IMG/VR virus record: IMGVR_UViG_3300025264_000007
Location: 16,616 to 80,615 of that record
Strand: one strand, 5' to 3'
Origin: a virus
Length of the DNA: 64,000 nt
Shown here: positions 1 through 64,000 of the stretch, piece after piece
Position numbering within the stretch: position 1 is the stretch's first letter
Layout: each line of letters starts with the position of its first letter
Notes under the pieces: model-generated
Databases searched by the model: none
The model's input: only the letters and a program-made list of their open reading frames with translations
What the model was told of the DNA's origin: nothing
Position numbers and translations under genes: made by a program

Positions 1-250
1 GTAGATTTTCCCTAATCCACGTTTCCGTTCTCTGCACACATTGGGAGCGCGGAGTGTTGGATCGGATGCAGATTGCTTCTTCTCTTTTAATTACCTGGCA
101 ATAGCAGCGCATGCGGTTTTGTAGTTCCTGCTCCGGCGAGAGTGTGACCCCTGCCGGCAAAGGAACGTTGGTGCCCGGAAGCCACTTAGGGCAAGTCACC
201 GGATTTAATCCAGCAAAAATAATCAGATATGTGGATAGAATAGAAGTCAT
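1..250 (-). CDS. Exported Cys-rich protein (partial, runs off window)
   Basis: An open frame starts at an ATG whose last base is 248 and stays open to the window edge (83 codons seen). An N-terminal hydrophobic stretch (residues 3-14, then Cys20) looks like a signal peptide. More Cys follow (CYC near residue 49, then two others), which suits a periplasmic or surface location with disulfides. A GAGG ribosome site lies about 8 nt upstream and a promoter at 289-317. I do not recognise a family. The start and reading are clear; function unknown. Confidence 0.6.
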   Translation of the reverse strand, partial: MTSILSTYLIIFAGLNPVTCPKWLPGTNVPLPAGVTLSPEQELQNRMRCYCQVIKREEAICIRSNTPRSQCVQRTETWIRENL

Positions 251-288
251 TGAAAAGCCTCATTATTTCTTGTAAGAAGATTTGTCTT

Positions 289-317
289 ATTATAGCAAAG
301 TTTTATAGGTTAGTTAA
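289..317 (-). promoter_or_regulatory. Sigma70-type promoter, extended -10
   Basis: Read on the minus strand: TTAACT, 17 nt, then TATAAT preceded by TGC (extended -10). It sits 39 nt upstream of the partial exported-protein gene. The -10 is perfect, the -35 moderate. Confidence 0.55.
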
Positions 318-352
318 AGGGGATCTCTTGGCTGCCCTCATCCGAATTTTTT

Positions 353-586
353 TTAGTGATACTCATCGAACATCGACACCAAAATCTTTCCTTGATAGTT
401 GGGTAGCCCCGTATGATAGCTTAGGCCGTATTGTTGAATAACCTTTACAGCCTCAAACAGCATTTGTTGGCTGTTCCCCGTTATGATTTCCACAAAGGCT
501 CCGCTTTGTAACCAGCGTTCTAAAAAGCGCGCAACCACGTTGCCGACCTCATAATAAGTTAGCCCATGCAAATCAAGTGTAGGCAC
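353..586 (-). CDS. Smr-like domain protein
   Basis: 77 residues. The N-terminus reads 'LDLHGLTYYEV' and the middle 'VEIITGNS', matching the LDLHG and TGxG motifs of Smr (small MutS-related) domains, which bind or nick branched nucleic acid or RNA. The last Gly of the TGxG motif is Ser here, so nuclease activity is uncertain. It starts at GTG (584-586), overlapping by one base the TAG of the upstream 49-residue gene (TAGTG), so the two are likely translationally coupled. It is only the bare domain, shorter than bacterial MutS2/Smr proteins. Confidence 0.6.
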   Translation of the reverse strand: MPTLDLHGLTYYEVGNVVARFLERWLQSGAFVEIITGNSQQMLFEAVKVIQQYGLSYHTGLPNYQGKILVSMFDEYH

Positions 587-735
587 TACTCATCCCTCTC
601 TAGTGCTTTTGCGCTGCGTGCCGCCCACGCTCCCATCCTACAACTATGCTTTAGCACAAAACATTGAAGCTTCCAGTTGATCGCTAAAATAGCGACGAAA
701 AATTTTCTCTTCACCGCATTATATCGTTTTTTCAT
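586..735 (-). CDS. Small basic hydrophobic protein (49 aa)
   Basis: Encodes 49 residues starting 'MKKRYNAVKRKFFVAILAIN': a basic start followed by a hydrophobic stretch. An AGGTGAGAG ribosome site directly precedes the ATG, and its stop overlaps the start of the Smr-like gene as TAGTG. The overlap and ribosome site argue for a real gene; no family recognised. Confidence 0.45.
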   Translation of the reverse strand: MKKRYNAVKRKFFVAILAINWKLQCFVLKHSCRMGAWAARSAKALERDE

Positions 736-784
736 CTCTCACCTTTAAACTCTCGTTTTTTCTTTGGAAATTTTTTTGTTACGG

Positions 785-1009
785 CTATTCATCGCTAATA
801 CCGCTAATCACTTCTACATGTTTAGTTCGCACCCAATAATCACGTTCCCCGCTGCGCACCTTGCAGTAATCGGATAACACAGCCCCTTGCTCAGATGGAT
901 CCTTGTCAAGGGTGCAGTCAACGGCAGTCATCAGCACTCCAATACCGGAGACTTGAGTGCCGTGCTTTCCGTAGTGAAACTTGACCAAGTCGCCCACATT
1001 ATACATCAT
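785..1009 (-). CDS. GDLV-family SH3/KOW-like small protein
   Basis: 74 residues: N-terminal 'NVGDLVKFHYG', central strand 'GIGVLMTAV', and a C-terminal 'YWVRTKHVEVIS' that closely matches 'YWVRCDHLELIS' of the gene at 36477-36701, 35 kb away. The pattern (GDLV start, G-x-V strand, xLEV end) is that of a five-strand SH3/KOW barrel. Last of four overlapping family genes read from the promoter at 1704-1732. Confidence 0.6.
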   Translation of the reverse strand: MMYNVGDLVKFHYGKHGTQVSGIGVLMTAVDCTLDKDPSEQGAVLSDYCKVRSGERDYWVRTKHVEVISGISDE

Positions 1010-1233
1010 TCCGTCTGAGCTTTCGAAACCAAATAGAATTGGTCATAGCTCCAAAGATGTTTTTCACCAGTGGAGCAGACATAACCATAAAAATGTTTTT
1101 TACTGCCGCCAACGGTGTCAACCACAAGTATAAGACCATCCGTTCCCAAGAGCGGTTTATCAGTGAGAGCGCAGTTAACTCGGCTAGCAGGCTTGAACCT
1201 AAGCAGGTCGCCCACGTCAAAATCCGTTATCAC
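1006..1233 (-). CDS. GDLV-family SH3/KOW-like small protein
   Basis: 75 residues with 'FDVGDLLRFK' at the start, 'DGLILVVDTV' in the middle and 'HLWSYDQFYLVSK' at the end. It overlaps its downstream neighbour by the 4 bases ATGA, so the two are likely translated in series. Molecular role unknown. Confidence 0.55.
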   Translation of the reverse strand: MITDFDVGDLLRFKPASRVNCALTDKPLLGTDGLILVVDTVGGSKKHFYGYVCSTGEKHLWSYDQFYLVSKAQTE

Positions 1234-1435
1234 TCAACCACTCCTTATATTGCCGGCAATGCGATAAAAATACATAACCCGACCAAGTAGGGAATTGCAC
1301 CGTAGCTTGATCAGCACCTTCTGGCCAAGTTCGGATCGGCAGTAAAGTGTTGGCGTCAAAGATATCGGTGATCACTCCGAACTCCTCACAGCCGCCCCCA
1401 TATTGCCATACAATGAAGTTGCCGACGTCAAACAT
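1217..1435 (-). CDS. GDLV-family SH3/KOW-like small protein (divergent)
   Basis: I chose the start at 1435 ('MFDVGNFIVW') because it lines up with the family N-terminus and overlaps the stop of the upstream gene by 8 bases; an ATG at 1456 would add 7 residues. The centre reads 'EFGVITDIFDA' and the C-terminus has extra aromatic residues. The GDLV motif is changed to GNFI. Confidence 0.5.
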   Translation of the reverse strand: MFDVGNFIVWQYGGGCEEFGVITDIFDANTLLPIRTWPEGADQATVQFPTWSGYVFLSHCRQYKEWLSDNGF

Positions 1436-1661
1436 TATGTGACCAAGTGCCGGCATGTTTTTGGGCTTTCTCTAGTTCATAGCTCATGAACCATAATGGT
1501 AAGGAACTGCTGGGAAAAGATACTGCGTATTGGGTAACGGCTCCGGAGTCAAAGATTGCCTCTATCACGAGCCCGACCTCAGAACGGTTGGAAAAAACTG
1601 AAGTGATGCTTTTGTGCCCGCCCGTGCGACGCCGACGAACGATATCTCCGGGCTTTATCAT
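1428..1661 (-). CDS. GDLV-family SH3/KOW-like small protein
   Basis: 77 residues: 'MIKPGDIVRRRR' start, 'EVGLVIEAIFDSG' centre, 'YELEKAQ' near the end. First gene of this four-gene run, 43 nt downstream of a -10 at 1704. The run of Arg after GDIV gives a strongly basic face. Confidence 0.55.
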   Translation of the reverse strand: MIKPGDIVRRRRTGGHKSITSVFSNRSEVGLVIEAIFDSGAVTQYAVSFPSSSLPLWFMSYELEKAQKHAGTWSHNV

Positions 1662-1703
1662 GTAGTAACCGTTCCGAACATGCTGAGGATTTCTTTATAG
1701 TTT

Positions 1704-1732
1704 ATTATAGCATACACTTGCGCAGCTTTCTA
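1704..1732 (-). promoter_or_regulatory. Extended -10 promoter
   Basis: Minus-strand TGCTATAAT (consensus extended -10). The candidate -35, TAGAAA at 17 nt, is weak. It is placed to drive the four-gene GDLV run 1661-785. Confidence 0.5.
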
Positions 1733-1770
1733 GCCTAGCCGGCGTACATTCTTTTTTTTCTTGTTTTTTT

Positions 1771-1968
1771 CTATGCGTGTGCTAGCTGTGCCCAGCCTGC
1801 AACCCTACAGAAGTGAGAGTGAGTTGGGTATTCCCAGAACTCTTCGTTTTCCATGAGCTTCTCGTAGGCAGCGTGTATCATGGGTGGGAGTTCTTCCCAT
1901 ACTTCATCGGCATCTGCTGCCAACTCCGGCAAAGATAAGCCAGCGTCGTGATTAAGTAGAGGGGTCAT
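1771..1968 (-). CDS. Small acidic protein of unknown function
   Basis: 65 residues from 'MTPLLNHDAG'. This start is preferred over an ATG at 2064 because the ATG overlaps the upstream stop as ATGA and is preceded by AGGAAGAAAA. The protein is acidic and helical-looking ('EELPPMIHAAYEKLMENEEF') with an aromatic C-terminus. No family recognised. Confidence 0.5.
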   Translation of the reverse strand: MTPLLNHDAGLSLPELAADADEVWEELPPMIHAAYEKLMENEEFWEYPTHSHFCRVAGWAQLAHA

Positions 1969-2141
1969 TTTTTCTTCCTTTCTCTTTCGAGCTTTTCTAT
2001 GAGTCTGCTTGCTAGCGTGTGTGCTAGCAGTTCCCGTGTATCGGGGGATGTTAGATGTTGACAATCATTTTTTAATACCTTCAAAAAGAAGGCTTTAGCT
2101 TTTCTGTGGTGTTTTTCTCTAAAGTATACTTCGTGTGACAT
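1965..2141 (-). CDS. Small basic protein (58 aa)
   Basis: 58 residues, 'MSHEVYFREKHHRKAKAFF' to 'EKLERERKKK', very rich in Lys, Arg and Glu, probably one or two helices. Its TGA overlaps the ATG of the next gene (ATGA), the coupling seen throughout this genome, which supports it being real. Could bind nucleic acid; that is a guess from charge. Confidence 0.5.
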   Translation of the reverse strand: MSHEVYFREKHHRKAKAFFLKVLKNDCQHLTSPDTRELLAHTLASRLIEKLERERKKK

Positions 2142-2204
2142 TTTAGTCTAATATCAAAAATCTCTAAAAATTAGCTATCCGTTGTGAACGTACCTAGCAC
2201 AGAC

Positions 2205-2345
2205 CGTACCCCCACCGGGGCGGGTGGGAGATACATTAGGGGGGCAGGCAGGGGCTCCCGTCTTGGCAGGATACTATAGCGGTTGCCGCTGTCAAGCTTT
2301 AAAGCTGGCAGGGGCTATCAGCAGCAGGCAGGCGTAGGCGCTGGC
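2205..2345 (-). other. G/C-rich intergenic block with GGCAGG repeats
   Basis: Between the VWA gene and the small genes to its left, GGCAGG occurs five times (2243, 2247, 2265, 2307, 2327), and the 10-mer GGCAGGGGCT twice (2247, 2307). A CCCACC...GGTGGG hairpin lies at about 2211-2228 without a clear T run. No tRNA fold was seen. The rest of 2142-2409 holds only a 28-codon minus-strand frame and a possible promoter. Confidence 0.4.
2268..2295 (-). promoter_or_regulatory. Possible sigma70-type promoter
   Basis: Minus-strand TTGACA, 16 nt, TATCCT. The -35 is perfect and the gap fits the other promoters here, but the -10 is poor; a better TATAGT lies only 11 nt from the -35. It would serve the genes at 2141-1771. 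Confidence 0.35.
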
Positions 2346-2409
2346 GTTGCTGGTGTTCGCTGTTACTCTCTCCTATAGTTTTCATTCTTTTATTTGTTTC
2401 CCGCAAAAA

Positions 2410-3651
2410 CTAAGCGTCGATCGCGATCACACGCTCATTGGTTTGGAAGTAGGGGCGAGCAGCACCACGCTGGTCAGTCATCCACATGCGTTGGGCCTTG
2501 CACCGCTTGGGCTTGGGAGCTTCCATATCCGTCAGAATAATGACACCGTCAAAGCTATGCTTATTGACATAATCGGTGGGAGCATCGAAGCAAGTGCCGC
2601 CGCAGGATACCCGCTCAGTCTTCTTGTTCTGCCCCTTCTTCCAGACGTAGACCTTATCCTCTGGCACCTCAGTATCAAAGGGGATGACCGTGAACTCTGC
2701 CAGCTTTGCCAGCCCATTGAGTTCAGCGAAGAAGCTCTCTAGCATGTGATCGCTGACAGAGCCCGACTGGTCGATGGCAATGGCAATCTTTGCCTGCCGC
2801 AGCACCTTCTTGCCAGGGTGGATGTAAGCGTAACGCTTGTTGATCCGCTTCACACTGGAGCGACGACTAGCACGCTGGCTGGTCTTGATGAAGTAGCGGA
2901 GCACCTTGCGCCAGTCTACCTTAGTCTCTAGTCTTTTTATAATCTCTTGTTTTACTTCCGCCGAAACCGAGCCCCAACCTTTAGCAGCTTGGCTAGCTTC
3001 TTGGGCAGCTTCTTTGAGCGCATTCTTGAGACGTTCCTGAGCCATCTGGTTAGCCTCTGCCGGCATGTTGCCGTCATCCCAACCGGAGTGGTCGTCAAAG
3101 CTACCAGGCTCGCCGGCACCACCGCTGTCGCCTGCCTCGCTGCCTTCACTACTGTCGCTACCTTCGCCGTCTTCGGTAGACTCGCCGCCATCACCGCCGG
3201 CAGAGCCTTCACCTTCTTCTTCGCCACCATCTTTCTTAATGTTGGCAAGGTACCACTCGGCACTCTCACCCGCAGGCAGATCAGCGAAGGGCCCGACACC
3301 AGGCATGCAAGCCAGTTCGGGCAGTTCATCTTTGAGGTGGCTGTTGATAGCCAGATCAGCCGCGATGTTCCACGTCTTATGGGGAACGCCTTCAGGCTTG
3401 CGACTCGTAACATGTTCGAAGATCAAGTGGTAGAACTCATGCTTGAGAACACCCTTGACGTGCTTTTCGGAAAGACTGGCAAAGAACTCGGGGTTGTAAA
3501 CCATCTCGAACTGTGCCGTCTCAGGGTTCACACGCACACCCGCTGTTGGGATGGCAGTCGTAGAGATCTTTTCGATCCGACGGCTCAAGGCTGCGAAGAA
3601 GGGCTCTTCCATCAACAGTCTATAGGCGTGAAGGCTTAGATCAAAACTCAC
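2410..3651 (-). CDS. VWA-domain protein with HExxH metallopeptidase-like N-terminus
   Basis: 413 residues in three parts. Residues 1-140 hold a zincin-like motif 'HEFYH' (71-75) with 'NIAADLAIN' after it, as in the DUF2201/VWA family. Residues 141-197 are a Gly/Glu/Ser/Asp-rich acidic linker. The C-terminal von Willebrand A domain has the metal site 'DQSGS' (294-298), a Thr in 'GGT' and Asp in 'LTDME'. Such proteins pair with MoxR AAA+ ATPases, and a MoxR gene lies directly upstream with its own promoter and terminator. The pair probably works as a chaperone or remodelling unit; the target is unknown. It has its own promoter at 3672-3699. Confidence 0.8.
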   Translation of the reverse strand: MSFDLSLHAYRLLMEEPFFAALSRRIEKISTTAIPTAGVRVNPETAQFEMVYNPEFFASLSEKHVKGVLKHEFYHLIFEHVTSRKPEGVPHKTWNIAADLAINSHLKDELPELACMPGVGPFADLPAGESAEWYLANIKKDGGEEEGEGSAGGDGGESTEDGEGSDSSEGSEAGDSGGAGEPGSFDDHSGWDDGNMPAEANQMAQERLKNALKEAAQEASQAAKGWGSVSAEVKQEIIKRLETKVDWRKVLRYFIKTSQRASRRSSVKRINKRYAYIHPGKKVLRQAKIAIAIDQSGSVSDHMLESFFAELNGLAKLAEFTVIPFDTEVPEDKVYVWKKGQNKKTERVSCGGTCFDAPTDYVNKHSFDGVIILTDMEAPKPKRCKAQRMWMTDQRGAARPYFQTNERVIAIDA

Positions 3652-3671
3652 AGTGCCTCTCCCTCATTCAT

Positions 3672-3699
3672 ATAATAGCATGGATACACTACTTGTCAA
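3672..3699 (-). promoter_or_regulatory. Sigma70-type promoter for VWA gene
   Basis: Minus-strand TTGACA, 16 nt, TATTAT, 21 nt upstream of the VWA start codon. Almost the same gap and -10 flank (CCATGC before TATTAT) is seen at the MoxR promoter 4850-4877, so the two genes are likely co-regulated though separately promoted. Confidence 0.75.
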
Positions 3700-3716
3700 C
3701 TTTTATTTCGTTCCCT

Positions 3717-3746
3717 TAAAAACAAAACCCAGCGTTTGTGCTGGGT
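3717..3746 (-). terminator. Rho-independent terminator after MoxR gene
   Basis: A stem ACCCAGC/GCTGGGT with a 6-nt loop (727-746 of this kb), followed on the minus strand by TTTGTTTTT. It ends the MoxR transcript just before the VWA promoter. Confidence 0.75.
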
Positions 3747-3781
3747 CTTGCCGATCTCAAAGGAGTCTGGAGAGAGAGGGA

Positions 3782-4825
3782 TCAGGCTCCCAAGATCTTG
3801 GAGAGGTGGGTTCCAACCGCTCCTTTGTTTGCCCCGTGGAAGTTGACCACGTTGCTTTGAATGCCGCCCGTGGAGATCACACTCCAGAGCTTCATGGCTG
3901 CTTCGCTAGGCAGGCTGACGAAGTAGTTAGCCAGGTTGGCAACTTCCTTCTCAGAGAGTTCCTTCTTGCAGACGTCTTCAGCCTCGACCTTTTCGATCAT
4001 GGCACAGTGCTCGTTGAGCGAGAAGGCTTCCAGAGTTTCGCTGCGATCGCCAGCTAGCAGTTGGGCAACCGTCACAACCCGCTCGTAGTTCTGAGCGAAG
4101 TCGTTGAAGGCAACAGCCGCTTCGAAGCCGACGAAGCTTTGAGCCAAGGTGAACATGGCAGGGGAAGCTTCTTCCAGAAGATCAGCCTTTACCAGCACAT
4201 CGTTCAGCCGATGCCAGGAGCGACGGCTGGGATAGCGTTTGTTGGGCTCAATGTCAGCGTTATGCTCAAGGTGAGCACGGTTCTGATTGATGAAATCCCA
4301 GATGAGGCCATCAATATTTTCTTTGCCCCAAGCCAACCAATCTTCTACCGTGGGCTCAATGTCCCAGACCGACCAGCGATCGAGTTCAGCAGGATCCATC
4401 TCATTGACCTGATACTGCTCGCCATGCTCGCCGCCGTTGATGGCAGCGAACACTACGGTATCCGGGTGAAGATGATGACCGTTCAGCTTCCGGCTGTCGG
4501 TCAGTTCGAAAATCCCCTGCCGAACTTCTAGGGTAGCGCGGTCAACCTCGTCGAGGAAGAGCACAACCGGTTGCTCGCAGGATTCTTTGAACCAGTCAGG
4601 GGGATTGAAGGTGGTGCGATTGCCGTCAATGCTGGGAAGACCGACAAGGTCTCCCTCGGTCATTTGGCTGGCACGCCGTTCAACAACAGGCAGTTCCATG
4701 TTGGCGGCCAACTGGTAAACAACCTGGCTCTTGCCGACACCGTGGCGACCACGGAGCAGAACTGGCAAGCGAGCAGCACTCACTGCGGGAGCCAGCTTGA
4801 CAAAGGTTTTGAAGTCTACAGACAT
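3782..4825 (-). CDS. MoxR-type AAA+ ATPase
   Basis: 347 residues. Walker A 'GRHGVGKS' (26-33), Walker B 'VVLFLDEVDR' (87-96), sensor-1 'AAIN' (127-130) and an Arg-finger region 'DPAELDRW' (144-151) mark a MoxR-class AAA+ ATPase. These act as ATP-driven chaperones with a VWA partner, which is encoded immediately downstream. The C-terminal third is helical with no extra domain recognised. Size fits the family. MoxR/VWA pairs in bacteria mature metal enzymes or remodel complexes; here the job may be host takeover or virion assembly (inference). Confidence 0.85.
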   Translation of the reverse strand: MSVDFKTFVKLAPAVSAARLPVLLRGRHGVGKSQVVYQLAANMELPVVERRASQMTEGDLVGLPSIDGNRTTFNPPDWFKESCEQPVVLFLDEVDRATLEVRQGIFELTDSRKLNGHHLHPDTVVFAAINGGEHGEQYQVNEMDPAELDRWSVWDIEPTVEDWLAWGKENIDGLIWDFINQNRAHLEHNADIEPNKRYPSRRSWHRLNDVLVKADLLEEASPAMFTLAQSFVGFEAAVAFNDFAQNYERVVTVAQLLAGDRSETLEAFSLNEHCAMIEKVEAEDVCKKELSEKEVANLANYFVSLPSEAAMKLWSVISTGGIQSNVVNFHGANKGAVGTHLSKILGA

Positions 4826-4849
4826 TGTTCTCTCCCTCTCTCCAACTGT

Positions 4850-4877
4850 ATAATAGCATGGATAGGGTATCTGTCAA
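4850..4877 (-). promoter_or_regulatory. Sigma70-type promoter for MoxR gene
   Basis: Minus-strand TTGACA, 16 nt, TATTAT, 25 nt before the start codon. The AAAGTTGACA and CCATGCTATTAT blocks match those of the VWA promoter. Confidence 0.75.
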
Positions 4878-5150
4878 CTTTTAAATGCACTTTTAACGCT
4901 TTTTTCTTGCGTTTTAAAGCCAATGGTGCTCGAATTGACAAAGACCCTTATACTATGTATTAGGCACCTCAAGACAAACGCCCCCAAACGCTGACAATAT
5001 CTGACACACGCAGAAAACGTTGGTATTGCTGGATTTCTATTATCTTTTAACCATCCACAGCAGACAAACCAAACAGTTACAGCACTGTGCAACTTTTGCA
5101 GTCAGTTCTGTCAACTATGCATCATTTATTTGCAGCAGGCAGAGAGCACC
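4878..5150. other. Gene-free intergenic stretch
   Basis: About 270 bases with no convincing frame on either strand. It holds a second minus-strand TTGACA (near 5110) without a good -10, TGTCAG motifs on the minus strand (near 5000-5015), and a plus-strand TTGACA-17-TATTAG near 4936-4964 that points away from any plus-strand gene. An untranslated RNA is possible but unsupported. Confidence 0.35.
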
Positions 5151-5624
5151 CTAGAACTTTAGTTTAGATAGGTCTGTGTTCTCTATATAATCTTCTATAG
5201 ATCCTGTATGATTCTCTGCCTCTTCTAGCATGTCGTAGATGGAAAATGTTTTATCTTTTTTGTTTGGTGCCGCATGAAGCTGACCTGAGAATATCCTGTG
5301 AACTGTAGAGGGATTAACCTTCATAGCCCAGAAGCGTTTAGAGAATGCTTTTGCAGTTTCCCTTGTGCTTAACCTATACTGTTGTTCCTTTATCCAGGCT
5401 ATGTGCTTCTCGCTTAATTTATGCGTTCTTTGTTTTCTTTTTTTTGCGCGCCTTTGATTTGATGCTTTGGTGTCAGCATCATAACATTTTCTACAACGAG
5501 AGCGGAGACCGTCTTTAGCAGACTTGATCTTCGACTTGTAATAGTGTTCGACCGGCAACGTCTCTTTGCATTTTGTGCAAGTCTTAACGTGGTTGCCGCC
5601 CTCGTCGTAGAACGCATGTGGCAT
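5151..5624 (-). CDS. Zinc-ribbon plus helix-turn-helix protein
   Basis: 157 residues. The N-terminal part has 'CTKCKETLP' and 'RSRCRKC', a four-Cys zinc ribbon common in phage HNH-like and DNA-binding proteins, followed by a Lys/Arg-rich linker. The middle 'LSTRETAKAFSKRF...STVHRIFSGQ' resembles a recruitment-type helix-turn-helix, as in homing-endonuclease tails. No HNH or GIY-YIG catalytic motif is visible, so it may be a regulator or the remains of a mobile nuclease. It lies 2 nt downstream of a tiny membrane-protein gene. Confidence 0.6.
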   Translation of the reverse strand: MPHAFYDEGGNHVKTCTKCKETLPVEHYYKSKIKSAKDGLRSRCRKCYDADTKASNQRRAKKRKQRTHKLSEKHIAWIKEQQYRLSTRETAKAFSKRFWAMKVNPSTVHRIFSGQLHAAPNKKDKTFSIYDMLEEAENHTGSIEDYIENTDLSKLKF

Positions 5625-5626
5625 CG

Positions 5627-5743
5627 CTACTCGCGGTTATTGTTATTGAAGCTTTTGGCAGTGAACGCGAGAAACTCAAAGGCTAGCTTAGTCACAAAAA
5701 AGCCTCCCACCAACGCAGCGGCAATTACGATTGCCGTTTTCAT
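5627..5743 (-). CDS. Tiny single-pass membrane protein (38 aa)
   Basis: 'MKTAIVIAAALVGGFFVTKL' and onward: one transmembrane segment (residues 3-16) with a polar tail rich in Asn. Its ATG overlaps the FKBP stop (ATGA) and its stop lies 2 nt before the next gene, a fit too exact to be chance. Function unknown; may be an envelope or lysis-related peptide. Confidence 0.6.
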   Translation of the reverse strand: MKTAIVIAAALVGGFFVTKLAFEFLAFTAKSFNNNNRE

Positions 5744-6201
5744 CCGTCTGTTCCAGTAGGGGTGATCTCCACCAGTTCAATAGCGAAGTTTAGCGTCTTG
5801 CCTGCCAGAGGGTGATTCACGTCGAAGGTGACCTCCTCATCCGTGCTGCTGGTGACGGTGGCCATCACCGGCTGTCCGTTGGGAGCCATGAGCGGAACCT
5901 CTGATCCATCCGTGAGATCCAGATCCTCCGGAAACACATCGCGCTGAATAGTGGTGACTGCTTCCGCGTTGGGATCGCCGTAAGCATCTTCCGGGTCGAG
6001 GGTGATGGTGCGCTTTTCGCCCGGCGTCATGCCGGCAACTGCTTGGTCGAACCCGGCAATGAGTTCGCCGGATCCGAGGGTAAATGTGAGGGGAGTTTCG
6101 CGTTCGTATGAATTGTCGAACTCGCTCCCGTCATCGAGGGTGCCGCGGTAGTGAACCGCAACGGTATCGCCTGTTTGGGCTGTGGGGGTGGTGGTTGTCA
6201 T
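5740..6201 (-). CDS. FKBP-type peptidyl-prolyl isomerase, SlyD-like
   Basis: 153 residues. FKBP core 'GDTVAVHYRGTLDDGSEFD' (11-29), 'GSGELIAGFDQAVAGM' (43-58) and 'DPEDAYGDP' (69-77), then an insert-in-flap domain (about 78-127), then the closing 'NHPLAGKTLNFAIEL' (129-143). This order is that of SlyD/FkpB-like chaperone-isomerases, which speed prolyl isomerisation and hold folding chains. It lacks the His-rich SlyD tail. The isomerase is rare in phages; with GroEL, GroES and Hsp20 elsewhere in the window it suggests active control of folding. Overlaps upstream and downstream genes by 4 nt. Confidence 0.9.
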   Translation of the reverse strand: MTTTTPTAQTGDTVAVHYRGTLDDGSEFDNSYERETPLTFTLGSGELIAGFDQAVAGMTPGEKRTITLDPEDAYGDPNAEAVTTIQRDVFPEDLDLTDGSEVPLMAPNGQPVMATVTSSTDEEVTFDVNHPLAGKTLNFAIELVEITPTGTDG

Positions 6202-6740
6202 GAGTTATCTTCTCCTAGATAAAAGTCTTTACAGACTTGTTCGAATTTATTAATAGCGTTCCACAAAAGTGTGTCGAGGTCATCGACTCCATGGTCAGGA
6301 TAGTTGTCGTCGTAATACCTGGCCACTTCGTCAGCATCAAGGGACAGGAGTTCTTTGTCTTGCAGAACCTCCCCATCCATGCAAGCGTAGCCCCCTACTC
6401 GGCACTCGTCCTCCGAAATAGTTGTCATGGTGACTAGCCGATTCTGAAAATATGAGGTGTCGCGACTCGCAGCTAGAACCCAACCTTTGGGTCTCTCCCA
6501 CTTTGTTTCCAAAGTAACGAGAAGGCGCTCAGTAGAAGGATCGTAATCGTAGTCAGCGACCTCTATCCACCCCACGCTACTCCACTCGTCAGCATTAGGC
6601 ACAAGTTGGAACAGTAACGAGTCTGACCCAAGCGCAGCACCTGTCGCATCATAATCGAAGGCAAAATCTTCTGCTTGCTCAGGCGTAATACCGTAAACGG
6701 TGACGTAGCTTCGGGTGGCGTCAATTTTAGTGCTCGTCAT
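6198..6740 (-). CDS. Acidic protein of unknown function
   Basis: 180 residues, strongly acidic, with 'YVTVYGITPEQAEDFAFDYD' at the N-terminus and 'DHGVDDLDTLLWNAINKFE' near the C-terminus. Alternating strands in the first 100 residues suggest a mixed alpha/beta domain. It is coupled by 4-nt overlaps to the methyltransferase gene upstream and the FKBP gene downstream. No family recognised. High negative charge could mean a DNA mimic, but I see no further support. Confidence 0.5.
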   Translation of the reverse strand: MTSTKIDATRSYVTVYGITPEQAEDFAFDYDATGAALGSDSLLFQLVPNADEWSSVGWIEVADYDYDPSTERLLVTLETKWERPKGWVLAASRDTSYFQNRLVTMTTISEDECRVGGYACMDGEVLQDKELLSLDADEVARYYDDNYPDHGVDDLDTLLWNAINKFEQVCKDFYLGEDNS

Positions 6741-7501
6741 CTGTTTTCTCCTTTTTCTAGGTGATTACAAAGATTATCTAGTCGTTCCAATGATTTTTCT
6801 AGATAATCTTCTTCTATTTCACACCCTTTAAATGATCGTTCTGTGTTGGCGCAAGCAATCATCGTCGATCCACTCCCGCTAAAACAGTCTAACACAATAT
6901 CGCCAGGGTGTGTATGGGCTTTAATCATTCTTTCAATTAAAACGATAGGTTTTTGGGTAGGATGCCATCCGGCGTATTCTTTGCTCGTGGTGTGATTGTT
7001 TTTCGCCCACACATCAGTCGGAATCTTCCCCAGGGGGTTATTTTGGGCTCCGGCCCGCACATTTTTGGGCATTTTGTAAGGAATTCGCACGTTGTCGGCA
7101 TAAAATGGGAACTCTTTTCCCTTAGAATACATTAAAACATCTTCGTGCTTGCGAGGGAACTTTTTCCTTGTGCGGCCGCCCCAGTCATACGACCAAATGA
7201 TCCAATTCTGGTAGTGAGCGTCCGGAATATTATTCAATACGTCTAGCTTGTAGCGTAAAAAGGTGTCTTTTTTGGTAGTTCCCCACACATAAAAGCAGGC
7301 ACCCGGCTTCATTACGCGAAAACATTCTTTGGTCCATTGGTCGCACCATCTTAAATAGTCTCCCTCGGAAGCCCACTGGTTATCCCAGGAATCTTTGATA
7401 ATTTCAAAGTAAGGAGGGTCAACAATGACCAAGTCTATTGATTCATCCGCCACCGTCTTGAGGTAGGAAAGGCAATCAGCTTTCTGAAGATCCGCTGTCA
7501 T
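6737..7501 (-). CDS. DNA methyltransferase, beta class
   Basis: 254 residues. The catalytic 'DPPY' (28-31) comes before the AdoMet-binding 'DCFSGSGST' (205-213), the beta-class order for N6-adenine or N4-cytosine methylases. 'HPTQKP' before the AdoMet motif is also typical. No partner endonuclease is adjacent, so it is probably an orphan methylase that shields phage DNA or alters host methylation. It is one of four methyltransferases in the window. Confidence 0.88.
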   Translation of the reverse strand: MTADLQKADCLSYLKTVADESIDLVIVDPPYFEIIKDSWDNQWASEGDYLRWCDQWTKECFRVMKPGACFYVWGTTKKDTFLRYKLDVLNNIPDAHYQNWIIWSYDWGGRTRKKFPRKHEDVLMYSKGKEFPFYADNVRIPYKMPKNVRAGAQNNPLGKIPTDVWAKNNHTTSKEYAGWHPTQKPIVLIERMIKAHTHPGDIVLDCFSGSGSTMIACANTERSFKGCEIEEDYLEKSLERLDNLCNHLEKGENR

Positions 7502-7751
7502 TTTCTCTCACAATTATCTCGACGTCAGTAGTGTCGGTTTCCATCTCAATCCATACTCTTGCTCCACAACTCAAAGGTTTGTGGGGTCGATAGATCACCT
7601 TGGCTAATTCTATACCATCTTTGGTTTTGATTATAGCTTCGTGGGCATAATTATTTTCTTTATATGTTTTTACCGTCAAAACAGGCTCGTCAGTTCCGTG
7701 CTTTGTGTTGCGCTTGATGACGTGTTGGTTAACGTGGATGATCTTTTTCAT
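7476..7751 (-). CDS. Conserved phage protein, small beta fold
   Basis: 91 residues with 'VNQHVIKRN', 'VLTVKTYK', 'AHEAIIKTKDG' and 'VIYRPHKPLSCGARVWIEME'. From memory this pattern (IHVNQHVIK ... KPLSCGARVW) recurs in many phage genomes as an uncharacterised protein. It overlaps the methyltransferase start by 26 nt. No catalytic motif is seen; the single Cys in LSCGARVW is the most conserved-looking point. Confidence 0.55.
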   Translation of the reverse strand: MKKIIHVNQHVIKRNTKHGTDEPVLTVKTYKENNYAHEAIIKTKDGIELAKVIYRPHKPLSCGARVWIEMETDTTDVEIIVRENDSGSSES

Positions 7752-7764
7752 ACTAGCCCTTTCA

Positions 7765-7794
7765 GAGCAGGGCCAGCTATAGCTGGCCCTGCTC
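7765..7794 (-). other. 30-bp perfect palindrome
   Basis: A perfect inverted repeat with TATA at its centre (13-bp stem, 4-nt loop) lies between the ParB-like gene stop and the next start. There is no T run on the minus strand, so it is more likely an RNA-processing or stability hairpin, or a protein-binding site, than a classical terminator. Confidence 0.6.
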
Positions 7795-7802
7795 CTTGGA
7801 AG

Positions 7803-8978
7803 TTACTCGTCTTCATCATCAACGATGAACGAAGGATCATCAACAGGAATTAATCTCCCATTGTCCATCGCCTCTTTGTCTTGGACCATCTTCTGCGGTA
7901 ACCGCAACAAGTCATCATTGAGGGTGCGAGCACGATACCCCCCAGCATGCAGTTTTTCAACTGCCTCCGCCTGGGTGACTCCGTCGGGAATCTTCACGAC
8001 AAGAAGCTTTTGGGTGGGCTCCCACCGCTCGCTCATGAAGGTTTCAAGGGCGTCGTCTACGGCGGACTCGCCGTTCCTCACGGGAAAGTGAACACCCCAA
8101 CGAGCAACCTTATCCCAATCATCGTCACTCTTTGCGAGTTCGCCGATGAACGTTCCAAGATTACGCTCCCAATTAGCCCCATCGCCACTACAAATCCGAA
8201 CCACAGCATCGGCATCATCTAGAGTGAGATGCCGATTGGCCATGTTGTAAGCGAAGTGCGCTGCGCCTTCTACTCCTTTGCCTCGATAATTCCGCACTTG
8301 GTAAACTATTTGGCTGTTGTTGTCGATAATTCGCTGGGAGATCTCTTTTAATTTAGTCTCTGCCAGAGGATAGTTTTTCCGCAACCAAGTATTCATAGCT
8401 TTTTTGCGCGTTTCATCGCGGACAGCCTGGTCCCCGAACAAACCGTCTACAAATCCCTGATTGAGTGCTTTTTCCGCTTCAGTCGCTGTGCAAGGCAGTT
8501 TGACCTCGGGCCCGTTAAACGATGCTTGAACTAGCATGCGCTGACCGTCGGTGTCAAAGAAATCGTGAGGTAACGTGATTGCACGAATTTTTGTGCCGTT
8601 AGCTGGGTCGAATGATTTGCACTTTTCGTTGGCAAACAAGTCGGAGACCGCCGTGAAGCGATGAACCCCCTCAATTATTTTGAATTTCTTCGAACTGTTG
8701 GGAGCTTCTTGAATTATGATGGGAACCTCCAAGCCATTGTTCCAAATCGCTATGGTTATTTTCTTAAGGTGCCCGTCATGAGTTGTCTCCACATGGCGAA
8801 TCTGACTCTCGTCATGTGGGGCTGCAATTAAAGCAAGATTTACCAGGGAGTCTTCTTGGTCTTCAATCAATTGCGTGATCAACTCTACGACCGCCGTGGT
8901 GTAAGCAACCCCCTTGAGGGATTTAATATGTGAGATCCTATTTCGCATCTCTTGGGTTTCATACCATTGTTTTTTCAT
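7803..8978 (-). CDS. ParB/Srx-fold domain protein
   Basis: 391 residues. Near residues 90-110 it has 'KFKIIEGVHRFTAVSDLF', the ParB-type signature (I-x-G-x-HR-x-x-A) of the ParB/sulfiredoxin nucleotide-binding fold. Long helical regions follow, without the classical ParB helix-turn-helix that I can recognise. The C-terminus is acidic ('DDPSFIVDDEDE'). Phage members of this fold include nucleases, DNA-modification helpers and partition proteins; the exact role is open. It is followed by the palindrome at 7765-7794. Confidence 0.65.
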   Translation of the reverse strand: MKKQWYETQEMRNRISHIKSLKGVAYTTAVVELITQLIEDQEDSLVNLALIAAPHDESQIRHVETTHDGHLKKITIAIWNNGLEVPIIIQEAPNSSKKFKIIEGVHRFTAVSDLFANEKCKSFDPANGTKIRAITLPHDFFDTDGQRMLVQASFNGPEVKLPCTATEAEKALNQGFVDGLFGDQAVRDETRKKAMNTWLRKNYPLAETKLKEISQRIIDNNSQIVYQVRNYRGKGVEGAAHFAYNMANRHLTLDDADAVVRICSGDGANWERNLGTFIGELAKSDDDWDKVARWGVHFPVRNGESAVDDALETFMSERWEPTQKLLVVKIPDGVTQAEAVEKLHAGGYRARTLNDDLLRLPQKMVQDKEAMDNGRLIPVDDPSFIVDDEDE

Positions 8979-9127
8979 TTGGTTTTTTCCTCTATTTGAG
9001 TCGCATTGACTCGTTAAAAAGATCTAATATTCACCATGAATATCTTGATCGTAAATGAAATTACCATTCACCTCTCATGGTTGAGCTTCTTGTAAGATCC
9101 TCCTTCCGTCTATTCTTATATCTTATA

Positions 9128-9328
9128 TTATCCCTCTTTGGGTGAGGCGTTAAGCTTTTTTTCTAAAATAACAATGCGTGCATCAAGTTCCATTTGGATG
9201 CGGGCTACTTCGTCGAGTTGTGCAGTTAAATAATTGATAGACCCTACCAAAAGATCAAAAACTTCCTTGGTAAAGGGGAGGAAGATATCCGCCTCCGGCG
9301 GGCGCTCAGGAGGAGTTTCGTCAGTCAT
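9128..9328 (-). CDS. Small coiled-coil protein
   Basis: 66 residues from 'MTDETPPERPPEADIF' (a TTG three bases earlier is possible). The second half ('LTAQLDEVARIQMELDARIVILEKKL') has a heptad pattern of a short coiled coil, suited to oligomer formation. Function unknown. Confidence 0.5.
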   Translation of the reverse strand: MTDETPPERPPEADIFLPFTKEVFDLLVGSINYLTAQLDEVARIQMELDARIVILEKKLNASPKEG

Positions 9329-9392
9329 CAATGTTCTTTCTTAAAATTGTCGTTCCCTCTCTTGCGAGTTTATTATATGATATTTTTTTCAT
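9321..9392 (-). CDS. Possible 23-residue peptide
   Basis: 'MKKISYNKLAREGTTILRKN' plus three residues. It begins with an ATGA overlap at the previous stop and ends 8 nt inside the next gene. The tight packing hints it may be translated, perhaps as a coupling leader. Confidence 0.3.
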   Translation of the reverse strand: MKKISYNKLAREGTTILRKNIDD

Positions 9393-9541
9393 CTTCTGCC
9401 GCCTCTTAGTCGATTTATTTGTATTTCTAATTGTTTTATAAGATCTGTCGTGGGTACCCGATATGCGTCGCGCAGTATCAGAGAGAGAGTGCTCTTGAAA
9501 TTCGCTAAAGCCGAAGCTATTTCCTCCTTAGAATTCTTCAT
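9389..9541 (-). CDS. Small helical protein (50 aa)
   Basis: 'MKNSKEEIASALANFKSTLS' leads into 'DLIKQLEIQINRLRGGRR'. Amphipathic helices, basic end, ATGA overlap with the next frame. Not recognised. Confidence 0.45.
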   Translation of the reverse strand: MKNSKEEIASALANFKSTLSLILRDAYRVPTTDLIKQLEIQINRLRGGRR

Positions 9542-9607
9542 AGGCTGGTCAATCTGGAGTCGTCACAACGATTACTTTAGTTCTCACACGCACGGGTCTA
9601 TGCTGCT

Positions 9608-9727
9608 CTAGAAAAGCAGGTAATAGCTGATGACACAGCCCATGACTGCACCGAAAGCAGCACACAGCGCCACCTGAAGAAGCATCAACTTTCTATCGTA
9701 TTTGGGGAGCTTGCTTATTCTTTTCAT
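9608..9727 (-). CDS. Tiny membrane protein (39 aa)
   Basis: A basic N-terminus ('MKRISKLPKYDRK') is followed by a single transmembrane segment containing 'AAFGAVMGCVISYYLL'. The ATG overlaps the previous stop as ATGA. The basic-in arrangement predicts the N-terminus inside. Confidence 0.55.
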   Translation of the reverse strand: MKRISKLPKYDRKLMLLQVALCAAFGAVMGCVISYYLLF

Positions 9728-9849
9728 TGGTCTTCCTTGTTTCTTCTTCTCGTTATGCTCTCTAGGAAGGAGCTAGCTGTGTTGGTTATAGCTCTCCCGA
9801 ACATAAAGCCTATTACTACTACTGCTGTTGCTATAATAAATGTTTTCAT
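9724..9849 (-). CDS. Tiny membrane protein (41 aa)
   Basis: 'MKTFIIATAVVVIGFMFGRA' then a polar, basic tail ('SITRRRNKEDQ'). One transmembrane segment at the N-terminus. It overlaps the next tiny membrane gene by 4 nt; the two may act as a pair. Confidence 0.55.
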   Translation of the reverse strand: MKTFIIATAVVVIGFMFGRAITNTASSFLESITRRRNKEDQ

Positions 9850-9872
9850 TTTATTTCTTGGTGCCTTTCATG

Positions 9873-10250
9873 TCAGAATTCTTCGCAAGTTGATTCGGCT
9901 GGGTCACAGTCAAGTGGCGTTTGCCAACCGTTCTCAAGCGGGAAGTAGTAGGAGCGCACCGCATGAGGCTGAAAGTTTTGCTGCGAAGCCACAGCCAAAA
10001 CCAAAAGCTTTTCGTTGGTGTTGACACCGAAAACAAATCGGCATCCCCTAAGAAGCCCAGGCACATGCTTATTGTTGAGGGATTTGGGGTCTTTGGTGAG
10101 CACCCCAACCGCAATCACCCTGCAAAACCGATAGTAGCGTTGCATCTCGACGGTGCGAACATCCAGCCGTTGGCAGCAATGCTGTTCTGGTGTGGCGGGA
10201 GCGTGTGAGCACCCCACAAATATTAATGATGTCATTAAAATATATTTCAT
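9873..10250 (-). CDS. Predicted lipoprotein, CCxRLxxRT family copy 1
   Basis: 125 residues from 'MKYILMTSLIFVGCSHAP': a lipoprotein signal with lipobox Cys14. The start at 10250 has AAAGGAAC upstream and an ATGA overlap. The mature part begins with 'HCCQRLDVRT' and has 'YYRFC' further on, the same pattern as its upstream neighbour ('QCCKRLKLRT...FERLC'), so the two are tandem paralogues. The Cys pattern suggests disulfides in the periplasm. It may sit in the outer membrane to alter the host surface (inference). Confidence 0.6.
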   Translation of the reverse strand: MKYILMTSLIFVGCSHAPATPEQHCCQRLDVRTVEMQRYYRFCRVIAVGVLTKDPKSLNNKHVPGLLRGCRFVFGVNTNEKLLVLAVASQQNFQPHAVRSYYFPLENGWQTPLDCDPAESTCEEF

Positions 10251-10528
10251 TGTGTTCCTTTCACTGCAAAAACATATTTGCAAATGTCTAAGCCTTCTTT
10301 AATATTCTTTACTGCCTTGGGGTCATGCGGGAATCGGTTCTCTAAGAAAGCAAGTCCGATGCATAGCCTTTCAAATCTTCCAAGAGTGTCGGTACGCAGC
10401 TTCAGGCGCTTGCAGCATTGCCCCCCCTCTGAGGGAATTGGTTGCGCATGAGAGCAACTGGTTACAAGGAGGGCGCTACAAACAATGATAGCTAAGAGAA
10501 CTATAAACTCTAGGGGATTGAGATTCAT
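10247..10528 (-). CDS. Predicted lipoprotein, CCxRLxxRT family copy 2
   Basis: 93 residues from 'MNLNPLEFIVLLAIIVCSAL', lipobox 'LLVTSC'. The start at 10528 fits an A-rich GGAAAAAAAG ribosome site and an ATGA overlap with the gene upstream. 'QCCKRLKLRTDTLGRFERLC' aligns with copy 1, then sequence diverges except for a shared late Cys. Function unknown. Confidence 0.6.
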   Translation of the reverse strand: MNLNPLEFIVLLAIIVCSALLVTSCSHAQPIPSEGGQCCKRLKLRTDTLGRFERLCIGLAFLENRFPHDPKAVKNIKEGLDICKYVFAVKGTQ

Positions 10529-10818
10529 TTTCTTTTTTTCCTGGGCTGCGGAATGCCGGCCTCGTTCATTAAGAAATCTAAATGCCACTGGTCAAAAGCG
10601 TTTATCTCTTTTTGTCTTTTTCGCCGCTCGCGCTTGTAATCGATCTTTGGAACCCATCCCATATAATACATGACCGAGCGCAAAACACGCGGGTCTTGCT
10701 TCTTTAGCATTTGTACAATTTGATGTGCTTTTGCACGAACCTGACGGTGGGTCAGGGGTTTAGTGTTGTACCCATTGTGCGTGGTGATGTACCCCGCTAA
10801 AAGCAAACTAACCATCAT
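10525..10818 (-). CDS. Basic protein of unknown function
   Basis: 97 residues; an N-terminal hydrophobic patch ('MMVSLLLAGYIT'), then Lys/Arg-rich helices ('DYKRERRKRQKEINAFDQW') and a basic tail ('PQPRKKRK'). Could bind nucleic acid. Overlaps the methyltransferase gene by 11 nt and the lipoprotein gene by 4. Confidence 0.45.
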   Translation of the reverse strand: MMVSLLLAGYITTHNGYNTKPLTHRQVRAKAHQIVQMLKKQDPRVLRSVMYYMGWVPKIDYKRERRKRQKEINAFDQWHLDFLMNEAGIPQPRKKRK

Positions 10819-11698
10819 TTAAGACCAAGTGCGCCTGCGCTTTTCGGATGCGTTCGATTGCTAGCTCGCGATACTCGTCGTTGATTTCAAACCCGATAAA
10901 GTCGCGGTTATTTTCGAGCGCCACCACTGCGGTGGTACCAGATCCAATAAAGGGATCGAGAACAACTCCGCCCTCAGGGCAACTCGATAAAATAGGATCA
11001 GCGATGAGTTCTGGCGGATAAACAGCAAAGTGGGCACCTCGATAGCTTTTTGTAGAGATATCCCATACCGTAAACTTCGGGCGCGTCAGTGTTTCGCCGG
11101 CTTCAATACGCTTGCGGAGTTTTTCGTAGTGAGAAGCTTGATTGACACTCGAAATGGCAAAACCTTCTTTGCCATGAGCATCTTTATCTTTACGTTTACT
11201 AATATTGTTCTTGGAGAATGCGCGACGGATCGAAATCTCTTTCTGCGGCACTCGCGGTTGATCAAAGTAATAACCCTTAGTAACCTTAGTAAACATGTAA
11301 AGTTTTTCGTGGCTTACCCAAAACCGATCTTTGGCCGACATGGGTTGGGGATTGGGCTTGCTCCAAATCACTTCGTTACGCAAAATCCACCCACGATTGG
11401 TCATTTCAATTTCAAATCGGCTAGGAATCTGTGCAAGACACTTCTTAATATAAGTGTCACCGATGTTGACCCAGCACACCCCTGTCTTTTTAAGCACTCG
11501 TTGAACTTCGTCGAAAATATTACACAGATCATTCACATAATCTTGATAACTTTCTTCCAAGCCAATCTGGCGATCCTTTTTATAATCACGAAGATTATAA
11601 TAGGGAGGTGAGGTGATACACATGTCAACCGACTCGGCAGGAAGCTTCTGAAGTTCTTCCAGCGAGTCGCCTAAATGAATGACGTTTCTCTCTAGCAT
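10808..11698 (-). CDS. DNA methyltransferase, beta class, probably N4-cytosine type
   Basis: 296 residues. 'TSPPYYNLRDY' (29-39) is the catalytic motif, the SPPY form usual for N4-cytosine methylases; the AdoMet motif 'DPFIGSGTT' is at 248-256. It overlaps by 7 nt the gene 11692-12300, which has a weak PD-(D/E)xK-like pattern, so the two could be a restriction-modification pair. Alternatively it is a stand-alone protective methylase. Confidence 0.85.
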   Translation of the reverse strand: MLERNVIHLGDSLEELQKLPAESVDMCITSPPYYNLRDYKKDRQIGLEESYQDYVNDLCNIFDEVQRVLKKTGVCWVNIGDTYIKKCLAQIPSRFEIEMTNRGWILRNEVIWSKPNPQPMSAKDRFWVSHEKLYMFTKVTKGYYFDQPRVPQKEISIRRAFSKNNISKRKDKDAHGKEGFAISSVNQASHYEKLRKRIEAGETLTRPKFTVWDISTKSYRGAHFAVYPPELIADPILSSCPEGGVVLDPFIGSGTTAVVALENNRDFIGFEINDEYRELAIERIRKAQAHLVLNDG

Positions 11699-12300
11699 GC
11701 GAGCCCCTCTTCAATCCGTTCAATCGCGTCATCGCGCAATTCTTTCGCCGTGGGATAATCCTTTTTAGCATGATTTGGTTCGAACTTAAAGGTCGAGTAG
11801 GGAAAAAGTTCTTCAAACCTGAGCAGCCGTCGCCACGACGCAGCGCGGTAGACCTTGCGCTTGGAAAAGGCGCAGGATGCCGCGCTTCCGAGCACTTCAA
11901 GCTCATAAAGACCCTTCACAGTCTCGGCAGGAATCTCGTAGGCTAAGGGCTTGCCGCCGTCATAAATGGGGTTCATGTCGAGAACCACATATGAGTCTAC
12001 CTTTTCCAACTTATCATAGAAAGTGCTTTCTTCGAAGAACCTTCCCTTGCCCGTTGCCGTTGAAGGAGCAAAACTAAGCTTTGTCTTCATGTTCCGCACT
12101 TCGATGCGGGATGACCAGTGGTCATTGCCGGCGATTACATCGTAGGCTTCCTGTCCTGGCACGGTGCGCCCATCAACGAGGCGAGCGACGGTGCGCTCGG
12201 CTTGCGCTGACATTGAGTTACAGTTCATATTCCGAACGAATTCGTCTCGCGTATCGCCGTAACCCTCCGCGATCTTATCCATGTTCCAATTGATTTCCAT
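11692..12300 (-). CDS. Possible restriction-endonuclease-like protein
   Basis: 202 residues. 'EAYDVIAGNDHWSSRIEVRN' (51-70) resembles the D...(E)xK core of restriction-type nucleases (Asp54, Glu67), but the usual Lys is Arg69. The placement directly upstream of a methyltransferase, with a 7-nt overlap and its own promoter at 12338-12365, fits an R-M type unit. The rest ('SYVVLDMNPIYDGG') gives no further motif. The Arg for Lys change may mean an inactive enzyme or a different fold. Confidence 0.45.
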   Translation of the reverse strand: MEINWNMDKIAEGYGDTRDEFVRNMNCNSMSAQAERTVARLVDGRTVPGQEAYDVIAGNDHWSSRIEVRNMKTKLSFAPSTATGKGRFFEESTFYDKLEKVDSYVVLDMNPIYDGGKPLAYEIPAETVKGLYELEVLGSAASCAFSKRKVYRAASWRRLLRFEELFPYSTFKFEPNHAKKDYPTAKELRDDAIERIEEGLAC

Positions 12301-12337
12301 CGTGGCAGCCTTTCATTATAGTTGTTCCACGCTTACT

Positions 12338-12365
12338 AGAATACCTTACTTTGGTAAGAAGTCAA
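12338..12365 (-). promoter_or_regulatory. Sigma70-type promoter
   Basis: Minus-strand TTGACT, 16 nt, TATTCT, 38 nt upstream of the possible nuclease gene. The -35 overlaps the last codons of the upstream gene. Confidence 0.65.
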
Positions 12366-12586
12366 GTTTTATTTTTGTTACGTTGTTCGGCTTCGAAGCC
12401 TCGCCGCAGAATCCGGCTGACCGAATTGGGTGATTCTATGACTTTCATCAGCGCACCGCAGACAGGGCAGTTAGGAGCTTGAATATCTCGGGGATCAAAA
12501 TAAAAAACAAACTTGCATTCTTTCACGAGATCGTTGTTGCGAGTCCCCGCGGAGGAGCACTGCCAGTTGGGTGGCGGAGAAGTCAT
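12362..12586 (-). CDS. Small zinc-ribbon-like protein
   Basis: 74 residues with one clear 'CPVCG' knuckle and other Cys at 'QCSS' and 'KECK'. Looks like a minimal metal-binding protein with a basic C-terminus ('EAEQRNKNKT'). AAAGGAATAAA upstream supports the start. Confidence 0.5.
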   Translation of the reverse strand: MTSPPPNWQCSSAGTRNNDLVKECKFVFYFDPRDIQAPNCPVCGALMKVIESPNSVSRILRRGFEAEQRNKNKT

Positions 12587-12599
12587 TTTATTCCTTTCG

Positions 12600-12674
12600 T
12601 CAGCCGTAACAAATCAGATACATCATAACAGCAAGGGAAGCTGCGATCAAAATATCTATCGTAGTTGGCTTCAT
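12600..12674 (-). CDS. Tiny membrane peptide (24 aa)
   Basis: 'MKPTTIDILIAASLAVMMYL' plus four residues, almost all one transmembrane helix. It begins with an ATGA overlap at the stop of the gene upstream. Confidence 0.5.
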   Translation of the reverse strand: MKPTTIDILIAASLAVMMYLICYG

Positions 12675-12970
12675 ACCTTAAGTAGGTATTTTTGAGCCAA
12701 GATTGCCTTACAAAAATATTTTTTCTCCCCAATTTGAAGTTCATAGGTTAGCGGTTGGTTAAGTTTATTAGTTTTGACTTGAACCACTAAAGCTAGTTTT
12801 CCCTCTAAAGCATCTTTGGTCAGCCGAAAAGGCGGATCATAAAACGAGTCGTATCGTTCAGCAGGGCACTCACTTAAGAACTTGTCTTTGCCAGCGCGCG
12901 CGCAGCACAGGCTCCAGCCATGCTCATTGACAATCACTTGCAAAAGGTCGCCTGCCGTGAACTGTTTCAT
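12671..12970 (-). CDS. GDLV-family SH3/KOW-like protein (longer form)
   Basis: 99 residues: 'FTAGDLLQVIVNE' start, then a longer loop, 'GKLALVVQVKTNK' and 'LTYELQIGEKKYFCKA', ending 'ILAQKYLLKV'. The order of strands fits the array genes at 34-38 kb with about 25 extra residues between the first two strands. A stand-alone copy far from the array. Confidence 0.5.
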   Translation of the reverse strand: MKQFTAGDLLQVIVNEHGWSLCCARAGKDKFLSECPAERYDSFYDPPFRLTKDALEGKLALVVQVKTNKLNQPLTYELQIGEKKYFCKAILAQKYLLKV

Positions 12971-13272
12971 TCATCGGGGGTCTCAAATTCAGGTAAGGGA
13001 GCAACAGTTCCGGTGTGGTTATGAAGCATATTAGCAAATTGGTAAAGTTGAGCGCCCATTTCGGCTGCAAGTTCAGCCGTCTCGCTCATCATCTCCGGAT
13101 CGAGCACCATCTCTGTTGCTCGTTTTGCGCCCCCATCGGCTACTTCTTCGATCAGACGTTTCATCTGAACCGACAGGTCGCCATACATGCTAGGGAGATC
13201 CAGCGCGTCTTTAGTGACTTGAGGAAGGATTTCCTCGTAAATAAGTTGATAGTTGATGATGGGGTAAGTCAT
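12967..13272 (-). CDS. Helical protein of unknown function
   Basis: 101 residues, mostly predicted helix ('SVQMKRLIEEVADGGAKRAT', 'ETAELAAEMGAQLYQFANML'), acidic tail. Coupled by ATGA overlaps on both sides. Not recognised. Confidence 0.45.
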   Translation of the reverse strand: MTYPIINYQLIYEEILPQVTKDALDLPSMYGDLSVQMKRLIEEVADGGAKRATEMVLDPEMMSETAELAAEMGAQLYQFANMLHNHTGTVAPLPEFETPDE

Positions 13273-14258
13273 GTGGTTTGACCTTTCTTTGTTGCGCGGC
13301 GTTCATCCTCAAGGTGTTGGGCAGCCGCCGCGGGGAAATCTGGGGGGATAGGGAGTGAGGCGTGAAATATACGGCGAAGGGGGTCATCTGTGTTGACGGA
13401 ATGCTCCGCTTTGGGTTGGGTACCGGCGGCGCGCGCGGCATCCTCCACCTTTAATGTGCTGTATGCCCCAAAATATGACCTTGACATACACTTCAGGTTG
13501 TGAAGGTCGTCGGTATCGGCATGCGTGGGGTCGTCGGTATCGGCAGGCGTGGCGCAGTCGTGAGTCTGCTGGAGGCTTTCGATGAGCTTCTCGGTTTTTT
13601 CTTTTTCGCCGTTGTGGAGTTCAATCTCGATGTATCCCACCCTAGACAAATCTTTGCCGGTGAGAAACTCGTATTCAGCGCCCTCGCAATCTACCTTAAG
13701 GTAGTCAATGAACCCATTGGGACTGGCCGCTAGAATATCTTCAATAGAAATCGTCTTTACTTCTTCGTATTCGTCGTCGAAAGGTTTTTCTGCGGAAGAA
13801 TAGGCGTCGCCCGAAAAGTTGCCGTTCTGTAAGTTTTTTTGCATGTAAACTGTTTGCCCTGACGTGGCTCCCACTGCTAGGTTATGCAGTTGAACTCGTT
13901 GGGGCGCTACGACCTGGCGTGCAACGTTGTCACTCAAGCGCCTAAAAGTTTCTTTGCACGGCTCGTAAGCTATTACATTGGTAGCTATTCGTGAAGCTAA
14001 ATAAGTAAATGCGCCGACGTTTGCTCCCACATCCACAATGCACATGGGGCGGGGGCAAAGTGGGAATATGGGCAGACTTCCCCAGCCGATGAGGTACTCT
14101 GTGAGCATCTTTTCATCGTTGTGGGGATGGGAACTGGCCATTTGATTTAGGTTTACCATGCCATATGAGGGCCAGCTATAAGCTACTGCTACCTCTCTGA
14201 CGCGGTCGTAAAACCACTCGTCTTTCTGTCCTTGCGTAGCATCTTCAAACTCTAACAT
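13269..14258 (-). CDS. FkbM-type SAM-dependent methyltransferase
   Basis: 329 residues. 'IVDVGANVGAFTYLAS' (about 74-89) is the AdoMet motif and 'DYLKVDCEGAEYEFL' the FkbM signature; 'YIEIELHN' follows. FkbM enzymes methylate hydroxyls of sugars or other small groups, so this could modify host surface glycan or a phage product. The C-terminal 100 residues are an extension with an internal 'ADTDDPTHADTDD' repeat and a Pro/Ala-rich tail. AGGAG precedes the ATG. Confidence 0.8.
   Translation of the reverse strand: MLEFEDATQGQKDEWFYDRVREVAVAYSWPSYGMVNLNQMASSHPHNDEKMLTEYLIGWGSLPIFPLCPRPMCIVDVGANVGAFTYLASRIATNVIAYEPCKETFRRLSDNVARQVVAPQRVQLHNLAVGATSGQTVYMQKNLQNGNFSGDAYSSAEKPFDDEYEEVKTISIEDILAASPNGFIDYLKVDCEGAEYEFLTGKDLSRVGYIEIELHNGEKEKTEKLIESLQQTHDCATPADTDDPTHADTDDLHNLKCMSRSYFGAYSTLKVEDAARAAGTQPKAEHSVNTDDPLRRIFHASLPIPPDFPAAAAQHLEDERRATKKGQTT
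13506..13553 (-). repeat. Two 24-bp tandem repeat units inside FkbM gene
   Basis: Two nearly identical 24-nt units (13506-13529 and 13530-13553, differing at two positions) encode the Asp/Thr repeat in the C-terminal extension. In-frame copy-number change would be tolerated. Confidence 0.75.
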
Positions 14259-14319
14259 TGAAACTCCTAATGGTTTAGTATACGCCAGGTTGGCTATGAT
14301 GTTTAGTTATTTTCATCGT

Positions 14320-14565
14320 TTAATATCCCACATAAGGTGAGATTTCTGCCGGCAATACCCACCATAATATATTGCGCAGGAACTGCACTTGGTAGTGATG
14401 GCGGTGATTCCCGTCGGGTCCGCTGACGATCACTCCCACGGTTCCTTGTGTGATGGTTTGGTTGTCTTCATCCCCATCGATAGGAACGCTCGAATAAATA
14501 TTGGCGGCTGCTTCCACGAGCGCACCCGGATAATAGCATGACGATTCAGTCGCTTTAGTCGGCAT
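14320..14565 (-). CDS. SH3/KOW-like small protein, divergent GDLV relative
   Basis: 81 residues: 'YYPGALVEAAANIY' at the position of GDLV, 'QGTVGVIVSGPDG' as central strand, 'HHYQVQFLRNILWWVLPAEI' as later strands. Same topology as the array proteins but with a 20-residue insert. Overlaps the upstream peptidase gene by 11 nt. Confidence 0.45.
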   Translation of the reverse strand: MPTKATESSCYYPGALVEAAANIYSSVPIDGDEDNQTITQGTVGVIVSGPDGNHRHHYQVQFLRNILWWVLPAEISPYVGY

Positions 14566-15033
14566 ATTGGCGGAGAACTTCGTAAAGTCGTTGGGGTGTT
14601 AGATCGGAATAGTGGTAGAGGTTGTCAACTGCGCCGGCAAGACGCAAGGCGTAGGCAATCCACTCAGAACAATACCAGCGACCTGTGCGCTTGATGTGAA
14701 AGGGCGTGAACTTTGATAAGATCATGCCTGCCCAATCATAGCCGTCGCCTTTGGTGTCGTGGTAGAATAGCTCAATGGTGTTGACCTGCTCAAGCGTAAC
14801 GGGTATACAGATAATATCATAGTCTTCCATATTTTCTTCAGCCTCTAGCCAGATCTTTCGAACGCCTTCCGCGCTAAAGGGGAGAATGCTTATTGATTTG
14901 CCGTCAGGCATCATAAGTTCAGCATGAGAATAGATGGATTGGGTAGTCTTTCGGACAAGCCGGTTGTGCCACTCTCCCTCGCCCTTGTAGAACGCTACGC
15001 AAAGTTGAAGTGGTTCTGTCGGCTTTACCCCAT
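14555..15033 (-). CDS. Permuted papain-like (C92/YiiX-type) peptidase, frame broken near start
   Basis: From 14914 downward an ATG-started frame encodes 119 residues with 'GRWYCSEWIAYALRLAG', the Cys region of permuted papain-like enzymes. The matching His region lies further upstream in the same frame ('LQLCVAFYKGEGEWHNRLVR', then 'QSIYSHAELM'), but no ATG/GTG/TTG precedes it before a stop. An ATG at 15031-15033 is one frame off: ATG GGG TAA. Adding one base in the GGGG run (15028-15031) or a -1 slip at GGG before the TAA would join it to the full protein. So either the sequence has a lost G, the gene is broken, or a programmed frameshift is used. Family members cleave amide or acyl bonds, often in cell-wall or lipid substrates. 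Confidence 0.6.
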
Positions 15034-15156
15034 AATAATATAACTATATCGGCAGGTAAGGAAATGAAAAAAATTTCGGCAAGTCTTTTTGGTGCTGAGA
15101 ATTAACCTCAATCCCACGATGTTCTTCGCCAAATCTTGTGACGTCACCCGGATCAT
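15025..15156 (-). CDS. 43-residue frame ending at the GGGG-TAA site
   Basis: 'MIRVTSQDLAKNIVGLRLIL' and onward. It starts with an ATGA overlap to the upstream gene and ends ATG GGG TAA exactly where the peptidase frame takes over. It may be the N-terminal part of the peptidase, joined by a -1 frameshift, or a separate short gene. Confidence 0.35.
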   Translation of the reverse strand: MIRVTSQDLAKNIVGLRLILSTKKTCRNFFHFLTCRYSYIIMG

Positions 15157-15374
15157 TTCCCGAGTAAAAAGTAGGCGGTTAGAAACCCCCCCACATAAAA
15201 TACGGGGTGGAGCATAATGTGGAGTTTCATCCGTTGATGATAATACCCGGTAGCAATCATAAATTTAGCCACCAAGGCGGCGGTCTCCCGTCGGGCGCGG
15301 GGATCTTTCATCAGCGCGTCCTCCCACTCTTGTTGGTTACGAGCCACCTCATTATCTATATCTTTATTTGGCAT
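15153..15374 (-). CDS. Small membrane protein (73 aa)
   Basis: A charged helical N-terminal half ('NQQEWEDALMKDPRARRE') and a C-terminal hydrophobic segment ('PVFYVGGFLTAYFLLG'), so a tail-anchored single-pass protein. Unknown role. Confidence 0.5.
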   Translation of the reverse strand: MPNKDIDNEVARNQQEWEDALMKDPRARRETAALVAKFMIATGYYHQRMKLHIMLHPVFYVGGFLTAYFLLGK

Positions 15375-15747
15375 CGGCTTTTTTTCGTAACCATGAGGGG
15401 TTGGCTACCCTAGCTTTTCCCTTAACTATTTTAAGATGTTTGGCAACCGGGGGAATATCCCAATATGACACCCGGAAACACCCGTCGAATTCTCCCAGGG
15501 CTAACGGTTCGCACTGCATTTTTATAAGCTTCTTGCATAAAAATGTAAATTGCTTGGGAGTTTCTCGCGCCACATACAGGCCGACTGTTCTCTCCTCAAA
15601 GCTACAGTAAAGCTCGTCTGTTTTCCACTTGCCGATGGAGCGAGCAACAGGAAGACCGTCTTCCGACTCCCGAAGGCGCAGGCGATTCTTTCTACAGAAT
15701 CTTTTAAACTCTTTAATTCTTTTTACTTGATCCTCGTCAGAAACCAT
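15364..15747 (-). CDS. Basic alpha/beta protein of unknown function
   Basis: 127 residues, strongly basic at the start ('RIKEFKRFCRKNRLRLRES'), with mixed strands ('ELYCSFEERTVGLYVARE', 'CFRVSYWDI'). Not recognised. May bind nucleic acid given charge. Overlaps the gene below by 11 nt. Confidence 0.45.
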   Translation of the reverse strand: MVSDEDQVKRIKEFKRFCRKNRLRLRESEDGLPVARSIGKWKTDELYCSFEERTVGLYVARETPKQFTFLCKKLIKMQCEPLALGEFDGCFRVSYWDIPPVAKHLKIVKGKARVANPSWLRKKADAK

Positions 15748-15757
15748 TTTCTATCTC

Positions 15758-16012
15758 CTATGAAAGGGGGCGGCGTTCATGCTGCGCCTTAAGCGCACGC
15801 GCAAACCAATTTAAACTTTTTCCTTCATTCACTAACATTGCCTCAAAGACCGGGTTATTTCTCACAATCACCGCATACAGCTTATGCCATACATACCACT
15901 CTTCTTGCCCCACGGGGAGAAAGCCCGCCTGTGCCAGTTGGTGGTTGACCTCTCTGTATGAAAGGTCGCTCCGAGCCGCAGCTAGCAGCATTTGTCTTCT
16001 CTTCACATCCAT
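15758..16012 (-). CDS. Small protein of unknown function
   Basis: 84 residues from 'MDVKRRQMLLAAARSDLSYR'; an ATG at 16090 would add 26 unlikely residues. 'EVNHQLAQAGFLPVGQEEWY' suggests a small helical domain. A possible promoter (TTTACG-17-CATAAT) lies at about 16021-16049, just upstream, leaving almost no leader. Confidence 0.4.
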   Translation of the reverse strand: MDVKRRQMLLAAARSDLSYREVNHQLAQAGFLPVGQEEWYVWHKLYAVIVRNNPVFEAMLVNEGKSLNWFARALKAQHERRPLS

Positions 16013-16064
16013 ATAGTCTATTATGCCATAAATCCCGCGGAGCGTAAAGAGCGATAGAGTGCTC

Positions 16065-16190
16065 TTATTCCCAGATGTGGCGACACGCATCCCTCACTGC
16101 GTGGGCTGCGATACTTGCACCTAAAATCCCTAAAAACATTAATCCTACGACTCCGCTCCCAAGCGCCAACGCTATCTCGCGGGAATTCAT
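16065..16190 (-). CDS. Tiny membrane protein (41 aa)
   Basis: 'MNSREIALALGSGVVGLMFL' then 'GILGASIAAHAVRDACRHIWE': one Gly/Ala-rich transmembrane helix and a short polar tail. The Gly spacing (GxxxG-like) could support helix packing. Starts by ATGA overlap. Confidence 0.55.
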   Translation of the reverse strand: MNSREIALALGSGVVGLMFLGILGASIAAHAVRDACRHIWE

Positions 16191-16423
16191 TCGTCGATAC
16201 CGTGGTGGCGACCCGCATTCCGAGCATAAAGATAGAGAGCCCTCTCCAGCAATTCTCTGAGCGCAGCACCCATCTCATCAGGAGACATATCTTCGCCCCG
16301 GTAGCTCATGGAGCGGAGCAATGCCACGCCCTCTTCATGAATCACTACGGTGGTGCGCAGTGATCGCGTGAGATGGTTGTGCTCGCACTCCCACACATCC
16401 ACTATTGGGTTCTTTTTACTCAT
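16187..16423 (-). CDS. Small protein of unknown function
   Basis: 78 residues from 'MSKKNPIVDVWECEHNHLTR', start chosen for the GAAGAAGGAAAAGAAG ribosome site and because it lies inside the end of the membrane-protein gene upstream. 'HNHLTRSLRTTVVIHEEG' suggests a beta hairpin then helices ('ALRELLERALYLYARNAGRH'). Confidence 0.45.
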   Translation of the reverse strand: MSKKNPIVDVWECEHNHLTRSLRTTVVIHEEGVALLRSMSYRGEDMSPDEMGAALRELLERALYLYARNAGRHHGIDE

Positions 16424-16592
16424 CTTCTTTTCCTTCTTCTCCAAAACGTTTAACTTCAACATATCTTCCACAATAATACATAGCTCCGGCCAAGAACCCA
16501 AAGCTAAAACCGGTGATCCTTCCGGTCGCGAAATCGTGCGCGGCGCATGCCCCAAAAAAAACAATCATGAATACATAAAACTGCAAAAACAT
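16416..16592 (-). CDS. Small two-helix membrane protein (58 aa)
   Basis: 58 residues: 'MFLQFYVFMIVFFGACAAHD' as first hydrophobic segment, 'FSFGFLAGAMYYCG' as second, then a charged tail ('RFGEEGKEDE'). Its ATG follows directly after the upstream TAA and its end overlaps the next start by 8 nt. Looks like a small hairpin membrane protein; holin-like size but no firm evidence. Confidence 0.5.
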   Translation of the reverse strand: MFLQFYVFMIVFFGACAAHDFATGRITGFSFGFLAGAMYYCGRYVEVKRFGEEGKEDE

Positions 16593-16919
16593 TTAATTCA
16601 CCTCCACTCGAATGTGGCAGAGATGGCGAAGCTCTTGCGTTTTCTGCTCGACCACATCTGATAACTGAGCCAAGTCAACCACTTGGTCTTTGCTCAAAAC
16701 AATATATTCTTTGTTGTCGTCATTAGCCAGTATCACCTTGTTGTCGGCGAGAACCTCACTCATAAACTGAAGCTGCTCAGACAAAGCAGCGATGGCGCTA
16801 GCAAGAGCCCCGATATCGCTAACTCCAAACTCGCTGAAGGGGGCATCCACAAAAGCGCACAAGTAATCAAGCGTCAGCGATGCTTGTTCGACGCCTTGAT
16901 TGTATGCGGCAAGACTCAT
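16593..16919 (-). CDS. Helical protein of unknown function
   Basis: 108 residues from 'MSLAAYNQGVEQASLTLDYL' (AAAGGTGA 8 nt upstream). An ATG at 16952 that overlaps the upstream stop as ATGA is an alternative. Long helices with heptad-like spacing ('ASAIAALSEQLQFMSEVLAD') suggest a coiled coil. It lies between a lysis-type enzyme and a small membrane protein, so a lysis role is possible. Confidence 0.45.
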   Translation of the reverse strand: MSLAAYNQGVEQASLTLDYLCAFVDAPFSEFGVSDIGALASAIAALSEQLQFMSEVLADNKVILANDDNKEYIVLSKDQVVDLAQLSDVVEQKTQELRHLCHIRVEVN

Positions 16920-16948
16920 TAGGTATTCACCTTTTTTTGACCGCTTTG

Positions 16949-17479
16949 TCATTTGAGCGTCAACCATTCGGGAAACCTAATTTTAAAAAAAGCATAAGTT
17001 CTGTTTACCTTCTTACGATATGCCTGAATAGCTGCCACATTCTGGGAGCGCCGCCAACCGGGGCCGCCATTATAACACGCGGCTAGGTTTTTCCCCTGGC
17101 AAGTCTTGTAGGTTCGTAAATTAGTTAGCACGCGAGTTGCTGCTCTTGTGGCATGAGTAATGTTGTGCATGTCTCGGCGAAAATCGGCGAAGGAGGCGTA
17201 TCCCCACTGTCGCTTCCCCCACCAATACCAGTTGATTTGAAATACTCCCACATCCCCCGTTGCCGATGCCGCATCCGCTTGAAGACGTGACTCTGCCCAA
17301 GCGATGGAGATCAAGAAGTGAGGGTCGGCACCGCGCCGATTGGCTTCCCTTATTATATCTTCGGCGACGGCTAGCTGTGCGGGAGTATAGTAGGCGGGTG
17401 CCCCCAGATAGAAAAAGTGCTCCGCTTCGGTGAGAGAAAAATCCCAACCCACCAGCAAACTGATCAGCACCCCCATCAT
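16949..17479 (-). CDS. Lytic transglycosylase (SLT domain), exported endolysin candidate
   Basis: 176 residues. A short hydrophobic N-terminus ('MMGVLISLLVGWDF') could be a signal or anchor. The soluble lytic transglycosylase core shows 'AWAESRLQ' with catalytic Glu63, 'GDVGVFQI' (75-82) and 'AACYNGG' (133-139). It cleaves peptidoglycan between MurNAc and GlcNAc, and is a candidate lysis enzyme or virion-entry enzyme. Neighbouring small membrane proteins (16065-16592) could be holin or spanin partners, though this is an inference. Confidence 0.85.
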   Translation of the reverse strand: MMGVLISLLVGWDFSLTEAEHFFYLGAPAYYTPAQLAVAEDIIREANRRGADPHFLISIAWAESRLQADAASATGDVGVFQINWYWWGKRQWGYASFADFRRDMHNITHATRAATRVLTNLRTYKTCQGKNLAACYNGGPGWRRSQNVAAIQAYRKKVNRTYAFFKIRFPEWLTLK

Positions 17480-18078
17480 GCGAAATCAATCTCCACTTCT
17501 ACCGTAATGCTTAACTGCGGCGTACGCAGATGGTTGACAATTCCATGTTTCTTTGCTTCCTCGGCGTCCATGAACCAGTCGGCATGTTTTTTATTGAAAA
17601 CCTTTTTCTTAAAGTAGTCGTCTTTCTTTCCACAATTACGAGCCATCATAGTAAATATCTTCTCATCCAGCCTTTCGGCTTCTTTTACATCGGCTTTTAG
17701 CTCTTCTATCTTTCCCCAGCCTCCGCTGCTCACGTCGTGAATCATGACGGTGGCATTAGGGTCGGCAAACCTCAGACCTTGTTCTCCAAAAGTTAAAAGA
17801 ACGGCTCCGCAAGACATAGCTTTACCTTCTACAATGGTGGCAACGGGTAAGTCAGCAGCCTGAATAGCCCCTATCATTGACATTAAAGCATAAACTTGTC
17901 CCCCATACGAGTCAATGATGACCGGGATAACTTTTTGCCCGGTGTTGTGGGCGAGCGCCATCTTGTGCGCAAACTCCGTAGCCGATTTTTCATTGAACTT
18001 GTTTACTCGAATAATAACGGGTTGCTTCCGCAACTCGCACTCTTTGATGAGTGGTGAGATTTCTGACTTCCAGATCAT
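17476..18078 (-). CDS. ClpP-like serine protease
   Basis: 200 residues with the ClpP fold: 'IIDSYGGQVYALMSMIGAI', Ser89 in 'KAMSCGAVLL', His114 in 'VMIHDVSSGG' and probable Asp167 in 'HADWFMDAEEA'. Length matches ClpP. It is far from the head genes, so a prohead protease is less likely; it may join host Clp ATPases or process phage proteins. With FtsH elsewhere in the window it gives the phage two proteases. Confidence 0.85.
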   Translation of the reverse strand: MIWKSEISPLIKECELRKQPVIIRVNKFNEKSATEFAHKMALAHNTGQKVIPVIIDSYGGQVYALMSMIGAIQAADLPVATIVEGKAMSCGAVLLTFGEQGLRFADPNATVMIHDVSSGGWGKIEELKADVKEAERLDEKIFTMMARNCGKKDDYFKKKVFNKKHADWFMDAEEAKKHGIVNHLRTPQLSITVEVEIDFA

Positions 18079-18083
18079 ATAAT

Positions 18084-18341
18084 TTATCCTCGGAGAACCT
18101 GTTTCCCCTTATTTAAATAGGTTTTGAGGTCTTCGAACCCCCCAATAAACTTCTCACTCCCCGCAGTAATCTCGACTACCAGGGGCACCGTGCGCCAATT
18201 ATAGGTATTCTGAATCTCTGTAAGAAGTTGGGGCTGCTGGTCGAGACCGTAGCATTCAAACTCGTGCTGCTTCTCTGCGAGCAGCCTGATTGCCGCATGG
18301 CAATAAGGGCAATCTGTCTTTGTGTATAATCTAAATTTCAT
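18084..18341 (-). CDS. Glutaredoxin
   Basis: 85 residues; active-site 'CPYC' (11-14) and cis-Pro 'TVP' (51-53), 'FIGGFEDL' near the end. Reduces disulfides with glutathione or serves as electron donor. The window encodes a ribonucleotide reductase needing a dithiol reductant, a likely user. Confidence 0.9.
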   Translation of the reverse strand: MKFRLYTKTDCPYCHAAIRLLAEKQHEFECYGLDQQPQLLTEIQNTYNWRTVPLVVEITAGSEKFIGGFEDLKTYLNKGKQVLRG

Positions 18342-19206
18342 TTTTTACTATCTCCAATTCAAAGGGGTGAACCTCTTCATAAATATCTCCCCCGAAAGAA
18401 ATCCGGTAAAAGGAGCGTGCAAACTCGCCATTCGTGCGAGACGACGGTGCTAGCACAAGCCCATAGGGGTGCAGGGCTAGCGGGTTGGCTTCTGACCACT
18501 TAATAAAATCATCTAAGCCGGGTGGGGGGCGTCGTCGATCCCCTTCAATATACTCGCGCAACCCAAAAGCATAGCCGGCGGCATCTCTGGAAGATGTGCG
18601 GTATTCGGCTACAAGATCTAACAGTTTGTCGTCTTTCTTAGCGCGGGGATAAAAGTAAGCCATCCGAGGGCGAACCAAAGCGCCCGGCTGAAAAGGGTCG
18701 GCGTCGTGAGTGATCTCGCAGAACTCTTCGTACGACACCCTCTCCCCATACGATGAGTGCATCATACGGAGCGCGTTCTCATACCCAAAAACAGCCCCAA
18801 AAGGTCTAAAGATCGCCCACCCGATACGGAAAGGGCTCGGAATTACACTGCACCGGGAGGGAATACACAAGGCATCGCTTTCGTCTACCAAAAATCTTTT
18901 CTTGCCGCCGGTCAAGTTAAAAGAAAACTGTCGATAGCCGCGCGGGGATGTTCCTTCGTATGCCAGATTGTGACACCACAGGGATCGGCCGCCACGAACC
19001 AACGTTGTATAGTCGGGGTGCTTCTCCAAGACTTGGGCGGGAAAAACCAGGCGAACGCGGTCTTCGTCCCGCGAGGGAGAATAGTTATACCGGCGGCGTG
19101 AGATTGCCTCAAAAAATGGATTACGTTCCACGGTGGTGTCGTCGCTATAATACCTAAACTGATTGCCAAAAAAGTTTTGGTATAGGTTGAGCCAGGTGTG
19201 TCGCAC
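18331..19206 (-). CDS. Conserved-looking protein of unknown function
   Basis: 291 residues, rich in aromatic residues and Arg ('NQFRYYSDDTTVERNPFFEA', 'RRRYNYSPSRDEDRVRLVFP'). The last 40 residues ('YRISFGGDIYEEVHPFELE') resemble an SH3-like end strand. Mixed alpha/beta look. Not recognised. Overlaps the glutaredoxin gene by 11 nt. Confidence 0.5.
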   Translation of the reverse strand: MRHTWLNLYQNFFGNQFRYYSDDTTVERNPFFEAISRRRYNYSPSRDEDRVRLVFPAQVLEKHPDYTTLVRGGRSLWCHNLAYEGTSPRGYRQFSFNLTGGKKRFLVDESDALCIPSRCSVIPSPFRIGWAIFRPFGAVFGYENALRMMHSSYGERVSYEEFCEITHDADPFQPGALVRPRMAYFYPRAKKDDKLLDLVAEYRTSSRDAAGYAFGLREYIEGDRRRPPPGLDDFIKWSEANPLALHPYGLVLAPSSRTNGEFARSFYRISFGGDIYEEVHPFELEIVKNEI

Positions 19207-19208
19207 GC

Positions 19209-19517
19209 TTAGGCTTGCCCTTTCGCCATCCGCACGAGGAGGCGATCCAGCGACTCGATCACAATTAACTGATTACTTGAGAGAGAATTGCTGCTGAGGA
19301 GGACGCGACTAAATTCGTGACGCTCGTCGAGATCGTCGGGCAGAAGCTCATCTTCTGTTTGTTTGCTCAGGTCGTGGGGGTAAATCGCTACCACATAATC
19401 GGGATTGAGGGCAACTTCCCTAATGCCATATTTTTTACCATATCTCACCGACGCCGTAATATCATTTTTTCCGTACGCCTGCAAGGCTTGTTGGTGTAGT
19501 TCCATAACCTTTATCAT
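19209..19517 (-). CDS. Small protein of unknown function
   Basis: 102 residues. 'YGIREVALNPDYVVAIYPHD' recalls the FlbD-like strand-turn-strand but is too short a match to name. C-terminal helix 'QLIVIESLDRLLVRMAKG'. An AAAGAGGT ribosome site precedes the first ATG. Confidence 0.45.
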   Translation of the reverse strand: MIKVMELHQQALQAYGKNDITASVRYGKKYGIREVALNPDYVVAIYPHDLSKQTEDELLPDDLDERHEFSRVLLSSNSLSSNQLIVIESLDRLLVRMAKGQA

Positions 19518-19518
19518 C

Positions 19519-19752
19519 TTATACCTCTTTACAGTCTATCTTGCGCGCCAGCCAGGGAGACCCCTGGTAAAGAACCTCATAATAGGGCTCGGATTCGGTA
19601 GCAATGCGCTGAGGAGCTTCGTCGCATACAACCACGACGAGGGGCTCGTTTACTTGAACGAAGTCATCCACCACGTTATCGCACTCCATCTTAATGAGAG
19701 TTACTGCCGAGGGAAGGAAAACCAAGTCGCCTTTTTTAGGAGTCATCGTCAT
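19519..19752 (-). CDS. GDLV-family SH3/KOW-like small protein
   Basis: 77 residues: 'PKKGDLVFLPSAVTLIK' start, 'EPLVVVVCDEA' centre, 'YYEVLYQGSPWLARKIDCKE' end. Isolated copy, coupled to the helical protein gene upstream by a 17-nt overlap. Confidence 0.55.
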   Translation of the reverse strand: MTMTPKKGDLVFLPSAVTLIKMECDNVVDDFVQVNEPLVVVVCDEAPQRIATESEPYYEVLYQGSPWLARKIDCKEV

Positions 19753-20122
19753 CGGGCACTTCCTCCTCTGTCATTTTTTGAACGAAGGCATCGAATCCCT
19801 TAAGCTGGCTGAGTGTCTCAGTGAGATCGCCGAGGTTGTGAATCGGTTGCCCTGGTGGGTCGGCGGCGGAGGTGGTCTCCGGGCTTCCTTCCAGCTTGGC
19901 TCGTTCAAAACTGAGAAGCATATCTTTATATTGCCGTAGCTGATGGGCTGCCTCATCCAAACGTTCCAGGGCCTCCTCAATGTCGTTGGCTAGAGAATCG
20001 GTGCCGGCAGCTTCTAGCTCTTCCACCGCTCTATTAAGACGGTAAGCCTCCTCTAACACCAGACACCTCATAGTGGCGGGTACGCGACCCACCTCTACTT
20101 CAAAGTTAATTGTTGCTCGCAT
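19736..20122 (-). CDS. Coiled-coil protein of unknown function
   Basis: 128 residues. 'LNRAVEELEAAGTDSLANDI' and 'LERLDEAAHQLRQYKDMLLS' give a helical hairpin; the tail is acidic ('EEEVPDDDDS'). Own promoter at 20145-20173. Not recognised. Confidence 0.45.
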   Translation of the reverse strand: MRATINFEVEVGRVPATMRCLVLEEAYRLNRAVEELEAAGTDSLANDIEEALERLDEAAHQLRQYKDMLLSFERAKLEGSPETTSAADPPGQPIHNLGDLTETLSQLKGFDAFVQKMTEEEVPDDDDS

Positions 20123-20144
20123 ATACTAATTTCTCCTTACTAGG

Positions 20145-20173
20145 ATTATCTCTCACTCTTTACATTTTGTTAA
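20145..20173 (-). promoter_or_regulatory. Sigma70-type promoter
   Basis: Minus-strand TTAACA, 17 nt, GATAAT, 23 nt upstream of the coiled-coil gene. Confidence 0.5.
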
Positions 20174-20176
20174 GAG

Positions 20177-20821
20177 TTAGTTCTTTTTCTTTTTCTTCCG
20201 CTGTGCCGCCTTGAGGCAGCGGTCTTGCAGCCTGACCTTCTCTCCATTTACGAGGAGGGTTGAGGAGGCGTGGAGCCCGGTAGCGTGGTTCTCCATCACC
20301 AGACCAAACTGGTTGTGAAGTTTGCGGTTATTTACCAAATTGTAGTTGGCTCGGATGAGGCAGAGCGATCCAGCCGGGAAGGCAGGCGGCTCAGTCGCAG
20401 TAGCGATGGCCTTCTTGGCGTACTTGTTTTTGGCAATTGCTTCAAACTGGCGCTCGGTTGGAACGAAGTCCTCGTCAAGCAAAATCTTGCCGGATAGGTC
20501 GCTGAAGTATTGAGTTGTGCGATAGTATTTGGCGACGATGAGGGCAGTGGGGCGGTGGTGAGCCTTGTATGACTGAACCCAACGCTCGCGCTTCAGGACA
20601 GTCTCGGGAGAATAGCGTTGCTCCATGCGCTCAAAGCACTCAATCTGCTTGGGGCTCAACTTGCCGCCATCCCCGAACTGACGTTCCAGAGATTCCGCAA
20701 ACTGGCGATCCTTTTCAGACAGCTTCTTAGCCATCAAAGACTCAAAGCGAGCCTCGCCGTTCTCAACTTCAAGGCGTTCAGCACGTTGACGGCGGGGATA
20801 CATTTGGTGCCAGTATGACAT
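20177..20821 (-). CDS. Protein with helical N-terminus and SH3-like C-terminus
   Basis: 214 residues. Residues 30-75 are helical ('KLSEKDRQFAESLERQFGDG', 'KLSPKQIECFERMEQRY'). The C-terminal 60 residues ('AGSLCLIRANYNL', 'NQFGLVMENHA', 'HASSTLLVNGEKVRL') repeat the GDLV-like strand order, followed by a Lys-rich tail. So it may be a GDLV-type barrel fused to a helical module. Strong promoter at 20843-20870. Role unknown. Confidence 0.5.
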   Translation of the reverse strand: MSYWHQMYPRRQRAERLEVENGEARFESLMAKKLSEKDRQFAESLERQFGDGGKLSPKQIECFERMEQRYSPETVLKRERWVQSYKAHHRPTALIVAKYYRTTQYFSDLSGKILLDEDFVPTERQFEAIAKNKYAKKAIATATEPPAFPAGSLCLIRANYNLVNNRKLHNQFGLVMENHATGLHASSTLLVNGEKVRLQDRCLKAAQRKKKKKN

Positions 20822-20842
20822 AGGGGTCTTTCCTCCATAACT

Positions 20843-20870
20843 ATATTAGCATGGATGGGGGGCATGTCAA
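20843..20870 (-). promoter_or_regulatory. Sigma70-type promoter
   Basis: Minus-strand AACTTGACA, 16 nt ending CCATGC, TAATAT, 22 nt before the start at 20821. The CATCCATGC block before the -10 is shared with the VWA and MoxR promoters. Confidence 0.75.
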
Positions 20871-20876
20871 GTTTTT

Positions 20877-21008
20877 TTATTCCCCCCAGTCTTCCAGTAA
20901 TATTTGGTTTTTTTTAATATTTTCTCTAACTTCCTCGCACTTCTTCCAGCGATTGCGGTAATAAATCGCTCCCCCTAGAAAAATGAGTGAGAGAAATAAG
21001 CCCAACAT
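20877..21008 (-). CDS. Tiny membrane protein (43 aa)
   Basis: 'MLGLFLSLIFLGGAIYYRNR' then a charged helix ('WKKCEEVRENIKKNQ'). N-terminal transmembrane segment with a cytoplasmic helix, as in small phage accessory or lysis proteins. Follows the coiled-coil membrane gene by 6 nt. Confidence 0.55.
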   Translation of the reverse strand: MLGLFLSLIFLGGAIYYRNRWKKCEEVRENIKKNQILLEDWGE

Positions 21009-21014
21009 TTCATA

Positions 21015-21473
21015 TTACTTCATCATCAGGTCCATGAAATGTTTGACCCACATAGCCCCAGCGGCGGTGGCAATTAACCAAATGACCTTGGTGATGCCTT
21101 CTTTCCAGCTTCTCAGTTCCGCCACTTCCATTTTGAGGTGTTCTACCTCTTCCAGATCTTTGTCTGCTTGGATCTTCCAGACTCCTAGTTCGCGTGCAAA
21201 TTCTAATGAAGGCTTGGCCTCGTTGACAAACTCCATGCGTCTATCCGATTCTACCTCCAGTTGCTTTACTCGGCTGAAGAGTCCCGAGTCGGGTTCATAA
21301 ATACTTTTCTTGATGCCGCGCATGCCTTGGAGCACCTCGTTTTGGGTTTCCTTGATGTGCGAGATCTCCATCAGGAGTTTATCAAATCCCCCATTTAAGG
21401 ATGATGCGCTGGCTAGTTTACACTCCATCTTGTCCACTTTGTGGAGAAGATTTTTTAGGATTTCTTCGCTCAT
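21015..21473 (-). CDS. Coiled-coil protein with C-terminal membrane segment
   Basis: 152 residues from 'MSEEILKNLLHKVDKMECKL' (GAGGG 9 nt upstream). Long helices with 'YEPDSGLFSRVKQLE', a phrase I recall from many phage proteins of this type, then a C-terminal segment 'VIWLIATAAGAMWVKHFMD'. Tail-anchored. Together with the tiny membrane protein next door it could form an envelope unit; role unknown. Confidence 0.55.
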   Translation of the reverse strand: MSEEILKNLLHKVDKMECKLASASSLNGGFDKLLMEISHIKETQNEVLQGMRGIKKSIYEPDSGLFSRVKQLEVESDRRMEFVNEAKPSLEFARELGVWKIQADKDLEEVEHLKMEVAELRSWKEGITKVIWLIATAAGAMWVKHFMDLMMK

Positions 21474-21490
21474 TTTAATGACCCTCACAT

Positions 21491-21521
21491 AAAAAAGACC
21501 AGCACAAAATATACTGATCTT
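21491..21521 (-). terminator. Rho-independent terminator after GroEL gene
   Basis: 8-bp stem with one G-U pair (495-502 with 514-521 of this kb) followed on the minus strand by TTTTTT. Separates GroEL from the next gene. Confidence 0.65.
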
Positions 21522-21566
21522 TATGTATGAAACCGGCTGTTCTAATTAGTCGCTAGACTTGTGTTT

Positions 21567-23671
<2,105 letters not shown>

Positions 23672-23700
<29 letters not shown>

Positions 23701-24622
23701 TCTCCTTTACGTTTAAGATTAATATTTCATTAGATTTTCCCATCTTCTTGACAGTCGCTTGGGAAGCGGCATTGAGCAAATCCAAGATGGGGGTAATTAT
23801 CTCTTTATCTTTTAGCGCCTCGGAATTCTGGATCCCTTCCATCAGCGCAATACTCTTTTTGAGGTCACGGCGCACAGCTTTCTCTTCTGCGGTATAAATA
23901 TTCTTCATACCATAACTCCAAACAGGATACTCGATTTGATAATCTTTGTATAGTTCCAAAATTTCGGGATGGCGATTATATGAAATTGCCCAGTTATTCT
24001 TTTTCTTTATTTCTTTCGCGAACCTGAGATGATCGAAATCCTTATGCGTCGAACCCCTCTCACCGTATAGAGTAGAGTTTTCCAAAAGATATGGTGGGTC
24101 AGCGTAGATAAAAGTCTCATCGTCGTGCCTCCGTAAGCTGTCTTCAAAGTCTGCCTGCTCTACACTTAGAGAGTGACATACAAAGTTTTTTAGGCGGTCG
24201 ATGCTGCTTTGGGTAAACCTCTTCTCCGCGGCTTGGTTGGAGTATCCTGCACTCAGAGTGCATCCGCTAAATGAGGAGCGGTTCAAAGCATAGAACATAC
24301 AGGCCCGCTGCATGGCATCGTAATCTATCCAAGCCTGTTTCTTAAGAAAATCTGAGAACATTTTGGGGGTGCAAGGATGGAACGACGTCTCAAGAAGAGT
24401 GGCGACTGCTTCTGGCTGTGTCAAAACATGCTGCCAGAAGTTGGTGAGAGGCTCAAAGATATCGTAGCCATGAACTCTGACGCCCTGAGAGGCGTAATGA
24501 ATTTCAATGGAACCACCGCCAAAAAAGGGACTGACAATTTCTGTCAGGTCTTTTGGGAAATATTTGGTTATTTCTTTGAGTGCTCTTGTTTTACCACCGG
24601 GGTATCTTAAGAGAGATTTCAA
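23672..24622 (-). CDS. DNA adenine methyltransferase, alpha class (Dam/DpnM-like)
   Basis: 316 residues. 'LLRYPGGKTRAL' start, AdoMet motif 'PFFGGGSIE' (32-40) before the catalytic 'DPPY' (175-178), the alpha-class order of Dam enzymes. 'NRSSFSGCTLSAGYSNQ' matches the family target-recognition region. GATC would be the usual target, but this is not shown by sequence alone. The barrel-protein gene overlaps its 3' end by 29 nt. Confidence 0.9.
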
Positions 24623-24647
24623 TCTTCCTCGCTTTCTTAGTCTGATT

Positions 24648-26318
24648 CTACCACGGTTCGCCCGTTGGCTTAATAGAGCTAAATACCCGAGAAGCGTACT
24701 TCATTCTAATTTTGGCTAGCTTGGTTCCTTCGCTATCAGAAATTCCTATTGCATCTCTTCCTACCGGGGAAAATGTGAACCCTTGAGTCTCATTGTTGAT
24801 ATCTTGTGCTTTTTTCGTGGCTTTGCTAATGGTGGCGCTGTAGGGCGTCTTCTTTCCGCGCCCGGTCACTTGAATCCACGGAGGAGTTAAAGCGTCGCCT
24901 TCTTGCCTCACCCAAAAATACAAAAAGTGCTCTTTAAAGTCATCAAGAGCCATGTTGGTGTAAGTGTCGAGCACTTGATCTCGCGCATACTCCAACAACT
25001 GTCCCCCTGCCGTCTTTAGGTTCTTCAATAAAATGGGAGCCAGGTTCCCCATCCCCGTGGCTGAGAAAGGTGATATACCCTTGAGAGAGGGGTCATACCC
25101 TTCGTCGTTGGGGTCATCGATTGGGTTAATAGTTTTTTCGAGACGCTTTACAAAAAGTTTAAGGGCCTGCGCGCTCAGAGACCGGTATTCACCCGTTCCC
25201 TTTCCCTTTTTTTGGATTTCCTTTCCTAGCATCATCGAAAGAGCTTCAGCATATTTGCCAGGGTGCTTGGCTAGGTGGGCATTCACAGTGTTTAAAACTG
25301 CCGTTCTGAGTTCCTCGCGCTTCTTTTCAATAGCGTAATATGATTTTTGTCCGGGAATTCCTAAGATTGTTTGTTTTAAATCCAGCCGAATCCCCGCTTT
25401 CATCTGTTTTGTGGTGATCCCCCCAACAGGATCCAAAAGACTGCCGATGCCCCGGTTCGCCCAGGCGATATCAGCCTTCTTTTGTTTAGTAGATTTGGCC
25501 GAAATTCCAAGAAAGTAGCCACCCCCAGCTAACTTACTTGGCTTCTTGTATTGAACGACGACGTCGGAAGGGTTCAACCGTTGGTCAACGGTTTTGCCGG
25601 GTTCCGGTGTGGGGCTGTCAGCCCCATAGATAAACTCGCCGAGGGAGCCTTTGCGTGCGGTCCATGCCACTCGGGCGACGTTGTTCGTGTACCCCCCCTG
25701 GTTCAACAGGTCATACATCGCCTGAGCCCTTCCCTTCTGGGCGTCGAGGCGTTTCTCATAATTCTTGGGGAACATCGCCTCAAGCTCATCTTCTCTTTGG
25801 GTGAGTGTCGCCTTGGCATCTCCGCCATGGGAGAAAATATTATCATAAGTGGAGCCATTAAGAAGATACGCTAAGTGGATCTCATTAATGTCACCCTCTA
25901 AGGTTTGTTCTGCTGCTTCCGCGAGCAACTCTTCCACCACCACATCAACGAACTCATGTAGATTATTCAGACCTTCCCCGATTTTAATCGTGAGGGGAAG
26001 TTTAGCCTTCTCTTGAACGATCGCCGTCATCAACGCTGGAGAATGGTAGCGCAACTCTTCATCTACGTCAGGGCATCCGCAACTCTCAACCGCCCCCTTA
26101 ACGTAGTCATCGACGCTGGCGGCACAGCCGCCATCTAAAAATAAATTCTGGCTAAAGATTTCTTGCTGATGATCCGTAAGCGTATCCCAATTGGGATATT
26201 GCATCCCGTTCATTTTAAGCCGACGATCTAGCTCTCTCACCTTGTCGCTGAATTCATTATGAACCGCTGGGTGACTCCCTATGTTAGCTACGTTTTCTGG
26301 CTTAAAGTTGGCATACAT
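24648..26318 (-). CDS. Large protein of unknown function, possible nuclease-like core
   Basis: 556 residues. 'SDVVVQYKKP' and 'GGGYFLGISAKSTKQKKADI' in the middle resemble the D...xAK layout of PD-(D/E)xK folds, though Glu is replaced by Ser. N-terminal part 'HNEFSDKVRELDRRL'. The C-terminus is basic. It is coupled to an EF-hand-like gene upstream (TAATG-type contact at 26318). I recall similar long proteins in T4-like marine phages without a known role; could be an internal or injected protein. Confidence 0.5.
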   Translation of the reverse strand: MYANFKPENVANIGSHPAVHNEFSDKVRELDRRLKMNGMQYPNWDTLTDHQQEIFSQNLFLDGGCAASVDDYVKGAVESCGCPDVDEELRYHSPALMTAIVQEKAKLPLTIKIGEGLNNLHEFVDVVVEELLAEAAEQTLEGDINEIHLAYLLNGSTYDNIFSHGGDAKATLTQREDELEAMFPKNYEKRLDAQKGRAQAMYDLLNQGGYTNNVARVAWTARKGSLGEFIYGADSPTPEPGKTVDQRLNPSDVVVQYKKPSKLAGGGYFLGISAKSTKQKKADIAWANRGIGSLLDPVGGITTKQMKAGIRLDLKQTILGIPGQKSYYAIEKKREELRTAVLNTVNAHLAKHPGKYAEALSMMLGKEIQKKGKGTGEYRSLSAQALKLFVKRLEKTINPIDDPNDEGYDPSLKGISPFSATGMGNLAPILLKNLKTAGGQLLEYARDQVLDTYTNMALDDFKEHFLYFWVRQEGDALTPPWIQVTGRGKKTPYSATISKATKKAQDINNETQGFTFSPVGRDAIGISDSEGTKLAKIRMKYASRVFSSIKPTGEPW

Positions 26319-26809
26319 TACAGATTGTTAATTTCGCTTTGGATCATGGTGCGCAGGGAGTGGATGGACTCTGTCTTTGCTTTCTTTTCTTTCTCTGCTT
26401 TTTCCATCGACTCGTCCTCGTCACCATCCTTGTCCAAGTCAAGGAAGTCGGGCTTCTTGGCTTCGGTGCGTTGTCCCGGTGACAACTCGTCAGCGCGGCT
26501 TTTGATTCGGCGCATCAAGTCATTGACTAACTCATATATCTCGTGCTCCTCTGTTCCGTCAAGGTAAGGAATAAAATCATCGCGAAGAGAATACATCATG
26601 CCTTGCAGTTGATGAAGGGCAACTCTGTCTCCCCCCATGCGTCCCACGGTCAGATGCTTGGGAATAGCTTTTCCTTCTTCTGACCAGCGATTAATGTTTT
26701 GCATGAGGGCATTAGGTGGAGCGGCGGGGCGCACCTCTTCATGAAGAGATTGGTATTCCTCTTTGATGATTTGTGCTAACCGTGCTTTGGTAATTTTATA
26801 TTGGGACAT
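26318..26809 (-). CDS. EF-hand-like protein with (I/L)xE N-terminal signal
   Basis: 163 residues. N-terminus 'ITKARLAQIIKEEYQSLHEE' has the short amphipathic helix with (I/L)xE seen in proteins packaged into T4-like heads. The phrase 'KPDFLDLDKDGDEDESMEKA' holds an EF-hand-like DxDxDG loop, common in marine phage scaffold or core proteins. Highly charged C-terminus. Likely a capsid-associated or internal protein. Confidence 0.5.
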   Translation of the reverse strand: MSQYKITKARLAQIIKEEYQSLHEEVRPAAPPNALMQNINRWSEEGKAIPKHLTVGRMGGDRVALHQLQGMMYSLRDDFIPYLDGTEEHEIYELVNDLMRRIKSRADELSPGQRTEAKKPDFLDLDKDGDEDESMEKAEKEKKAKTESIHSLRTMIQSEINNL

Positions 26810-26849
26810 TATTTATTTTCTCCTTGTGAGATGACCTATCTATAAATAG

Positions 26850-27563
26850 TCACTTATCTAGGTGATTTCTCAATTCTTCTTCAGTTAATAGTGTATACGA
26901 AAATGAGTTGCCGTATAGATCCGCCGACTGCTTACAAAGGCTGACGAACTCATCATAATCTTTCACCCGTTTAAACACTTGGCAACCCGCACTCCACTTG
27001 TTGACAATATACGATTCTGTGTAAGGATTGCTCCGATGGATATTGATCCCAAAGAAGCCCTGGTTAACGTGACACTCCATGCGCTGATAATCAATCACGT
27101 CATCTTTGTTGTTGTCGCGCCACACTCCCACCTTTTGGCGCTGAACTAGGGCTTCATATCTTCCCTGGTGTTTTCCAAGTTGCCAGCCTCCTCGGTATTG
27201 GTTGGGAACCAAGACAGCCGTTCCCTGGGGATTCATGGGGTTTTCTAGCCAATACTTGCCCGGATCAGTCGTGATGGAGTATCTTTTCTGAATCATCAAC
27301 TCTTCTTCTCGGTAGAGCACCAGCATAAAATCATCAAACTCGTTGGTGCCTTGGTTGTCGCGGCGCACCCCTATTAAATTTAAGTTTAGTTTTTTGTTTG
27401 CCCCGTCGAAAAAGACGTAGCCTTTCGCTTTCATCAGCGACATAATATTTGGGGAAGTTAGGAGTTCTTCTAGTGACTTAGGTGGGCTCTTCGGGGCCCG
27501 TGGGTTTTGCGGCTTTCGCAGCAAGTTCATTAGAAGATTTAATAATTGAGTTAACAAGTTCAT
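26850..27563 (-). CDS. L,D-transpeptidase-like cell-wall protein
   Basis: 237 residues. The C-terminal half has 'GFFGINIHRSNPYTES' and 'WSAGCQVF', the His...Ser-x-Gly-Cys layout of YkuD-type L,D-transpeptidases. 'DVIDYQRMECH' precedes it. The family links or cuts peptidoglycan stem peptides; in phages it is likely a wall-degrading enzyme for entry or lysis. The first 30 residues are leucine-rich and overlap the upstream gene by 86 nt, so a later start (27530 or 27443) is possible. Confidence 0.65.
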   Translation of the reverse strand: MNLLTQLLNLLMNLLRKPQNPRAPKSPPKSLEELLTSPNIMSLMKAKGYVFFDGANKKLNLNLIGVRRDNQGTNEFDDFMLVLYREEELMIQKRYSITTDPGKYWLENPMNPQGTAVLVPNQYRGGWQLGKHQGRYEALVQRQKVGVWRDNNKDDVIDYQRMECHVNQGFFGINIHRSNPYTESYIVNKWSAGCQVFKRVKDYDEFVSLCKQSADLYGNSFSYTLLTEEELRNHLDK

Positions 27564-27837
27564 TCATTTCCGTGTCGGGTTTCATCTTATAGAGCAACTC
27601 GCTGCCGTCTTCCTTGAATTCTAATTCTGCGGTTCCTAGTTTGTAATACATTAACATCGTTAAATAGGCTGGCAGGTTAAAATCGGGGTCATCTTGGACT
27701 TGGCGGTGTATCCATCTCATTACCCGAGCGGCAAAGAAAGCTTTCTCGGCGTGGATCACATTGTCGTCGCCTTCCTTAATATAACCTTCTTCCTCTAAAA
27801 GTTTAATGACATTAAATGTCAACTTTTCCTCGCTCAT
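27478..27837 (-). CDS. Helical protein of unknown function
   Basis: 119 residues from 'MSEEKLTFNVIKLLEEEGYI'; an ATG at 27879 would add 14 residues and overlap the kinase gene more. Helical with 'VMRWIHRQVQDDPDFNLPAY'. Pro/Glu tail. No family recognised. Confidence 0.45.
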   Translation of the reverse strand: MSEEKLTFNVIKLLEEEGYIKEGDDNVIHAEKAFFAARVMRWIHRQVQDDPDFNLPAYLTMLMYYKLGTAELEFKEDGSELLYKMKPDTEMNELVNSIIKSSNELAAKAAKPTGPEEPT

Positions 27838-28741
27838 CTCGCATCTTCTGAATGCGGTCGGCGGCTTGCTGGCTTCCACGGAAACCTTCGGGTCCGCCGG
27901 GCTCTAAGGTCGTGACGCCTCGGATCTCCAATTCGTCTTCAATCCACGCTTGTCCGATGGGGTTGCCCACCGGGGCTGTGACAAACCCCATGGCGGCATC
28001 AACAATCGCATCTTCGGGAGGGCCAAACTCTGTGTTGTCCACGACAACAAAGTTGTCCCCGAAGAGTTCAGCGTAGGCATCTTTATTATCTTGTACGTCT
28101 TGCCACATCTGCCGCACCCCATCTTCGGGGAGTTTGCGGGATCGGGCTGCGTTTCTTTCTAGGGCTACTTCCATAGTAGTATCCACGAACAACATCAGCG
28201 TGTCATACCCCAGCGATTCCATCGCTTCTTTTTGTCCCAGTGTTTTCTTGTAGCGGCGGCCTGTTCCGTCAACGAGCAACCCAAGTCTTCCACTTGTGTA
28301 AAATGCTTTAAGTGCATTGAGTTGGTCTTTGGCTACGTTACGAATAGAGTCGGGGCTTGCGCCCTGAATAGCATCCCAAACGGCTGGGTCTGTTTGTTCA
28401 ATGGTGGCAAGGTCGCTTGGGCTGATCCCGGCTTTGTTTAGACCCCTCTCAAATAATCTATCAGAATTAACATACTTGAGCCCAGTGTTCCCCAGGAACG
28501 AGGCGTTCTCAAAAGTGCTAGCACCTTTGGAGTTGCGCATCCCAAAAACCAAGTCAGCTACAAAAGATTTGCCGCTGCCGGGTCCGCCCGCTGTAAAGAC
28601 ACACTTAAGGATGCCTCGATCAAAGACGCCCTCCTCCAGAGTCTCGGGCTGCTCAAGCAGCCACTTAAGTTTTTCGGGCTGATACGAAGAAACGACCTCC
28701 TTGATCAAATCACGAAGGTCGTCTTCTTGGAAACGATTCAT
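27812..28741 (-). CDS. Zeta-toxin/AAA_33-type P-loop kinase
   Basis: 309 residues. 'CVFTAGGPGSGKSFVADLVF' holds Walker A (GGPGSGKS); 'LLVDGTGRRYKKT' and 'VDTTMEVALERNAAR' follow, as in the zeta-toxin and polynucleotide-kinase-like families, which phosphorylate small molecules or nucleic-acid ends. The N-terminus ('EDDLRDLIKEVVSSYQPEKL') carries an (I/L)xE helix like proteins packaged in T4-like heads, so the enzyme may be injected with the DNA (inference). GGGAG precedes the ATG. Confidence 0.7.
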   Translation of the reverse strand: MNRFQEDDLRDLIKEVVSSYQPEKLKWLLEQPETLEEGVFDRGILKCVFTAGGPGSGKSFVADLVFGMRNSKGASTFENASFLGNTGLKYVNSDRLFERGLNKAGISPSDLATIEQTDPAVWDAIQGASPDSIRNVAKDQLNALKAFYTSGRLGLLVDGTGRRYKKTLGQKEAMESLGYDTLMLFVDTTMEVALERNAARSRKLPEDGVRQMWQDVQDNKDAYAELFGDNFVVVDNTEFGPPEDAIVDAAMGFVTAPVGNPIGQAWIEDELEIRGVTTLEPGGPEGFRGSQQAADRIQKMRDERGKVDI

Positions 28742-28758
28742 TATTTTCTCCCGAAGGA

Positions 28759-29433
28759 TTACTTGCGTCGCAGGAGTCGTTCGACCACTCGTTTAAGAAC
28801 TGCTTCGGTGAGTTCCTCGTCATCAATGACCTCAAGATCGAGAGCCTCATCCTTGCGGTTGTTGACGAAGGCGTCGTCGCCCTTCTTCTCGCCACGACCC
28901 TTTCCGCTGGTCTTTTTCTTTGTTCCCTCGGCTCCGCGCTCTTCGGCTCCCTTGCGCATATCTTCGCCGGGCTTTTCCTTCTTGGCGGTGTAATCCTTGT
29001 CTTCCCCAATGTCGCGACGGTTGTAGGCGCGGCGGTTGCCAGCATCGTCTCCCATATCCATTTCTTCATCGGCAGCGTCATCAAGCTCATCCGACACATC
29101 CATGCCCATATCCATCTCGTCGTCAGCGGCTTCGTCAGCGGCTTCGTCACCGGCCTCGCCTTCGACTTCAATCTCGACTCCCGTTTCCGAGGAAATAGCA
29201 TCCACCACGGCGGCGACGATGCGTTCAACCGCTTCTTCTTCGCCCACGTCTGCGGCAGCTTCTTCGCCTGCTTCCATCTCGGCTTCGCCGGCTTCGACCT
29301 CGTCTTCCGCAGCCCCCATCTCGTCTTCCATGTCGTCTTGCTCGTCGAGCCAGTTCTCCGTGAGCGGTGCCATGTTGGCAAGCTTGCCCCAACGGCGCAA
29401 AACACGTTCGTTCAAAAGAGTCTTCTTGGTCAT
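28759..29433 (-). CDS. Acidic core/scaffold-like protein
   Basis: 224 residues from 'MTKKTLLNERVLRRWGKLAN' (AAGGAG upstream). The N-terminal pattern (LNExxxRRxxKLAN) recurs in T4-like marine phages in proteins linked to prohead cores. Residues 30-150 are Glu/Ala/Asp-rich repeats with Met-Asp runs; the end is basic ('VLKRVVERLLRRK'). Such charged, low-complexity proteins fit an internal scaffold or DNA-associated core role. Confidence 0.55.
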   Translation of the reverse strand: MTKKTLLNERVLRRWGKLANMAPLTENWLDEQDDMEDEMGAAEDEVEAGEAEMEAGEEAAADVGEEEAVERIVAAVVDAISSETGVEIEVEGEAGDEAADEAADDEMDMGMDVSDELDDAADEEMDMGDDAGNRRAYNRRDIGEDKDYTAKKEKPGEDMRKGAEERGAEGTKKKTSGKGRGEKKGDDAFVNNRKDEALDLEVIDDEELTEAVLKRVVERLLRRK

Positions 29434-29449
29434 TATAATAATCTCCTTA

Positions 29450-29471
29450 AATGATTGGGTCATCAATCATT
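29450..29471 (-). promoter_or_regulatory. Hairpin in leader of core-like gene
   Basis: An 8-bp perfect stem (AATGATTG/CAATCATT) with 6-nt loop ends 2 nt before the AAGGAG ribosome site. It could tune translation or stop upstream transcription. Confidence 0.4.
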
Positions 29472-29501
29472 ATTAAGTAGTTTGCCAATAGGGAAAAGCA
29501 C

Positions 29502-29834
29502 CTATTCTTCCTCAAAATCTTCAAAAACGCCGGCCCCCTTAAGTTTCTTAAAAGCCGCATGTTCGATCTGGCTAATCCTAGGAAAGCTTACCCCCATGCG
29601 TTCCGCCACTTCTCGCAGGCTTAATCCGTTGTCATGCTTGCGCGCACAAACCACAGCACAATTCAAGTCTTCGCTGTGGTTCATCCAGTTCCTGCACGCT
29701 GTTGCGTCACACTCCACTCTCCATTTTTCATGCACCTCAAAACAGGTGGGGTCGGGGCTATACTGAGTTTCAAATTCTGTAGGGTCTTTGTCTTTTTCTT
29801 GTTGCTGAGTTTTAGGATCTTTACGATAAAACAT
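29502..29834 (-). CDS. Sigma-70 region-4-like DNA-binding protein
   Basis: 110 residues. The C-terminal 'LSLREVAERMGVSFPRISQI' plus 'EHAAFKKLKG' is a close match to sigma region 4 helix-turn-helix. The N-terminal half is acidic and has Cys/His ('CDATACRNWMNH', 'CAVVCARKHD') but no sigma region 2, so it is not a full sigma factor. It may steer host RNA polymerase to late genes, as T4 gp55/gp33-type proteins do (inference). A promoter-like site lies inside the upstream gene at 29912-29939. Confidence 0.65.
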   Translation of the reverse strand: MFYRKDPKTQQQEKDKDPTEFETQYSPDPTCFEVHEKWRVECDATACRNWMNHSEDLNCAVVCARKHDNGLSLREVAERMGVSFPRISQIEHAAFKKLKGAGVFEDFEEE

Positions 29835-30893
29835 TTATTTTCTCCGAGCGTTGTAGGTGTTGAGAATGTGGGCTCCACTCTCGTGAGTTCCGGCAGAAGT
29901 TTGCCTCGCCCATTCTACCTTATATCGGAGTTCTGTCAAGTTTCGTGCCCCCGAATAAGAGAGCCCACTTTTTATACCTCCTCTCAACTCTAAGAGAATA
30001 TCCCCCACATTTCCTTTGTAAGGAATATAAGAAGCCACTCCCTCGGGAGTGGATGACTTGTTGCGCCAGTCGAGTTGAGCATCTTTGGAAGCCATTCCCC
30101 GATATTCTTTTACGGGATAGCCGTCGGGATGGTAAGCCACTGCCCCAGGAGTTTCGGTGGTTCCCGCAAGCAGGGATCCACACATCACGAAGTCAGCGCC
30201 AGCGGCTAAGGCTTTGACGATATCTCCGGAGCTTTTGATTCCTCCGTCTGCGATGATCGCGACGTCTCGGTCAGTTCTCGCGCAATCAAAGATGGTCTGG
30301 AGACCTGGGACGCCATGCCCAGTAACCACACGAGTAGAACAGATGGAACCCCCACCAATATTACAACGTATAGAATCAGCACCCCAGTCGGCAAGATCAT
30401 TGACCCCCTCTAAGGTACATACGTTGCCCGCCATAATATGGATATGATTATCGTATTCTTCCCTCAAATTCTTGAGGGCTTCCTTCATCAAGATGTGATG
30501 ACCGTGGGCAACATCTACGCAGAGGGTGTCTACCCCAGCCGCCACCAGGGCTGCGGCTCGTCTCATGTAATCGTCGGTCACGCCGATGGCTGCTGCGACG
30601 TTGCCAGACCAGTCGGTCTGCTGAATAGCGTGTTGAGCCATCTTCGCCTGTTCTTCTACCGTATGGTACCTGTGAAGAATTGCCATACCTCCAGCGTTGT
30701 TCATGGCAATAGCCATAGCATCTTCGGATACGGTGTCCATCGGCGATGCGATGATGGGGAGTTCTAAAACTTTTCCTCTCCCCAGGTCGCTTGATATATC
30801 TACCTCGCTTCTGCTCTTGATATCGCTGTATTGCGGTACCATCAGCATATCGTCGTAGGTGACTGCTTCTTTAAATTTCATTGGATTGCCCAT
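29835..30893 (-). CDS. IMP dehydrogenase / GMP reductase family enzyme (no CBS domain)
   Basis: 352 residues of a TIM-barrel: 'DDMLMVPQYSDIKSR' start, 'NNAGGMAILHRYHTVEEQAK', catalytic Cys185 in 'GGSICSTRVVTGHGVP', 'IIADGGIKSSGD', flap 'YRGMASKDA' and 'GGIKSGLSYSGARNLTEL'. The two CBS domains of bacterial IMPDH are missing, so it is a CBS-less IMPDH or a GMP reductase; sequence alone does not decide. Either would shift purine pools toward or from GTP for DNA synthesis. AAGGAA upstream supports the first ATG. Confidence 0.88.
   Translation of the reverse strand: MGNPMKFKEAVTYDDMLMVPQYSDIKSRSEVDISSDLGRGKVLELPIIASPMDTVSEDAMAIAMNNAGGMAILHRYHTVEEQAKMAQHAIQQTDWSGNVAAAIGVTDDYMRRAAALVAAGVDTLCVDVAHGHHILMKEALKNLREEYDNHIHIMAGNVCTLEGVNDLADWGADSIRCNIGGGSICSTRVVTGHGVPGLQTIFDCARTDRDVAIIADGGIKSSGDIVKALAAGADFVMCGSLLAGTTETPGAVAYHPDGYPVKEYRGMASKDAQLDWRNKSSTPEGVASYIPYKGNVGDILLELRGGIKSGLSYSGARNLTELRYKVEWARQTSAGTHESGAHILNTYNARRK
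29912..29939 (-). promoter_or_regulatory. Promoter-like site inside IMPDH-like gene
   Basis: Minus-strand AACTTGACA, 16 nt, TAGAAT, in the last 35 codons of the IMPDH-like gene and 78 nt upstream of the sigma-like gene. The same layout occurs inside recA at 50949-50976. Confidence 0.5.
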
Positions 30894-31152
30894 CTGCCAA
30901 TTCCTTGGCTTGTTGTTGGCAGTCAGGGCAAAATAACCTGACTAATTTTTCTTGGTTTCTTACTGATACGCGCCAACTCATGTGAGCTTCACGCGTCTTG
31001 GGAAAATCTTTATTGCAACCCGAGCACTGCTCAGGCAGTTGACTGAAGAGGGTTAGCTGTGACTTCATGCGGATGGCAGCGTCTTGAGCTTTCCTCTTCT
31101 CTTTCTTTTTCTTGTTGGCTCGCTTGAGCTTCTTTTTATGTTTTTTATCCAT
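30871..31152 (-). CDS. Basic zinc-knuckle protein
   Basis: 93 residues from 'MDKKHKKKLKRANKKKKEKR', start chosen at 31152 because GAGGTGGTC precedes it and the upstream gene ends in the same 8 bases. Two CxxC pairs ('CSGC' and 'CPDC', with His in 'EAHMSWR' between) form a likely zinc site. Strong positive charge fits nucleic-acid or ribosome binding. Confidence 0.55.
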   Translation of the reverse strand: MDKKHKKKLKRANKKKKEKRKAQDAAIRMKSQLTLFSQLPEQCSGCNKDFPKTREAHMSWRVSVRNQEKLVRLFCPDCQQQAKELADGQSNEI

Positions 31153-31663
31153 TGACCACCTCAAAGGGTTCGGTGCGATACTCTGCCAGCCAGTTCGGAA
31201 CCTTGTCGGCTGGGTACCGTAAGCGCGGCTTGGATGCGTAGAACTTGCGGTAAGATACAACCGGGTTGGCTGACCTGAATTTCTCAGGCATCGCAAGTCG
31301 TAGGGGCGTGGGGCGCTGAGTGGGGAATCGCTCCCCATCAAACAAGATGACAATGCGATGAAGAACTTCGGAGCACTTGTGAGTCTTGTTGAACCGGCGA
31401 CCATACTCCGCGATCATAGCGTCGCAGTGAACGACCAGCGACATAAAATTTGCGGCGGACTCCGCTGCCCACATACATGATGGGTGCTTGGGGTTGAACG
31501 AGCGATAAGGAGCGTCAAGCCCCTGCTCGTTGAGAACTGTAGATAAAATCTGACACGATTCTAAAATCATTTTAACCACGCGGAGGTTGTCTTGTGACTC
31601 CGCTGACTTGATCCAGTCAATCTCGCCGGTATCGGCGTTGCCCTCAATAGCAAAGATGTTCAT
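31145..31663 (-). CDS. Phage protein related to pyrimidine-dimer glycosylase-like family
   Basis: 172 residues from 'MNIFAIEGNADTGEIDWIKS' (GGAG upstream). 'RVVKMILESCQILST', 'NPKHPSCMWAAESAANFMSL', 'KTHKCSEVLHRI' and 'AMPEKFRSANPVVSYRKFY' match the order of a widespread phage family related in name to pyrimidine-dimer DNA glycosylases. Catalysis is not proven for this branch. Promoter at 31682-31709. Confidence 0.6.
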   Translation of the reverse strand: MNIFAIEGNADTGEIDWIKSAESQDNLRVVKMILESCQILSTVLNEQGLDAPYRSFNPKHPSCMWAAESAANFMSLVVHCDAMIAEYGRRFNKTHKCSEVLHRIVILFDGERFPTQRPTPLRLAMPEKFRSANPVVSYRKFYASKPRLRYPADKVPNWLAEYRTEPFEVVNG

Positions 31664-31681
31664 AAGTTCTCCATAGATACG

Positions 31682-31709
31682 ACTATAGCACTTATCCTGC
31701 AAAGGTCAA
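31682..31709 (-). promoter_or_regulatory. Sigma70-type promoter
   Basis: Minus-strand ACTTGACC, 16 nt, TATAGT; overlaps the FtsH stop codon, 19 nt before the next start. Confidence 0.7.
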
Positions 31710-33535
31710 GTAATTTCTTCGGGCTCGTCGAAATAGTTGTCGAGAATTGAAAACATTCCCTCTAGCTCTGATGCCATCACCGTATCTTGCTCCAGAAGCA
31801 TATTAGACAACACTACCAGATGCTCGCGCTTGGCCGCCAGCAGAATCTCTGCCTCGCGCAGCGCATCGGCGATGATCTCCCTCACCGAGCGATCAAACTG
31901 ATCTTTAGTTAGTTCCGAAGAGTCGCTGGAGCGGGGAGCATAGCCTTCGGTCTTTCCAAAATAAACGGGGCCAAGAGCCCCCATCCCATAATCTTTGACC
32001 ATTTTTTCTGCCACTTGTTTGGCACGCATCAAATCATTGGAAACGCCTGTGCTGGTGCCTTCCTCTCCATAAAACATTTTTTCTGCCACATAGCCACCCA
32101 GCAAAACCTTAATGGAGGCTATATTTTCTTTCTTGTTCCATGAATATTTATCATCTTCAGGCAATTGCATAGTGAGACCGAGCGCCTGACCGTGAGGAAT
32201 GATCGTGACCTTATGCAAAGGATCCGCATCTGCTAGGTAATACGCCAAGAGAGCGTGGCCTGCCTCGTGAATCGCCGTCGCACGGCGCGCTCGATCGGTC
32301 ATCTTCATAGACTTGCGCGGCTTCCCTATTATTAGTTTATCGCGCGCCTGCTCAAGGTGGCCTCGATCGACAGACGCGCTCCCCTCCATCGTAGCGCGGA
32401 TCGCTGCTTCGTTCACCAGATTAGAAAGATCTGCTCCCGAAAAACCAGTGGTCATCCTCGCTATCTCATTTAAATCTACGGCAGTATCAAGGGGCACTCC
32501 CTTACAGTGTATATCTAAAATTTGCTTACGCCCATGAGCGTCAGGGAGAGGTATATGCACCTTTCGGTCAAAACGACCGGGGCGCAACAGAGCCTTATCC
32601 AGAACCTCTGCGCGGTTAGTCGCCGCCAATACAATAATGCCACTATGCTCCGAAAACCCGTCCATTTCTACCAGTAGCTGATTCAATGTCTGCTCGCGCT
32701 CGTCATGACCACCGCCGGAACCGGAGCCTCTTTTTCTTCCCACAGCGTCTATTTCGTCAATAAAAATAATACATGGAGCAAGACTTTTGGCTTGATCAAA
32801 CAGGGCGCGAACTCGGGCTGCACCAACTCCCACAAACATTTCCACAAAATCGGATCCTGAAATAAGCAAGAAAGGGACGTTGGCTTCGCCAGCCACCGCC
32901 TTAGCCAGAAGGGTCTTGCCGGTTCCCGGCGCGCCCACCAACAAAGCTCCCTTTGGGAGTTTGCTGCCCATGCGGGTAAAGCGAGAGGGGTGCTTTAAAA
33001 AATACACCACCTCCTCAAGTTCTGCTTTGGCCTCCTCGCATCCGGCAACGTCAACAAAGCGAGTATGGTTAGCTTCAGGTAGAGAAAGACGCGCCTTGGT
33101 TTTAGCAAATCCGTCAACCTTCCCCGCGGAGGCAGATAAATTTTTGATCAAAAGATACAAAAAATAAAACAGGATCAGGAACGGCAACCACGACAGCAGG
33201 AGGGTCACCCACAGTGAGGGCGCTTCCGCCTCTAAAAATCTTACCTCTAAGTTCTTTTTGGTCGCCAGCTTATTAACGAAATCATCGGTAAGGGGCGCGG
33301 TAGTCACATATACCCGCTCCCCCAATTCCAGCCGCCAGTTATTTCCCTGCACCACAAAGCGACCGGGATTGTGCTCGTTGACATTATCAAGGAGCGAGAG
33401 AATTCTAGTATAACTCACCTCCTCTACAGACGGCTGGTGCCTTTTATCTGCCCAGGAGGCTAATGCTGAAATTAATAAAAAAGCGCCCAACCACATCGCT
33501 AGAACTCGTAGTTTTCGACTATAAAATATTCCCAT
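31706..33535 (-). CDS. ftsH: FtsH-type membrane AAA+ zinc protease
   Basis: 609 residues, full bacterial length. Two transmembrane segments (about 10-28 and 108-130) flank a periplasmic domain. AAA+ domain: Walker A 'GAPGTGKT' (201-208), pore motif 'MFVGVG' (233-238), Walker B 'IIFIDE' (256-261), Arg fingers 'RPGRFDR'. Zinc protease 'HEAGH' (423-427) with a likely Asp ligand in 'SNDLMRAKQ'. FtsH degrades membrane and short-lived proteins; an intact phage copy could clear host factors such as membrane defence proteins or phage regulators (inference). Confidence 0.96.
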
Positions 33536-33603
33536 CTATTGTGGTTCCCTCGCGCTCCTTTGTATAACTAGTTTTTGCGCAGGGATTTTTATGGTGCGGA
33601 AGG

Positions 33604-33783
33604 TTACTCTAATAGTTCAAGAGTGTTGAGGATCTTCATTTCTGATTCCGCGGTAGTCTCTGTTTCTTCCCAGTGGATAGTCCACCATTTGTCGTGGCGG
33701 CGAGTAAATGGTCCTAACAGCATTCCTACGAAACCGGTCGAAGGATCCTGCACCAAGGTACCTGATCTTAATTGTGTGCTCAT
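33604..33783 (-). CDS. GDLV-family SH3/KOW-like small protein (short)
   Basis: 59 residues from 'MSTQLRSGTLVQDPSTGFVG', start picked at 33783 for its GGAGG site. 'GFVGMLLGPF', 'KWWTIHWEE' and 'LNTLELLE' give a compact barrel, about the shortest family member here. Lies left of the main array, past a HAD gene. Confidence 0.55.
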   Translation of the reverse strand: MSTQLRSGTLVQDPSTGFVGMLLGPFTRRHDKWWTIHWEETETTAESEMKILNTLELLE

Positions 33784-33826
33784 CGAGCCTCCTAACTTCC
33801 CACTACTATGGGTGCTTGTTGTCTGG

Positions 33827-34297
33827 TCATTTTTTACACATTTGGTTGTTGCACAACCCTGATAAAAAATTGAATTGTTTCTTCTGGAGGTTGCAGGTAA
33901 AGAAGGGATCTTTTTCTGCAAACTCATCCAAATATTTGTTGGCAATAATTGTTTGGAATACCGTGATGCCGTGATCTTTGATCTTGTTGACATAATAAGG
34001 GTTGTCATCGTAAAAGATTTCTATGTTATGTTCTTTTAGGATTTTTAATTTATGTTCCGCCATTTTCTGGAAGTGATCCAAATCCATATTTTTTTTCTCA
34101 TACTCAAATCCGCACAAGATATCTTCGTAGGTATCTGGACCAAATCCTAAATCGGCTAAACCTTTTTCTACTTCGTGTCGTTGAGAAGGGGGAGTTCCCG
34201 TTACAATATAAACCTTCCCCTGCCAACCGTTAATGAGTCTTTTAAAAAACTCAGGTGCATACGAAAGGGTATCGTGGAAATCAATGCCGATATTCAT
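33827..34297 (-). CDS. HAD-like phosphatase
   Basis: 156 residues. 'MNIGIDFHDTLSY' fits HAD motif I (DxxDT with Asp6 and Asp9), and 'EIFYDDNPYYVNKIKDHG' fits motif IV. 'VYIVTGTPPSQRHEVEKGL' is motif II region (Thr). Small, capless type; could be a deoxynucleotidase or nucleotide phosphatase. It sits inside the GDLV array. Confidence 0.65.
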   Translation of the reverse strand: MNIGIDFHDTLSYAPEFFKRLINGWQGKVYIVTGTPPSQRHEVEKGLADLGFGPDTYEDILCGFEYEKKNMDLDHFQKMAEHKLKILKEHNIEIFYDDNPYYVNKIKDHGITVFQTIIANKYLDEFAEKDPFFTCNLQKKQFNFLSGLCNNQMCKK

Positions 34298-34539
34298 TAG
34301 CTCAAAATATCCATAGTATTATATATGTTTGTGTAAGTTTCCTGGGAAATATTATCTATCGCAAAGGGGCGTGGTTCGCCGATCCACTGAAGCTGGAACC
34401 AGAGGACGCCGTCGGAACGATCCCAGTCAGGGGGGGATTTGATAATAAGGGCTGTTTGCTTTGTCTTGCGACACTGCACGAGTCTCCCCACTTCAAGCGT
34501 ACGGGGGACAACCTCAAACATTCCGTAGTGCCTACTCAT
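34297..34539 (-). CDS. GDLV-family SH3/KOW-like small protein
   Basis: 80 residues: 'LEVGRLVQCRKTKQTALIIK', 'LWFQLQWIGEPR', ending 'NTMDILS'. Its start overlaps the upstream stop by 8 nt; its stop shares one base with the HAD start. Confidence 0.55.
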   Translation of the reverse strand: MSRHYGMFEVVPRTLEVGRLVQCRKTKQTALIIKSPPDWDRSDGVLWFQLQWIGEPRPFAIDNISQETYTNIYNTMDILS

Positions 34540-34780
34540 CTTCTTTCCTAACGATGTTGAAACAATTATTAACGTTTACTAAAAGTGTTTGTTCTTTCTC
34601 TCCGGAGGTGAGCCACTGAAGATCTACATAGCGGTTGGCCCAGCTTGTGCCGGTACCTTTCTTCTCCTCGTAAGACTTGGTGAGGACAAGAGCGAGGCGG
34701 TCAGAACGTCGGCAACGCAGAAGAGTGCCGGGCATCTGAACTTTGTTCGCATGGTAGAGACTGTAGTCACTCTGATTCAC
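34532..34780 (-). CDS. GDLV-family SH3/KOW-like small protein
   Basis: 82 residues with 'QMPGTLLRCRRSDRLALVLT' and 'YVDLQWLTSGEKEQTLLV'. Close to the previous array gene (RCRRSDRLALVL against QCRKTKQTALII), so a recent duplicate. GTG start, 14-nt overlap with the gene upstream. Confidence 0.6.
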   Translation of the reverse strand: MNQSDYSLYHANKVQMPGTLLRCRRSDRLALVLTKSYEEKKGTGTSWANRYVDLQWLTSGEKEQTLLVNVNNCFNIVRKEDE

Positions 34781-34982
34781 TCAGCACCTCCCAATTCATA
34801 GGCATATAAATACATCGGCGACCGTTCGGAAATAGCACATCCCATAAAATATTTTTACCGGTCACTACTTGCTTGTTAGCAAGGATAGCATATTCTCCAC
34901 ACTCTTTAACGGTGGAGTTCTCACGGCACTGTTTCTTGATACGGAGAAGGGTGCCTGGTTTGAGTCTGTCAGGGTAATTCAC
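34767..34982 (-). CDS. GDLV-family SH3/KOW-like small protein
   Basis: 71 residues: 'LKPGTLLRIKKQ', 'EYAILANKQVV', 'ILWDVLFPNGRRCIY', 'NWEVLSESE'. GTG start with 14-nt overlap upstream. Confidence 0.6.
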   Translation of the reverse strand: MNYPDRLKPGTLLRIKKQCRENSTVKECGEYAILANKQVVTGKNILWDVLFPNGRRCIYMPMNWEVLSESE

Positions 34983-35187
34983 TGGCTACCTTCTCCAACA
35001 GATCCGGGCGGTATCGCTTGGGATGGTTGCCGTTGTTAAAAAGAACGCTGACATAATGATATTGTCCGTCAGGAGTATGAGTGACAAAGTTGGAGCGCGT
35101 GATAAGACCCATCTGTCCGCCGGGGACAGCAATGCGAACCAAATCACCCACCTTGAACTGGGGTTTTGTGTCGAAGTCTGGATTCAT
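34969..35187 (-). CDS. GDLV-family SH3/KOW-like small protein
   Basis: 72 residues: 'FKVGDLVRIAVPGGQMGLIT', 'YVSVLFNNGNHP', 'DLLEKVAS'. Closest to its upstream neighbour (GLITRSNF against GVVTRSNY). ATGA overlap upstream. Confidence 0.6.
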   Translation of the reverse strand: MNPDFDTKPQFKVGDLVRIAVPGGQMGLITRSNFVTHTPDGQYHYVSVLFNNGNHPKRYRPDLLEKVASELP

Positions 35188-35387
35188 TTTACTTTCGCCA
35201 GATATTCTATGGGGTATTGGGTTGACTGGTGCGCTCCAAAGAGAACGTCAACAAACTGAGTCTCGCCTCCGAGATATTCATCAAGAGCCCAATAGTTTGA
35301 GCGAGTGACGACGCCGAGAGCCTTTGTGGCGTTGGCACTGACCAATTCGCCAATCTTATAGCTCACATATTCGGGATTCATTACCAC
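35184..35387 (-). CDS. GDLV-family SH3/KOW-like small protein
   Basis: 67 residues: 'YKIGELVSANATKALGVVTR', 'FVDVLFGAHQSTQ', 'EYLAKVK'. Motif is GELV. Overlaps the upstream gene by 7 nt. Confidence 0.6.
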   Translation of the reverse strand: MVMNPEYVSYKIGELVSANATKALGVVTRSNYWALDEYLGGETQFVDVLFGAHQSTQYPIEYLAKVK

Positions 35388-35587
35388 ATCCTTTTCGTCA
35401 GTTTTTCTTCTTGAATAAAGAAGGTTGAGCTATCGGGCTTGAGTACACACCACATGGGATAGACCGGACCATTAATCTTTTCAACCAGAACCAAGGGCGT
35501 CTTGTTGTCAGCCAGGTCAATGAACCACAAGGTTGACAAGTGGTCAATCGCCGTCTTTCTAATTCTTACTAGGTCGCCGCACTTCAT
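35381..35587 (-). CDS. GDLV-family SH3/KOW-like small protein
   Basis: 68 residues: 'MKCGDLVRIRKTA', 'KTPLVLVEKINGP', 'MWCVLKPDSSTFFI'. ATGA overlap with the gene upstream. The first loop carries an extra aromatic strand. Confidence 0.6.
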   Translation of the reverse strand: MKCGDLVRIRKTAIDHLSTLWFIDLADNKTPLVLVEKINGPVYPMWCVLKPDSSTFFIQEEKLTKRMW

Positions 35588-35781
35588 GATACTACCTCAA
35601 AATGGCTGGCGTTTCGCCAATGCTCTGCGTGAAACCGTGGTTCGTGCGTGGTATCCATGAGAGTTACTCTGATGATTAGGTCTGCGGGGTCGGGTCCTAT
35701 CTCCGTTACCAGTCCCAAAGCACCCCCAGGCTGATTGGTAACTCGATTGGGCTTGCGTCTTACGAGGTTGCCGACTTTCAT
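35584..35781 (-). CDS. GDLV-family SH3/KOW-like small protein
   Basis: 65 residues: 'MKVGNLVRRKPNR', 'GALGLVTEIGPDP', 'IIRVTLMDTTH', 'HFEVVS'. The variant motif is GNLV; strongly basic start. Confidence 0.6.
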   Translation of the reverse strand: MKVGNLVRRKPNRVTNQPGGALGLVTEIGPDPADLIIRVTLMDTTHEPRFHAEHWRNASHFEVVS

Positions 35782-36038
35782 GAGAGCACCTCCGCTTGAT
35801 CAGGGAAAACCATAACGGCACCCATGTCTAGGAAATTCATATTCTGCAAAGACTCGAACCGCACAAGAGACGGGTAAACCTTTACTCGCTCCGGTAGCTT
35901 GTCTTGATCTAGCTTGTGAGAGAGGTCATACTTTTCTTGGATAACCAAGCCAATCTCCCCCTCTAGTTTAGCACGGATGACGGGAGCGAACTGAGCCAGA
36001 CCAGATTTGTTTATTTTGATAATCTGTCCGACTTTCAT
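35778..36038 (-). CDS. GDLV-family SH3/KOW-like small protein (longer)
   Basis: 86 residues: 'MKVGQIIKINKSGLAQFA', 'GEIGLVIQEKYD', 'YPSLVRFESLQ', 'QAEVLS'. Longer loops than its neighbours and the motif drifts to GQII. Confidence 0.55.
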   Translation of the reverse strand: MKVGQIIKINKSGLAQFAPVIRAKLEGEIGLVIQEKYDLSHKLDQDKLPERVKVYPSLVRFESLQNMNFLDMGAVMVFPDQAEVLS

Positions 36039-36268
36039 GAAATCTGCTCCATGTTGCAGACATAATCTACGAAAGATTGCCCGCCATCAATCGGCTCGCA
36101 TTGATAGAAGAGGTGTTCATCGGCATCTTCATAGTCTCGGTCAAACTTACATGACGGCGACAAGCCGATAACCAAAGCAATCACATTGACCTCGGTTGCT
36201 GCGTTGCTGTTGACCAGCATACCCGGCTGGATGCGACAGCGTTTTTGAATCTCTTTTGCTACGCTCAT
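36035..36268 (-). CDS. GDLV-family SH3/KOW-like small protein
   Basis: 77 residues: 'RIQPGMLVNSNAATEVNVIA', 'LVIGLSPSC', 'LFYQCEPIDGG'. The motif is GMLV, after a 14-residue N-terminal helix. First gene downstream of the small acidic gene 36278-36433. Confidence 0.55.
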   Translation of the reverse strand: MSVAKEIQKRCRIQPGMLVNSNAATEVNVIALVIGLSPSCKFDRDYEDADEHLFYQCEPIDGGQSFVDYVCNMEQIS

Positions 36269-36277
36269 CTGTGCCTC

Positions 36278-36433
36278 TTAATACATGAAGGTGTTTTCAA
36301 CGAGGTGTTCAACAACCACGTCGTGAATTTCCATAGCATTTTGGGGATGCTCGTTGATGGCGTCGTACCAAGCGTCAAGTGCTCCTTGACCAACGGCTCC
36401 TAGAATCTTTTCAATGTGTTCTTGAACTGGCAT
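36278..36433 (-). CDS. Small acidic helical protein (51 aa)
   Basis: 'MPVQEHIEKILGAVGQGALD' then 'AWYDAINEHPQNAMEIHDVV'. Not a barrel: a two-helix acidic peptide. GGAGAGAG upstream, and a promoter at 36453-36480 directly before it, make this the head gene of the left half of the array. Function unknown. Confidence 0.55.
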   Translation of the reverse strand: MPVQEHIEKILGAVGQGALDAWYDAINEHPQNAMEIHDVVVEHLVENTFMY

Positions 36434-36452
36434 GTCTCTCTCCTTGTATCTT

Positions 36453-36480
36453 ATATTAGCACGGATAAGGTGCCTGTCAA
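36453..36480 (-). promoter_or_regulatory. Sigma70-type promoter within GDLV array
   Basis: Minus-strand AACTTGACA, 16 nt ending CCGTGC, TAATAT; overlaps the last codon of the upstream array gene. Confidence 0.75.
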
Positions 36481-36701
36481 GTTTTATTCTTGGGTCCCTT
36501 AGAAATAAGTTCTAGGTGGTCGCACCTTACCCAATAGTCTCCGTCGGGTGTTCGCACTTTGAACTTATTGTCGGCAGTGAAAACATAACGCTGCTTAATA
36601 ACAATACCTGTCAACATCGTCTCATCAATATATTCTTCTGTTACTCGCCTAGCCTCAAAGTTTACAAGGTCGCCGAGTTGGTATCTAAACGGATTGCTCA
36701 T
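36477..36701 (-). CDS. GDLV-family SH3/KOW-like small protein
   Basis: 74 residues: 'YQLGDLVNFEARRV', 'TGIVIKQRYVF', 'FKVRTPDGDYWVRCDHLELI'. Closest relative in the window is the gene at 785-1009. 17-nt overlap upstream. Confidence 0.6.
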   Translation of the reverse strand: MSNPFRYQLGDLVNFEARRVTEEYIDETMLTGIVIKQRYVFTADNKFKVRTPDGDYWVRCDHLELISKGPKNKT

Positions 36702-36897
36702 CGTTCACTAATTTCAAATGCTGGACGGAATAATATTCTTCCAGTTCATATCCGAGCCAGTTAACCTTTACACAGACCGTAGTGCGGTCGTCTGGTGTTT
36801 CTGGATAGGAAAGCACCAGCCCAAGTTGGCGATTGTTGCCTTTGGCTACTGATTCCCGAAAACTCCAATCGGGCTCTACTAAGTCACCGGGTTTCAC
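36685..36897 (-). CDS. GDLV-family SH3/KOW-like small protein
   Basis: 70 residues, GTG start: 'MKPGDLVEPDWSF', 'RQLGLVLSYPET', 'VCVKVNWLGYELEEYYSVQH', 'LKLVND'. A clean example of the family strand order. 14-nt overlap upstream. Confidence 0.65.
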   Translation of the reverse strand: MKPGDLVEPDWSFRESVAKGNNRQLGLVLSYPETPDDRTTVCVKVNWLGYELEEYYSVQHLKLVNDEQSV

Positions 36898-37051
36898 TTA
36901 TCACCTCTAGGCTTCCTTCTCTAAAGACTTGACCGCCGCTGAACCCTTCTAAACGAACAAACCCCTCAGCCACTGAAAGAACCAAATATGTTCGGTCGCC
37001 AAGGCTGGCTCCATATCGTCCCTTGATCGAGACCAAATCACCCGGCTTCAT
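36884..37051 (-). CDS. GDLV-family SH3/KOW-like small protein (55 aa)
   Basis: 55 residues: 'MKPGDLVSIKGRYGASLGDR', 'TYLVLSVAEGFVRLEGF', 'GSLEVISETR'. It fills what looks like a gap between array genes and overlaps both neighbours by 14 nt. The shortest array member, close to a minimal barrel. Confidence 0.65.
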   Translation of the reverse strand: MKPGDLVSIKGRYGASLGDRTYLVLSVAEGFVRLEGFSGGQVFREGSLEVISETR

Positions 37052-37229
37052 TTATGACCTCCAAATACTTATTCCGAAACCAGTGAGTTTGTTTGCCCAG
37101 TGATGTTTTTTCGGTCAGAAGTAGTTGAGTGTAGTCTTCTTCTTCTGAAGATTCAAGAGCAATAATGATCCCGTAGAATATTTGGTAAGAGTAGCCCTCA
37201 GCCGTCTTAACCAAGTCACCGAGTTTCAC
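37038..37229 (-). CDS. GDLV-family SH3/KOW-like small protein
   Basis: 63 residues: 'MKLGDLVKTAEGY', 'FYGIIIALES', 'YTQLLLTEK', 'KYLEVINEAG'. 14-nt overlaps on both sides. Confidence 0.65.
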   Translation of the reverse strand: MKLGDLVKTAEGYSYQIFYGIIIALESSEEEDYTQLLLTEKTSLGKQTHWFRNKYLEVINEAG

Positions 37230-37407
37230 GCCACAACTCCAATTCGCCGTAGTGCCAAGTTCTTTCTTTGCCTTCCAGCAAAGTCAAAACTGTTTCGCTT
37301 CGGTGGGAACCACCTTCAATAACTTTGATGACCAGCATCTTTTTGCCGGCCACTTCTCGGTCGGAAAAAATGTTTGGGGCTTGTCTTACCAAATCACCCG
37401 GCTTCAT
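37216..37407 (-). CDS. GDLV-family SH3/KOW-like small protein
   Basis: 63 residues: 'MKPGDLVRQAPNIF', 'KKMLVIKVIEGG', 'TVLTLLEGKERTWHYGELEL'. 14-nt overlaps on both sides. Confidence 0.65.
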   Translation of the reverse strand: MKPGDLVRQAPNIFSDREVAGKKMLVIKVIEGGSHRSETVLTLLEGKERTWHYGELELWRETR

Positions 37408-37588
37408 TTAGCACCTTCAATTCACACAAGCGTTGCTTACAGGGGGAGTTGTCGGACATAAAGTTCCAGAGAACGTCGCACCACATATAGCCCGCTGGGT
37501 TTTTGGGTGGGAGATAAACTTTTACAACAATACCTGAGACTGACTTGTCCATTTCGTGCTCAAACGTTACGAGATCACCGACTTTCAT
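37394..37588 (-). CDS. GDLV-family SH3/KOW-like small protein
   Basis: 64 residues: 'MKVGDLVTFEHEMDKSVSGI', 'VVKVYLPP', 'MWCDVLWNFM', 'CELKVLNEAG'. 14-nt overlaps on both sides. Confidence 0.65.
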   Translation of the reverse strand: MKVGDLVTFEHEMDKSVSGIVVKVYLPPKNPAGYMWCDVLWNFMSDNSPCKQRLCELKVLNEAG

Positions 37589-37763
37589 TGACTAGCTCCA
37601 AATAATCGTGGTCTTTGGGATAGGGTCCATTGCCTTCTCCGTCAGTCCACGCAATATCAACTTTTTCTTCTGCGCCTTCACAAGCCTTCCACACACCGAC
37701 AACCACGCCATAGACTGGTTCTTTCGTGGGGTGTGACCATTTTACTAAATCACCGCGTTTCAC
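37575..37763 (-). CDS. GDLV-family SH3/KOW-like small protein
   Basis: 62 residues, GTG start: 'MKRGDLVKWSHPTKEPVYGV', 'VVGVWKA', 'KVDIAWTDGEGN', 'DYLELVNESR'. 14-nt overlaps on both sides. Confidence 0.65.
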   Translation of the reverse strand: MKRGDLVKWSHPTKEPVYGVVVGVWKACEGAEEKVDIAWTDGEGNGPYPKDHDYLELVNESR

Positions 37764-37956
37764 TGATTACCTTTTCTATACGATAGGAGCTACAATTGCC
37801 GGGAGATCCGTCCTCGCAGTAAACCATACGAATGTGGGGCGGGATGCCCTCGCCGTGAAGCTCAACTTTAGAAATGAGGGCGAGGTGACCCGACTTCATC
37901 TCAACAAGGTCGCCAACTTTTAGTTCGTATCGCCAACCGGCGTCGTCTCTAATCAT
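37750..37956 (-). CDS. GDLV-family SH3/KOW-like small protein
   Basis: 68 residues: a 10-residue lead, then 'ELKVGDLVEMKSGHLALISK', 'IRMVYCEDG', 'YRIEKVISETR'. Overlaps the upstream divergent gene by 8 nt. Confidence 0.6.
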   Translation of the reverse strand: MIRDDAGWRYELKVGDLVEMKSGHLALISKVELHGEGIPPHIRMVYCEDGSPGNCSSYRIEKVISETR

Positions 37957-38227
37957 TTGTTTCTACAATCTCAAAGTTAGGGTCGCTGTGAAGGCTCACC
38001 CAGCGGGCATCCCTTACCTGACCCAAAGCCTCAAGCAGGAGGAAGGGGCCAGGAGCAGGCGTCTTAAACGATACCTTGTCAGTCTCCCCGCTCACCTTCC
38101 ACATGTCACCCTTTTCGTGAATGCGGTTTTTGCCGTGACGGGTGATGCCAGAGAGCTTAACTGTCTTGCCTACGTTAGGTCCAGGCGGTAGCTGTGTCCA
38201 GTGCTTTTTCACGACTCTCTCCCTCAC
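37949..38227 (-). CDS. Small beta protein, possible divergent GDLV member
   Basis: 92 residues; 'NVGKTVKLSGITRHG', 'MWKVSGETDKVSFK', 'FLLLEALGQVRD', 'WVSLHSDPNFEIVE'. Strand-rich, ends like the family, but lacks the GDLV box. First gene after the promoter at 38232-38259, so it heads the array transcript. Confidence 0.45.
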   Translation of the reverse strand: MRERVVKKHWTQLPPGPNVGKTVKLSGITRHGKNRIHEKGDMWKVSGETDKVSFKTPAPGPFLLLEALGQVRDARWVSLHSDPNFEIVETND

Positions 38228-38231
38228 TAGT

Positions 38232-38259
38232 ATACTACCACCCTATTGGGATAAGTCAA
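38232..38259 (-). promoter_or_regulatory. Sigma70-type promoter
   Basis: Minus-strand AACTTGACT, 16 nt, TAGTAT, 5 nt from the start codon at 38227; a TATACT shifted by three bases is an alternative -10. The short distance means an almost leaderless message. Confidence 0.55.
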
Positions 38260-38269
38260 GTTATTTATT

Positions 38270-38512
38270 TTATTGTGCCAGCAATATTTCAGCGTAATTT
38301 ACACATAGACAGACAGTCTTGATTCCCTCGGGACGACACAGAAGTGGTCCTCGTCCAGATTTAGTGAAGGGGTTTCCAGAATAGGCAACCACGCTATAAA
38401 AGTATCCTTCGGGCCAAATAGGTTCAGGCCCACTACACACATACCCCAGCGTGGGCTTACCCTTCAGACGAATTTCAACCACTTCACCAATCTCAAATTC
38501 GTTTTCAACCAT
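38270..38512 (-). CDS. GDLV-family SH3/KOW-like small protein (longer)
   Basis: 80 residues: 'FEIGEVVEIRLKGKPTLGYV', 'YFYSVVAYSGN', 'VCLCVNYAEILLA'. The motif is GEVV and the late loop is extended. Own promoter at 38537-38564. Confidence 0.55.
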   Translation of the reverse strand: MVENEFEIGEVVEIRLKGKPTLGYVCSGPEPIWPEGYFYSVVAYSGNPFTKSGRGPLLCRPEGIKTVCLCVNYAEILLAQ

Positions 38513-38536
38513 AATGAAAACCTCCCTTACAGCAGT

Positions 38537-38564
38537 ATATTAGCACACTTCTAGGAGAGGTCAA
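38537..38564 (-). promoter_or_regulatory. Sigma70-type promoter
   Basis: Minus-strand AACTTGACC, 16 nt, TAATAT preceded by TGC (extended -10). Confidence 0.7.
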
Positions 38565-38565
38565 G

Positions 38566-38823
38566 TTATATTTCGATTCTGAGAAAAGTCAAAAATCTGG
38601 AAAGTAGGGAGCGATTATTTTTCGGAGCCATCTCGTTTTTGGTAATTTCATCCGCACAGGTAAAAAAGCGTTGCTCTCGGTATTGCTGGAGCAGGCGCTC
38701 GTCGCTTAATACCCACTTGCGGAGTCTGAACCATTCCACCAAGTCACTGGGAGTATAAACGGGCTGGTTCTCTAAGATAGCCAGACGGTATAATGCAGTA
38801 GCCACGGAGTTCTCCTCTACCAT
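38566..38823 (-). CDS. Small protein of unknown function
   Basis: 85 residues, mostly helical ('ENSVATALYRLAILENQPVY', 'LSDERLLQQYREQRFF') with a basic C-terminus. Own promoter at 38824-38851. Not recognised. Confidence 0.45.
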   Translation of the reverse strand: MVEENSVATALYRLAILENQPVYTPSDLVEWFRLRKWVLSDERLLQQYREQRFFTCADEITKNEMAPKNNRSLLSRFLTFLRIEI

Positions 38824-38851
38824 AGTATACCATTCCTTCGGCAGAGGTCAA
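38824..38851 (-). promoter_or_regulatory. Sigma70-type promoter
   Basis: Minus-strand GTTGACC, 16 nt, TATACT; the -10 abuts the start codon at 38823, so either the start is later or the message is leaderless. Confidence 0.6.
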
Positions 38852-38859
38852 CAAAAAAA

Positions 38860-39504
38860 CTAATCGTTTAGTTCAGATATGAAAGCCTCTCGCCAATTTG
38901 TGTAGGACCCATTTGGATACCTTTCTTTACAAACTCTACTGTATTCATACGTCATATCCCAGCCGTCTAAGATGGCCATGTGTGGGAGAGAGATAGAACC
39001 GTTACTTGGGCACACATCAATTAGTTGCGCCCCCATTGTAATGCTGAAATTGGGATCAATGACCATCTTGGCGGGATCGGCTTCCACCAGTTCCGCATAG
39101 GCCAAACATTCTTCTGGAGATATGTCTGGGCTGCCTGTCGCATCTTGAGCTACTGCTATCAGGTAATCCCACTGTGCGTTGTCGCCGCCAGAGATGGCGT
39201 GGTCGAAGGTGATGCCTCGGAGGTAAGCCTTGCAGGCAGGGCACCAGACTGTGCTGATGGCGAAGACCTGTAATTTATTTTTGCCGCAGCCGTCGTGCAG
39301 TTGAACTTCCTCACCAAGGCAATTAATAAATGTAGCGTTGCGTAGTTGGTCGCCGATTCCGTTGCCGGTTCCCCGCTCTTCGCATCCGTGGTCAGGCTCG
39401 GAGGGTCCAGCGTCTGCCGGTCCTGCATCTAGCGTGCCCTCAAGCGGGGCTTCTCCGCACGCAAGTATCCCTAGAAGAACCCCTACATAAAACTTCCCTT
39501 TCAT
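38860..39504 (-). CDS. Thioredoxin-like lipoprotein (TlpA/redoxin type)
   Basis: 214 residues. Lipoprotein signal 'MKGKFYVGVLLGILACGE' with lipobox Cys16, then a low-complexity linker 'LDAGPADAGPSEPDHGC'. A thioredoxin-like domain follows with 'VFAISTVWCPACKAYLRG' (active-site CPAC) and cis-Pro region 'ISLPHMAILDG'. It would act in the periplasm in disulfide exchange or reduction. The DAG-rich linker after the lipobox is a style I associate with Myxococcota/Bradymonadota-type lipoproteins, suggesting a gene taken from such a host. Cys-rich (at least 8 Cys). Confidence 0.75.
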   Translation of the reverse strand: MKGKFYVGVLLGILACGEAPLEGTLDAGPADAGPSEPDHGCEERGTGNGIGDQLRNATFINCLGEEVQLHDGCGKNKLQVFAISTVWCPACKAYLRGITFDHAISGGDNAQWDYLIAVAQDATGSPDISPEECLAYAELVEADPAKMVIDPNFSITMGAQLIDVCPSNGSISLPHMAILDGWDMTYEYSRVCKERYPNGSYTNWREAFISELND

Positions 39505-39543
39505 ATAGTAAGTATGTTGGGATATCCGTAAGTTGACGTATTT

Positions 39544-40101
39544 TTATTTATCGCCCGTTGAACCGAGAGCGCCGTCACCCCGGCTTGTTTCCTCGTCGTA
39601 AATATTTTCTGCCTCCACCAACTCAAGGTCGGTGGTGATTTTGACGAAGACCGCTTGGGCAATTTTATCACCCGCATGAAGCGTCTGGGTACGGTCGCTT
39701 GGGTTGTGAAGGTTCACAAAGATTTCTCCTGTGTATCCTCGGTCAACCACGCAGGCTCCCACGAGGAGGCCACGCTTGGAGGCGATCCCAGACTTGTTCT
39801 TGATCTCCATCATATATCCTTCGGGCACCTCAATCTTAAGACCTGTTGGCAGAGTAGATGCCCCGTGAGGAAGGATGCTCTCAATCTGTTTAGGTATCAT
39901 ATCATTCGGAGGGGGGCAGAAAAATAAATCCATGCCGGCATCTGTGGGGTGTGCCCGTTGAGGCATTTTAGATTGGGCATGGAGTAATTGAACTCGGAGG
40001 GGCATCATATCACTTTCATAGTCTGGGCAAGCTGGCTTGAGGTTACAACCGCAATTATAACATAATAGATCGTCTTTAATTAAGTTTTTTCCATCAATCA
40101 T
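39544..40101 (-). CDS. dut: dUTPase with N-terminal Cys extension
   Basis: 185 residues. dUTPase motifs in order: 'AHPTDAGMDLF', 'KSGIASKRGLLVG', 'VVDRGYTGEI', 'LHAGDKIAQAV' and the C-terminal 'SRGDGALGSTG'. It hydrolyses dUTP to dUMP, keeping uracil out of DNA and feeding dTMP synthesis. The first 32 residues ('LLCYNCGCNLKPAC') add four Cys, probably a metal knuckle; an internal ATG at residue 32/33 would give the bare enzyme. ATGA overlap upstream. Confidence 0.92.
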   Translation of the reverse strand: MIDGKNLIKDDLLCYNCGCNLKPACPDYESDMMPLRVQLLHAQSKMPQRAHPTDAGMDLFFCPPPNDMIPKQIESILPHGASTLPTGLKIEVPEGYMMEIKNKSGIASKRGLLVGACVVDRGYTGEIFVNLHNPSDRTQTLHAGDKIAQAVFVKITTDLELVEAENIYDEETSRGDGALGSTGDK

Positions 40102-40295
40102 CGGGGAGTCAATCCTCTCTTGTGTATTTTAATTATCTTCGTACGAAATTTCACGGTACAAATATCTCCTTCAATATCCATTATTATTCCTTCCCAGTCA
40201 AACAGGGATAAAAGTTCCCATACATTGCAATGGACGCTTTGCCCAATACAAAACTCTTTGATTGGATTCACATTAGTCGTGAAACGCCATGTCAA
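40098..40295 (-). CDS. SH3/KOW-like small protein
   Basis: 65 residues: 'FCIGQSVHCNVWELL', 'WEGIIMDIEGDICTVKFRTK', 'IHKRGL'. Strand order as in KOW/SH3 barrels, possibly a distant GDLV relative. Overlaps the MT-A70 gene by 23 nt. Confidence 0.45.
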   Translation of the reverse strand: MTWRFTTNVNPIKEFCIGQSVHCNVWELLSLFDWEGIIMDIEGDICTVKFRTKIIKIHKRGLTPR

Positions 40296-40827
40296 TGCCG
40301 TCGTCTACCTCATCGCCATGAACATCCCAGCCCTTAGTGGTCTGGCGAGCAAATAGTTCCAGCTTTGCCTGGTCCGGAAACATTTCTTCAATTCTCTTTC
40401 TTACTTCCCCTGGCTTGGTGCTGTGTTTTTGGCGCATCTTCGATACCAGTTGTCGGATGTTCCGTGCCCCACGCGGTTGCGGGATCTTACCTCGCTTACC
40501 GATAAGGCACAGTTCGCACTGACTCATAGTATAAAAACCGGGATTCACTTTTTGTTTATCCCAAACAAAACCGACGGTCGCCCAGCTAAACCCCCACGCC
40601 TTCATGAGTTCAATGGCCTGGTCGAGGTGAGGATTGGTTGTCCACAAAAAAAGGAGACAATCCTCGTCGCAATGACGTGTGATATCGAGGCGTTTTAAAT
40701 CCTTAAGTTTGAGGCACTCATAATGACGCAGCGCGCCCCCGCTGTCGGGGCCGCCTTTACCCGTGTGCTGCAACTGCCCTTTGTAATCCCACGGGGGATC
40801 TGCGTAGATAATCTGATATTTTTTCAA
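40273..40827 (-). CDS. MT-A70-type N6-adenine methyltransferase
   Basis: 184 residues. 'IIYADPPWDYKG' has the MT-A70 DPPW motif (10-13); 'LFLWTTNPHLDQAIELMKAW', 'VWDKQK' and 'CELCLIGKRGK' follow the family order, and 'LELFARQTTKGWDVHGDE' is the closing block. It would methylate adenine in DNA, or possibly RNA. Fourth methyltransferase in the window. Overlaps DnaE by 4 nt. Confidence 0.88.
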   Translation of the reverse strand: MKKYQIIYADPPWDYKGQLQHTGKGGPDSGGALRHYECLKLKDLKRLDITRHCDEDCLLFLWTTNPHLDQAIELMKAWGFSWATVGFVWDKQKVNPGFYTMSQCELCLIGKRGKIPQPRGARNIRQLVSKMRQKHSTKPGEVRKRIEEMFPDQAKLELFARQTTKGWDVHGDEVDDGIDMAFHD

Positions 40828-43800
40828 GTCAACCTCCTAAAGGTTCTGCGGAGACTGCGAGTGCTAAATCCCCATTTATCACTGTGTTCTAGGTTGGCGA
40901 CGTAAACTTTATTCAAGGAAATCCTGTCGTTGTCTTTGACGCCCCAGCATCTAATGCGGGCATCAAAGGCGTTGCTGTCAGTCGTGTGGATAATCCAATA
41001 CGCTGCGCCGTTCTTTGTCTTCTTTACTTTTACTTCCCTCGGAATGAACCAGACCAGTTGAAGGTCGGGGTCATACTCGCTGATAGGTGGGCAGCCTCGT
41101 CCCATTAGATTGTCCTGAATCTCTTGTGGCATAATCTCGTGGATCGGAAAGATGCCAGTGAGAGAGGCGAAGTGTTCCAGCTTCTCTTCATCCGTGAAGT
41201 CTCCTTCGGGAGCGTAGAGTTCAATGTTATCCTCAAGGTTTTTCTCCTTGCGTGGCCGGTCAACTGCTACCGCTGACCAAAAGTGTCTGAGTCCTGTGAA
41301 CCTGTCATCCATCAACTCGTCAAGAGCTTTACTCCTGACCAGCACATCCAAGGCTTTCTTGTTGAGTTTGGAGTAGGTAATGTTCTCATGGAAAAGGAAC
41401 TCCTCAATCGTATTGAAGGGTCGGTTGTTGATAATCTGGTCTAGGGCGCTGTCGCCCAGACCTTTGATGCCGGCAAGCGGTTGAATTAATGTTTTGCCGT
41501 CGTCTCCAATTTCCCAGACTCGTCCTGATCTATTAATGCTGGGTGGCTCTATCTCAAACCCAAAGGCTTTGGCGGTGTTGATAGCGCCAGCCTTCTTGTC
41601 CTCTGGTTCCTTGTCCAAGAACGCAGCCATCCACTCAACGGGATAATAATAACTAAGCCACGCACACTGGAATGACACCGCTCCGTAAGATACAGCGTGT
41701 GACAAGTTGAAGCCATATCCGGAGAAGTATTCCATGTTGGCCCACTGTTTATCGGCCACCTGTTGGGATAGCCCATGCTCGGCACAACCTGCTACGAACT
41801 TTTTATAAATCTTGTCTCTTACTTTATCTTTTCCTGTCCCCTTTTTCGTCAGAACTTTACGGAGGAGGTTGCCCTCGTCCAGAGAAATATCCTTGCCGAG
41901 CTTGTGAGCTAGCATCGCCAACTGTTCTTGGAAGACCAGTAGTCCGTGAGTCTCGCCCAAAACTTCTTTAATGATTGGGTGGTCGTAATAAACTTGGCTC
42001 GGGTTGGTCTTGTTGGCAACATAGAGACTATGCGCCTTAGCGGATAAAGGTCCCGGTCTGAAGATAGCTGTGACCGCTGCGAAGTCTAGTAACGATGTGG
42101 GCTCTGCTTCTTGGCAGAACCGTTGTGCTCCGCCGTTGGTCATCTGGAAGATGCCAGCCCACTTGCCTTTGTGAAAAACCTCTCGCCAGACTTCTTGGTT
42201 GTCAAAATCAATTGCGTCGGGATGGAGATGAGCATTATAATAATCTCTGACCTGTTCAAATGTCGGCTCTTCAATCCCTTCGTGTCGTTTTAATATATGT
42301 CGGATGGCTCCCGAAATCATACGGAGAGTTGATAGTCCGAGCAGGTCGAATTTAATGAAGCCGAGTGGCTCAAGGTGGCGAACGTTCTGGCCTTCACTCC
42401 ACGGGGTCTGGATGACTCCGCCGGAATTGATGAGCGGCATATGTTTGTCAAGGTCCTCTGCTACAACCACGCCGCCAGCGTGTCGTGATATGCTCCGCAT
42501 ATTGCCGAACAGATTATCAACGTGAGTCTCAATATGAGGATACTTTTGGAAGAAGTCTTGGAGGGTTTCACTGTATTCTTTTACCTCCGTAAATGTTGGG
42601 GTATAGACGCCAGCGATTTGACCGTGCGCTTTCTTGGCTAGAGGTGTGGCTTCGCTCATCATAACACCAGTGACCTTGTTGACTTCCATAAACGGAATGT
42701 CATAGAACTTGCCAATGTCTTTGATGAGAGAGCGGAGTTGAAGCGTATTGAAGTTGCTGATGGGGACGACCGTTGTCTTTCCCCAGTCTTCTGCTAGTTG
42801 CTCCTTCAAAGCCATTGGCTCCTCAACATCAAAGTCAATGTCCGGGTAGCCTTTGCCGCCCTTGGTTAAGAACCTCTCAAACTGTAGGTCGTATTTGATG
42901 GGGTCAATCTGAGTAATGTCTAGAACATATGACAGGAGGGAGCCAGCGGCTGAACCTCGTCCAAGTCCTACCAACATTTCCTCCTGGGCTTTATCACTGA
43001 TAGCTTTCATCGTCAGAAAATACTGGGCGAACCCTCGGTCCTTGATGATTCCTAGTTCATATTTAAGACGCTCCACATACTCGGGGTCTGTGATATTCTT
43101 TTCTTTCATTCCCGCCAAGGCGTCTTGGGTCAGAGCTTGGATGGCTGTCTTGCCTTTGGGCACCACGAATTCTGGGAGGCGTACTTCACTGCCCGGAAGG
43201 AAATCTTCACAGCGATCAAAAGCGATGTGATGGGTGCGTTCAATGCTGTCACGGATGGCGGTATCATCATAACTGATACGGTGCTTGGCTGAATATCGTT
43301 TGTAACTCTCCCACATCTGGTCCCCATTTTTGGGATAGAGTTCGTAGCCGACTTCATCAACCGTCTCGGGAAGACCGTTGTCGCCGTCAGCCCACGCTGG
43401 AACTTTGCCGCCCCAGCCGATGCGCTTATACATCTCTCGGTCTTTCCAAAGTTCTGGTCGGGGGTAGTGACTGTCGGCAGTGCTGATAATCTCTACGCCC
43501 ATTTCCATACAGGCTTGGATAATATAATTGTTGCCTTCGTGCTGTTCCTTGATATCGTTCCATTGAACCTCTCCGTAGAAGCGGTCGCCAAAGATTTCTT
43601 TGAACTGGGCGATTGTGTCCCGCATCGCTGAAAGAACGTGGTCTGGGCTCTTGTCTCTGTTCTTCCAGAAGTCTGCGAACAAAGGACCAGACATACAGGC
43701 GCTGCTGATGATGAGCCCCTCATTGTATTTGTCCAGCATCTCAAAATCCATACGAGGATAACGATAAAAGTTTTCAGGTTGGTAGCTGTTGGATACCAAC

Positions 43801-44237
43801 TGGAAAAGATTGTTGAGACCTGTCTGGTTCTGCGCAACCATCACAAGGTGGTTGCGGCTATTGAGAGGATTAAATTTCTTTTGTCGGTCCTCATCTTCAA
43901 TGACCATTCCATACTCTTCTTTTTTTTGTTTCTTCTTGGAGTTGGCCTTGTGTTCTTCATACATTGTGCGCCACTTACGATGGGACTTGATGAAGTAGGA
44001 TTCACATCCGTAGATGGCTCGGAAGTCTTTGCCGTCTGCCTTCATTTGCTTCAAGTGTTCCACCTGAAATGACAAGCCGTTCATGTGACCGTGGTCGGTG
44101 AGAGCGTGGGCATTCATCCCGTTCTCGTAGGCGAAATCCATATGTTCGCCTGGCATCCCCAATCCGTCAAAGGGGGAGAGCCCAGAGTGTGCATGAAGAC
44201 CCACAAATGGGATCTTGCTTACAATCCGTTCAGACAT
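40824..44237 (-). CDS. dnaE: DNA polymerase III alpha subunit (DnaE-type)
   Basis: 1137 residues from 'MSERIVSKIPFVGLHAHSGL'; a TTG six bases earlier is less likely since AAAGG fits the ATG. N-terminal PHP domain ('LHAHSGLSPFDGL', 'ALTDHGH'), palm with 'GRGSAAGSLLSYVLDIT' and catalytic 'PDIDFDVEEP', fingers ('YGAVSFQCAWLSYYYP'), helix-hairpin region ('IKGLGDSALDQIINN') and a C-terminal OB fold ('PREVKVKKTKNGAAYWIIH'). C-family replicases are uncommon in T4-like phages, which use B-family gp43. No clamp or clamp loader lies in the window. Own promoter just downstream of a terminator. Confidence 0.95.
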   Translation of the reverse strand: MSERIVSKIPFVGLHAHSGLSPFDGLGMPGEHMDFAYENGMNAHALTDHGHMNGLSFQVEHLKQMKADGKDFRAIYGCESYFIKSHRKWRTMYEEHKANSKKKQKKEEYGMVIEDEDRQKKFNPLNSRNHLVMVAQNQTGLNNLFQLVSNSYQPENFYRYPRMDFEMLDKYNEGLIISSACMSGPLFADFWKNRDKSPDHVLSAMRDTIAQFKEIFGDRFYGEVQWNDIKEQHEGNNYIIQACMEMGVEIISTADSHYPRPELWKDREMYKRIGWGGKVPAWADGDNGLPETVDEVGYELYPKNGDQMWESYKRYSAKHRISYDDTAIRDSIERTHHIAFDRCEDFLPGSEVRLPEFVVPKGKTAIQALTQDALAGMKEKNITDPEYVERLKYELGIIKDRGFAQYFLTMKAISDKAQEEMLVGLGRGSAAGSLLSYVLDITQIDPIKYDLQFERFLTKGGKGYPDIDFDVEEPMALKEQLAEDWGKTTVVPISNFNTLQLRSLIKDIGKFYDIPFMEVNKVTGVMMSEATPLAKKAHGQIAGVYTPTFTEVKEYSETLQDFFQKYPHIETHVDNLFGNMRSISRHAGGVVVAEDLDKHMPLINSGGVIQTPWSEGQNVRHLEPLGFIKFDLLGLSTLRMISGAIRHILKRHEGIEEPTFEQVRDYYNAHLHPDAIDFDNQEVWREVFHKGKWAGIFQMTNGGAQRFCQEAEPTSLLDFAAVTAIFRPGPLSAKAHSLYVANKTNPSQVYYDHPIIKEVLGETHGLLVFQEQLAMLAHKLGKDISLDEGNLLRKVLTKKGTGKDKVRDKIYKKFVAGCAEHGLSQQVADKQWANMEYFSGYGFNLSHAVSYGAVSFQCAWLSYYYPVEWMAAFLDKEPEDKKAGAINTAKAFGFEIEPPSINRSGRVWEIGDDGKTLIQPLAGIKGLGDSALDQIINNRPFNTIEEFLFHENITYSKLNKKALDVLVRSKALDELMDDRFTGLRHFWSAVAVDRPRKEKNLEDNIELYAPEGDFTDEEKLEHFASLTGIFPIHEIMPQEIQDNLMGRGCPPISEYDPDLQLVWFIPREVKVKKTKNGAAYWIIHTTDSNAFDARIRCWGVKDNDRISLNKVYVANLEHSDKWGFSTRSLRRTFRRLT

Positions 44238-44265
44238 TAGCAACCTTTCTGTTTAGTATGCTTCT

Positions 44266-44293
44266 AGTATACATCAAAATAAGAAAATTTCAA
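44266..44293 (-). promoter_or_regulatory. Sigma70-type promoter for DnaE
   Basis: Minus-strand ACTTGAAA, 16 nt, TATACT, 29 nt upstream of the DnaE ATG and directly after the terminator at 44296-44326. Confidence 0.65.
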
Positions 44294-44295
44294 GT

Positions 44296-44326
44296 AAAAA
44301 ATGAGCGGGGTACCCCCTCCCCGCTC
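44296..44326 (-). terminator. Rho-independent terminator
   Basis: Stem GAGCGGGG/CCCCGCTC with 8-nt loop, then ATTTTTT on the minus strand. It ends the transcript of 44733-44377 and insulates the DnaE promoter. Confidence 0.8.
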
Positions 44327-44376
44327 GCCACCCGCCGTAACAGGGAACACCAATTACCTCTAAATAGTAATCCGCG

Positions 44377-44733
44377 TCACGCTTCGGCGGTGCTTTCTTC
44401 ATCAAGGGGGCTCCCGTATACATCCTTGTGCCCGTCCTGGTAAGTAATGATGGTTCGATTAGCTGGGTGTGGTTCAATGTGAACCTTCACAAAATCGCTC
44501 ATACTATCAAAGATGGCAATACCTCCACGGGGCGGTGGGTACAGCCAATGAACAACACACTGTCCAGTCGCCATGACGACGCCTTCAATAACGACGCCGT
44601 CGCCGGAGACTCCGGTCTCATCATGCTGGCGGAATACTGTAAAACTGGTAATCCCTCGTGGTGCCAGCTTTGAAGGTGGCTTGGGGATTAAGTCGTCAGC
44701 AACCTCTTCAGCCGTTTTCTGTTCTTCGCTCAT
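44377..44733 (-). CDS. Small beta-rich phage protein
   Basis: 118 residues from 'MSEEQKTAEEVADDLIPKPP' (GGAG upstream). 'FTVFRQHDETGVSGDGVVIE', 'GVVMATGQCVVHWLYPP' and 'GIAIFDSMSDFVKVHI' recall a common small phage protein with an SH3-like core, of unknown role. Confidence 0.5.
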   Translation of the reverse strand: MSEEQKTAEEVADDLIPKPPSKLAPRGITSFTVFRQHDETGVSGDGVVIEGVVMATGQCVVHWLYPPPRGGIAIFDSMSDFVKVHIEPHPANRTIITYQDGHKDVYGSPLDEESTAEA

Positions 44734-45022
44734 TTTGATATTCTCCGTAAGCATTCAAAACATTCTCTAACCACTGGGTGCTTACTGGCGTAAGCCAGTC
44801 TACCCGAATCTCTTCAGGCTCCCGATAGGAGGATCTCATTTTTTTATCCCAGGCAATCTTGGCAATATGAATGTCGTCTTCCAGCCAGTTAACTTTGCAA
44901 TAAGCCCAGCCGTGGTCGCCGATTCGTTTGGAACGCACGACGCCTAGGCGCAAAAGTTTGTGGTGCATGTTCATTACAAATGTTCCCACATGAATTCCGT
45001 AGGGTTCGTCTTTTAATCTCAT
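44708..45022 (-). CDS. GDLV-family SH3/KOW-like protein with C-terminal helix
   Basis: 104 residues: 'IHVGTFVMNMHHKLLRLGVV', 'WAYCKVNWLEDD', 'EEIRVDWLTPVS', then a helix 'QWLENVLNAYGEYQNE'. Same core as the array with an extra tail. Overlaps the next gene by 26 nt. Confidence 0.5.
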   Translation of the reverse strand: MRLKDEPYGIHVGTFVMNMHHKLLRLGVVRSKRIGDHGWAYCKVNWLEDDIHIAKIAWDKKMRSSYREPEEIRVDWLTPVSTQWLENVLNAYGEYQNERRTENG

Positions 45023-45036
45023 TGTTCTACCTTTCT

Positions 45037-45549
45037 TTACTCGCCCTCTAATTGGGCTTGTTCGTCTTCGCCGACTCTGGTGGCTTCATAGGGAATGAAA
45101 AGAGATACCACATCAAAGCCGGACAACGAATAAAAAATGCCGTCATAACTTTCTCGGATATGCTCTAGCATATCGTTCCATTCCATTCCTTTGCGCAATC
45201 CATAGACACGATGGCGGTGCATCTCCTTGTGACCCTCGGGGTCGTTGCGAAAATCATAGATGCGATTAGCGAGAATCGTTGCTTGGTAAAGATACCGTCC
45301 TGACGACACTTGTCTTTCCTTCTGTTCCAAATCTACATACCAAAATGTTCTGGGCACCGTACTTGTTTCATACTCTCTCATAGAAAACGAACTTCTTTTA
45401 GCTTTGTCGGCAAAATATTTGGGGTCTACTATAATCTCTTCTTGGTTTGTGGGGGCATAATGGTATAGGGTGAGGGTACCCCCTCTGTCGTAGCGATTCA
45501 TCTGGGCCTCACTGAGGAACTCTTTAAAATCTTTAATAAGTTTTTTCAT
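45037..45549 (-). CDS. Candidate packaged protein, possible ADP-ribosyltransferase-like
   Basis: 170 residues. The N-terminus 'MKKLIKDFKEFLSEAQMNRY' is very like T4 capsid-targeting peptides (short amphipathic helix ending LxE, then small residue). The body has 'LTLYHYAPTNQEEIIVDPKY' and 'VPRTFWYVDLEQ', which loosely resembles the first strand and aromatic turn of ADP-ribosyltransferase folds; the key Glu is not certain. If packaged, it would enter with the DNA, like T4 Alt. Function remains a hypothesis. Confidence 0.45.
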   Translation of the reverse strand: MKKLIKDFKEFLSEAQMNRYDRGGTLTLYHYAPTNQEEIIVDPKYFADKAKRSSFSMREYETSTVPRTFWYVDLEQKERQVSSGRYLYQATILANRIYDFRNDPEGHKEMHRHRVYGLRKGMEWNDMLEHIRESYDGIFYSLSGFDVVSLFIPYEATRVGEDEQAQLEGE

Positions 45550-46244
45550 AAATTCTTTTTTAGTTCCCGAAGTTTGAGACGCAGGATTTGGCGATGGTGC
45601 CAGCGGGACTTGGGTGTCCTGTTGGTATCCAGAGAGTATCCAATTCTGTTATTGATTTCCTTTATCAAAGTTTTATTAGTCTTTCGCTGTTGCGCTGTTA
45701 AACTGGGAAGGTCGTAATCATATTCATGACCTTCTTCCATTTCATATTGGTCGTCAAAGAAGGGAATATAAAATTTACGAGCGGCTGACTGCCGTTCTTG
45801 AGAGAAGAAATCTTCGCGCGACTGAACTTCTTCGTCGAACAAGACTGCATCTCTCTTCTGCATCGTCTGGTCGCCCTCGATGTATTCAAAAACAAACCGG
45901 TTTTCCTCCGTCTTCTCCCCCCAAATGACTGACTCTTGGTTAAAATATTTGCCAGCCTCAACCATATCTTCACGGCTGATATTGGGTATCATCATAGAAC
46001 GCTCCTTGCTACCGAACTTTCCACGAATGCGGATAGGTCCATAGCCCCTCTCTCGAAACCAAGCCATCAATTCTTTGTTAAGTTCTCGGTTTTCTTTGGA
46101 GGATAATTTTTGAGCCATTGGGTTTTCGCCGGTCATAAAGCCGACCGTATCTACCGAGGCTACTTTACCCTGTAGGATATTCTTGATCCGGTTAAACCCA
46201 GATTCATTCAAGAACTTTTTCCACTCTGTCAATAAACTTTTCAC
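45546..46244 (-). CDS. DUF3293-like protein with packaging-type N-terminus
   Basis: 232 residues. N-terminus 'MKSLLTEWKKFLNESGFNRI' matches the LxE targeting form of its downstream neighbour. Residues 30-110 ('TGENPMAQKLSSKENRELNK', 'GKFGSKERSMMIPN', 'GKYFNQESVIWGE') fit the DUF3293 pattern (x-NP, ENR, G...E.S, QxSV). Basic C-terminus. Probably an internal head protein; coupled to the next by ATGA overlap. Confidence 0.5.
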   Translation of the reverse strand: MKSLLTEWKKFLNESGFNRIKNILQGKVASVDTVGFMTGENPMAQKLSSKENRELNKELMAWFRERGYGPIRIRGKFGSKERSMMIPNISREDMVEAGKYFNQESVIWGEKTEENRFVFEYIEGDQTMQKRDAVLFDEEVQSREDFFSQERQSAARKFYIPFFDDQYEMEEGHEYDYDLPSLTAQQRKTNKTLIKEINNRIGYSLDTNRTPKSRWHHRQILRLKLRELKKNL

Positions 46245-46248
46245 TTAT

Positions 46249-46500
46249 TTACTCCACGCAAATGAGGTGATTTTCTCCGATAAAAATATATTCATGGCCC
46301 TCGACCTTAACCGTCTCCATCCCAAACGCATGAAACACGATCTTTTTATCCGTAAGGTCGGAGGAGCAATCATCAGCACAAGCGATAACCCTAGCGGTTA
46401 GAAACTCGGCTGCCTGTTCTTCAACCGGAACGAAAAAAACCCCCTCCTTTTTTTTCTCTTTTATTACCTCAATAAGTAGTCTGCGGTTTAGCGGTTTCAT
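46249..46500 (-). CDS. groES: GroES-like co-chaperonin
   Basis: 83 residues from 'MKPLNRRLLIEVIKEKKKEG' (GGAG 5 nt upstream of this ATG). The layout follows GroES: 'PLNRRLLIE' start, a loop at 'GVFFVPVEEQAAEF' where the mobile loop sits, 'ARVIACADD', 'KKIVFHAFGMETVKVEGHEY' and 'FIGENHLICV'. The mobile loop is shorter and lacks GGIVL. It would cap a GroEL ring, either the phage GroEL at 21567-23153 or the host's, as T4 gp31 does. Confidence 0.82.
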   Translation of the reverse strand: MKPLNRRLLIEVIKEKKKEGVFFVPVEEQAAEFLTARVIACADDCSSDLTDKKIVFHAFGMETVKVEGHEYIFIGENHLICVE

Positions 46501-46527
46501 CATAGCTCCGTTCGATACTCTGATATC

Positions 46528-46556
46528 ATCATATTATATGTTGACGTTTTTGTCAA
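46528..46556 (-). promoter_or_regulatory. Sigma70-type promoter for GroES
   Basis: Minus-strand ACTTGACA, 17 nt, TATGAT, overlapping the stop of the reductase gene. Confidence 0.6.
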
Positions 46557-48424
46557 GTAATTTCACACTCACCGCCGGCACACGCTGCCTCCCCCTTAAG
46601 GTCGGTGTTATCATCTTCTTCCACAATCGTCGTAAGATCAACGGTGGCAAGCTTTTTCATCATCACGGTATATTTTTCCTCTGAACAATCTTCAAAGGGG
46701 GGTTGGCAATAAGTTCCTCCGTTATGGGGAAGGACACTCAGTCCGTTATAATGATTGCGATTGTCCCACATCCATTCCCCAGCATCGATCCACTCGTTCT
46801 CATGCAGGGAGATGGTGGCAGAGACGTTGTGTCCGTTTTGACCTGAGCGTTTGCCTGGGCTAACCCATTCTTGTGTTATTTTCTTTACTCGTCGCAAAAG
46901 TTGGAAGGCAGATTCCGTGCGGAGGATGGCCCCTTCGGGAGCCTTCTGGGGCACCGAGATGACGGCTGTATCGTGGGGGCGGAAGAACTCGTCTTCCACC
47001 AACTCCGGGTGGTGAATTGCTAGGTGCCAATAAATTGGCTCATTTTTGCCAACCCTAATGCGGCGAATATAATAATCATTGTGCCAAGCATGAATGCCGC
47101 TAGAGGTTCCCAGGGTCAAACTAGTGGTTCCTGCGGGCTTTACGCAGGTTGTGCGGGCAGCGTGATTGATACTTATAAGATCAGCAACTCGGGCATTTTC
47201 TGCCTTGACTGCTCGGGCCGCTGCCGTCAAATCTATGTCGTCTTGGAGAACTCTTCCTGATGCAATGCCTGTCATTGACACACCGATGAGAGCATCCTTT
47301 TCGGTGTTGCGCTGCCAGATGTTGCGAAGGTAATGAAAGTCGGTGTATCCCGCTTGAAGAGTGCCGATAAAAGCGGCGGCCTTCATCCGCTGTTCTAGGT
47401 CACGCTGGTCGATGATGTTGCTGACGTTAACTTCAGTGAGGTTGCAGAACTGGAAGGGGCGTAAACCAATCTCACAACAAGGGTTGGTTCCCCAATCCTT
47501 GTCATTAGAGAGATAGATTCCCGGTTCGCCAGCGTTGGAGGCTTCAACGCGCTTCCATATATCTAGGAAAAAATCTTTTGTTATCCTGTGCCGCAAGAGA
47601 ACAGCCGAGTTGTTGGCTCGACCTCGTTGAGAATTAGTCTCCCACCAGTTGCCAGTCTTGCAAGCAATCATCTCGTTGTCGCAGGCAGAGAACAATGATA
47701 TAAGGGCGGCACGCCGGATGCCTCCTGCCAAAACTGCATCGGCGATGTGACAGATTATGTCATGAACCTCGATGGGAGCTAGCTTATCTCCATCACTCTT
47801 TTGGGCTAGAACACCCTCCACTTTTACCAGGCACTCGCGCAAGGGCTGCGATCCAGGGGCTTTGCCGCCCGACGTTACCAGGCGAGCGCCTTTAGGGCGA
47901 ATATCACTAAAATCAAATCGTAGTTTAGAGCCGCCGCGGAAGTAGCTGCGCACAAGATATTTAACAGCGTCGGCCCATCCTTCAATACTATCACTTATTA
48001 AATACCTCCGCGTTCTTTCAGGATTAGGTTTTCTAATCTCGGCAAGTTGCTCAACGTGATGTTTCTGAACAGAGTATCCTACACCAGTTCCGCCGAGGAG
48101 GAGGAACATGATCTCTCCAAATACTCGCCAGTCATCTACAGGCGCATAAGCACAATTGAATACGCGGTTGGGAGAGATCTCAATGGGTTTCCCTGCAAAT
48201 TGCATGGAGCGCATAGAGGGGAGCACCTTCTTCTCGTAAACAAATTCATAAGCTTTCTTAATCTCAGCCTTCAAGGGGGGATACTTTTTCATGTGCATCT
48301 TCATGTTACGACTCACTAACTCATCCCAAGTTTCCCGGCGGTTCTTCTTGGGAAGATACCGCGCATACTTCATGTATACCGTAATGTCGGATAGTATCTG
48401 GGTTGATAGGTCTTGGTCGTTCAT
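46553..48424 (-). CDS. Class II (B12-dependent) ribonucleotide reductase, RTPR-like
   Basis: 623 residues. Matches the monomeric adenosylcobalamin-dependent reductase: 'LPSMRSMQFAGKPIE', 'NCAYAPVDDWRVFGEIMFLL', 'GGTGVGYSVQKH', active-site 'NPCCEIGL' with 'QFCNLTEVNVS', 'CVKPAGTTSLTLGTSSGIH', and a C-terminal 'CAGGEC' redox pair. It makes dNTPs from ribonucleotides without oxygen or a second subunit, but needs host B12. Glutaredoxin at 18084 could help re-reduce it. ATGA overlap with the helicase gene upstream. Confidence 0.93.
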   Translation of the reverse strand: MNDQDLSTQILSDITVYMKYARYLPKKNRRETWDELVSRNMKMHMKKYPPLKAEIKKAYEFVYEKKVLPSMRSMQFAGKPIEISPNRVFNCAYAPVDDWRVFGEIMFLLLGGTGVGYSVQKHHVEQLAEIRKPNPERTRRYLISDSIEGWADAVKYLVRSYFRGGSKLRFDFSDIRPKGARLVTSGGKAPGSQPLRECLVKVEGVLAQKSDGDKLAPIEVHDIICHIADAVLAGGIRRAALISLFSACDNEMIACKTGNWWETNSQRGRANNSAVLLRHRITKDFFLDIWKRVEASNAGEPGIYLSNDKDWGTNPCCEIGLRPFQFCNLTEVNVSNIIDQRDLEQRMKAAAFIGTLQAGYTDFHYLRNIWQRNTEKDALIGVSMTGIASGRVLQDDIDLTAAARAVKAENARVADLISINHAARTTCVKPAGTTSLTLGTSSGIHAWHNDYYIRRIRVGKNEPIYWHLAIHHPELVEDEFFRPHDTAVISVPQKAPEGAILRTESAFQLLRRVKKITQEWVSPGKRSGQNGHNVSATISLHENEWIDAGEWMWDNRNHYNGLSVLPHNGGTYCQPPFEDCSEEKYTVMMKKLATVDLTTIVEEDDNTDLKGEAACAGGECEIT

Positions 48425-49905
48425 GGTGCTTCTTTCTCCTGTTCTAAGTTTTGTTTCAAATCTCGCAACCCTTGTTTAAAACTTTTTTGTTGGTCATTTT
48501 CTTTTTTTTTATCTTCGGAGGTGGTCTTCCTCTCCTGTTTGAACTGTTTATATTTTTTGCGCAGATGCGCGTCTTGTTCTTGTTTGGTCTTCATCACCAC
48601 GGCGTCAATCGTGGAGTGCTCGTCGGGGGCTAATACTTTAAGGTGAACCTTTGAGGTGTCAAACTCCATAGGGTAGACGATGCCGTCAATGCCGTTCCGG
48701 TTCTTGGCTACAAACATGCGACCCTTGTTCTCGGTCTTGTCCTCAATCGTGCGGGAAATAGTACAGATAAAATCAGCGACGAAGCACTTATTGAAGGCTT
48801 CACTGATAGCTTCCATCGTAATGACTTCGGCGTTTAGTCCGCTTCGGTTGGTTTGGGATGCTGTCCATACTGGGATATCCCAGACTTGTCCGATGGCTCG
48901 GAGTTCTTCATAAATGTTTCCGAGGCTGTGGCGTAATTCCTGTGTCTTGAAGCCCGTGGCAGTAGGGCGAAGTAGGTCAGCATAATCTACAATAACCATG
49001 TCAACATCTACACCTTTCTGCTTCAGCTTCTCAAGGTGCCCGGTGATGGTTCTTGTGGAGGCTGACTTCGTGGGATACTCTTTGATAATTAGTTGCCCCG
49101 GAATATGTTTTACAACTTCTATAATGGAATCTTTCATGCTCATTAAATCTTTGAGTTGCACGCCGGTCAGGCACGAGTCGTAGCGTTGCCCGACAACGGT
49201 GTCGGCTAACTCCAAAGTGTAATGAACAACTGTCTTCCCCTTGACGACGGCCATAGCTCCAAGGTGAACAAGAGCCATTGACTTACCCGCTCCCGTGGGA
49301 GCAACAACAACGCCAAGCTCTCGCTTCCCGAGACCACCCTTGGTGATGCTGTCAATCTCGTCCCAGTGAGTAGGGATCGGATTACGCATCTTCATTTCAA
49401 AGCGGTCTTCCACATCTTTGTGGTAGTCGTGCCCCTGGTCGTTATCGGACCCAAGGTTCATCGCTTCGTTGATAACTTTTTGTATCTCATCAAAGCTCTG
49501 GGAATGGAGAAGATCTACTGACTTTAGGATTGCTTCCTTGAGTTTCTGCTTCTTGCAAAAGTCGAGGGATTTTTCTTTAATATATTCGGCGTCGTCGTCG
49601 CCTATGGCGTTGCTCTTGATTCGCGCGAGAAAATCAATGACCTGCTTGATAACGCTATCGGAGTAATCTTCGGTCTGAGTGCGAACCACGGAAACCATGG
49701 CCTCGTAGGTAGGGTGGGGATAACTTTGCTTGTGCTGGAAAAAAAGATCGACAAATACCTGAAGGTATTTCAGTTCTAAATAACTGATATCTAGAACTTC
49801 TTCCATCTGAGCGGCAAACGTGCGGTCAAAAAGAATTGTCTTCACTAGTTTTTCTTGAAAGGCTTTTCCAAACTTACTAAATGTATCGTAGTGTTGTTCA
49901 ACCAT
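48421..49905 (-). CDS. Replicative DNA helicase (DnaB/gp41-like)
   Basis: 494 residues. RecA-type core with Walker A 'APTGAGKS' (202-209), 'TVVHYTLELADTVVGQRYDS', Walker B 'DMVIVDYADL', 'VWTASQTNRSG' and 'MFVAKNRNG'. N-terminal helical domain for ring formation, and a Lys/Glu-rich tail. Unwinds DNA at the fork and recruits primase. No primase is evident in the window. A start at the ATG (49905) is preferred over the TTG before it. Confidence 0.9.
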   Translation of the reverse strand: MVEQHYDTFSKFGKAFQEKLVKTILFDRTFAAQMEEVLDISYLELKYLQVFVDLFFQHKQSYPHPTYEAMVSVVRTQTEDYSDSVIKQVIDFLARIKSNAIGDDDAEYIKEKSLDFCKKQKLKEAILKSVDLLHSQSFDEIQKVINEAMNLGSDNDQGHDYHKDVEDRFEMKMRNPIPTHWDEIDSITKGGLGKRELGVVVAPTGAGKSMALVHLGAMAVVKGKTVVHYTLELADTVVGQRYDSCLTGVQLKDLMSMKDSIIEVVKHIPGQLIIKEYPTKSASTRTITGHLEKLKQKGVDVDMVIVDYADLLRPTATGFKTQELRHSLGNIYEELRAIGQVWDIPVWTASQTNRSGLNAEVITMEAISEAFNKCFVADFICTISRTIEDKTENKGRMFVAKNRNGIDGIVYPMEFDTSKVHLKVLAPDEHSTIDAVVMKTKQEQDAHLRKKYKQFKQERKTTSEDKKKENDQQKSFKQGLRDLKQNLEQEKEAP

Positions 49906-49922
49906 CAATAACCCTAGTTCCT

Positions 49923-49950
49923 ACTATAACCCAACTGGTGAAAATGTGAA
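49923..49950 (-). promoter_or_regulatory. Sigma70-type promoter for helicase
   Basis: Minus-strand TTCACA, 16 nt, TATAGT. Confidence 0.55.
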
Positions 49951-49963
49951 GGCCGACCCTCAT

Positions 49964-50917
49964 TTATTTTGCATGAGAGCCGAGCATGACCATTAGCTCG
50001 TCAATATTTAAAGTACCAATACCATCTTTGAGGAGCATTTTCCTAATTTGAGTGCGATTCAATTTGACCCCGTCATTCTGAATAGCGTATTTGAGTTTGC
50101 GCGTTCCTTGCAATGATATGGTGCTCGTATATAGTTGCATGATTTCGTAATTTAAGGCAATAATTTCTTCGCTTTCCAGAACTTTTTGAAATGCCTTGAC
50201 TTTATTTTTGTTCTTTTTTGCGTGGGTCAAAATGTCTGCTAAACCATAGTCTTGGTTTTCCGAAAGGAAAGAAAATCTTTTGGCAACTGTGGCTAGACCC
50301 AGACCTTTTACTCCATCCAAGTTATCTGACTTGTCCCCGACGATGGCTCGTGCCCATGCAAAGTTGCGAGGATGAATGTGGTATTGCTCTATCACCTTGT
50401 TCTTGTTCAGAACTTCCTCGTTCTTGCCGGGTCGGATAAGAACTGTCTTGTCGTCGCACAACTGAATAAAATCTTTATCAGAGGAGATGATTAATTTTTG
50501 CCAGGTTGCATATTGATTGCAGTGACAAAGCCACGCAATCACATCGTCGGCTTCCACATTTTCCACAGCAAGTTGAAGGACTGGGAGGTTTTCTAAATAC
50601 TCTGTTAGTCTGATGACCTGCTCGTATTTATTTTCTCGCTCTTCTTCGGGGGTGGAAAACTCATACTCTCGGTTGAGCTTGGGGGCTTTGCGTCCCACCT
50701 TATAGTTTTTATTTTTTTCCCTGCGAGACTGGGAGCCGCCGGGACCTTCCCACGCTACAACAACTCGGTCAGGCTTGGCCCGCCGTACCTCTTTTTGAAG
50801 GGACCGCAAGAAGCCAGTCAACCCTCCGATGGGGTTGCCGTTGGCATCCAGTTGAGGGGACATAACATAGTTGCGGATGAACATATTTTGTCCATCGATG
50901 ATAAGCAATCTTTTCAT
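49964..50917 (-). CDS. 5'-3' exonuclease / flap endonuclease (RNase H-like)
   Basis: 317 residues. 'RLLIIDGQNMFIRNY' (Asp8), 'VVVAWEG', 'VEADDVIAWLCH', 'LIISSDKDFIQLCDD' and 'GDKSDNLDGVKGLG' are the metal-binding and helix-hairpin motifs of the FEN/PolI-exo/T4 RNase H family. It removes RNA primers and flaps on the lagging strand. Promoter inside the end of recA. Confidence 0.92.
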   Translation of the reverse strand: MKRLLIIDGQNMFIRNYVMSPQLDANGNPIGGLTGFLRSLQKEVRRAKPDRVVVAWEGPGGSQSRREKNKNYKVGRKAPKLNREYEFSTPEEERENKYEQVIRLTEYLENLPVLQLAVENVEADDVIAWLCHCNQYATWQKLIISSDKDFIQLCDDKTVLIRPGKNEEVLNKNKVIEQYHIHPRNFAWARAIVGDKSDNLDGVKGLGLATVAKRFSFLSENQDYGLADILTHAKKNKNKVKAFQKVLESEEIIALNYEIMQLYTSTISLQGTRKLKYAIQNDGVKLNRTQIRKMLLKDGIGTLNIDELMVMLGSHAK

Positions 50918-50935
50918 GGGGCTCCAAAGAAGTTT

Positions 50936-52006
50936 CTACTTCTTTCCTATTCTACACTCATCTTCTAAAATGTCAAGAACTCTTTTCTTAAAGTTCTCGT
51001 CTTCCAAAAGTTTCGGAAAGTCCTTACTTTGGAATTTTTTATCTTTGCCGTCAATATTGATTGTATACCACGCACCGCTGCGAACACAGCCGGGAGTCCC
51101 GCTGATAGCGGTGAGCCACGAGCCTGAGTCGTCAATGCCAACTCGGTCGTTGGCCAAATCAAATAACACATCAAACTCACAACTGCGAGGTGATGGTCCG
51201 AAGCGAGACTTCATGGTCTTCGCACTCGTGTGGAACCCAATGATCTGTTTCTTTGCGTTCCGGATTTCTCCGTTGGCTTTGCTCTTGTGCTGGGTCAGCC
51301 AGATGCGAGCAGAGGCGTGGTAGGGCAGAGCCTTCCCGCCGGGCTCAACTCGGTTGTCGCCAAACATCACGCCGATGTTGGTTTTCAACTGGTTGGTAAA
51401 GACCAGAGCAATCTGCTCCCTGCCAAGAGTCTCCGTCACTTTTCGCATGCCTTTGGCTAGAGCCTTGGCTGTCAAGCCGATACGACTGTTGGGGTCGTAG
51501 TCTCCTTCAATCTCGGCTCTGACTGGTGTGCCAGCAACGCTATCCCAAACAATACAAACAAGTTTGTTGGGAGCCTTTTCCCTGATGAGTCCAATGAGAC
51601 GCTCGATGTTCTCAAAGACCTCCTCAATCGTGCCGGGCTGAACATACATAAAATTGTTCTTTGTGTCAAGCCCTAGTTGTTCCATAAAATCCGGAGAGGC
51701 TGCGTTTTCTGTATCAATATATACAGCGAGCCCTCCCATCTTCTGGCAGTTAGCTAGGATCTGAGTCACGACAAGGCTCTTGCCGCTGGCAGATTCACCA
51801 GCAATTGTTGTGAGTTTGCCTACTGGGATTCCGCCGTTTCGTTTGTTGGATATAATATAATCCAAGAGCGTTGATCCGGTAGGAATCCAAGTCTTTACGT
51901 CTGTGGGGTTGTCCCCGTGCAGATCGTAAGCAACATTCTCTTTAGCTGCCTTGTTTAATTCGCTGCGCAAATCATTTACAAGGGAGTTTGTAGCTCCTCT
52001 AGCCAT
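50936..52006 (-). CDS. RecA/UvsX recombinase
   Basis: 356 residues from 'MARGATNSLVNDLRSELNKA' (GGAGATAAA upstream); a TTG at 52066 would add 20 unlikely residues. Walker A 'GESASGKS', 'LAVYIDTENAASPDFMEQLG', Walker B 'LVCIVWDSVAG', loop 'LALVFTNQLKTNIG'. Promotes strand exchange for recombination-dependent replication and repair. The C-terminus ends in a small basic segment. Lies next to SSB as in T4-like modules. Confidence 0.93.
   Translation of the reverse strand: MARGATNSLVNDLRSELNKAAKENVAYDLHGDNPTDVKTWIPTGSTLLDYIISNKRNGGIPVGKLTTIAGESASGKSLVVTQILANCQKMGGLAVYIDTENAASPDFMEQLGLDTKNNFMYVQPGTIEEVFENIERLIGLIREKAPNKLVCIVWDSVAGTPVRAEIEGDYDPNSRIGLTAKALAKGMRKVTETLGREQIALVFTNQLKTNIGVMFGDNRVEPGGKALPYHASARIWLTQHKSKANGEIRNAKKQIIGFHTSAKTMKSRFGPSPRSCEFDVLFDLANDRVGIDDSGSWLTAISGTPGCVRSGAWYTINIDGKDKKFQSKDFPKLLEDENFKKRVLDILEDECRIGKK
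50949..50976 (-). promoter_or_regulatory. Promoter inside 3' end of recA
   Basis: Minus-strand TTCTTGACA, 16 nt, TAGAAT, 32 nt before the exonuclease start; same -35 and -10 as the site at 29912-29939. Confidence 0.65.
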
Positions 52007-52022
52007 TTTATCTCCATAAGGA

Positions 52023-52046
52023 GAGGCACCTATAACCCCGTGCCTC
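52023..52046 (-). other. Hairpin between SSB and recA
   Basis: A 7-bp stem (GAGGCAC/GTGCCTC) with a 10-nt loop just before the recA ribosome site. No T run, so a processing or attenuation signal is more likely than a terminator. Confidence 0.5.
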
Positions 52047-52066
52047 CCTGCGGGTTTGGCGGTCAA

Positions 52067-52843
52067 CTACGCCAAAAGTTCGTCGAAGGCAGACTCAATG
52101 TCAGACACACCTTCCATGCTGGTGCTCGGCTTGGTCGTGGTGGTAGTGTTTTCATTGTAGCGAGTGGTTTCCGATCCGGTTGTAGCGGGCTCATTGTTGA
52201 GAGTTTCCTGCAAAACCTTTTCGCACTCTTCAAAAGAAACACGCACAAAAGCCTCGGTCGTGTCGGGAACGGTAGCAAGAAGCTTCTCGCGATCATCCTC
52301 GGTGGCGGCGAGCGGTGAAGTTTTGCGCATTGGTCGAATGTCAGTAGTGGGGAAAGATTGCCCCGACTTCTTTCCGTATTCGACGCGAATGTCAGTTCCT
52401 TCAACGGCATCAGTAATGTCGCCATACTCAGGATCAAGAACAACATTAAGAAGGTTCTCGTAGGTGGTGCGTGAAAAGCCCCACCAGCGAATCCCTTTGT
52501 CTTCTTCACCGCGAACGAGAACGGGAGCGAAGACACGCATCTTAGGCCAAAAGCGTTTGGCGATCTGCTTATCTTCCTCGTTGCCGCTGTTCCAAAGTTT
52601 GGTTCCAAACTCCGAAATGGGATCCGTCTCGCCAAAAGTGCGAGGGCTCAAAAGGCTCGTTTTGCCTTCGGAGCCAATTCCGTAATGGAAGTAACATTCC
52701 TTGAATGGGTCGCCGTTGGCTGGGCAAACAAGTCGAATGACCTGCGTGCCATCTTCCGGCTTCCAAAAAATGTCTGAGGAGTCGCCCCCTCGCGTCGTAA
52801 GAGCGGAATGTTTTTGCCGCATCTTGTCTAAATCAATACCCAT
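52067..52843 (-). CDS. Single-stranded DNA-binding protein (gp32-like)
   Basis: 258 residues. N-terminal basic lead 'MGIDLDKMRQKHSALTTRGG', core with 'FWKPEDGTQVIRLVCPANGD' and 'FHYGIGSEGKTSLLSPRTFG' as in gp32-type OB-fold proteins, and a C-terminal acidic tail 'SDIESAFDELLA' after a Thr/Ser-rich linker. The tail would recruit partner proteins. Zinc Cys of T4 gp32 are reduced here. AAAGGAGAAA upstream. Confidence 0.85.
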   Translation of the reverse strand: MGIDLDKMRQKHSALTTRGGDSSDIFWKPEDGTQVIRLVCPANGDPFKECYFHYGIGSEGKTSLLSPRTFGETDPISEFGTKLWNSGNEEDKQIAKRFWPKMRVFAPVLVRGEEDKGIRWWGFSRTTYENLLNVVLDPEYGDITDAVEGTDIRVEYGKKSGQSFPTTDIRPMRKTSPLAATEDDREKLLATVPDTTEAFVRVSFEECEKVLQETLNNEPATTGSETTRYNENTTTTTKPSTSMEGVSDIESAFDELLA

Positions 52844-52879
52844 GTATTTCTCCTTTACTGGTTAGTTGACCGTGCATAT

Positions 52880-52908
52880 ACTATAACACACCCTCCTAGG
52901 GTTTATAG
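52880..52908 (-). promoter_or_regulatory. Extended -10 promoter for SSB
   Basis: Minus-strand TGTTATAGT, an extended -10 (TGNTATAGT) with no good -35. A small CCCTAGGAGGG inverted repeat lies in the spacer and might bind a regulator. Confidence 0.4.
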
Positions 52909-52934
52909 TAATTCTGAATCTTTTTTGTTTCCTA

Positions 52935-52963
52935 AGAAAAAGGAGGGGCTTAGGCCCCTCCTT
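52935..52963 (-). terminator. Rho-independent terminator after Hsp20
   Basis: 10-bp stem (GGAGGGGC core) with 4-nt loop and TTTTT on the minus strand. Confidence 0.85.
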
Positions 52964-52986
52964 CTGGCTGTGCTACAAAACCGGTA

Positions 52987-53403
52987 TCAGTTGATATCAA
53001 TAATGACCGGCTGGAGTTGTTCCTTCCGGGGAATAGTAACCGACAAGAGACCGTTGTGAAAGTCAGCAGAACAAGCCGTCAGGTCAAGGTTGCTGTCATA
53101 GTTCACAAAAGTCTTTTGAAAACTGCGCCGGGCAATGCGGCGGCTCGTGTCGCCTTCGGTAGTTGCCTCTGCTTTCACAGTAAGGCTGCTCTTCTCGGGC
53201 TGAATCTCAATGGTGAGATCCTCTTTGCTGAAACCTGCGAGGGCAAACTCAAGGGTTGTGCTCCCGTCTTCGTTGGAGAAAATATCGGCAACAGGATAAC
53301 CCTGTGTTGACTTTCTCGCTAGTGATGGGAAGTCTCCGAACAGTTCATCAAAGATGCTCCGCCCAAGTAGACTAGGTGTATGGTATTTTACTAAATTGCT
53401 CAT
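52987..53403 (-). CDS. Small heat-shock protein (Hsp20/alpha-crystallin)
   Basis: 138 residues. Alpha-crystallin domain: 'PVADIFSNEDGSTTLEFALA', 'GFSKEDLTIEIQPEKSSLTV', 'RRSFQKTFVNYD', 'ADFHNGLLSVTIPRKEQLQP'. N-terminal 'DELFGDFPS' and a C-terminal IxI-like 'VIIDIN'. Holds unfolding proteins without ATP. Hsp20 genes are common in T4-like cyanophages. Flanked by its own promoter and terminator, so it can be expressed alone. Confidence 0.93.
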   Translation of the reverse strand: MSNLVKYHTPSLLGRSIFDELFGDFPSLARKSTQGYPVADIFSNEDGSTTLEFALAGFSKEDLTIEIQPEKSSLTVKAEATTEGDTSRRIARRSFQKTFVNYDSNLDLTACSADFHNGLLSVTIPRKEQLQPVIIDIN

Positions 53404-53496
53404 GTTGTTTCCTCCTTTATAAGCAAGGTTGTTTGTGACTCCGTTAGGCAGTCGCTAGATTGTAAGCACCGCACAGCCACTTACTATCTGTCTATA

Positions 53497-53524
53497 ACTA
53501 TACTATAGATTTCTTATTTGTCAA
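53497..53524 (-). promoter_or_regulatory. Sigma70-type promoter for Hsp20
   Basis: Minus-strand AACTTGACA, 16 nt, TATAGT. The -35 includes the stop codon of the tiny membrane gene. Confidence 0.7.
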
Positions 53525-53616
53525 GTTTTTATCTTATCCCACACGAGTATCCCCCAATAAAGGGGGGTGTAAAGAACCGCTACAATGACGGTAAGAAGTT
53601 TGTAAAGAAGGTTCAT
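53521..53616 (-). CDS. Tiny membrane peptide (31 aa)
   Basis: 'MNLLYKLLTVIVAVLYTPLY' plus 11 residues, one transmembrane helix, ending 'WDKIKT'. AAAGG lies about 8 nt upstream. Its TGA is embedded in the TTGACA of the Hsp20 promoter, so a gene and promoter share bases. Confidence 0.5.
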   Translation of the reverse strand: MNLLYKLLTVIVAVLYTPLYWGILVWDKIKT

Positions 53617-53646
53617 GCTATGCCTTTCTGGGAGAACCGGTGACGA

Positions 53647-54105
53647 TTATTCTGTCGGCTCTGTCGGGGGAGGGTCTTCTATTTTAAATATCTTAGCCAC
53701 TCTGATGGGCTGCACTTTTAACTCGCGGTTCATCGAAAGTAGGATCGTCTCTCTGTAGTTCTCCCAATTGAGCTTGAGGTCTCTTCCGGTTTTTCCCCCG
53801 TGCTCGCTGGCAATGGCCAGATTGAGGGCGTTGATGGTGTAAAGAGTGTTGGTCTGCTTTTTGCGATGAACTCGCATTGTAAAAAGGCGCGGGTTGAATT
53901 TTTTACCCTTTTCAGGAATGGCGTTATAGGTGAGGATCTTCTTCGTGCTGTCTTCCTTGTCTTCAAACAAGAAGATAAATTTATTGGTGAGGTTTAAGGT
54001 ATCTGCAATAGCTTGCACTTCCTCCATAATTTGCTCTTCCGACTCGGTAGTTATAAAAGACGCCAAAAGAAATCCCTTTTGGCCGGATGTTGGTTTGCGG
54101 GTCAT
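53647..54105 (-). CDS. Conserved phage protein of unknown function
   Basis: 152 residues. 'KFIFLFEDKEDSTKKILTYN', 'MRVHRKKQTNTLYTINALN' and 'LNWENYRETILLSMNRELKV' form a pattern I recall from T4-like marine phages near replication genes. Alpha/beta with a Pro-rich tail. No catalytic motif evident. Confidence 0.5.
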   Translation of the reverse strand: MTRKPTSGQKGFLLASFITTESEEQIMEEVQAIADTLNLTNKFIFLFEDKEDSTKKILTYNAIPEKGKKFNPRLFTMRVHRKKQTNTLYTINALNLAIASEHGGKTGRDLKLNWENYRETILLSMNRELKVQPIRVAKIFKIEDPPPTEPTE

Positions 54106-54133
54106 TGATGTGTGCTCTCCCTAGCTAGACGCC

Positions 54134-54178
54134 CGCTGGGGGACCCCCAGGGGATAAAACGGCTTTCCACCGAAAGCT
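54134..54178 (-). terminator. Hairpin pair, possible terminator
   Basis: On the minus strand a GCTTTC/GAAAGC stem (54162-54177) is followed by CGTTTTATCC, and then a strong CTGGGGG-N-CCCCCAG hairpin at about 54136-54150. Probably ends the FtsZ-like transcript; the second hairpin may stabilise the 5' end of the next message. Confidence 0.5.
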
Positions 54179-54213
54179 CTCTTTATATAGATCTTCGGCT
54201 TATAAAAGGCTCC

Positions 54214-55068
54214 CTATTTAATGAGCACTTGAATATCTTTGGAGAAAAAAGTAAGTAATACCATGGTCGTATCAAAGGTGGTGGAATAAACGGAAAAACT
54301 AGTGTTTACTCCTTCCTTGGTGAATTTTTTAGTTTGGGTTTTAATTTCCCGCATAAGACTACTATTTTCTTCAAGCTCGTCATGAGGAATTCCATAATAA
54401 TGGTGTGCATCTTGCTCCCCCTTGAGCGGAAAAAGATATTTTATGTCGGCGTCGGGCTCTAGCGAGGATATGCCAAAGGTTCCGATGCGTGAAATGTCGG
54501 CGGGGGGAACCTTGTTACTGAGAACCGGATCCGTGTGATCATAATAATTAACCATAGCGACGGTGGAAGCTATAAAGTTGTAAATGCTCTTATCGTATTC
54601 TTTGATTGACACATCCCCCACTACCTCTTCCACCGTGGCGCGATCGACCAAAAACATTCTTTCAAACATTCCGCTGCGGGTGTATTGCTGGAGAATATTA
54701 AATACGATCTTGTCGTCGCGCTTCTGCGTAGTGTTGGCTACCTGCCGATCCGGCGCGATATAAAGAACACTTATGTTAGCGTCTCTTATCTGTTCCAATA
54801 TAGCCAGAGCCATCCCCGACGCGGGATCTCCGCCGCCCACGATAAAAAGAATTTCATCCCCCTCTTTGACACTTCGGAGATAGGCGCTAATTTCCACAGC
54901 ATCGACGGCTGATTCATATGCCTCGATATCGACGGCGGGCTCTATATCAAGATTTGCCCGGTCTCCGGTGCAAGGATCTGCAATCTTATAGATGCGATAT
55001 TCCGGGTAACGCGAAAATTCTTCGGCAACCCCGCACCCTGTTCTACCCAGACCAATAATCTTTTCCAT
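54214..55068 (-). CDS. FtsZ/tubulin-like GTPase
   Basis: 284 residues. 'IIGLGRTGCGVAEEFSRYPE' (4-23) matches the N-terminal nucleotide loop of tubulin/FtsZ-type proteins and 'LFIVGGGDPASGMALAILEQ' (74-93) the GGGTGSG-type signature in altered form. 'SVLYIAPDRQ' and a mid-protein 'QQYTRSGMFERMFLVDR' follow. Similar proteins occur in T4-like marine phages next to the PolA-like gene, by memory. Tubulin relatives in jumbo phages centre the phage nucleus; whether this one polymerises is unknown. Start overlaps the polymerase stop by one base. Confidence 0.55.
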   Translation of the reverse strand: MEKIIGLGRTGCGVAEEFSRYPEYRIYKIADPCTGDRANLDIEPAVDIEAYESAVDAVEISAYLRSVKEGDEILFIVGGGDPASGMALAILEQIRDANISVLYIAPDRQVANTTQKRDDKIVFNILQQYTRSGMFERMFLVDRATVEEVVGDVSIKEYDKSIYNFIASTVAMVNYYDHTDPVLSNKVPPADISRIGTFGISSLEPDADIKYLFPLKGEQDAHHYYGIPHDELEENSSLMREIKTQTKKFTKEGVNTSFSVYSTTFDTTMVLLTFFSKDIQVLIK

Positions 55069-56288
55069 TACGTTGGAAACTCCTTAAGGTTCCCCAAGTC
55101 GTTGCCGCTGCTCACATTTATTTTAAACCGCCCGAATTTGGTAGACTCCATCAATTGCTTGATATCCCCCAATAGGGCTTCGTCTTTCTGGGAAAAATCA
55201 ATCACAATAGCGTCATGAATGATACATGCAATGTGAGAGTGGGAGCCCTGAGAACGTAACAGGTGATCGATTTTGAGTGCCTGCAATAAGGTAAGTTCGG
55301 CACACGTTGATTGAACAATATAATTCAGAGCATGATGCTCGTCAACGTTGTCAATCTCCTTGCGATAGGGAGTGTATACTTTTTTACCGTCCCAATATTG
55401 ATCTAAAACCTGTTCTTTGTTGTAGAACTTTTCTAAATGTTTGGAGTAAAGTCTGGTCTCTGCCGACTTGGATCCATAGAGCCACGCAAAAAAAGCCGTC
55501 TTTACTTCTTCTCTCGATTTCTTTTTCCCAAAAATCTCGCGGCGGTGGAATTCATGAACATCGTCGGAAGGCTGCGGCATCCCGAGCATCCCCAGGAGCA
55601 CGCGCACCTCTGCGCCATTAAAGTCTAGCTCTAGGAAATAATCATTCCTCGGCTCCACCACGCTGCGCAGTCTTTTTTTGAGTGTGAGAATCGGAAAAGA
55701 ATTTCGGCGGGTAGTAAGTCGCCCCGTCTTAGTTCCGAATTGATTATAGCGAATATAAGGAGGCGCTCCCAACAGGCGGCGAATTGGGCCGTCGCGGGGC
55801 TCTCCGCTAATAAAAGCCTTCAGTCGCTGGTCGTTGATTTTGAGCGGGCGGTTGGAAATGTCTTCCAAAAGCTGACACACTTTCAAGAGATACTCGTATC
55901 GCTGAGGGCGTTCGTAATGAGTGATCACATAATCAGTGATGATATTCTTCACCTCGCAAAAGTCAGCTAAAAAGCGCGTGGGAATAAGGTCAAAAATACA
56001 GTGGCTGTCTATATCCACTTTCCCAATGCCCAACGAACGTCGAAATGCCAGAAGCCGAGCGGCTACCTCATTCCAATCCTCTCTCAGGTATTCGGGGATC
56101 ACTTCCTCCATCTTCTTGTCTTGTACATATAAGTTGGCATATTCAATCTCGCCGCGGTCGCGGAGGTATTCCGAATATTTCCATGTCTTTGACATGTGCG
56201 CCGGAAAGTCGGCGGCGTCGAAATGCAGGGAACCGTTGCAATAAATCCCCACGCATTCCGATTTATCGTCTAGCGTTTGAAATAGCAT
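55068..56288 (-). CDS. Truncated PolA-family DNA polymerase-like protein
   Basis: 406 residues carrying only the polymerase half of family A: 'FGTKTGRLTTRRNSFPIL' (185-202), motif A 'LDFNGAE' (221-227, Asp222), O-helix 'REEVKTAFFAWLYG' (259-272) and motif C 'IHDAIVID' (357-364), where the usual HDE is HDA but the catalytic Asp359 stays. No 3'-5' exonuclease domain. It may be a repair, gap-filling or end-processing polymerase beside the DnaE replicase. Coupled to the FtsZ-like gene. Confidence 0.8.
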   Translation of the reverse strand: MLFQTLDDKSECVGIYCNGSLHFDAADFPAHMSKTWKYSEYLRDRGEIEYANLYVQDKKMEEVIPEYLREDWNEVAARLLAFRRSLGIGKVDIDSHCIFDLIPTRFLADFCEVKNIITDYVITHYERPQRYEYLLKVCQLLEDISNRPLKINDQRLKAFISGEPRDGPIRRLLGAPPYIRYNQFGTKTGRLTTRRNSFPILTLKKRLRSVVEPRNDYFLELDFNGAEVRVLLGMLGMPQPSDDVHEFHRREIFGKKKSREEVKTAFFAWLYGSKSAETRLYSKHLEKFYNKEQVLDQYWDGKKVYTPYRKEIDNVDEHHALNYIVQSTCAELTLLQALKIDHLLRSQGSHSHIACIIHDAIVIDFSQKDEALLGDIKQLMESTKFGRFKINVSSGNDLGNLKEFPT

Positions 56289-56299
56289 TTAATACTTTC

Positions 56300-57724
56300 T
56301 TAACGATTATTTATATCACCAATCGTGAGCTTTGTTAAGTTGTTGGTAGTAACGCCTGCAAACGTCTCCTTCTGAAGATACCGCAACGCTTGAAAATACT
56401 TGTCGCTGGCATCCCCCGGCGTAAAATAATACACATTCAAGATATCACGAAGCTCTCGCGTCCTTTTCGGCGCGCTTTTCACGATCCCTTTTTCGAGCAG
56501 ACGCAAATTATAATACGCCTTCAGCGCCCACTTATCGCCGTAAGCGCCGGACTGGGAGTTGAAAATGTTTTCTCCTACCAGAGCCCGCTCCACCACCCGG
56601 CTTCCTCCTGCTGGGCATTCGGCATCAGGAAGACGAGGAGTCACGCTGTAGGGATTGCTCGTTACAAACCGATTATGAAAATCGAGGAGATAAAGTTTTA
56701 AAATATCCATATCCTTTTGCCAGGTAAGATCGTAGGCTCCCTCAAAAAGAATCGGTACCGCTGCGTTGAAATCCTGTAACAGCCCCGAATAAGCTGGATA
56801 TCCCCACGCATGGCGAATAACATTTTCCAAGCCTGGAATTGCCGAGAAGCCATATGCGTCAGGAGTGTCCACTCCCGTTAGAATAGGCAGGTCGCAGTGC
56901 CCCGCGTCGTCCCGCGAATCTACGAGGTCTTGATTCATGTAAACCCCTATCATATACTCCCACATAGCCGGATTGGAAATATCGGCGACCAATCTCCAAG
57001 GAGCATTTTTATCAAACGTAAATCCATATTGGGAAGCTATCCCCGTCACAAGCTTATAGTTATCATCGTAGATGTATTTTTTCAATTTCGGTAAATCAGT
57101 GCCATGATCGTCCGTCGAAATTTCGATGGCCAGCCCGGTGTTGAGAGGCGAGCAATATATACTTTCCACAAAACCAGAGAAAGTAAGAGGACCTCCCTTC
57201 CGAATAACTCCCTCACAAAAGCTTGTCAGCACCTTCAGATACGAATCCACGTCTGTAAACTGAGTAATGTTCTTTTGAGAGGTCATGTAAATGTCAGCAA
57301 ACGAAGCATAAACGTCGCTTACCATGTAGTCGTGATATGCATCATAAGCACAGCGCCAACCTTTGGCTGCGCGGGGGTTTGCCCACGGGCTATCTTCAGC
57401 TAAAATCCCTGCCTGTCTAAGTTGCCGGATCCGATCAACAAAGTCACCCCAGGCGTCGGCGACAAAGTCAAGCGCAAAGAGGGTGCCCGCCTGAGAGTTT
57501 TTTAATTGCTTGAGCGACGATTCCTTCACGACTGCGGGGTATCCGTCGGCGTTTATCCTCCCATAATATTTATCTTCGGCCCAAAAATCTAAATAATTCA
57601 TAGTTCCCAAAGTAGGGTAAACAAAATCACGGTATTTTTGACGATAATAAAATGTCTCAGCGCACCCTAACGTGTTCGAACCGTAGGTGAGGAGGGGAGT
57701 ATCGTGCGGCGCTTTTTTAGGCAT
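56300..57724 (-). CDS. Virion structural protein (large, unknown)
   Basis: 474 residues from 'MPKKAPHDTPLLTYGSNTLG', start at 57724 chosen since a 10-residue upstream extension overlaps the hub gene. Aromatic-rich ('YYRQKYRDFVYPTLGTMNYL') with 'YNLRLLEKGI' near the end. Lies between tail genes and the polymerase and is likely part of the tail or baseplate. Confidence 0.5.
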   Translation of the reverse strand: MPKKAPHDTPLLTYGSNTLGCAETFYYRQKYRDFVYPTLGTMNYLDFWAEDKYYGRINADGYPAVVKESSLKQLKNSQAGTLFALDFVADAWGDFVDRIRQLRQAGILAEDSPWANPRAAKGWRCAYDAYHDYMVSDVYASFADIYMTSQKNITQFTDVDSYLKVLTSFCEGVIRKGGPLTFSGFVESIYCSPLNTGLAIEISTDDHGTDLPKLKKYIYDDNYKLVTGIASQYGFTFDKNAPWRLVADISNPAMWEYMIGVYMNQDLVDSRDDAGHCDLPILTGVDTPDAYGFSAIPGLENVIRHAWGYPAYSGLLQDFNAAVPILFEGAYDLTWQKDMDILKLYLLDFHNRFVTSNPYSVTPRLPDAECPAGGSRVVERALVGENIFNSQSGAYGDKWALKAYYNLRLLEKGIVKSAPKRTRELRDILNVYYFTPGDASDKYFQALRYLQKETFAGVTTNNLTKLTIGDINNR

Positions 57725-57735
57725 CGTGTGCTCCC

Positions 57736-60700
57736 TTACCCGAACAGGTCCCACGGTGCCATTTCAAAAAAGCACGTTAGCCGAGTTTCGTATTTCTCCG
57801 GAGTGATGGTGTTTTCGGATTTGACTACCCGATAGTAACCCCCTAACTTTAGTTCTCGCGCTACCATCGTTCCCAATCCCATGTCCGCGTTAATATACAC
57901 CAATTGCCCATTTTGAAACAAGGTGTTTCCCACCATGGTCAAGGTAACGTCTTGGGGAAGGACCAGGGCTTTACTATAATTTGCGCTGACAATAGTCATC
58001 GCCTTCATGTAGGGGATTTTCTTTTCAGAAAAAGACCATGACTTGACGAGTCCGCGATCCGTTCCAAGGAGTAAGTGGTAGATCCCCGCCGCCTCATCCT
58101 CCGTGCGATCGCCGTTCCTCCGGGGAGACACGGGCGTCCCAATCAGCCAATATTGGTAGGAGGGAGCGAAAGGATTATTAGGTGGCGATTTCGAAATCGC
58201 CCGCAATTCGTCTTCCCTATAAACTTTTCCAGGCACAATCTTCCGAGAGGTGCGCGCTACGGTTATATCAAACTTAATGTTTGAGAGACTAGTCTGCCCT
58301 GATTGGAGTTTGGCGGCGAGCACAGGCTCTACCAAATCCCTCAAGAGTCCGCGCGTAAATTCTCTAAAGCCGATGTGCGTTCGTTCTGCTTGAACGATGG
58401 TCTGTAGGAACCACTGTCCAAAATATTCGATCGAAATGGGAATGTCTGCGAGAGAAAAATTCTCAGCGGTGGTGGCTGGAACTCCGAGTTGGCTGGGGGT
58501 GATGCTGCCGAGCACTACTCCATAATCTTTGCGGGAAACGCCCGCTTCAAAAGCGGCGTCGATAATATCCCCAAGGCGCATATAATAGAGGTTAACGCGG
58601 TTAAGACTTCCCACACTCCAAACAACATCCGAGTATGCGTCAATCACGACCTCCGGATCTAAGAAGCCCACTTGGGTGGACGATGGCTTTTTCTCCTCCT
58701 TATCCTTGGTTTCCGTCGCAGCGGTCTGGAATCTTTTTACCGCATTCATCATCTGCCTTGCCGTTCGTTCAGCAGCCCCAGTTGGTGCGTATGGAATAAA
58801 ACGAAATTGCTGCTGCGGGTGACCGTCTAGCCTGATTGTGCCCTGCTTTGAGGTTGCCGCCCTGAACGGACTAATCCGTTCGAGACCAGCCACAAATAGT
58901 CTCTTTTTGGCAAAAAGGCGCGTCAGAAACCCCGCATACTTAGTTTTGCGGGTAGCGGATTCAACGTATTCACGAAGTAGCTGTAGGGTTTGACCCTGCT
59001 TTATGTAGCCTTCTATCTTTCGCTTGTTCTCGTCGTAACTCGGCTCCCCGGCAACTACAGGACGTTTTTTGTTCAGCATGGCCGCCACTTGTCTAATCTT
59101 CTGGTTCGTCGTTATTTCATACTCGATGCCCTCTAGGCTGAGGGGCACCACGGGTTCGTCTATAGATTGGTAGCCCAGGACAGTTCCCATATTCTGCTCC
59201 TTTGTAAGGCGCAGGATATTGCCTGATTTTTGTATCGCCTTATATACATATCCGTTGAGCATGACCCTGCCGCTTTCCGCGAGGGATCGTGGCGGCGTTG
59301 AGTCAGAATCCGATTTGGTTGCCCCCAGAAAGAGAGGAACATCAACGGGTTTCTTCTGTAGGGCTTTGGCAGCGGCACCCACACTCAGCACGTCAGATCT
59401 TTTTGTGTCGGCTAAAAGGTGCCCTATGCTTCCCCCAAAACTAAGCTTAAGGTCTACTTGCCCCTCTTGGCGAAAATCTAGTTTGTAGGTAAAAAGATTT
59501 AACGTAATGAGGCGTTGTGTTGCCTCTAGGGCGCTAAGGAAATCATCATCTACTCCTGTGGGGAAGTGTGTTCCTTCGGGTCGTGCCCAGCCCACCAACA
59601 CCTTGATTGACGTGAAGGCAAGATTTTTATCTTTTATTTCTGCTTCCCCGGTCTCCTCTAAATTACCCCGCGTTGCCATCATCAGTTTGCGCATCCCTAT
59701 TTCCCGCTGGAGGTTCTGCATCGTCTGACTGACTGATAGGTCGGGTTTTCCCGGCACCTTTCCGGCGAGCCGAGCGTCGGTGGGCGTGGGCTTTTTCCCG
59801 CTCGTAAACAAAAAGGCGAGGTATTTATCATTTATCATGTCGGCAGCCGAACCAAAATGAATCGTCAGTTCAGCCTTAAGAACATTTTCCCCGGAGCTTT
59901 TATTATCATATACCCAATTAAAATCTTTAATACCCACATCTGTGCCCTCGGTAGCGCGACTCTTGAGTATGTCTTTTGCCGCGCTGTCGCCTACTGCGCC
60001 AGCGCGCGCTTTAGATAGAGCAATCACTTGAGACCCCAGCGTGTGATCCGGAAACACGATCTCTTCTGTAACCTCACGCTTGTGAGGATCGACCATGGTC
60101 GGATCGGTGGTGACATAAAAAAATCGAAGTTTTGGGATTAGGAGCCCTAGTGCCGCGGGAGTTGCATGAACAAAGCCGCTAGAAGCTCCGGCGGTGGGGC
60201 TGGTCAGCAAGTTTGTAAATGCCGAGGGATCTCCAATATAAGAACTGACTGCCTTGAGCGGGTTTTTTTCTTTAGCCACCCCGTTAAACGCAACCAAAGC
60301 CCCCATGTTTTCAAGTAAAAGGCGTTGGGCGTCTTTAATTTTGAGGGCTACCTCCTCCGAGGCGCTCGGCGTTGGGGGTTTTTCGGGCTCGACTTTGTCG
60401 TTTTCCTCCGCCCATGCTTTTCTGCGAGGGTTGAGCTTTTCGTTCATAGCCTTCTGGCCTTGGGCGACTTCCTCCCGAGTTTCAGTCTTACCACTATTAA
60501 TGTTATAAGTGGTACCCGCTTGCATCATTTCAAGATTTTTCTTATGGAAGTCTTTCAGTGACTGTCTATACTTTTTCCACTCGTCGGGACTATACACGCA
60601 GTACCACTCGCCGTTGATCTGGGTGCAGTCATGTCGCTTGTCAAGCTTAAAAGAATTAGAGAAAAAAAGCTTACCTTTCCTTCGATAGTTGGGTGGGGGT

Positions 60701-60924
60701 GTCTCGCTACCAGGCTTCCACACCGGCTTCCCCGGCTTGATCGCATCTTGGCGCTTGGGGGTCTCGCGGTTGCGCATGACCCAATTGCCCTCGCCGCTGC
60801 GCCCACCCGTTCGCTGGCCACCGAGAAAATACTGGGACTCGAAGGCGCGTAAGCTCCCCGGCAAGCCCAACTCTGTCCAGTTCGACGCCGTTAATATCTT
60901 ATATAGAGGACCCTGCCACGCCAT
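57736..60924 (-). CDS. Large baseplate/tail protein with hub-like C-terminus
   Basis: 1062 residues, the largest virion protein fully in the window. Long N-terminal region of mixed fold with charged linkers ('DKVEPEKPPTPSASEEVALK', 'TETKDKEEKKPSSTQ'). The C-terminus 'GLGTMVARELKLGGYYRVVK' and 'ITPEKYETRLTCFFE' resemble the end strand of hub proteins (gp27/Mu gp44 class). Next to LysM and tape-measure genes, which supports a baseplate place. Confidence 0.6.
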   Translation of the reverse strand: MAWQGPLYKILTASNWTELGLPGSLRAFESQYFLGGQRTGGRSGEGNWVMRNRETPKRQDAIKPGKPVWKPGSETPPPNYRRKGKLFFSNSFKLDKRHDCTQINGEWYCVYSPDEWKKYRQSLKDFHKKNLEMMQAGTTYNINSGKTETREEVAQGQKAMNEKLNPRRKAWAEENDKVEPEKPPTPSASEEVALKIKDAQRLLLENMGALVAFNGVAKEKNPLKAVSSYIGDPSAFTNLLTSPTAGASSGFVHATPAALGLLIPKLRFFYVTTDPTMVDPHKREVTEEIVFPDHTLGSQVIALSKARAGAVGDSAAKDILKSRATEGTDVGIKDFNWVYDNKSSGENVLKAELTIHFGSAADMINDKYLAFLFTSGKKPTPTDARLAGKVPGKPDLSVSQTMQNLQREIGMRKLMMATRGNLEETGEAEIKDKNLAFTSIKVLVGWARPEGTHFPTGVDDDFLSALEATQRLITLNLFTYKLDFRQEGQVDLKLSFGGSIGHLLADTKRSDVLSVGAAAKALQKKPVDVPLFLGATKSDSDSTPPRSLAESGRVMLNGYVYKAIQKSGNILRLTKEQNMGTVLGYQSIDEPVVPLSLEGIEYEITTNQKIRQVAAMLNKKRPVVAGEPSYDENKRKIEGYIKQGQTLQLLREYVESATRKTKYAGFLTRLFAKKRLFVAGLERISPFRAATSKQGTIRLDGHPQQQFRFIPYAPTGAAERTARQMMNAVKRFQTAATETKDKEEKKPSSTQVGFLDPEVVIDAYSDVVWSVGSLNRVNLYYMRLGDIIDAAFEAGVSRKDYGVVLGSITPSQLGVPATTAENFSLADIPISIEYFGQWFLQTIVQAERTHIGFREFTRGLLRDLVEPVLAAKLQSGQTSLSNIKFDITVARTSRKIVPGKVYREDELRAISKSPPNNPFAPSYQYWLIGTPVSPRRNGDRTEDEAAGIYHLLLGTDRGLVKSWSFSEKKIPYMKAMTIVSANYSKALVLPQDVTLTMVGNTLFQNGQLVYINADMGLGTMVARELKLGGYYRVVKSENTITPEKYETRLTCFFEMAPWDLFG

Positions 60925-60929
60925 CTTCT

Positions 60930-61277
60930 CTACCTTCCCTCAAAAAATTCAAGCACCTCTGCAAGAGGCAGTGGAATATAGACAATGTCGCCGATCTTGA
61001 AGTGTGCTTCGGTAGGTTTTTTGTTGAACCACGCGAGAATCCACCACAACTCAGCATAACCATAATACTCGTGGGCTAGATTATAAAGCTTATCCGTTGC
61101 ACCCCAGCGAATCGGGGTGGAACTAATAGAAGAAATTTGCGCGTTGGTAGGATAGTTCAGGCGAGCGGTCTTATACTGGATAATTTGATTTACATCGCGG
61201 TCTCTAAAGAACTGATCGCGATAAGCTCGGTTATCGTTAATGAACATGTCTCTACCGTCGTATCTAGAATATGGCAT
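60930..61277 (-). CDS. LysM-domain baseplate wedge protein (gp53-like)
   Basis: 115 residues. The C-terminal part 'RWGATDKLYNLAHEYYGYAE', 'LWWILAWFNKKP', 'FKIGDIVYIP' is a LysM-type fold like T4 gp53. N-terminal arm 'YRDQFFRDRDVNQIIQY' would bind neighbours. Tail baseplate wedge subunit. Confidence 0.8.
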   Translation of the reverse strand: MPYSRYDGRDMFINDNRAYRDQFFRDRDVNQIIQYKTARLNYPTNAQISSISSTPIRWGATDKLYNLAHEYYGYAELWWILAWFNKKPTEAHFKIGDIVYIPLPLAEVLEFFEGR

Positions 61278-61286
61278 AGCTTAGGG

Positions 61287-62300
61287 TCAGTAAACCCCTC
61301 CCCCTCCGCGCAGTGCGCTCTTGGGCTTTGCACCCGGTTTCAAGTTAAGTAAGCCGCCCTTAGCGTTGTGCTCTTTGACTAGCTGCGCATTAGTTTTTGA
61401 TGCCTGCGCTGGCTGTAAGACTGCCGCGTTTGCTTGGGCGGCTGCGGCGGGGCCTTGGCGCTGAGCCATTGGCTTTTCCGGCGCAGGCGTCGCGGTTGAT
61501 CCATCAGGCTTTTTGGGGATCGGCGCGGCGCTTTTGGGTGGTGGCGGCGTGAGACCTTCCCCCGTCCCCGGCACTCCATAGGGGAAACCTTGTTGTTCTC
61601 CTCCCCGCAAATAGTAATCCGACCCCCGTTTTACCCAGCCGAGGGGGTGCTCATGCAATACGGTCATTTCAAAATTAAGGCGAATAGCTTTAGGGTAATA
61701 TTCCACCCCGTCGCCTTCATCATCATACCCCATTGACCACACAAACATGCCCGCATCCATTTCCGGGTCCATGGTAAAGCCGTTAACATATCCGAGTAAG
61801 CCGCCGCCTGTGGCAGAATCTTGAATCAAGTTGCCAAACTTAACCCGCAGTAAGGGTGCCATATTAATATTGGCTCCTGTTCCAGCTTCATAAAGAGGAT
61901 ATAAAAATTGCAGCAGTGTATTAACATTGTTCAGATTATCGACTGCGGCTTCAGCCGACTCCGCCGGAATCATCCATGATACGGAGACCGCGCGTCGTGT
62001 TGATTGGAAGGTGGCAATCGGATCCATTCTTCCATATACTTGCTCGGATGACCATTCAGAATTATAGGCATCACTAAAACTGTCGAGAAAAGCTGGGAAC
62101 TCAACAAACAATCCTGTGGGGAGGTGCTCTATTTCGAGCATCATTTCCTGTCCATGGGCAAGATTTTCGACCCCCGCCAGCCTTAATTGGTTATAGGGAG
62201 GGGGCTGTGATGTTACAAGACTCCCCAGCGTGGGGGAGGGGGCTTTAGTTCGGTCAGACGTAACCTGCTTTATTCCTTTTTTTGTGCGGCCGCTTGACAT
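61287..62300 (-). CDS. Tail/baseplate structural protein
   Basis: 337 residues. 'FVEFPAFLDSFSDAYNSEWS', 'YGRMDPIATFQSTRR' and 'VSWMIPAES' look like a T4-like tail or baseplate protein; long Pro/Ala-rich tail ('KPDGSTATPAPEKPM', 'AAAAQANAAVLQPAQ') before a Gly-rich end. May bridge baseplate and tape measure. Confidence 0.6.
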   Translation of the reverse strand: MSSGRTKKGIKQVTSDRTKAPSPTLGSLVTSQPPPYNQLRLAGVENLAHGQEMMLEIEHLPTGLFVEFPAFLDSFSDAYNSEWSSEQVYGRMDPIATFQSTRRAVSVSWMIPAESAEAAVDNLNNVNTLLQFLYPLYEAGTGANINMAPLLRVKFGNLIQDSATGGGLLGYVNGFTMDPEMDAGMFVWSMGYDDEGDGVEYYPKAIRLNFEMTVLHEHPLGWVKRGSDYYLRGGEQQGFPYGVPGTGEGLTPPPPKSAAPIPKKPDGSTATPAPEKPMAQRQGPAAAAQANAAVLQPAQASKTNAQLVKEHNAKGGLLNLKPGAKPKSALRGGGGVY

Positions 62301-62313
62301 TATCTATTTCCTC

Positions 62314-64000
62314 CTAGGCAGTTGTCAAATTATATTTAGTATTGATTAGATCCGCAACCACATTACCAAGCTCACGTTCGTTAAGCATCAGCTTGATGTT
62401 CCTAGAAGCTGCTTGGGATTTAAGAGCAGATTCAACCGCTTTAGAGACCTCTTTCCCGATCTCTTTTGCCATTGCTCGGGAGTCTTGGGTAGCACCCCCA
62501 CCCTTACCACCTAGCAACGAAGTTCCTCCCATAATAATGTCGTCTTTGTGGAAGGGAGTAACTTTATTCCCGCGCATAATAAAGTCGCTTTGCGTCTGCT
62601 CCCGCGACATGGCAGCAGCGTCGATGGCCATCGATGCTGCGGTGCCGAGTCCCGGCACCATAGAGGCTGCGCCGGAGGCGATTTCCAGCCCTGCGCCGGT
62701 AAAATCTCCTTGGAGAAGTTTTTGAAGAGCCATGCCTCCGCCTACGAGCAGGCCAATACCGGGCAGCTTCTTTGATAGTTTCATAGCTCCCCCCAGGATC
62801 CCGCTGAATTTTCCAAAGAATCCTTTGCCTTTCTTGAGGGTGCTTCCTAATCCTTTAATTTTTCCCCATAAGCCTCCCATACCCTTTTTCATCCTGCCGG
62901 GGCCCTTTTGGGGGCGGGATTTGCGGAGGCCCGGGTCGTTGTCACCCATAACGGGGGGTGCGCCGGCAGTGATCGCTTGGGGTATGGATGCACTTGCGAA
63001 AGGATTAGTGCCTGACGCTGTTTTCATCAGCGTCGTGATGTCGCCCATCGTCTTCCACATCTTGCGCATTTGGGAGCCGGCGAGAATGATCCCCCCAACA
63101 AATTTTACCAACAAGAGACCCCCGATTACGAGAAGCCAGTTTTTAATTGTTGACCCCCACTTCTCGATTGATGCGGGGTCGAACTTTTTGGCGACGTCGC
63201 TGAGGTATTCAAGGAATTTCTCTAGTTTAGGAGCCATCTTCTCGAATAAGTTTTCCATAATCCCTCTGAACTTATCTGTGAGAGAGTTCATCTTCTCCAT
63301 TCTTTCGTTGATTCCTTTTTGTTCCGCTTTATATTTCGCAAGATCAGCAGGCGTGCCGAACAACCTCGATGCGGTGTCTACATCCACCTTCATGATCTCC
63401 GCAACTGCTTTTTTCTCCCACCGGTTCATGTCGGCAAAGTTTTTGCCGCGCATCCTAAACTCAGCGCGCAACATATCAATTCTCTCGGATTCGCTAGCCT
63501 TCATCAGTTCGATAGAGTTAAGGCGTAGCCCCAACTGAGCGTTAAGTTTTCCTGCTAGATCGGAAGCACCTTCAAAGGTATCCATTTGCTCACCGATATC
63601 AAACATCTGCTTAACGCTCACTCCTAGGGAGCGTGCCTGGCGAGCTAATTTTCTAAATTCTATGGTTCCTCTCCTACCAAATTTGGCTAGCTGGGGTGCC
63701 ATCGCCGCAAAATCTTTCACGATCTGACCGGTGGGAAGACCTACCGACTGTGCCAGGGTGTCAAATTCCAGAGTGGTCTTGGCTGCTGCCGTTGCACTCA
63801 TGTTCATCCCACGACTCAGATAGTCAATGGATTTACCGACGTCTCCGGCGTCTGCTCCAAGTCCCTGAAGGGCAATAGTCGTATCCACCATTGCCGATTG
63901 AGCCGCGTCGCCGGCACCGGCAAAGAGCGTAATGCTGGCGTTGGCACTGGAAATAGCTTTGCCGGTGTCAGCCATAGACTGACCAAAGCGATTGGCGGTC
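62314..64000 (-). CDS. Tail tape-measure protein (partial, runs off window)
   Basis: 562 residues visible; the frame is open past the right edge (the first visible residues before the first Met read 'TANRFGQS'). Long helices ('FGRRGTIEFRKLARQARSLG', 'RLNSIELMKASESERIDML'), hydrophobic stretch ('WLLVIGGLLLVKFVGGIIL') and Gly/Lys-rich segments ('MKKGMGGLWGKIKGLGSTL') are typical. It sets tail length and helps DNA pass the membrane. Ends 'NVVADLINTKYNLTTA'. Confidence 0.82.
   Translation of the reverse strand, partial: TANRFGQSMADTGKAISSANASITLFAGAGDAAQSAMVDTTIALQGLGADAGDVGKSIDYLSRGMNMSATAAAKTTLEFDTLAQSVGLPTGQIVKDFAAMAPQLAKFGRRGTIEFRKLARQARSLGVSVKQMFDIGEQMDTFEGASDLAGKLNAQLGLRLNSIELMKASESERIDMLRAEFRMRGKNFADMNRWEKKAVAEIMKVDVDTASRLFGTPADLAKYKAEQKGINERMEKMNSLTDKFRGIMENLFEKMAPKLEKFLEYLSDVAKKFDPASIEKWGSTIKNWLLVIGGLLLVKFVGGIILAGSQMRKMWKTMGDITTLMKTASGTNPFASASIPQAITAGAPPVMGDNDPGLRKSRPQKGPGRMKKGMGGLWGKIKGLGSTLKKGKGFFGKFSGILGGAMKLSKKLPGIGLLVGGGMALQKLLQGDFTGAGLEIASGAASMVPGLGTAASMAIDAAAMSREQTQSDFIMRGNKVTPFHKDDIIMGGTSLLGGKGGGATQDSRAMAKEIGKEVSKAVESALKSQAASRNIKLMLNERELGNVVADLINTKYNLTTA

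Follow-up and report, generated by a model that had tools for sequence, protein, structure and literature searches.

The viral papain-like peptidase gene described here carries a one-base discontinuity of its reading frame at codon 2, which is genuine and conserved; what looks like an error is a feature kept by evolution, and probably a programmed slip of the frame at that codon. The gene lies on the minus strand of the window, by which we mean the whole stretch of 64,000 nucleotides of the IMG/VR record IMGVR_UViG_3300025264_000007 that was analysed. Read directly, positions 15033-15025 are ATG GGG TAA, and the GTA at 15028 opens the peptidase frame, which ends at the stop at 14555 and stands in -1 relative to the start block, a relation that is well supported (Table 1). 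In the window, this frame contains no ATG, GTG or TTG ahead of 14914. The original prediction had placed a one-base -1 discontinuity at GGGG-TAA and the His region upstream of the first in-frame ATG, and both points were borne out: the same layout recurs in independent contigs and is required for the conserved N-terminus, and the ATG at 14914 is past the catalytic His.

Table 1. Positions of the features at the peptidase start, in window coordinates
Feature	Position	Strand	Remark
Upstream 0-frame ORF from ATGA	15025..15156	-	window-specific
Stem with a T run after it, which may terminate the upstream gene	15066..15137	-	z -1.97
Hexamer TATAGT of the -10-like element	15048-15043	-	
ATAGTTAT, conserved -10-like element	15040..15047	-	ATARTTAW kept across the slip clade and the GTG-starting sister clade
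TAG shutting the peptidase frame on its upstream side	15044..15046	-	
Transcription start as predicted, some 3 nt ahead of the AUG	15036..15036	-	predicted from 7 nt after the -10; purine in 12/12 after the invariant T
Start, Gly codon and stop, ATG GGG TAA	15025..15033	-	invariant in 12/12 slip-clade sequences; ATGGGGTAR in 4/5 sister sequences
G run inside ATG GGG TAA	15031-15028	-	
Reading frame of the peptidase (GTA AAG ... TAA), with a permuted papain fold of C92/YiiX-like type	14555..15028	-	contains His35 and Cys120, as numbered in the translated frame
Earliest canonical ATG in the peptidase frame, within the core, past the catalytic His	14912..14914	-	

Scanning IMG/VR gave 78 loci with relatives of the peptidase. 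The twelve closest contigs (L001-L012, 69-84% protein identity) provide 11 distinct sequences, L005 and L006 being identical around the slip site, and together with the window they make up the slip-clade alignment of 12 distinct sequences. All twelve contigs present ATGGGGTAA and, after it, the peptidase in the -1 frame. No canonical start before the conserved core is common to these 12 contigs; a lone TTG, six codons in and ahead of the core, exists in L004 and is absent from the other members. A second, profile-based IMG/VR scan added no close members, the window protein has no isolate-phage relatives at E 1e-5, and prokaryote genomes returned one distant match. In the tree (11 slip-clade rows, the near-copies L006 and L009 being left out), the window and its close relatives form a single group with support of 100/99, whose sister group consists of five sequences (L013, L014, L018, L019 and L020).

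The nine columns of the block, from 0 to +8 counted from the A of ATG, are identical in the 12 distinct sequences, as is the T at -1 directly before them, while over the 27 columns that follow the commonest base is found in just 4 to 9 of 12. The stop after GGG is TAA throughout the slip clade and TAA or TAG in the four sister sequences which have the block, so that a stop directly follows GGG in all 16 sequences carrying it. Whereas the distance from the -10-like box to the ATG shifts by single bases, the length from ATGGGG to the core differs by 3 nt at most; judging from the tree, these changes arose in two separate lineages (L010 and L012 group with L004, which has no such change). One G lost in a single genome would look alike, and the original prediction had kept a G lost in assembly as an alternative; the conserved layout refutes it, the same four G being found in 12 contigs (11 distinct sequences) which come from many metagenomes, with agreement of L005 and L006 around the site. 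Strong purifying selection and the invariance of the catalytic His and Cys in 46 relatives likewise stand against a decayed gene, and we give error or decay next to no chance.

The N-terminal core itself shows that translation has to begin above the first canonical ATG. In the slip-clade alignment, the 29-codon stretch that begins with the conserved Cys and takes in the His region has a pN/pS of 0.17, and 111 of the 162 minority bases fall on third positions (30 and 21 on the other two). AlphaFold places a beta strand (7-14), a helix (20-29) and the His-bearing strand in the part of the core that precedes 14914. This selection, which includes the catalytic His, means that translation must start upstream; an internal start at 14914, which would remove the His, was rejected. 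Homologues starting cleanly at that ATG, the observation named beforehand as fatal to the frame change, were not found, their conserved core lying upstream of it. The six codons between the block and the core have a pN/pS of 0.88, without coding signature, a pattern that fits a free tail and is not proof of translation. Gene callers will shorten or miss genes built in this way; here, the loss comes to 38 residues of the -1 frame, the catalytic His among them.

The protein (PHROG 1128) belongs to a small family of marine phage enzymes. Foldseek matched it with a probability of 1.00 to 3kw0 (E 1.3e-4) and 2if6 (E 5.8e-4), with a TM of about 0.5, and the permuted papain-like fold of Peptidase C92 (PF05708) is thus present; the His-then-Cys order is present as well, His35 in SHAE and Cys120 in YCSE being invariant in the 46 relatives. 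The enzyme therefore resembles the YiiX-YaeF proteins of these two structures in fold and in its conserved His then Cys, but it is a short viral form which stays below the Pfam curated cut-off: the best E was 0.0059 among the 4 matching of 46 members, and the window protein gave no match. For this reason we call it C92-like; by profile it is no C92 member. A mini-ORF of three codons, ATG NNN AGA TGA, overlaps the peptidase ATG in a different branch of the family (L193, L197, L198 and L199).

As to how ribosomes reach this frame, entry through upstream coding sequence was considered and rejected. The original prediction had them coming from an upstream frame coupled through the ATGA at 15153-15156; that frame is present in the window, but it is not supported as the normal entry, since the 0 frame above the ATG has no start codon in the 11 other distinct sequences, where the ATG is the sole start. 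A coupled ORF from 15156 is thus not conserved, and the slip would take place at codon 2 of a start-proximal unit rather than where a 43-codon ORF ends. In several contigs the TAG of the upstream gene is in the peptidase frame; in-frame readthrough of it was also rejected, because the spacing of 5-7 nt breaks the frame in L002 and L004. A terminator-like site is found in L008 at the place corresponding to window 15066..15137.

The conserved sequence just before the block is promoter-like. ATARTTAW precedes the ATG by 5, 6 or 7 nt wherever the ATG is present and is kept even beside differing upstream genes, and the tmRNA genes of the same phages have TTGACA, 17 nt, and then the same -10 (TATAGT/TATAAC). 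At the peptidase element, the -35 matches are weak only; by score the -10-like box is not separable from another AT-rich register that lies 6 nt beyond it, the first register being the one conserved in sequence. Because the conserved box predicts a start about 3 nt before the AUG and the same -10 stands at the tmRNA promoters, the peptidase mRNA is probably almost leaderless at AUG 15033. A messenger starting a few bases before its AUG has no Shine-Dalgarno (SD) site, and none was found there (0.3 kcal/mol, the median for genes being -5.9), nor ahead of 14914 (0.4 kcal/mol). A short inverted repeat, ATAGT-N6-ACTAT, ends inside the ATG in L001, L003-L009, L013 and L018 and is imperfect in the window (15047-15032); it could be an operator.

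We propose that AUG 15033 is the start codon of the peptidase, on an mRNA whose 5' end would probably lie a few bases ahead. The ribosome would decode AUG and GGG, and UAA would then enter the A site; the Gly-tRNA would move back by one base on the G run, with full GGG-to-GGG re-pairing in which the first G is taken from the AUG, and GUA would come next, so that the complete peptidase is made, beginning Met-Gly-Val-Lys-Pro-... Any ribosome failing to slip would stop or drop off after two codons, and the amount of enzyme would be limited by the slip. Taken as a whole (initiation at AUG 15033 on a near-leaderless mRNA, tRNA-Gly slipping by -1 on G-GGG while UAA occupies the A site, limited yield), this account has in our judgement about an even chance of being right. 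The sequence is slippery in the sense of programmed -1 ribosomal frameshifting, since in G GGG UAA the Gly codon re-pairs in phase, and the frame relation and the site are conserved without alternative start in 12/12 distinct slip-clade sequences. The suggestion that a -1 slip of Gly-tRNA on GGGG suits programmed frameshifting thus holds for the layout; that the ribosome slips rather than RNA polymerase is what we infer. No stimulator was found: there is no conserved fold signal 9-92 nt downstream (z mostly about 0), no SD site before the AUG, and ahead of the slip site no room for an upstream SD stimulator. We therefore do not file the case as proven programmed -1 ribosomal frameshifting. According to a reference cited in PMC8012679, drop-off occurs at NGG codons near the beginning of the coding region, and a low yield is therefore expected from a GGG just past the start. 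Against the proposal also stands an E. coli assay in which G_GG.G tetramers were not clearly shifty, their signal being ascribed to SD-like initiation (PMC4066793). No phage release factor gene was found in 16 records. A more specific view, that a sole start, one codon and a stop on a near-leaderless mRNA, expressed only by the -1 slip of the first elongator tRNA, form a selected expression valve, perhaps tuned by phage tRNA-Gly(UCC) and tmRNA, is tentative, and we lean against it.

The main rival is slippage of RNA polymerase, which would add one G on the run just past initiation, so that part of the mRNA would read AUG GGG GUA in frame for a ribosome behaving normally. With the -10-like box so near, the G run would occupy about +6 to +9 of the transcript, or +3 to +6 should transcription begin at the A, and short runs suffice during initiation at pyrG, codBA and pyrBI; by the predicted start, however, the run comes later than in those cases, the start itself is only predicted, and the stop kept after GGG in 16/16 sequences with the block is left unexplained. 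We regard this rival as unlikely. The same invariant stop, together with the invariant AUG, is also unaccounted for if ribosomes, aided by an SD-like GGGGU, begin in the peptidase frame itself on a codon that is not a usual start, be it GGG, GUA or one close behind them. That GGGGU pairs with the anti-SD at -6.0 kcal/mol, that the sister-clade GTG has GGGGU at SD distance, and that G_GG.G acted as a weak SD in the E. coli assay (PMC4066793) all speak for such a start, but between the block and the core no AUA, AUU, CUG, GUG or UUG is common to the slip clade, and GUA departs from AUG in two of its three bases and is not preceded by an SD (1.0 kcal/mol). For want of a shared codon, a non-canonical start after GGGGU was rejected, and we consider direct initiation of this kind improbable.

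The sister group bears on a further possibility and on the age of the block. Four of its five sequences (L013, L014, L018 and L020) keep ATGGGGTAR, but have a clean GTG 13 nt after the A of ATG, in another frame and 4 nt past the stop. There, AUG GGG UAR may serve as a ribosome-loading mini-ORF followed by restart on the GTG; for the slip clade, whose 12 sequences have no restart codon in common in the peptidase frame ahead of the core, restart from such a mini-ORF is very doubtful. Since these sisters hold the block despite their GTG start, the block also has, or had, another role, and in the fifth, L019, it is replaced by AAAGGAAG, which resembles an ordinary ribosome-binding site. Both facts indicate that the block probably predates the -1 layout; it may have originated as a promoter start region, an SD-like GGGGU or a mini-ORF. 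That the motif is a general promoter or repeat was rejected: it has just one match in the 80.6 kb record, and its IMG/VR matches outside the peptidase family share no downstream gene, as judged by eye.

The chemistry of the proposed slip is known, and its place, codon 2, is unusual. In prfB, the gene of RF2, a +1 slip takes place at about codon 26 with an internal SD as stimulator. The peptidase resembles this shifty stop in that a P-site tRNA slips while a stop occupies the A site, that this happens near the beginning of the gene, and that the post-slip product is the functional one, but differs by a -1 slip at codon 2, by UAA where prfB uses UGA, and by having no stimulator that we could find. 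The bar minigene of phage lambda, AUG AUA UAA, is likewise a two-codon start-codon-stop unit in a phage, whereas the peptidase unit heads a conserved enzyme frame in the -1 register. Reiterative transcription at the start sites of pyrG, codBA and pyrBI regulates pyrimidine-controlled genes and also relies on a short homopolymer close to the transcription start; an added G at the peptidase would, unlike there, set the reading frame. Every programmed frameshift that we are able to name occurs in established elongation, usually with a stimulator, and the literature searched for start-proximal cases held nothing matching. If true, a conserved codon-2 slip without stimulator would be recoding at the boundary between initiation and elongation, and it would test how tightly ribosomes keep their frame as elongation begins.

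A phage-encoded tmRNA exists in eight contigs of this phage group (L240-L247, e.g. L237:295-618), with the tags ANDDFQLAQAA and ANDDFQLALAA in the two contigs called by ARAGORN, and 7 of the 8 have a TTGACA promoter and the 5' end GGGGGTAA. Clusters of tRNA genes are found at L226:234-309 (genome G000, outside the window) and in L228, L230, L231 and L232; tRNA-Gly(TCC), which could read the GGG codon, is present in five slip-clade clusters, not in all. Finally, the window encodes phage-borne GroEL (21567-23153), a Clp-type protease (17476-18078), DNA polymerase III alpha (40824-44243) and an FkbM methyltransferase (13269-14258).

Follow-up and report, generated by a model that had tools for sequence, protein, structure and literature searches.

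Why does a large tailed phage carry a row of some twenty tiny genes, and what holds this row together? The question is raised by a window of 64,000 nt, i.e., the whole stretch of DNA that was analysed, which belongs to an 80.6-kb fragment from such a phage. All coordinates refer to this window, and the genes and joints given with start and end lie on its minus strand. The row is found in an island between two conserved genes, a dUTPase-like gene on the left (39544..40101) and an IMP dehydrogenase-like gene on the right (29835..30893), by which relatives and island limits were compared. Related viral contigs were retrieved with RecA, dUTPase and IMPDH as search handles, and FtsH in the same role gave no match among viral contigs. 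The clade consists of large, uncultured, T4-like marine phages, with Flavobacterium phage immuto and Microcystis phage Mel-JY01 as the nearest cultured relatives by terminase (about 44%); the family profile finds no member in either of them. Among the relatives, the island ranges from a stretch of 49 bp separating the flanking genes up to about 20 array genes, i.e., 0 to about 20 per island, and near-empty sites occur even among close relatives. Restriction-modification genes are located inside or adjoining the arrays in three lineages. One restriction enzyme, at locus L141, had been suspected to resemble EcoRI, for which a search of PDB sequences gave no support. PADLOC returned no match for the three array members examined.

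The initial annotation had described nineteen genes of 55-92 aa between 34297 and 38512 as one family. The ORFs were confirmed at these positions, head to tail, and the family held in part: 15 of the 19 match the profile clearly, two are borderline and two are without sequence support. A ten-member profile yielded 57 matches at E<1e-3 among 6,919 ORFs of the window virus and its relatives and none below E 0.1 among 6,919 shuffled ORFs; the family is therefore not due to chance. In profile-profile comparison with the wide family (hhalign), the 15 genes reach 81-98%, as opposed to at most 0.5% for unrelated small genes of the window used as a control. That the row collects small genes without common origin, alike in their start motif by chance, would be in line with the four genes that fail the profile test (37949, 38270, 33604 and 36278), but the 15 genes stay together and the shuffled ORFs remain without a match, so that this reading is largely refuted and highly improbable. 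The family array is real and comprises about 17 related genes of the 19 claimed; for four to five of the 20 array genes in the window, membership is not clear.

The array is headed by an 80-aa gene whose membership is unsupported (38270..38512; hhalign <1%), followed by an 87-aa gene (37949..38212, c15; 1-3%). A 68-aa gene of anchor group c2 (37750..37956; HMM E 1.2e-7, hhalign 97%), which recurs as an orthologue in most of the compared islands that carry an array (15 members), forms the upstream end of a variable cassette zone. This zone includes a canonical 62-aa gene (37575..37763; HMM E 7.9e-13, 98%), for which no orthologue was found among the compared islands, as well as genes of 64 aa (37394..37588, c25; 97.5%), 63 aa (37216..37407, c21; 94%), again 63 aa (37038..37229, c26; 97.5%) and 55 aa (36884..37051, c10; 98%), the last of which differs in position between islands and is duplicated in relatives. 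Its downstream end is a 70-aa gene of anchor group c3 (36685..36897; 97%). Thereafter come a 74-aa gene (36477..36701, c11; 95%), a 51-aa gene outside the family (36278..36433, c18; 0.1%), which was absent from the earlier count of 19 and changes its array position among relatives, and a borderline 77-aa gene (36035..36268, c5; 31-68%) with 14 orthologues and a dN/dS of 0.20. The next genes are of 86 aa (35778..36038, c14; 69-88% over 23 columns only), 65 aa (35584..35781, c27; 93%) and 68 aa (35381..35587, c0; 92-95% over 10 columns only, HMMER E 0.0037); for c14 and c0 the match spans little beyond the N-terminus, and c0 is common to all array-bearing islands compared. The row continues with genes of 65 aa (35184..35381, c8; 85-89%), 72 aa (34969..35187; 96%), 71 aa (34767..34982, c1; 96%) and 82 aa (34532..34780, c4; 82-85%) and closes with the second borderline gene, of 80 aa (34297..34539; HMMER E 0.0085, 19-48%). 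Beyond a nucleotidase-like gene, a 59-aa ORF (33604..33783, c9), which was confirmed and sits within a 134-aa ORF, is a possible distant member (11-51%).

Stray copies had been listed elsewhere in the window, and those at 785, 1006 and 1428 were confirmed (93-96%). They form a second small cluster (785..1661; genes 785-1009, 1006-1233 and 1428-1661) with one further unprofiled ORF between them, adjoining MoxR-like ATPase and VWA genes. The copy at 14320 is likely (86%), those at 44708 (76%) and 12671 (59%) are possible, and the one at 40098 (12%) is not supported. From the profile results for the array and the stray copies, the window holds about 19 firm and up to about 24 members instead of the roughly 29 first proposed.

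A further feature of these genes is the way in which they are joined. Between adjacent genes there is often an overlap of exactly 14 nt, with the start codon of the next gene inside the preceding one and the stop codon (TGA) of the preceding gene inside the G-D codons of the next, while the Shine-Dalgarno box of the next gene lies within the LEV codons of the upstream gene, which encode part of its last strand. The consensus of this joint is ttGGAGgtgnTcARTGAAgccnGGTGATTTgGT, and it recurs in fixed form across the whole clade. In the window, the 14-nt overlap is found at 37750..37763 (between genes 37750-37956 and 37575-37763), 37575..37588, 37394..37407, 37216..37229, 37038..37051 (the reference copy of a 33-nt direct repeat, 37032-37064), 36884..36897, 34969..34982 and 34767..34780. 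The overlap is exactly 14 nt in 64 of 160 distinct member-member junctions, followed by 4 nt (31) and 1 nt (23), in a set gathered by flanking genes and thus free of joint-pattern bias. In the wide survey, the start lies 14 nt within the upstream ORF for 526 of 932 members, a count that is biased because this set was largely chosen by the joint pattern itself. The spacings enriched in prokaryotes are -4, -1 and -8 (review, PMC12548453). A C-terminal end of the form [EA]x[RG] is present in 96% of genes with the overlap vs. 27% of genes without a downstream member, and terminal Glu is encoded by GAG at 210:6, compared with 307:330 within gene bodies. The joint is constrained at the DNA level. 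This alters how the proposed family signature is to be read: the LE(V/L) end and the GD start are present, yet they are in part a DNA-level joint made of Shine-Dalgarno box, start and stop, and not solely a signature of the fold. The GDLV start itself is exact in about half of the genes; others begin with GTLL, GNLV, GQII, GMLV, GRLV or GELV.

The joint might simply serve translation, i.e., strict coupling of a long operon which provides the barrels in equal amounts, e.g., for one complex, with exchange as a by-product. The strong Shine-Dalgarno box in each joint, the Glu codon bias and the few gaps within the array fit such a role. However, number and identity of the members differ from virus to virus, which is odd for a fixed stoichiometry. 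Moreover, coupling is reported to weaken with longer overlaps, over a range of 4 to 25 nt (PMC12548453), so that 14 nt would not be the best choice. Accordingly, we regard a purely translational role as unlikely.

The SH3/KOW-like fold assigned by the initial annotation is supported by an AF2 model of the c3 gene (36685-36897; pLDDT 80, pTM 0.66), in which five short strands are ordered as in SH3 domains, a 3-10 turn standing ahead of the last one. Top matches in Foldseek were Spt5 KOW, chromo-barrel, PWWP and SH3 structures, at a probability of about 1 but with weak E-values throughout (0.05 or worse). For the profile-negative gene at 37949, AF2 likewise predicts a five-stranded small barrel at lower confidence (pLDDT 73), and Foldseek listed mostly SH3-like folds (best E 0.1). 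Most array genes are thus predicted to encode free-standing small barrels of the SH3/KOW type of about 62 aa. In the suggested comparison with KOW, SH3 and DUF4926 families, no such family of Pfam, PHROGs or NCBIfam was matched: in Pfam, KOW, DUF4926 and DUF4314 gave nothing at E<=1 for ten members and nothing at E<=0.1 for ten more, NCBIfam showed no match to these three for members, and what Pfam, PHROGs, NCBIfam and a profile search of PDB sequences did return was at chance level. Comparison of the array DNA with known phages gave no match and single-protein tblastn nothing convincing, so that the pool is either absent from that collection or too divergent for it.

RNA polymerase and ribosomes are common targets of KOW and Tudor domains. 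The barrels could therefore be KOW-like modulators of nucleic acids, RNA polymerase or the ribosome instead of a target-by-target repertoire, and among solved structures Foldseek indeed ranks an Spt4/5 KOW protein first and also lists NusG and KOW proteins of the ribosome. Apart from the weak PDB E-values, it speaks against this that the net charge of the members is centred on zero (-12 to +12) and that no conserved surface residue was found beyond the strand core and the joint-encoded ends. A uniform nucleic-acid-binding role was marked down on account of these charges, and the spread of pI from 5 to 9 likewise argues against a uniformly basic nucleic-acid binder. All in all, the modulator reading appears rather improbable.

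The variation itself is in line with a repertoire, as had been proposed. A survey of 120 loci yielded 739 members, which at 60% identity form 590 clusters; the strand core alone is conserved, and the loops are not. Expansion and drift, which had been named as what a repertoire would show, are in that form at odds with two observations. Orthologues mostly show dN/dS values of 0.1-0.4, i.e., purifying selection, which agrees with retained function and not with drift; no average positive selection was seen in the orthologue groups, although an arms race might produce it. Besides, only 0.8% of the members have a paralogue at 60% identity in the same locus, while 36% have such a relative in another virus, which led to the rejection of recent in-place duplication and indicates that the sets are drawn from a pool common to the viruses and not expanded in place.

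How genes move between these sets can be read from their borders. Genes of at least 60% identity form 186 pairs in which the 14-nt overlap is kept with unrelated upstream genes. In a comparison along the gene borders, identity was 0.27 over the upstream gene and 0.83-0.90 over the initial 30 nt of the gene itself, and it dropped to 0.3 within 12 nt of the stop. The genes common to loci L320 and L354 stand in random order (14 of 28 inversions), and similarity between viruses ends at gene ends. The joint kept beside unrelated neighbours, the scrambled order and the borders of similarity together make the gene the unit of exchange. Outside the zone between c2 and c3, the order of orthologues is conserved for most window genes, so that much of the array is stable and not shuffled. 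A mosaic with breakpoints at gene ends is expected for any gene gain; hence the joint is put forward as a candidate recombination site, probably used by the phage's own recombination machinery.

An ancient tandem family would offer a simpler history, in which one SH3-like gene was duplicated in place, the overlap was copied along and the copies diverged or were lost, without any special exchange. A joint common to all units could be inherited from such a duplication, many orthologues are collinear between islands, and true tandem duplicates occur in a few cases (c10-c10, c3-c3 and c6-c6). This history is nevertheless hard to reconcile with the same gene following many unrelated upstream genes with its overlap kept, with the random order in L320 and L354, with close relatives being far commoner in other viruses than in the same locus, and with near-empty sites among close relatives. 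We consider it doubtful.

The explanation that we favour overall, as a reasonably probable one, is a cassette array in a phage accessory island, composed of single-gene SH3/KOW-like barrels that are exchanged at their joints and form a putative binder repertoire. Each cassette would be one gene for a free-standing small barrel and would start and end with the same sequence of about 30 nt. Recombination between joints would then add, remove or reorder whole genes and, since all cassette ends are alike, leave start, stop and ribosome site intact. With less certainty, each barrel may bind its own target through its variable loops, by analogy with other SH3-like folds, and the array may constitute a binder repertoire for host takeover or counter-defence that is tuned by cassette exchange. 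It resembles a shuffled accessory kit of putative small binding proteins. The more far-reaching version, a putatively integrase-free phage cassette system whose standard overlapping joint makes binder genes interchangeable, so that viruses swap host-directed sets from a large common pool, is a tentative proposal to which we give somewhat less than an even chance. If right, the virus makes gene exchange harmless by using a coding overlap as a connector, whereby any cassette fits after any other, and a protein repertoire can be built and updated without an integrase. Small barrels with free loops, of which a large pool has so far gone unsampled, would offer candidate inhibitors of host and defence proteins and could act as small natural scaffolds for binding. 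The array also cautions that conserved ends of small genes can stem from a joint at the DNA level and not from a motif of the protein.

No description of such arrays was found in the openly licensed literature, and parallels exist on several sides. In predicted strand order and size, the array proteins are like KOW (Spt5/NusG), chromo-barrel, PWWP, Tudor and SH3 domains and phage DUF4314; they differ from known SH3-like barrels in being free-standing, arranged in tandem, very diverse and without sequence match to a curated family. The ORFanage of cyanophage S-PM2, a large marine T4-like phage, is a dispensable block of small orphan genes (PMC4503421), whose synteny is rarely conserved, whereas the array comprises one family with a standard joint. 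Integron arrays are long rows of small one-gene cassettes of unknown function which are gained, lost and rearranged (e.g., in Vibrio, PMC1382264), and the array is similar in all these respects of cassette traffic. In contrast to integrons, of whose attC-like sites or integrase no sign was noticed here, the phage cassettes overlap in their coding sequence, which leaves no space for an attC site between genes, share one common fold and reside in phage genomes. Finally, PeSLs are described as short repeated elements between accessory genes of T4-type phages that mediate shuffling in variable regions (Arbiol et al., 2010; Comeau et al., 2014, both as cited in PMC4503421), and the array shares with them a repeated element at gene borders and shuffled genes on either side. 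In the window, promoter-like sites occur at a few gaps (38851, 38564, 38259 and 36480) and not at each joint, and their whole-scan counts are about those expected from shuffled sequence. As summarized in PMC4503421, the PeSL is a promoter and stem-loop between genes, whereas the repeat of the array lies inside overlapping coding sequence, carries Shine-Dalgarno box, start and stop, and links members of one protein family.

Successive genes of the minus-strand array at 34297-38512 frequently overlap by exactly 14 nt, and eight such joints lie in the window. At 37038-37051, for example, one frame reads LEVINEAG up to the stop and the other begins with MKPGDLV; the LEV codons spell GGAGG, the Shine-Dalgarno box, after which comes the start codon, and the TGA that terminates the upstream gene spans the G and D codons of the downstream one. 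The commonest overlaps between prokaryotic genes measure 4, 1 and 8 nt (PMC12548453). In islands of related viruses, i.e., the stretches between the dUTPase-like and IMPDH-like genes, the exact overlap occurred at 64 of 160 distinct junctions, which is the fair estimate of its frequency, since these islands were collected by their flanking genes and are thus unselected for the joint. An [EA]x[RG] terminus is present in 96% of the genes that have the overlap versus 27% of those without a downstream member, and the former use GAG as terminal Glu codon 210 times out of 216, compared with 307 of 637 Glu codons in gene bodies. Thus, part of the signature that the initial annotation regarded as shared by the family is a property of the joint. 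This anatomy of array and joint is held with high confidence. A 36-nt direct repeat (38229-38264 and 38534-38569) coincides with extended -10 promoter-like sites in the gaps at the array head. Such sites (TTGAC.., 16 nt, TG before TA..AT) also occur at 38824-38851 and 36453-36480, with the whole scan being near the shuffled expectation; the putative site ahead of 36433 suggests two operons.

All 19 ORFs attributed to the array are present, with gene starts set by rule, and 15 are clear members, with profile-profile probabilities of 81-98% versus at most 0.5% for unrelated small genes of the window. The genes at 36035, 34297 and 33604 are intermediate, and for 37949 and 38270 neither profile nor profile-profile comparison found a sequence relation to the family. 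A ten-member profile searched against 6,919 ORFs of this and related viruses retrieved 57 at E<1e-3, and its iteration 119 at E<0.003; the same ORFs, when shuffled, gave none below 0.1 in either search. Profile-profile comparison confirmed the proposed stray copies at 785, 1006 and 1428, makes 14320 a likely member and 44708 and 12671 possible ones, and does not support 40098. The gene at 36278-36433 encodes a conserved protein of 51 aa outside the barrel family and takes varying array positions in relatives. Outside the window, the 164-aa product of G000:C1:4051-4545 carries an array-type barrel as C-terminal domain behind an unrelated N-terminal part, and similar proteins occur in relatives (E 1e-3 to 4e-5).

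The AlphaFold2 model of 36685-36897, built with 31 relatives (pLDDT 80, pTM 0.66), shows strands ordered as in an SH3-like barrel, with a short predicted turn ahead of the last one. Foldseek against the PDB retrieved Spt5 KOW, chromo-barrel, PWWP and SH3 domains with probabilities near 1, but weak E-values (>=0.05); against viral models, the best match had an E-value of 2e-3, with numerous small unnamed phage proteins and DUF4314 proteins ranking below it. For the profile-negative 37949, five strands were predicted (pLDDT 73), and its weak matches (PetP, nitrile hydratase beta, YorP, ribosomal and Tudor domains) are mostly SH3-like. The SH3/KOW-like barrel proposed earlier is supported at the level of a predicted fold.

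Across 16 array-bearing islands, the orthologue groups, whose counts include a few near-identical viruses, keep a largely conserved order, and the zone between the anchors orthologous to 37750-37956 and 36685-36897 holds different cassettes in each virus. Near-empty sites exist in close relatives, with 49 bp between the flank genes in L144 and 367-586 bp in L132, L142 and L152, and in one virus the orthologue of 35381-35587 directly follows that of 37750-37956 via the same 14-nt joint. Where members at least 80% identical have unrelated upstream neighbours, identity is 27% upstream, rises at the Shine-Dalgarno box and reaches 83-90% over the first 30 nt; where the downstream neighbour differs, it drops to about 30% within 12 nt past the stop. 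Likewise, 186 pairs at least 60% identical in the wide survey preserve the 14-nt overlap before unrelated genes in both viruses, and the order of the genes shared by the loci L320 and L354 is random, with 14 of 28 inversions. As similarity breaks off at the gene ends, the overlap is kept before unrelated genes and the order is scrambled, the gene very probably is the unit of exchange. Recombination inside the joint is the simplest reading, and it is rather probable that the exchange takes place there.

At the loci listed for the joint pattern, 739 members fall into 590 clusters at 60% identity; a 60%-identical paralogue exists at the same locus for 0.8% of members versus 36% with one elsewhere. 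Conservation is confined to the strand core (GDLV, G-[IL]-V, V-x-W..G, LEVI) and to the ends that the joint encodes, loop columns being of low information, and net charge is centred on zero with a wide spread. The repertoire suspected in the initial annotation fits these counts, which look like non-redundant sets taken from a shared pool. Orthologue groups show dN/dS of about 0.1-0.4, and the genes are thus real and kept.

The IMG/VR source record comprises 80,615 bases, and coding in the window lies almost wholly on one strand. Its genes for phage replication and chaperones include those for a DnaE-type polymerase, a DnaB-like helicase, a UvsX-like recombinase, ribonucleotide reductase, GroEL and FtsH. 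In the relative G025, the FtsH homologue (G025:C1:34447-36264) is reported with one in-frame TAA, which is either terminal or nearly so, or else a genuine interruption. Among viral contigs, relatives with a RecA identity of 85-95% are frequent, the longest measuring 172-191 kb. One of these encodes a contractile tail sheath, as read from its sequence, and a terminase about 44% identical to those of two phages with T4-like capsid proteins, Flavobacterium phage immuto and Microcystis phage Mel-JY01. A scan of viral contigs for the joint pattern found at least 120 loci; among the matches listed, all 120 have family members, 95 have five or more and one has 32, and a real upstream ORF terminates at the stop of the joint in 225 of 229 cases, frequencies which are biased upward by this selection. 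A homologue of the DnaE encoded in the window occurs in 41 of 50 array-bearing viral contigs, mostly at 56-76% identity, and the array is therefore largely a feature of one clade. This clade appears to be uncultured; the two closest cultured phages tested (by terminase) lack the family. A search of 84,980 bacterial and archaeal genomes with this pattern yielded seven matches, always in metagenome-assembled genomes and mostly on short contigs. Two loci of the metagenome-assembled chromosome CP070664.1 (candidate division WOR-3) carry array members beside clade-like phage genes and host-like genes, which may reflect an integrated virus, a clue to the host or mis-assembly.

A dispensable, changing island of many one-domain barrels with conserved core and free loops could provide a set of small binders with individual targets; such a binder or host-takeover role is put forward tentatively. 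In three lineages, the arrays contain or adjoin restriction-modification-type genes (L146:10295-11948; L141:11559-12993 together with L232:2086-3520; L136:13245-15893). In L146, a weak restriction-enzyme match (E 3e-4) precedes a type II methyltransferase (E 9e-51), and the two are joined by the same 14-nt overlap as the array genes; the methyltransferases of L141 (E 8e-47) and L232 are accompanied by a partner gene of no assigned identity. These genes suggest a setting of host conflict. A pair of MoxR-like ATPase and VWA/metallopeptidase genes (2410-4825) adjoins the second small array at 785-1661, and in other viruses both have homologues that rank with the most frequent neighbours of arrays. 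At 38860-39504, a lipoprotein-like ORF of 214 aa features a CPAC motif and is thioredoxin-like by eye, with no Pfam or PHROG match.

A description of such arrays was not found in the openly licensed literature searched. The nearest precedents are PeSL-mediated gene shuffling in T4-like phages (PMC4503421) and integron cassettes (PMC1382264). In both systems, as described, the connector is something other than a coding overlap, whereas in the array this overlap itself joins one gene to the next.
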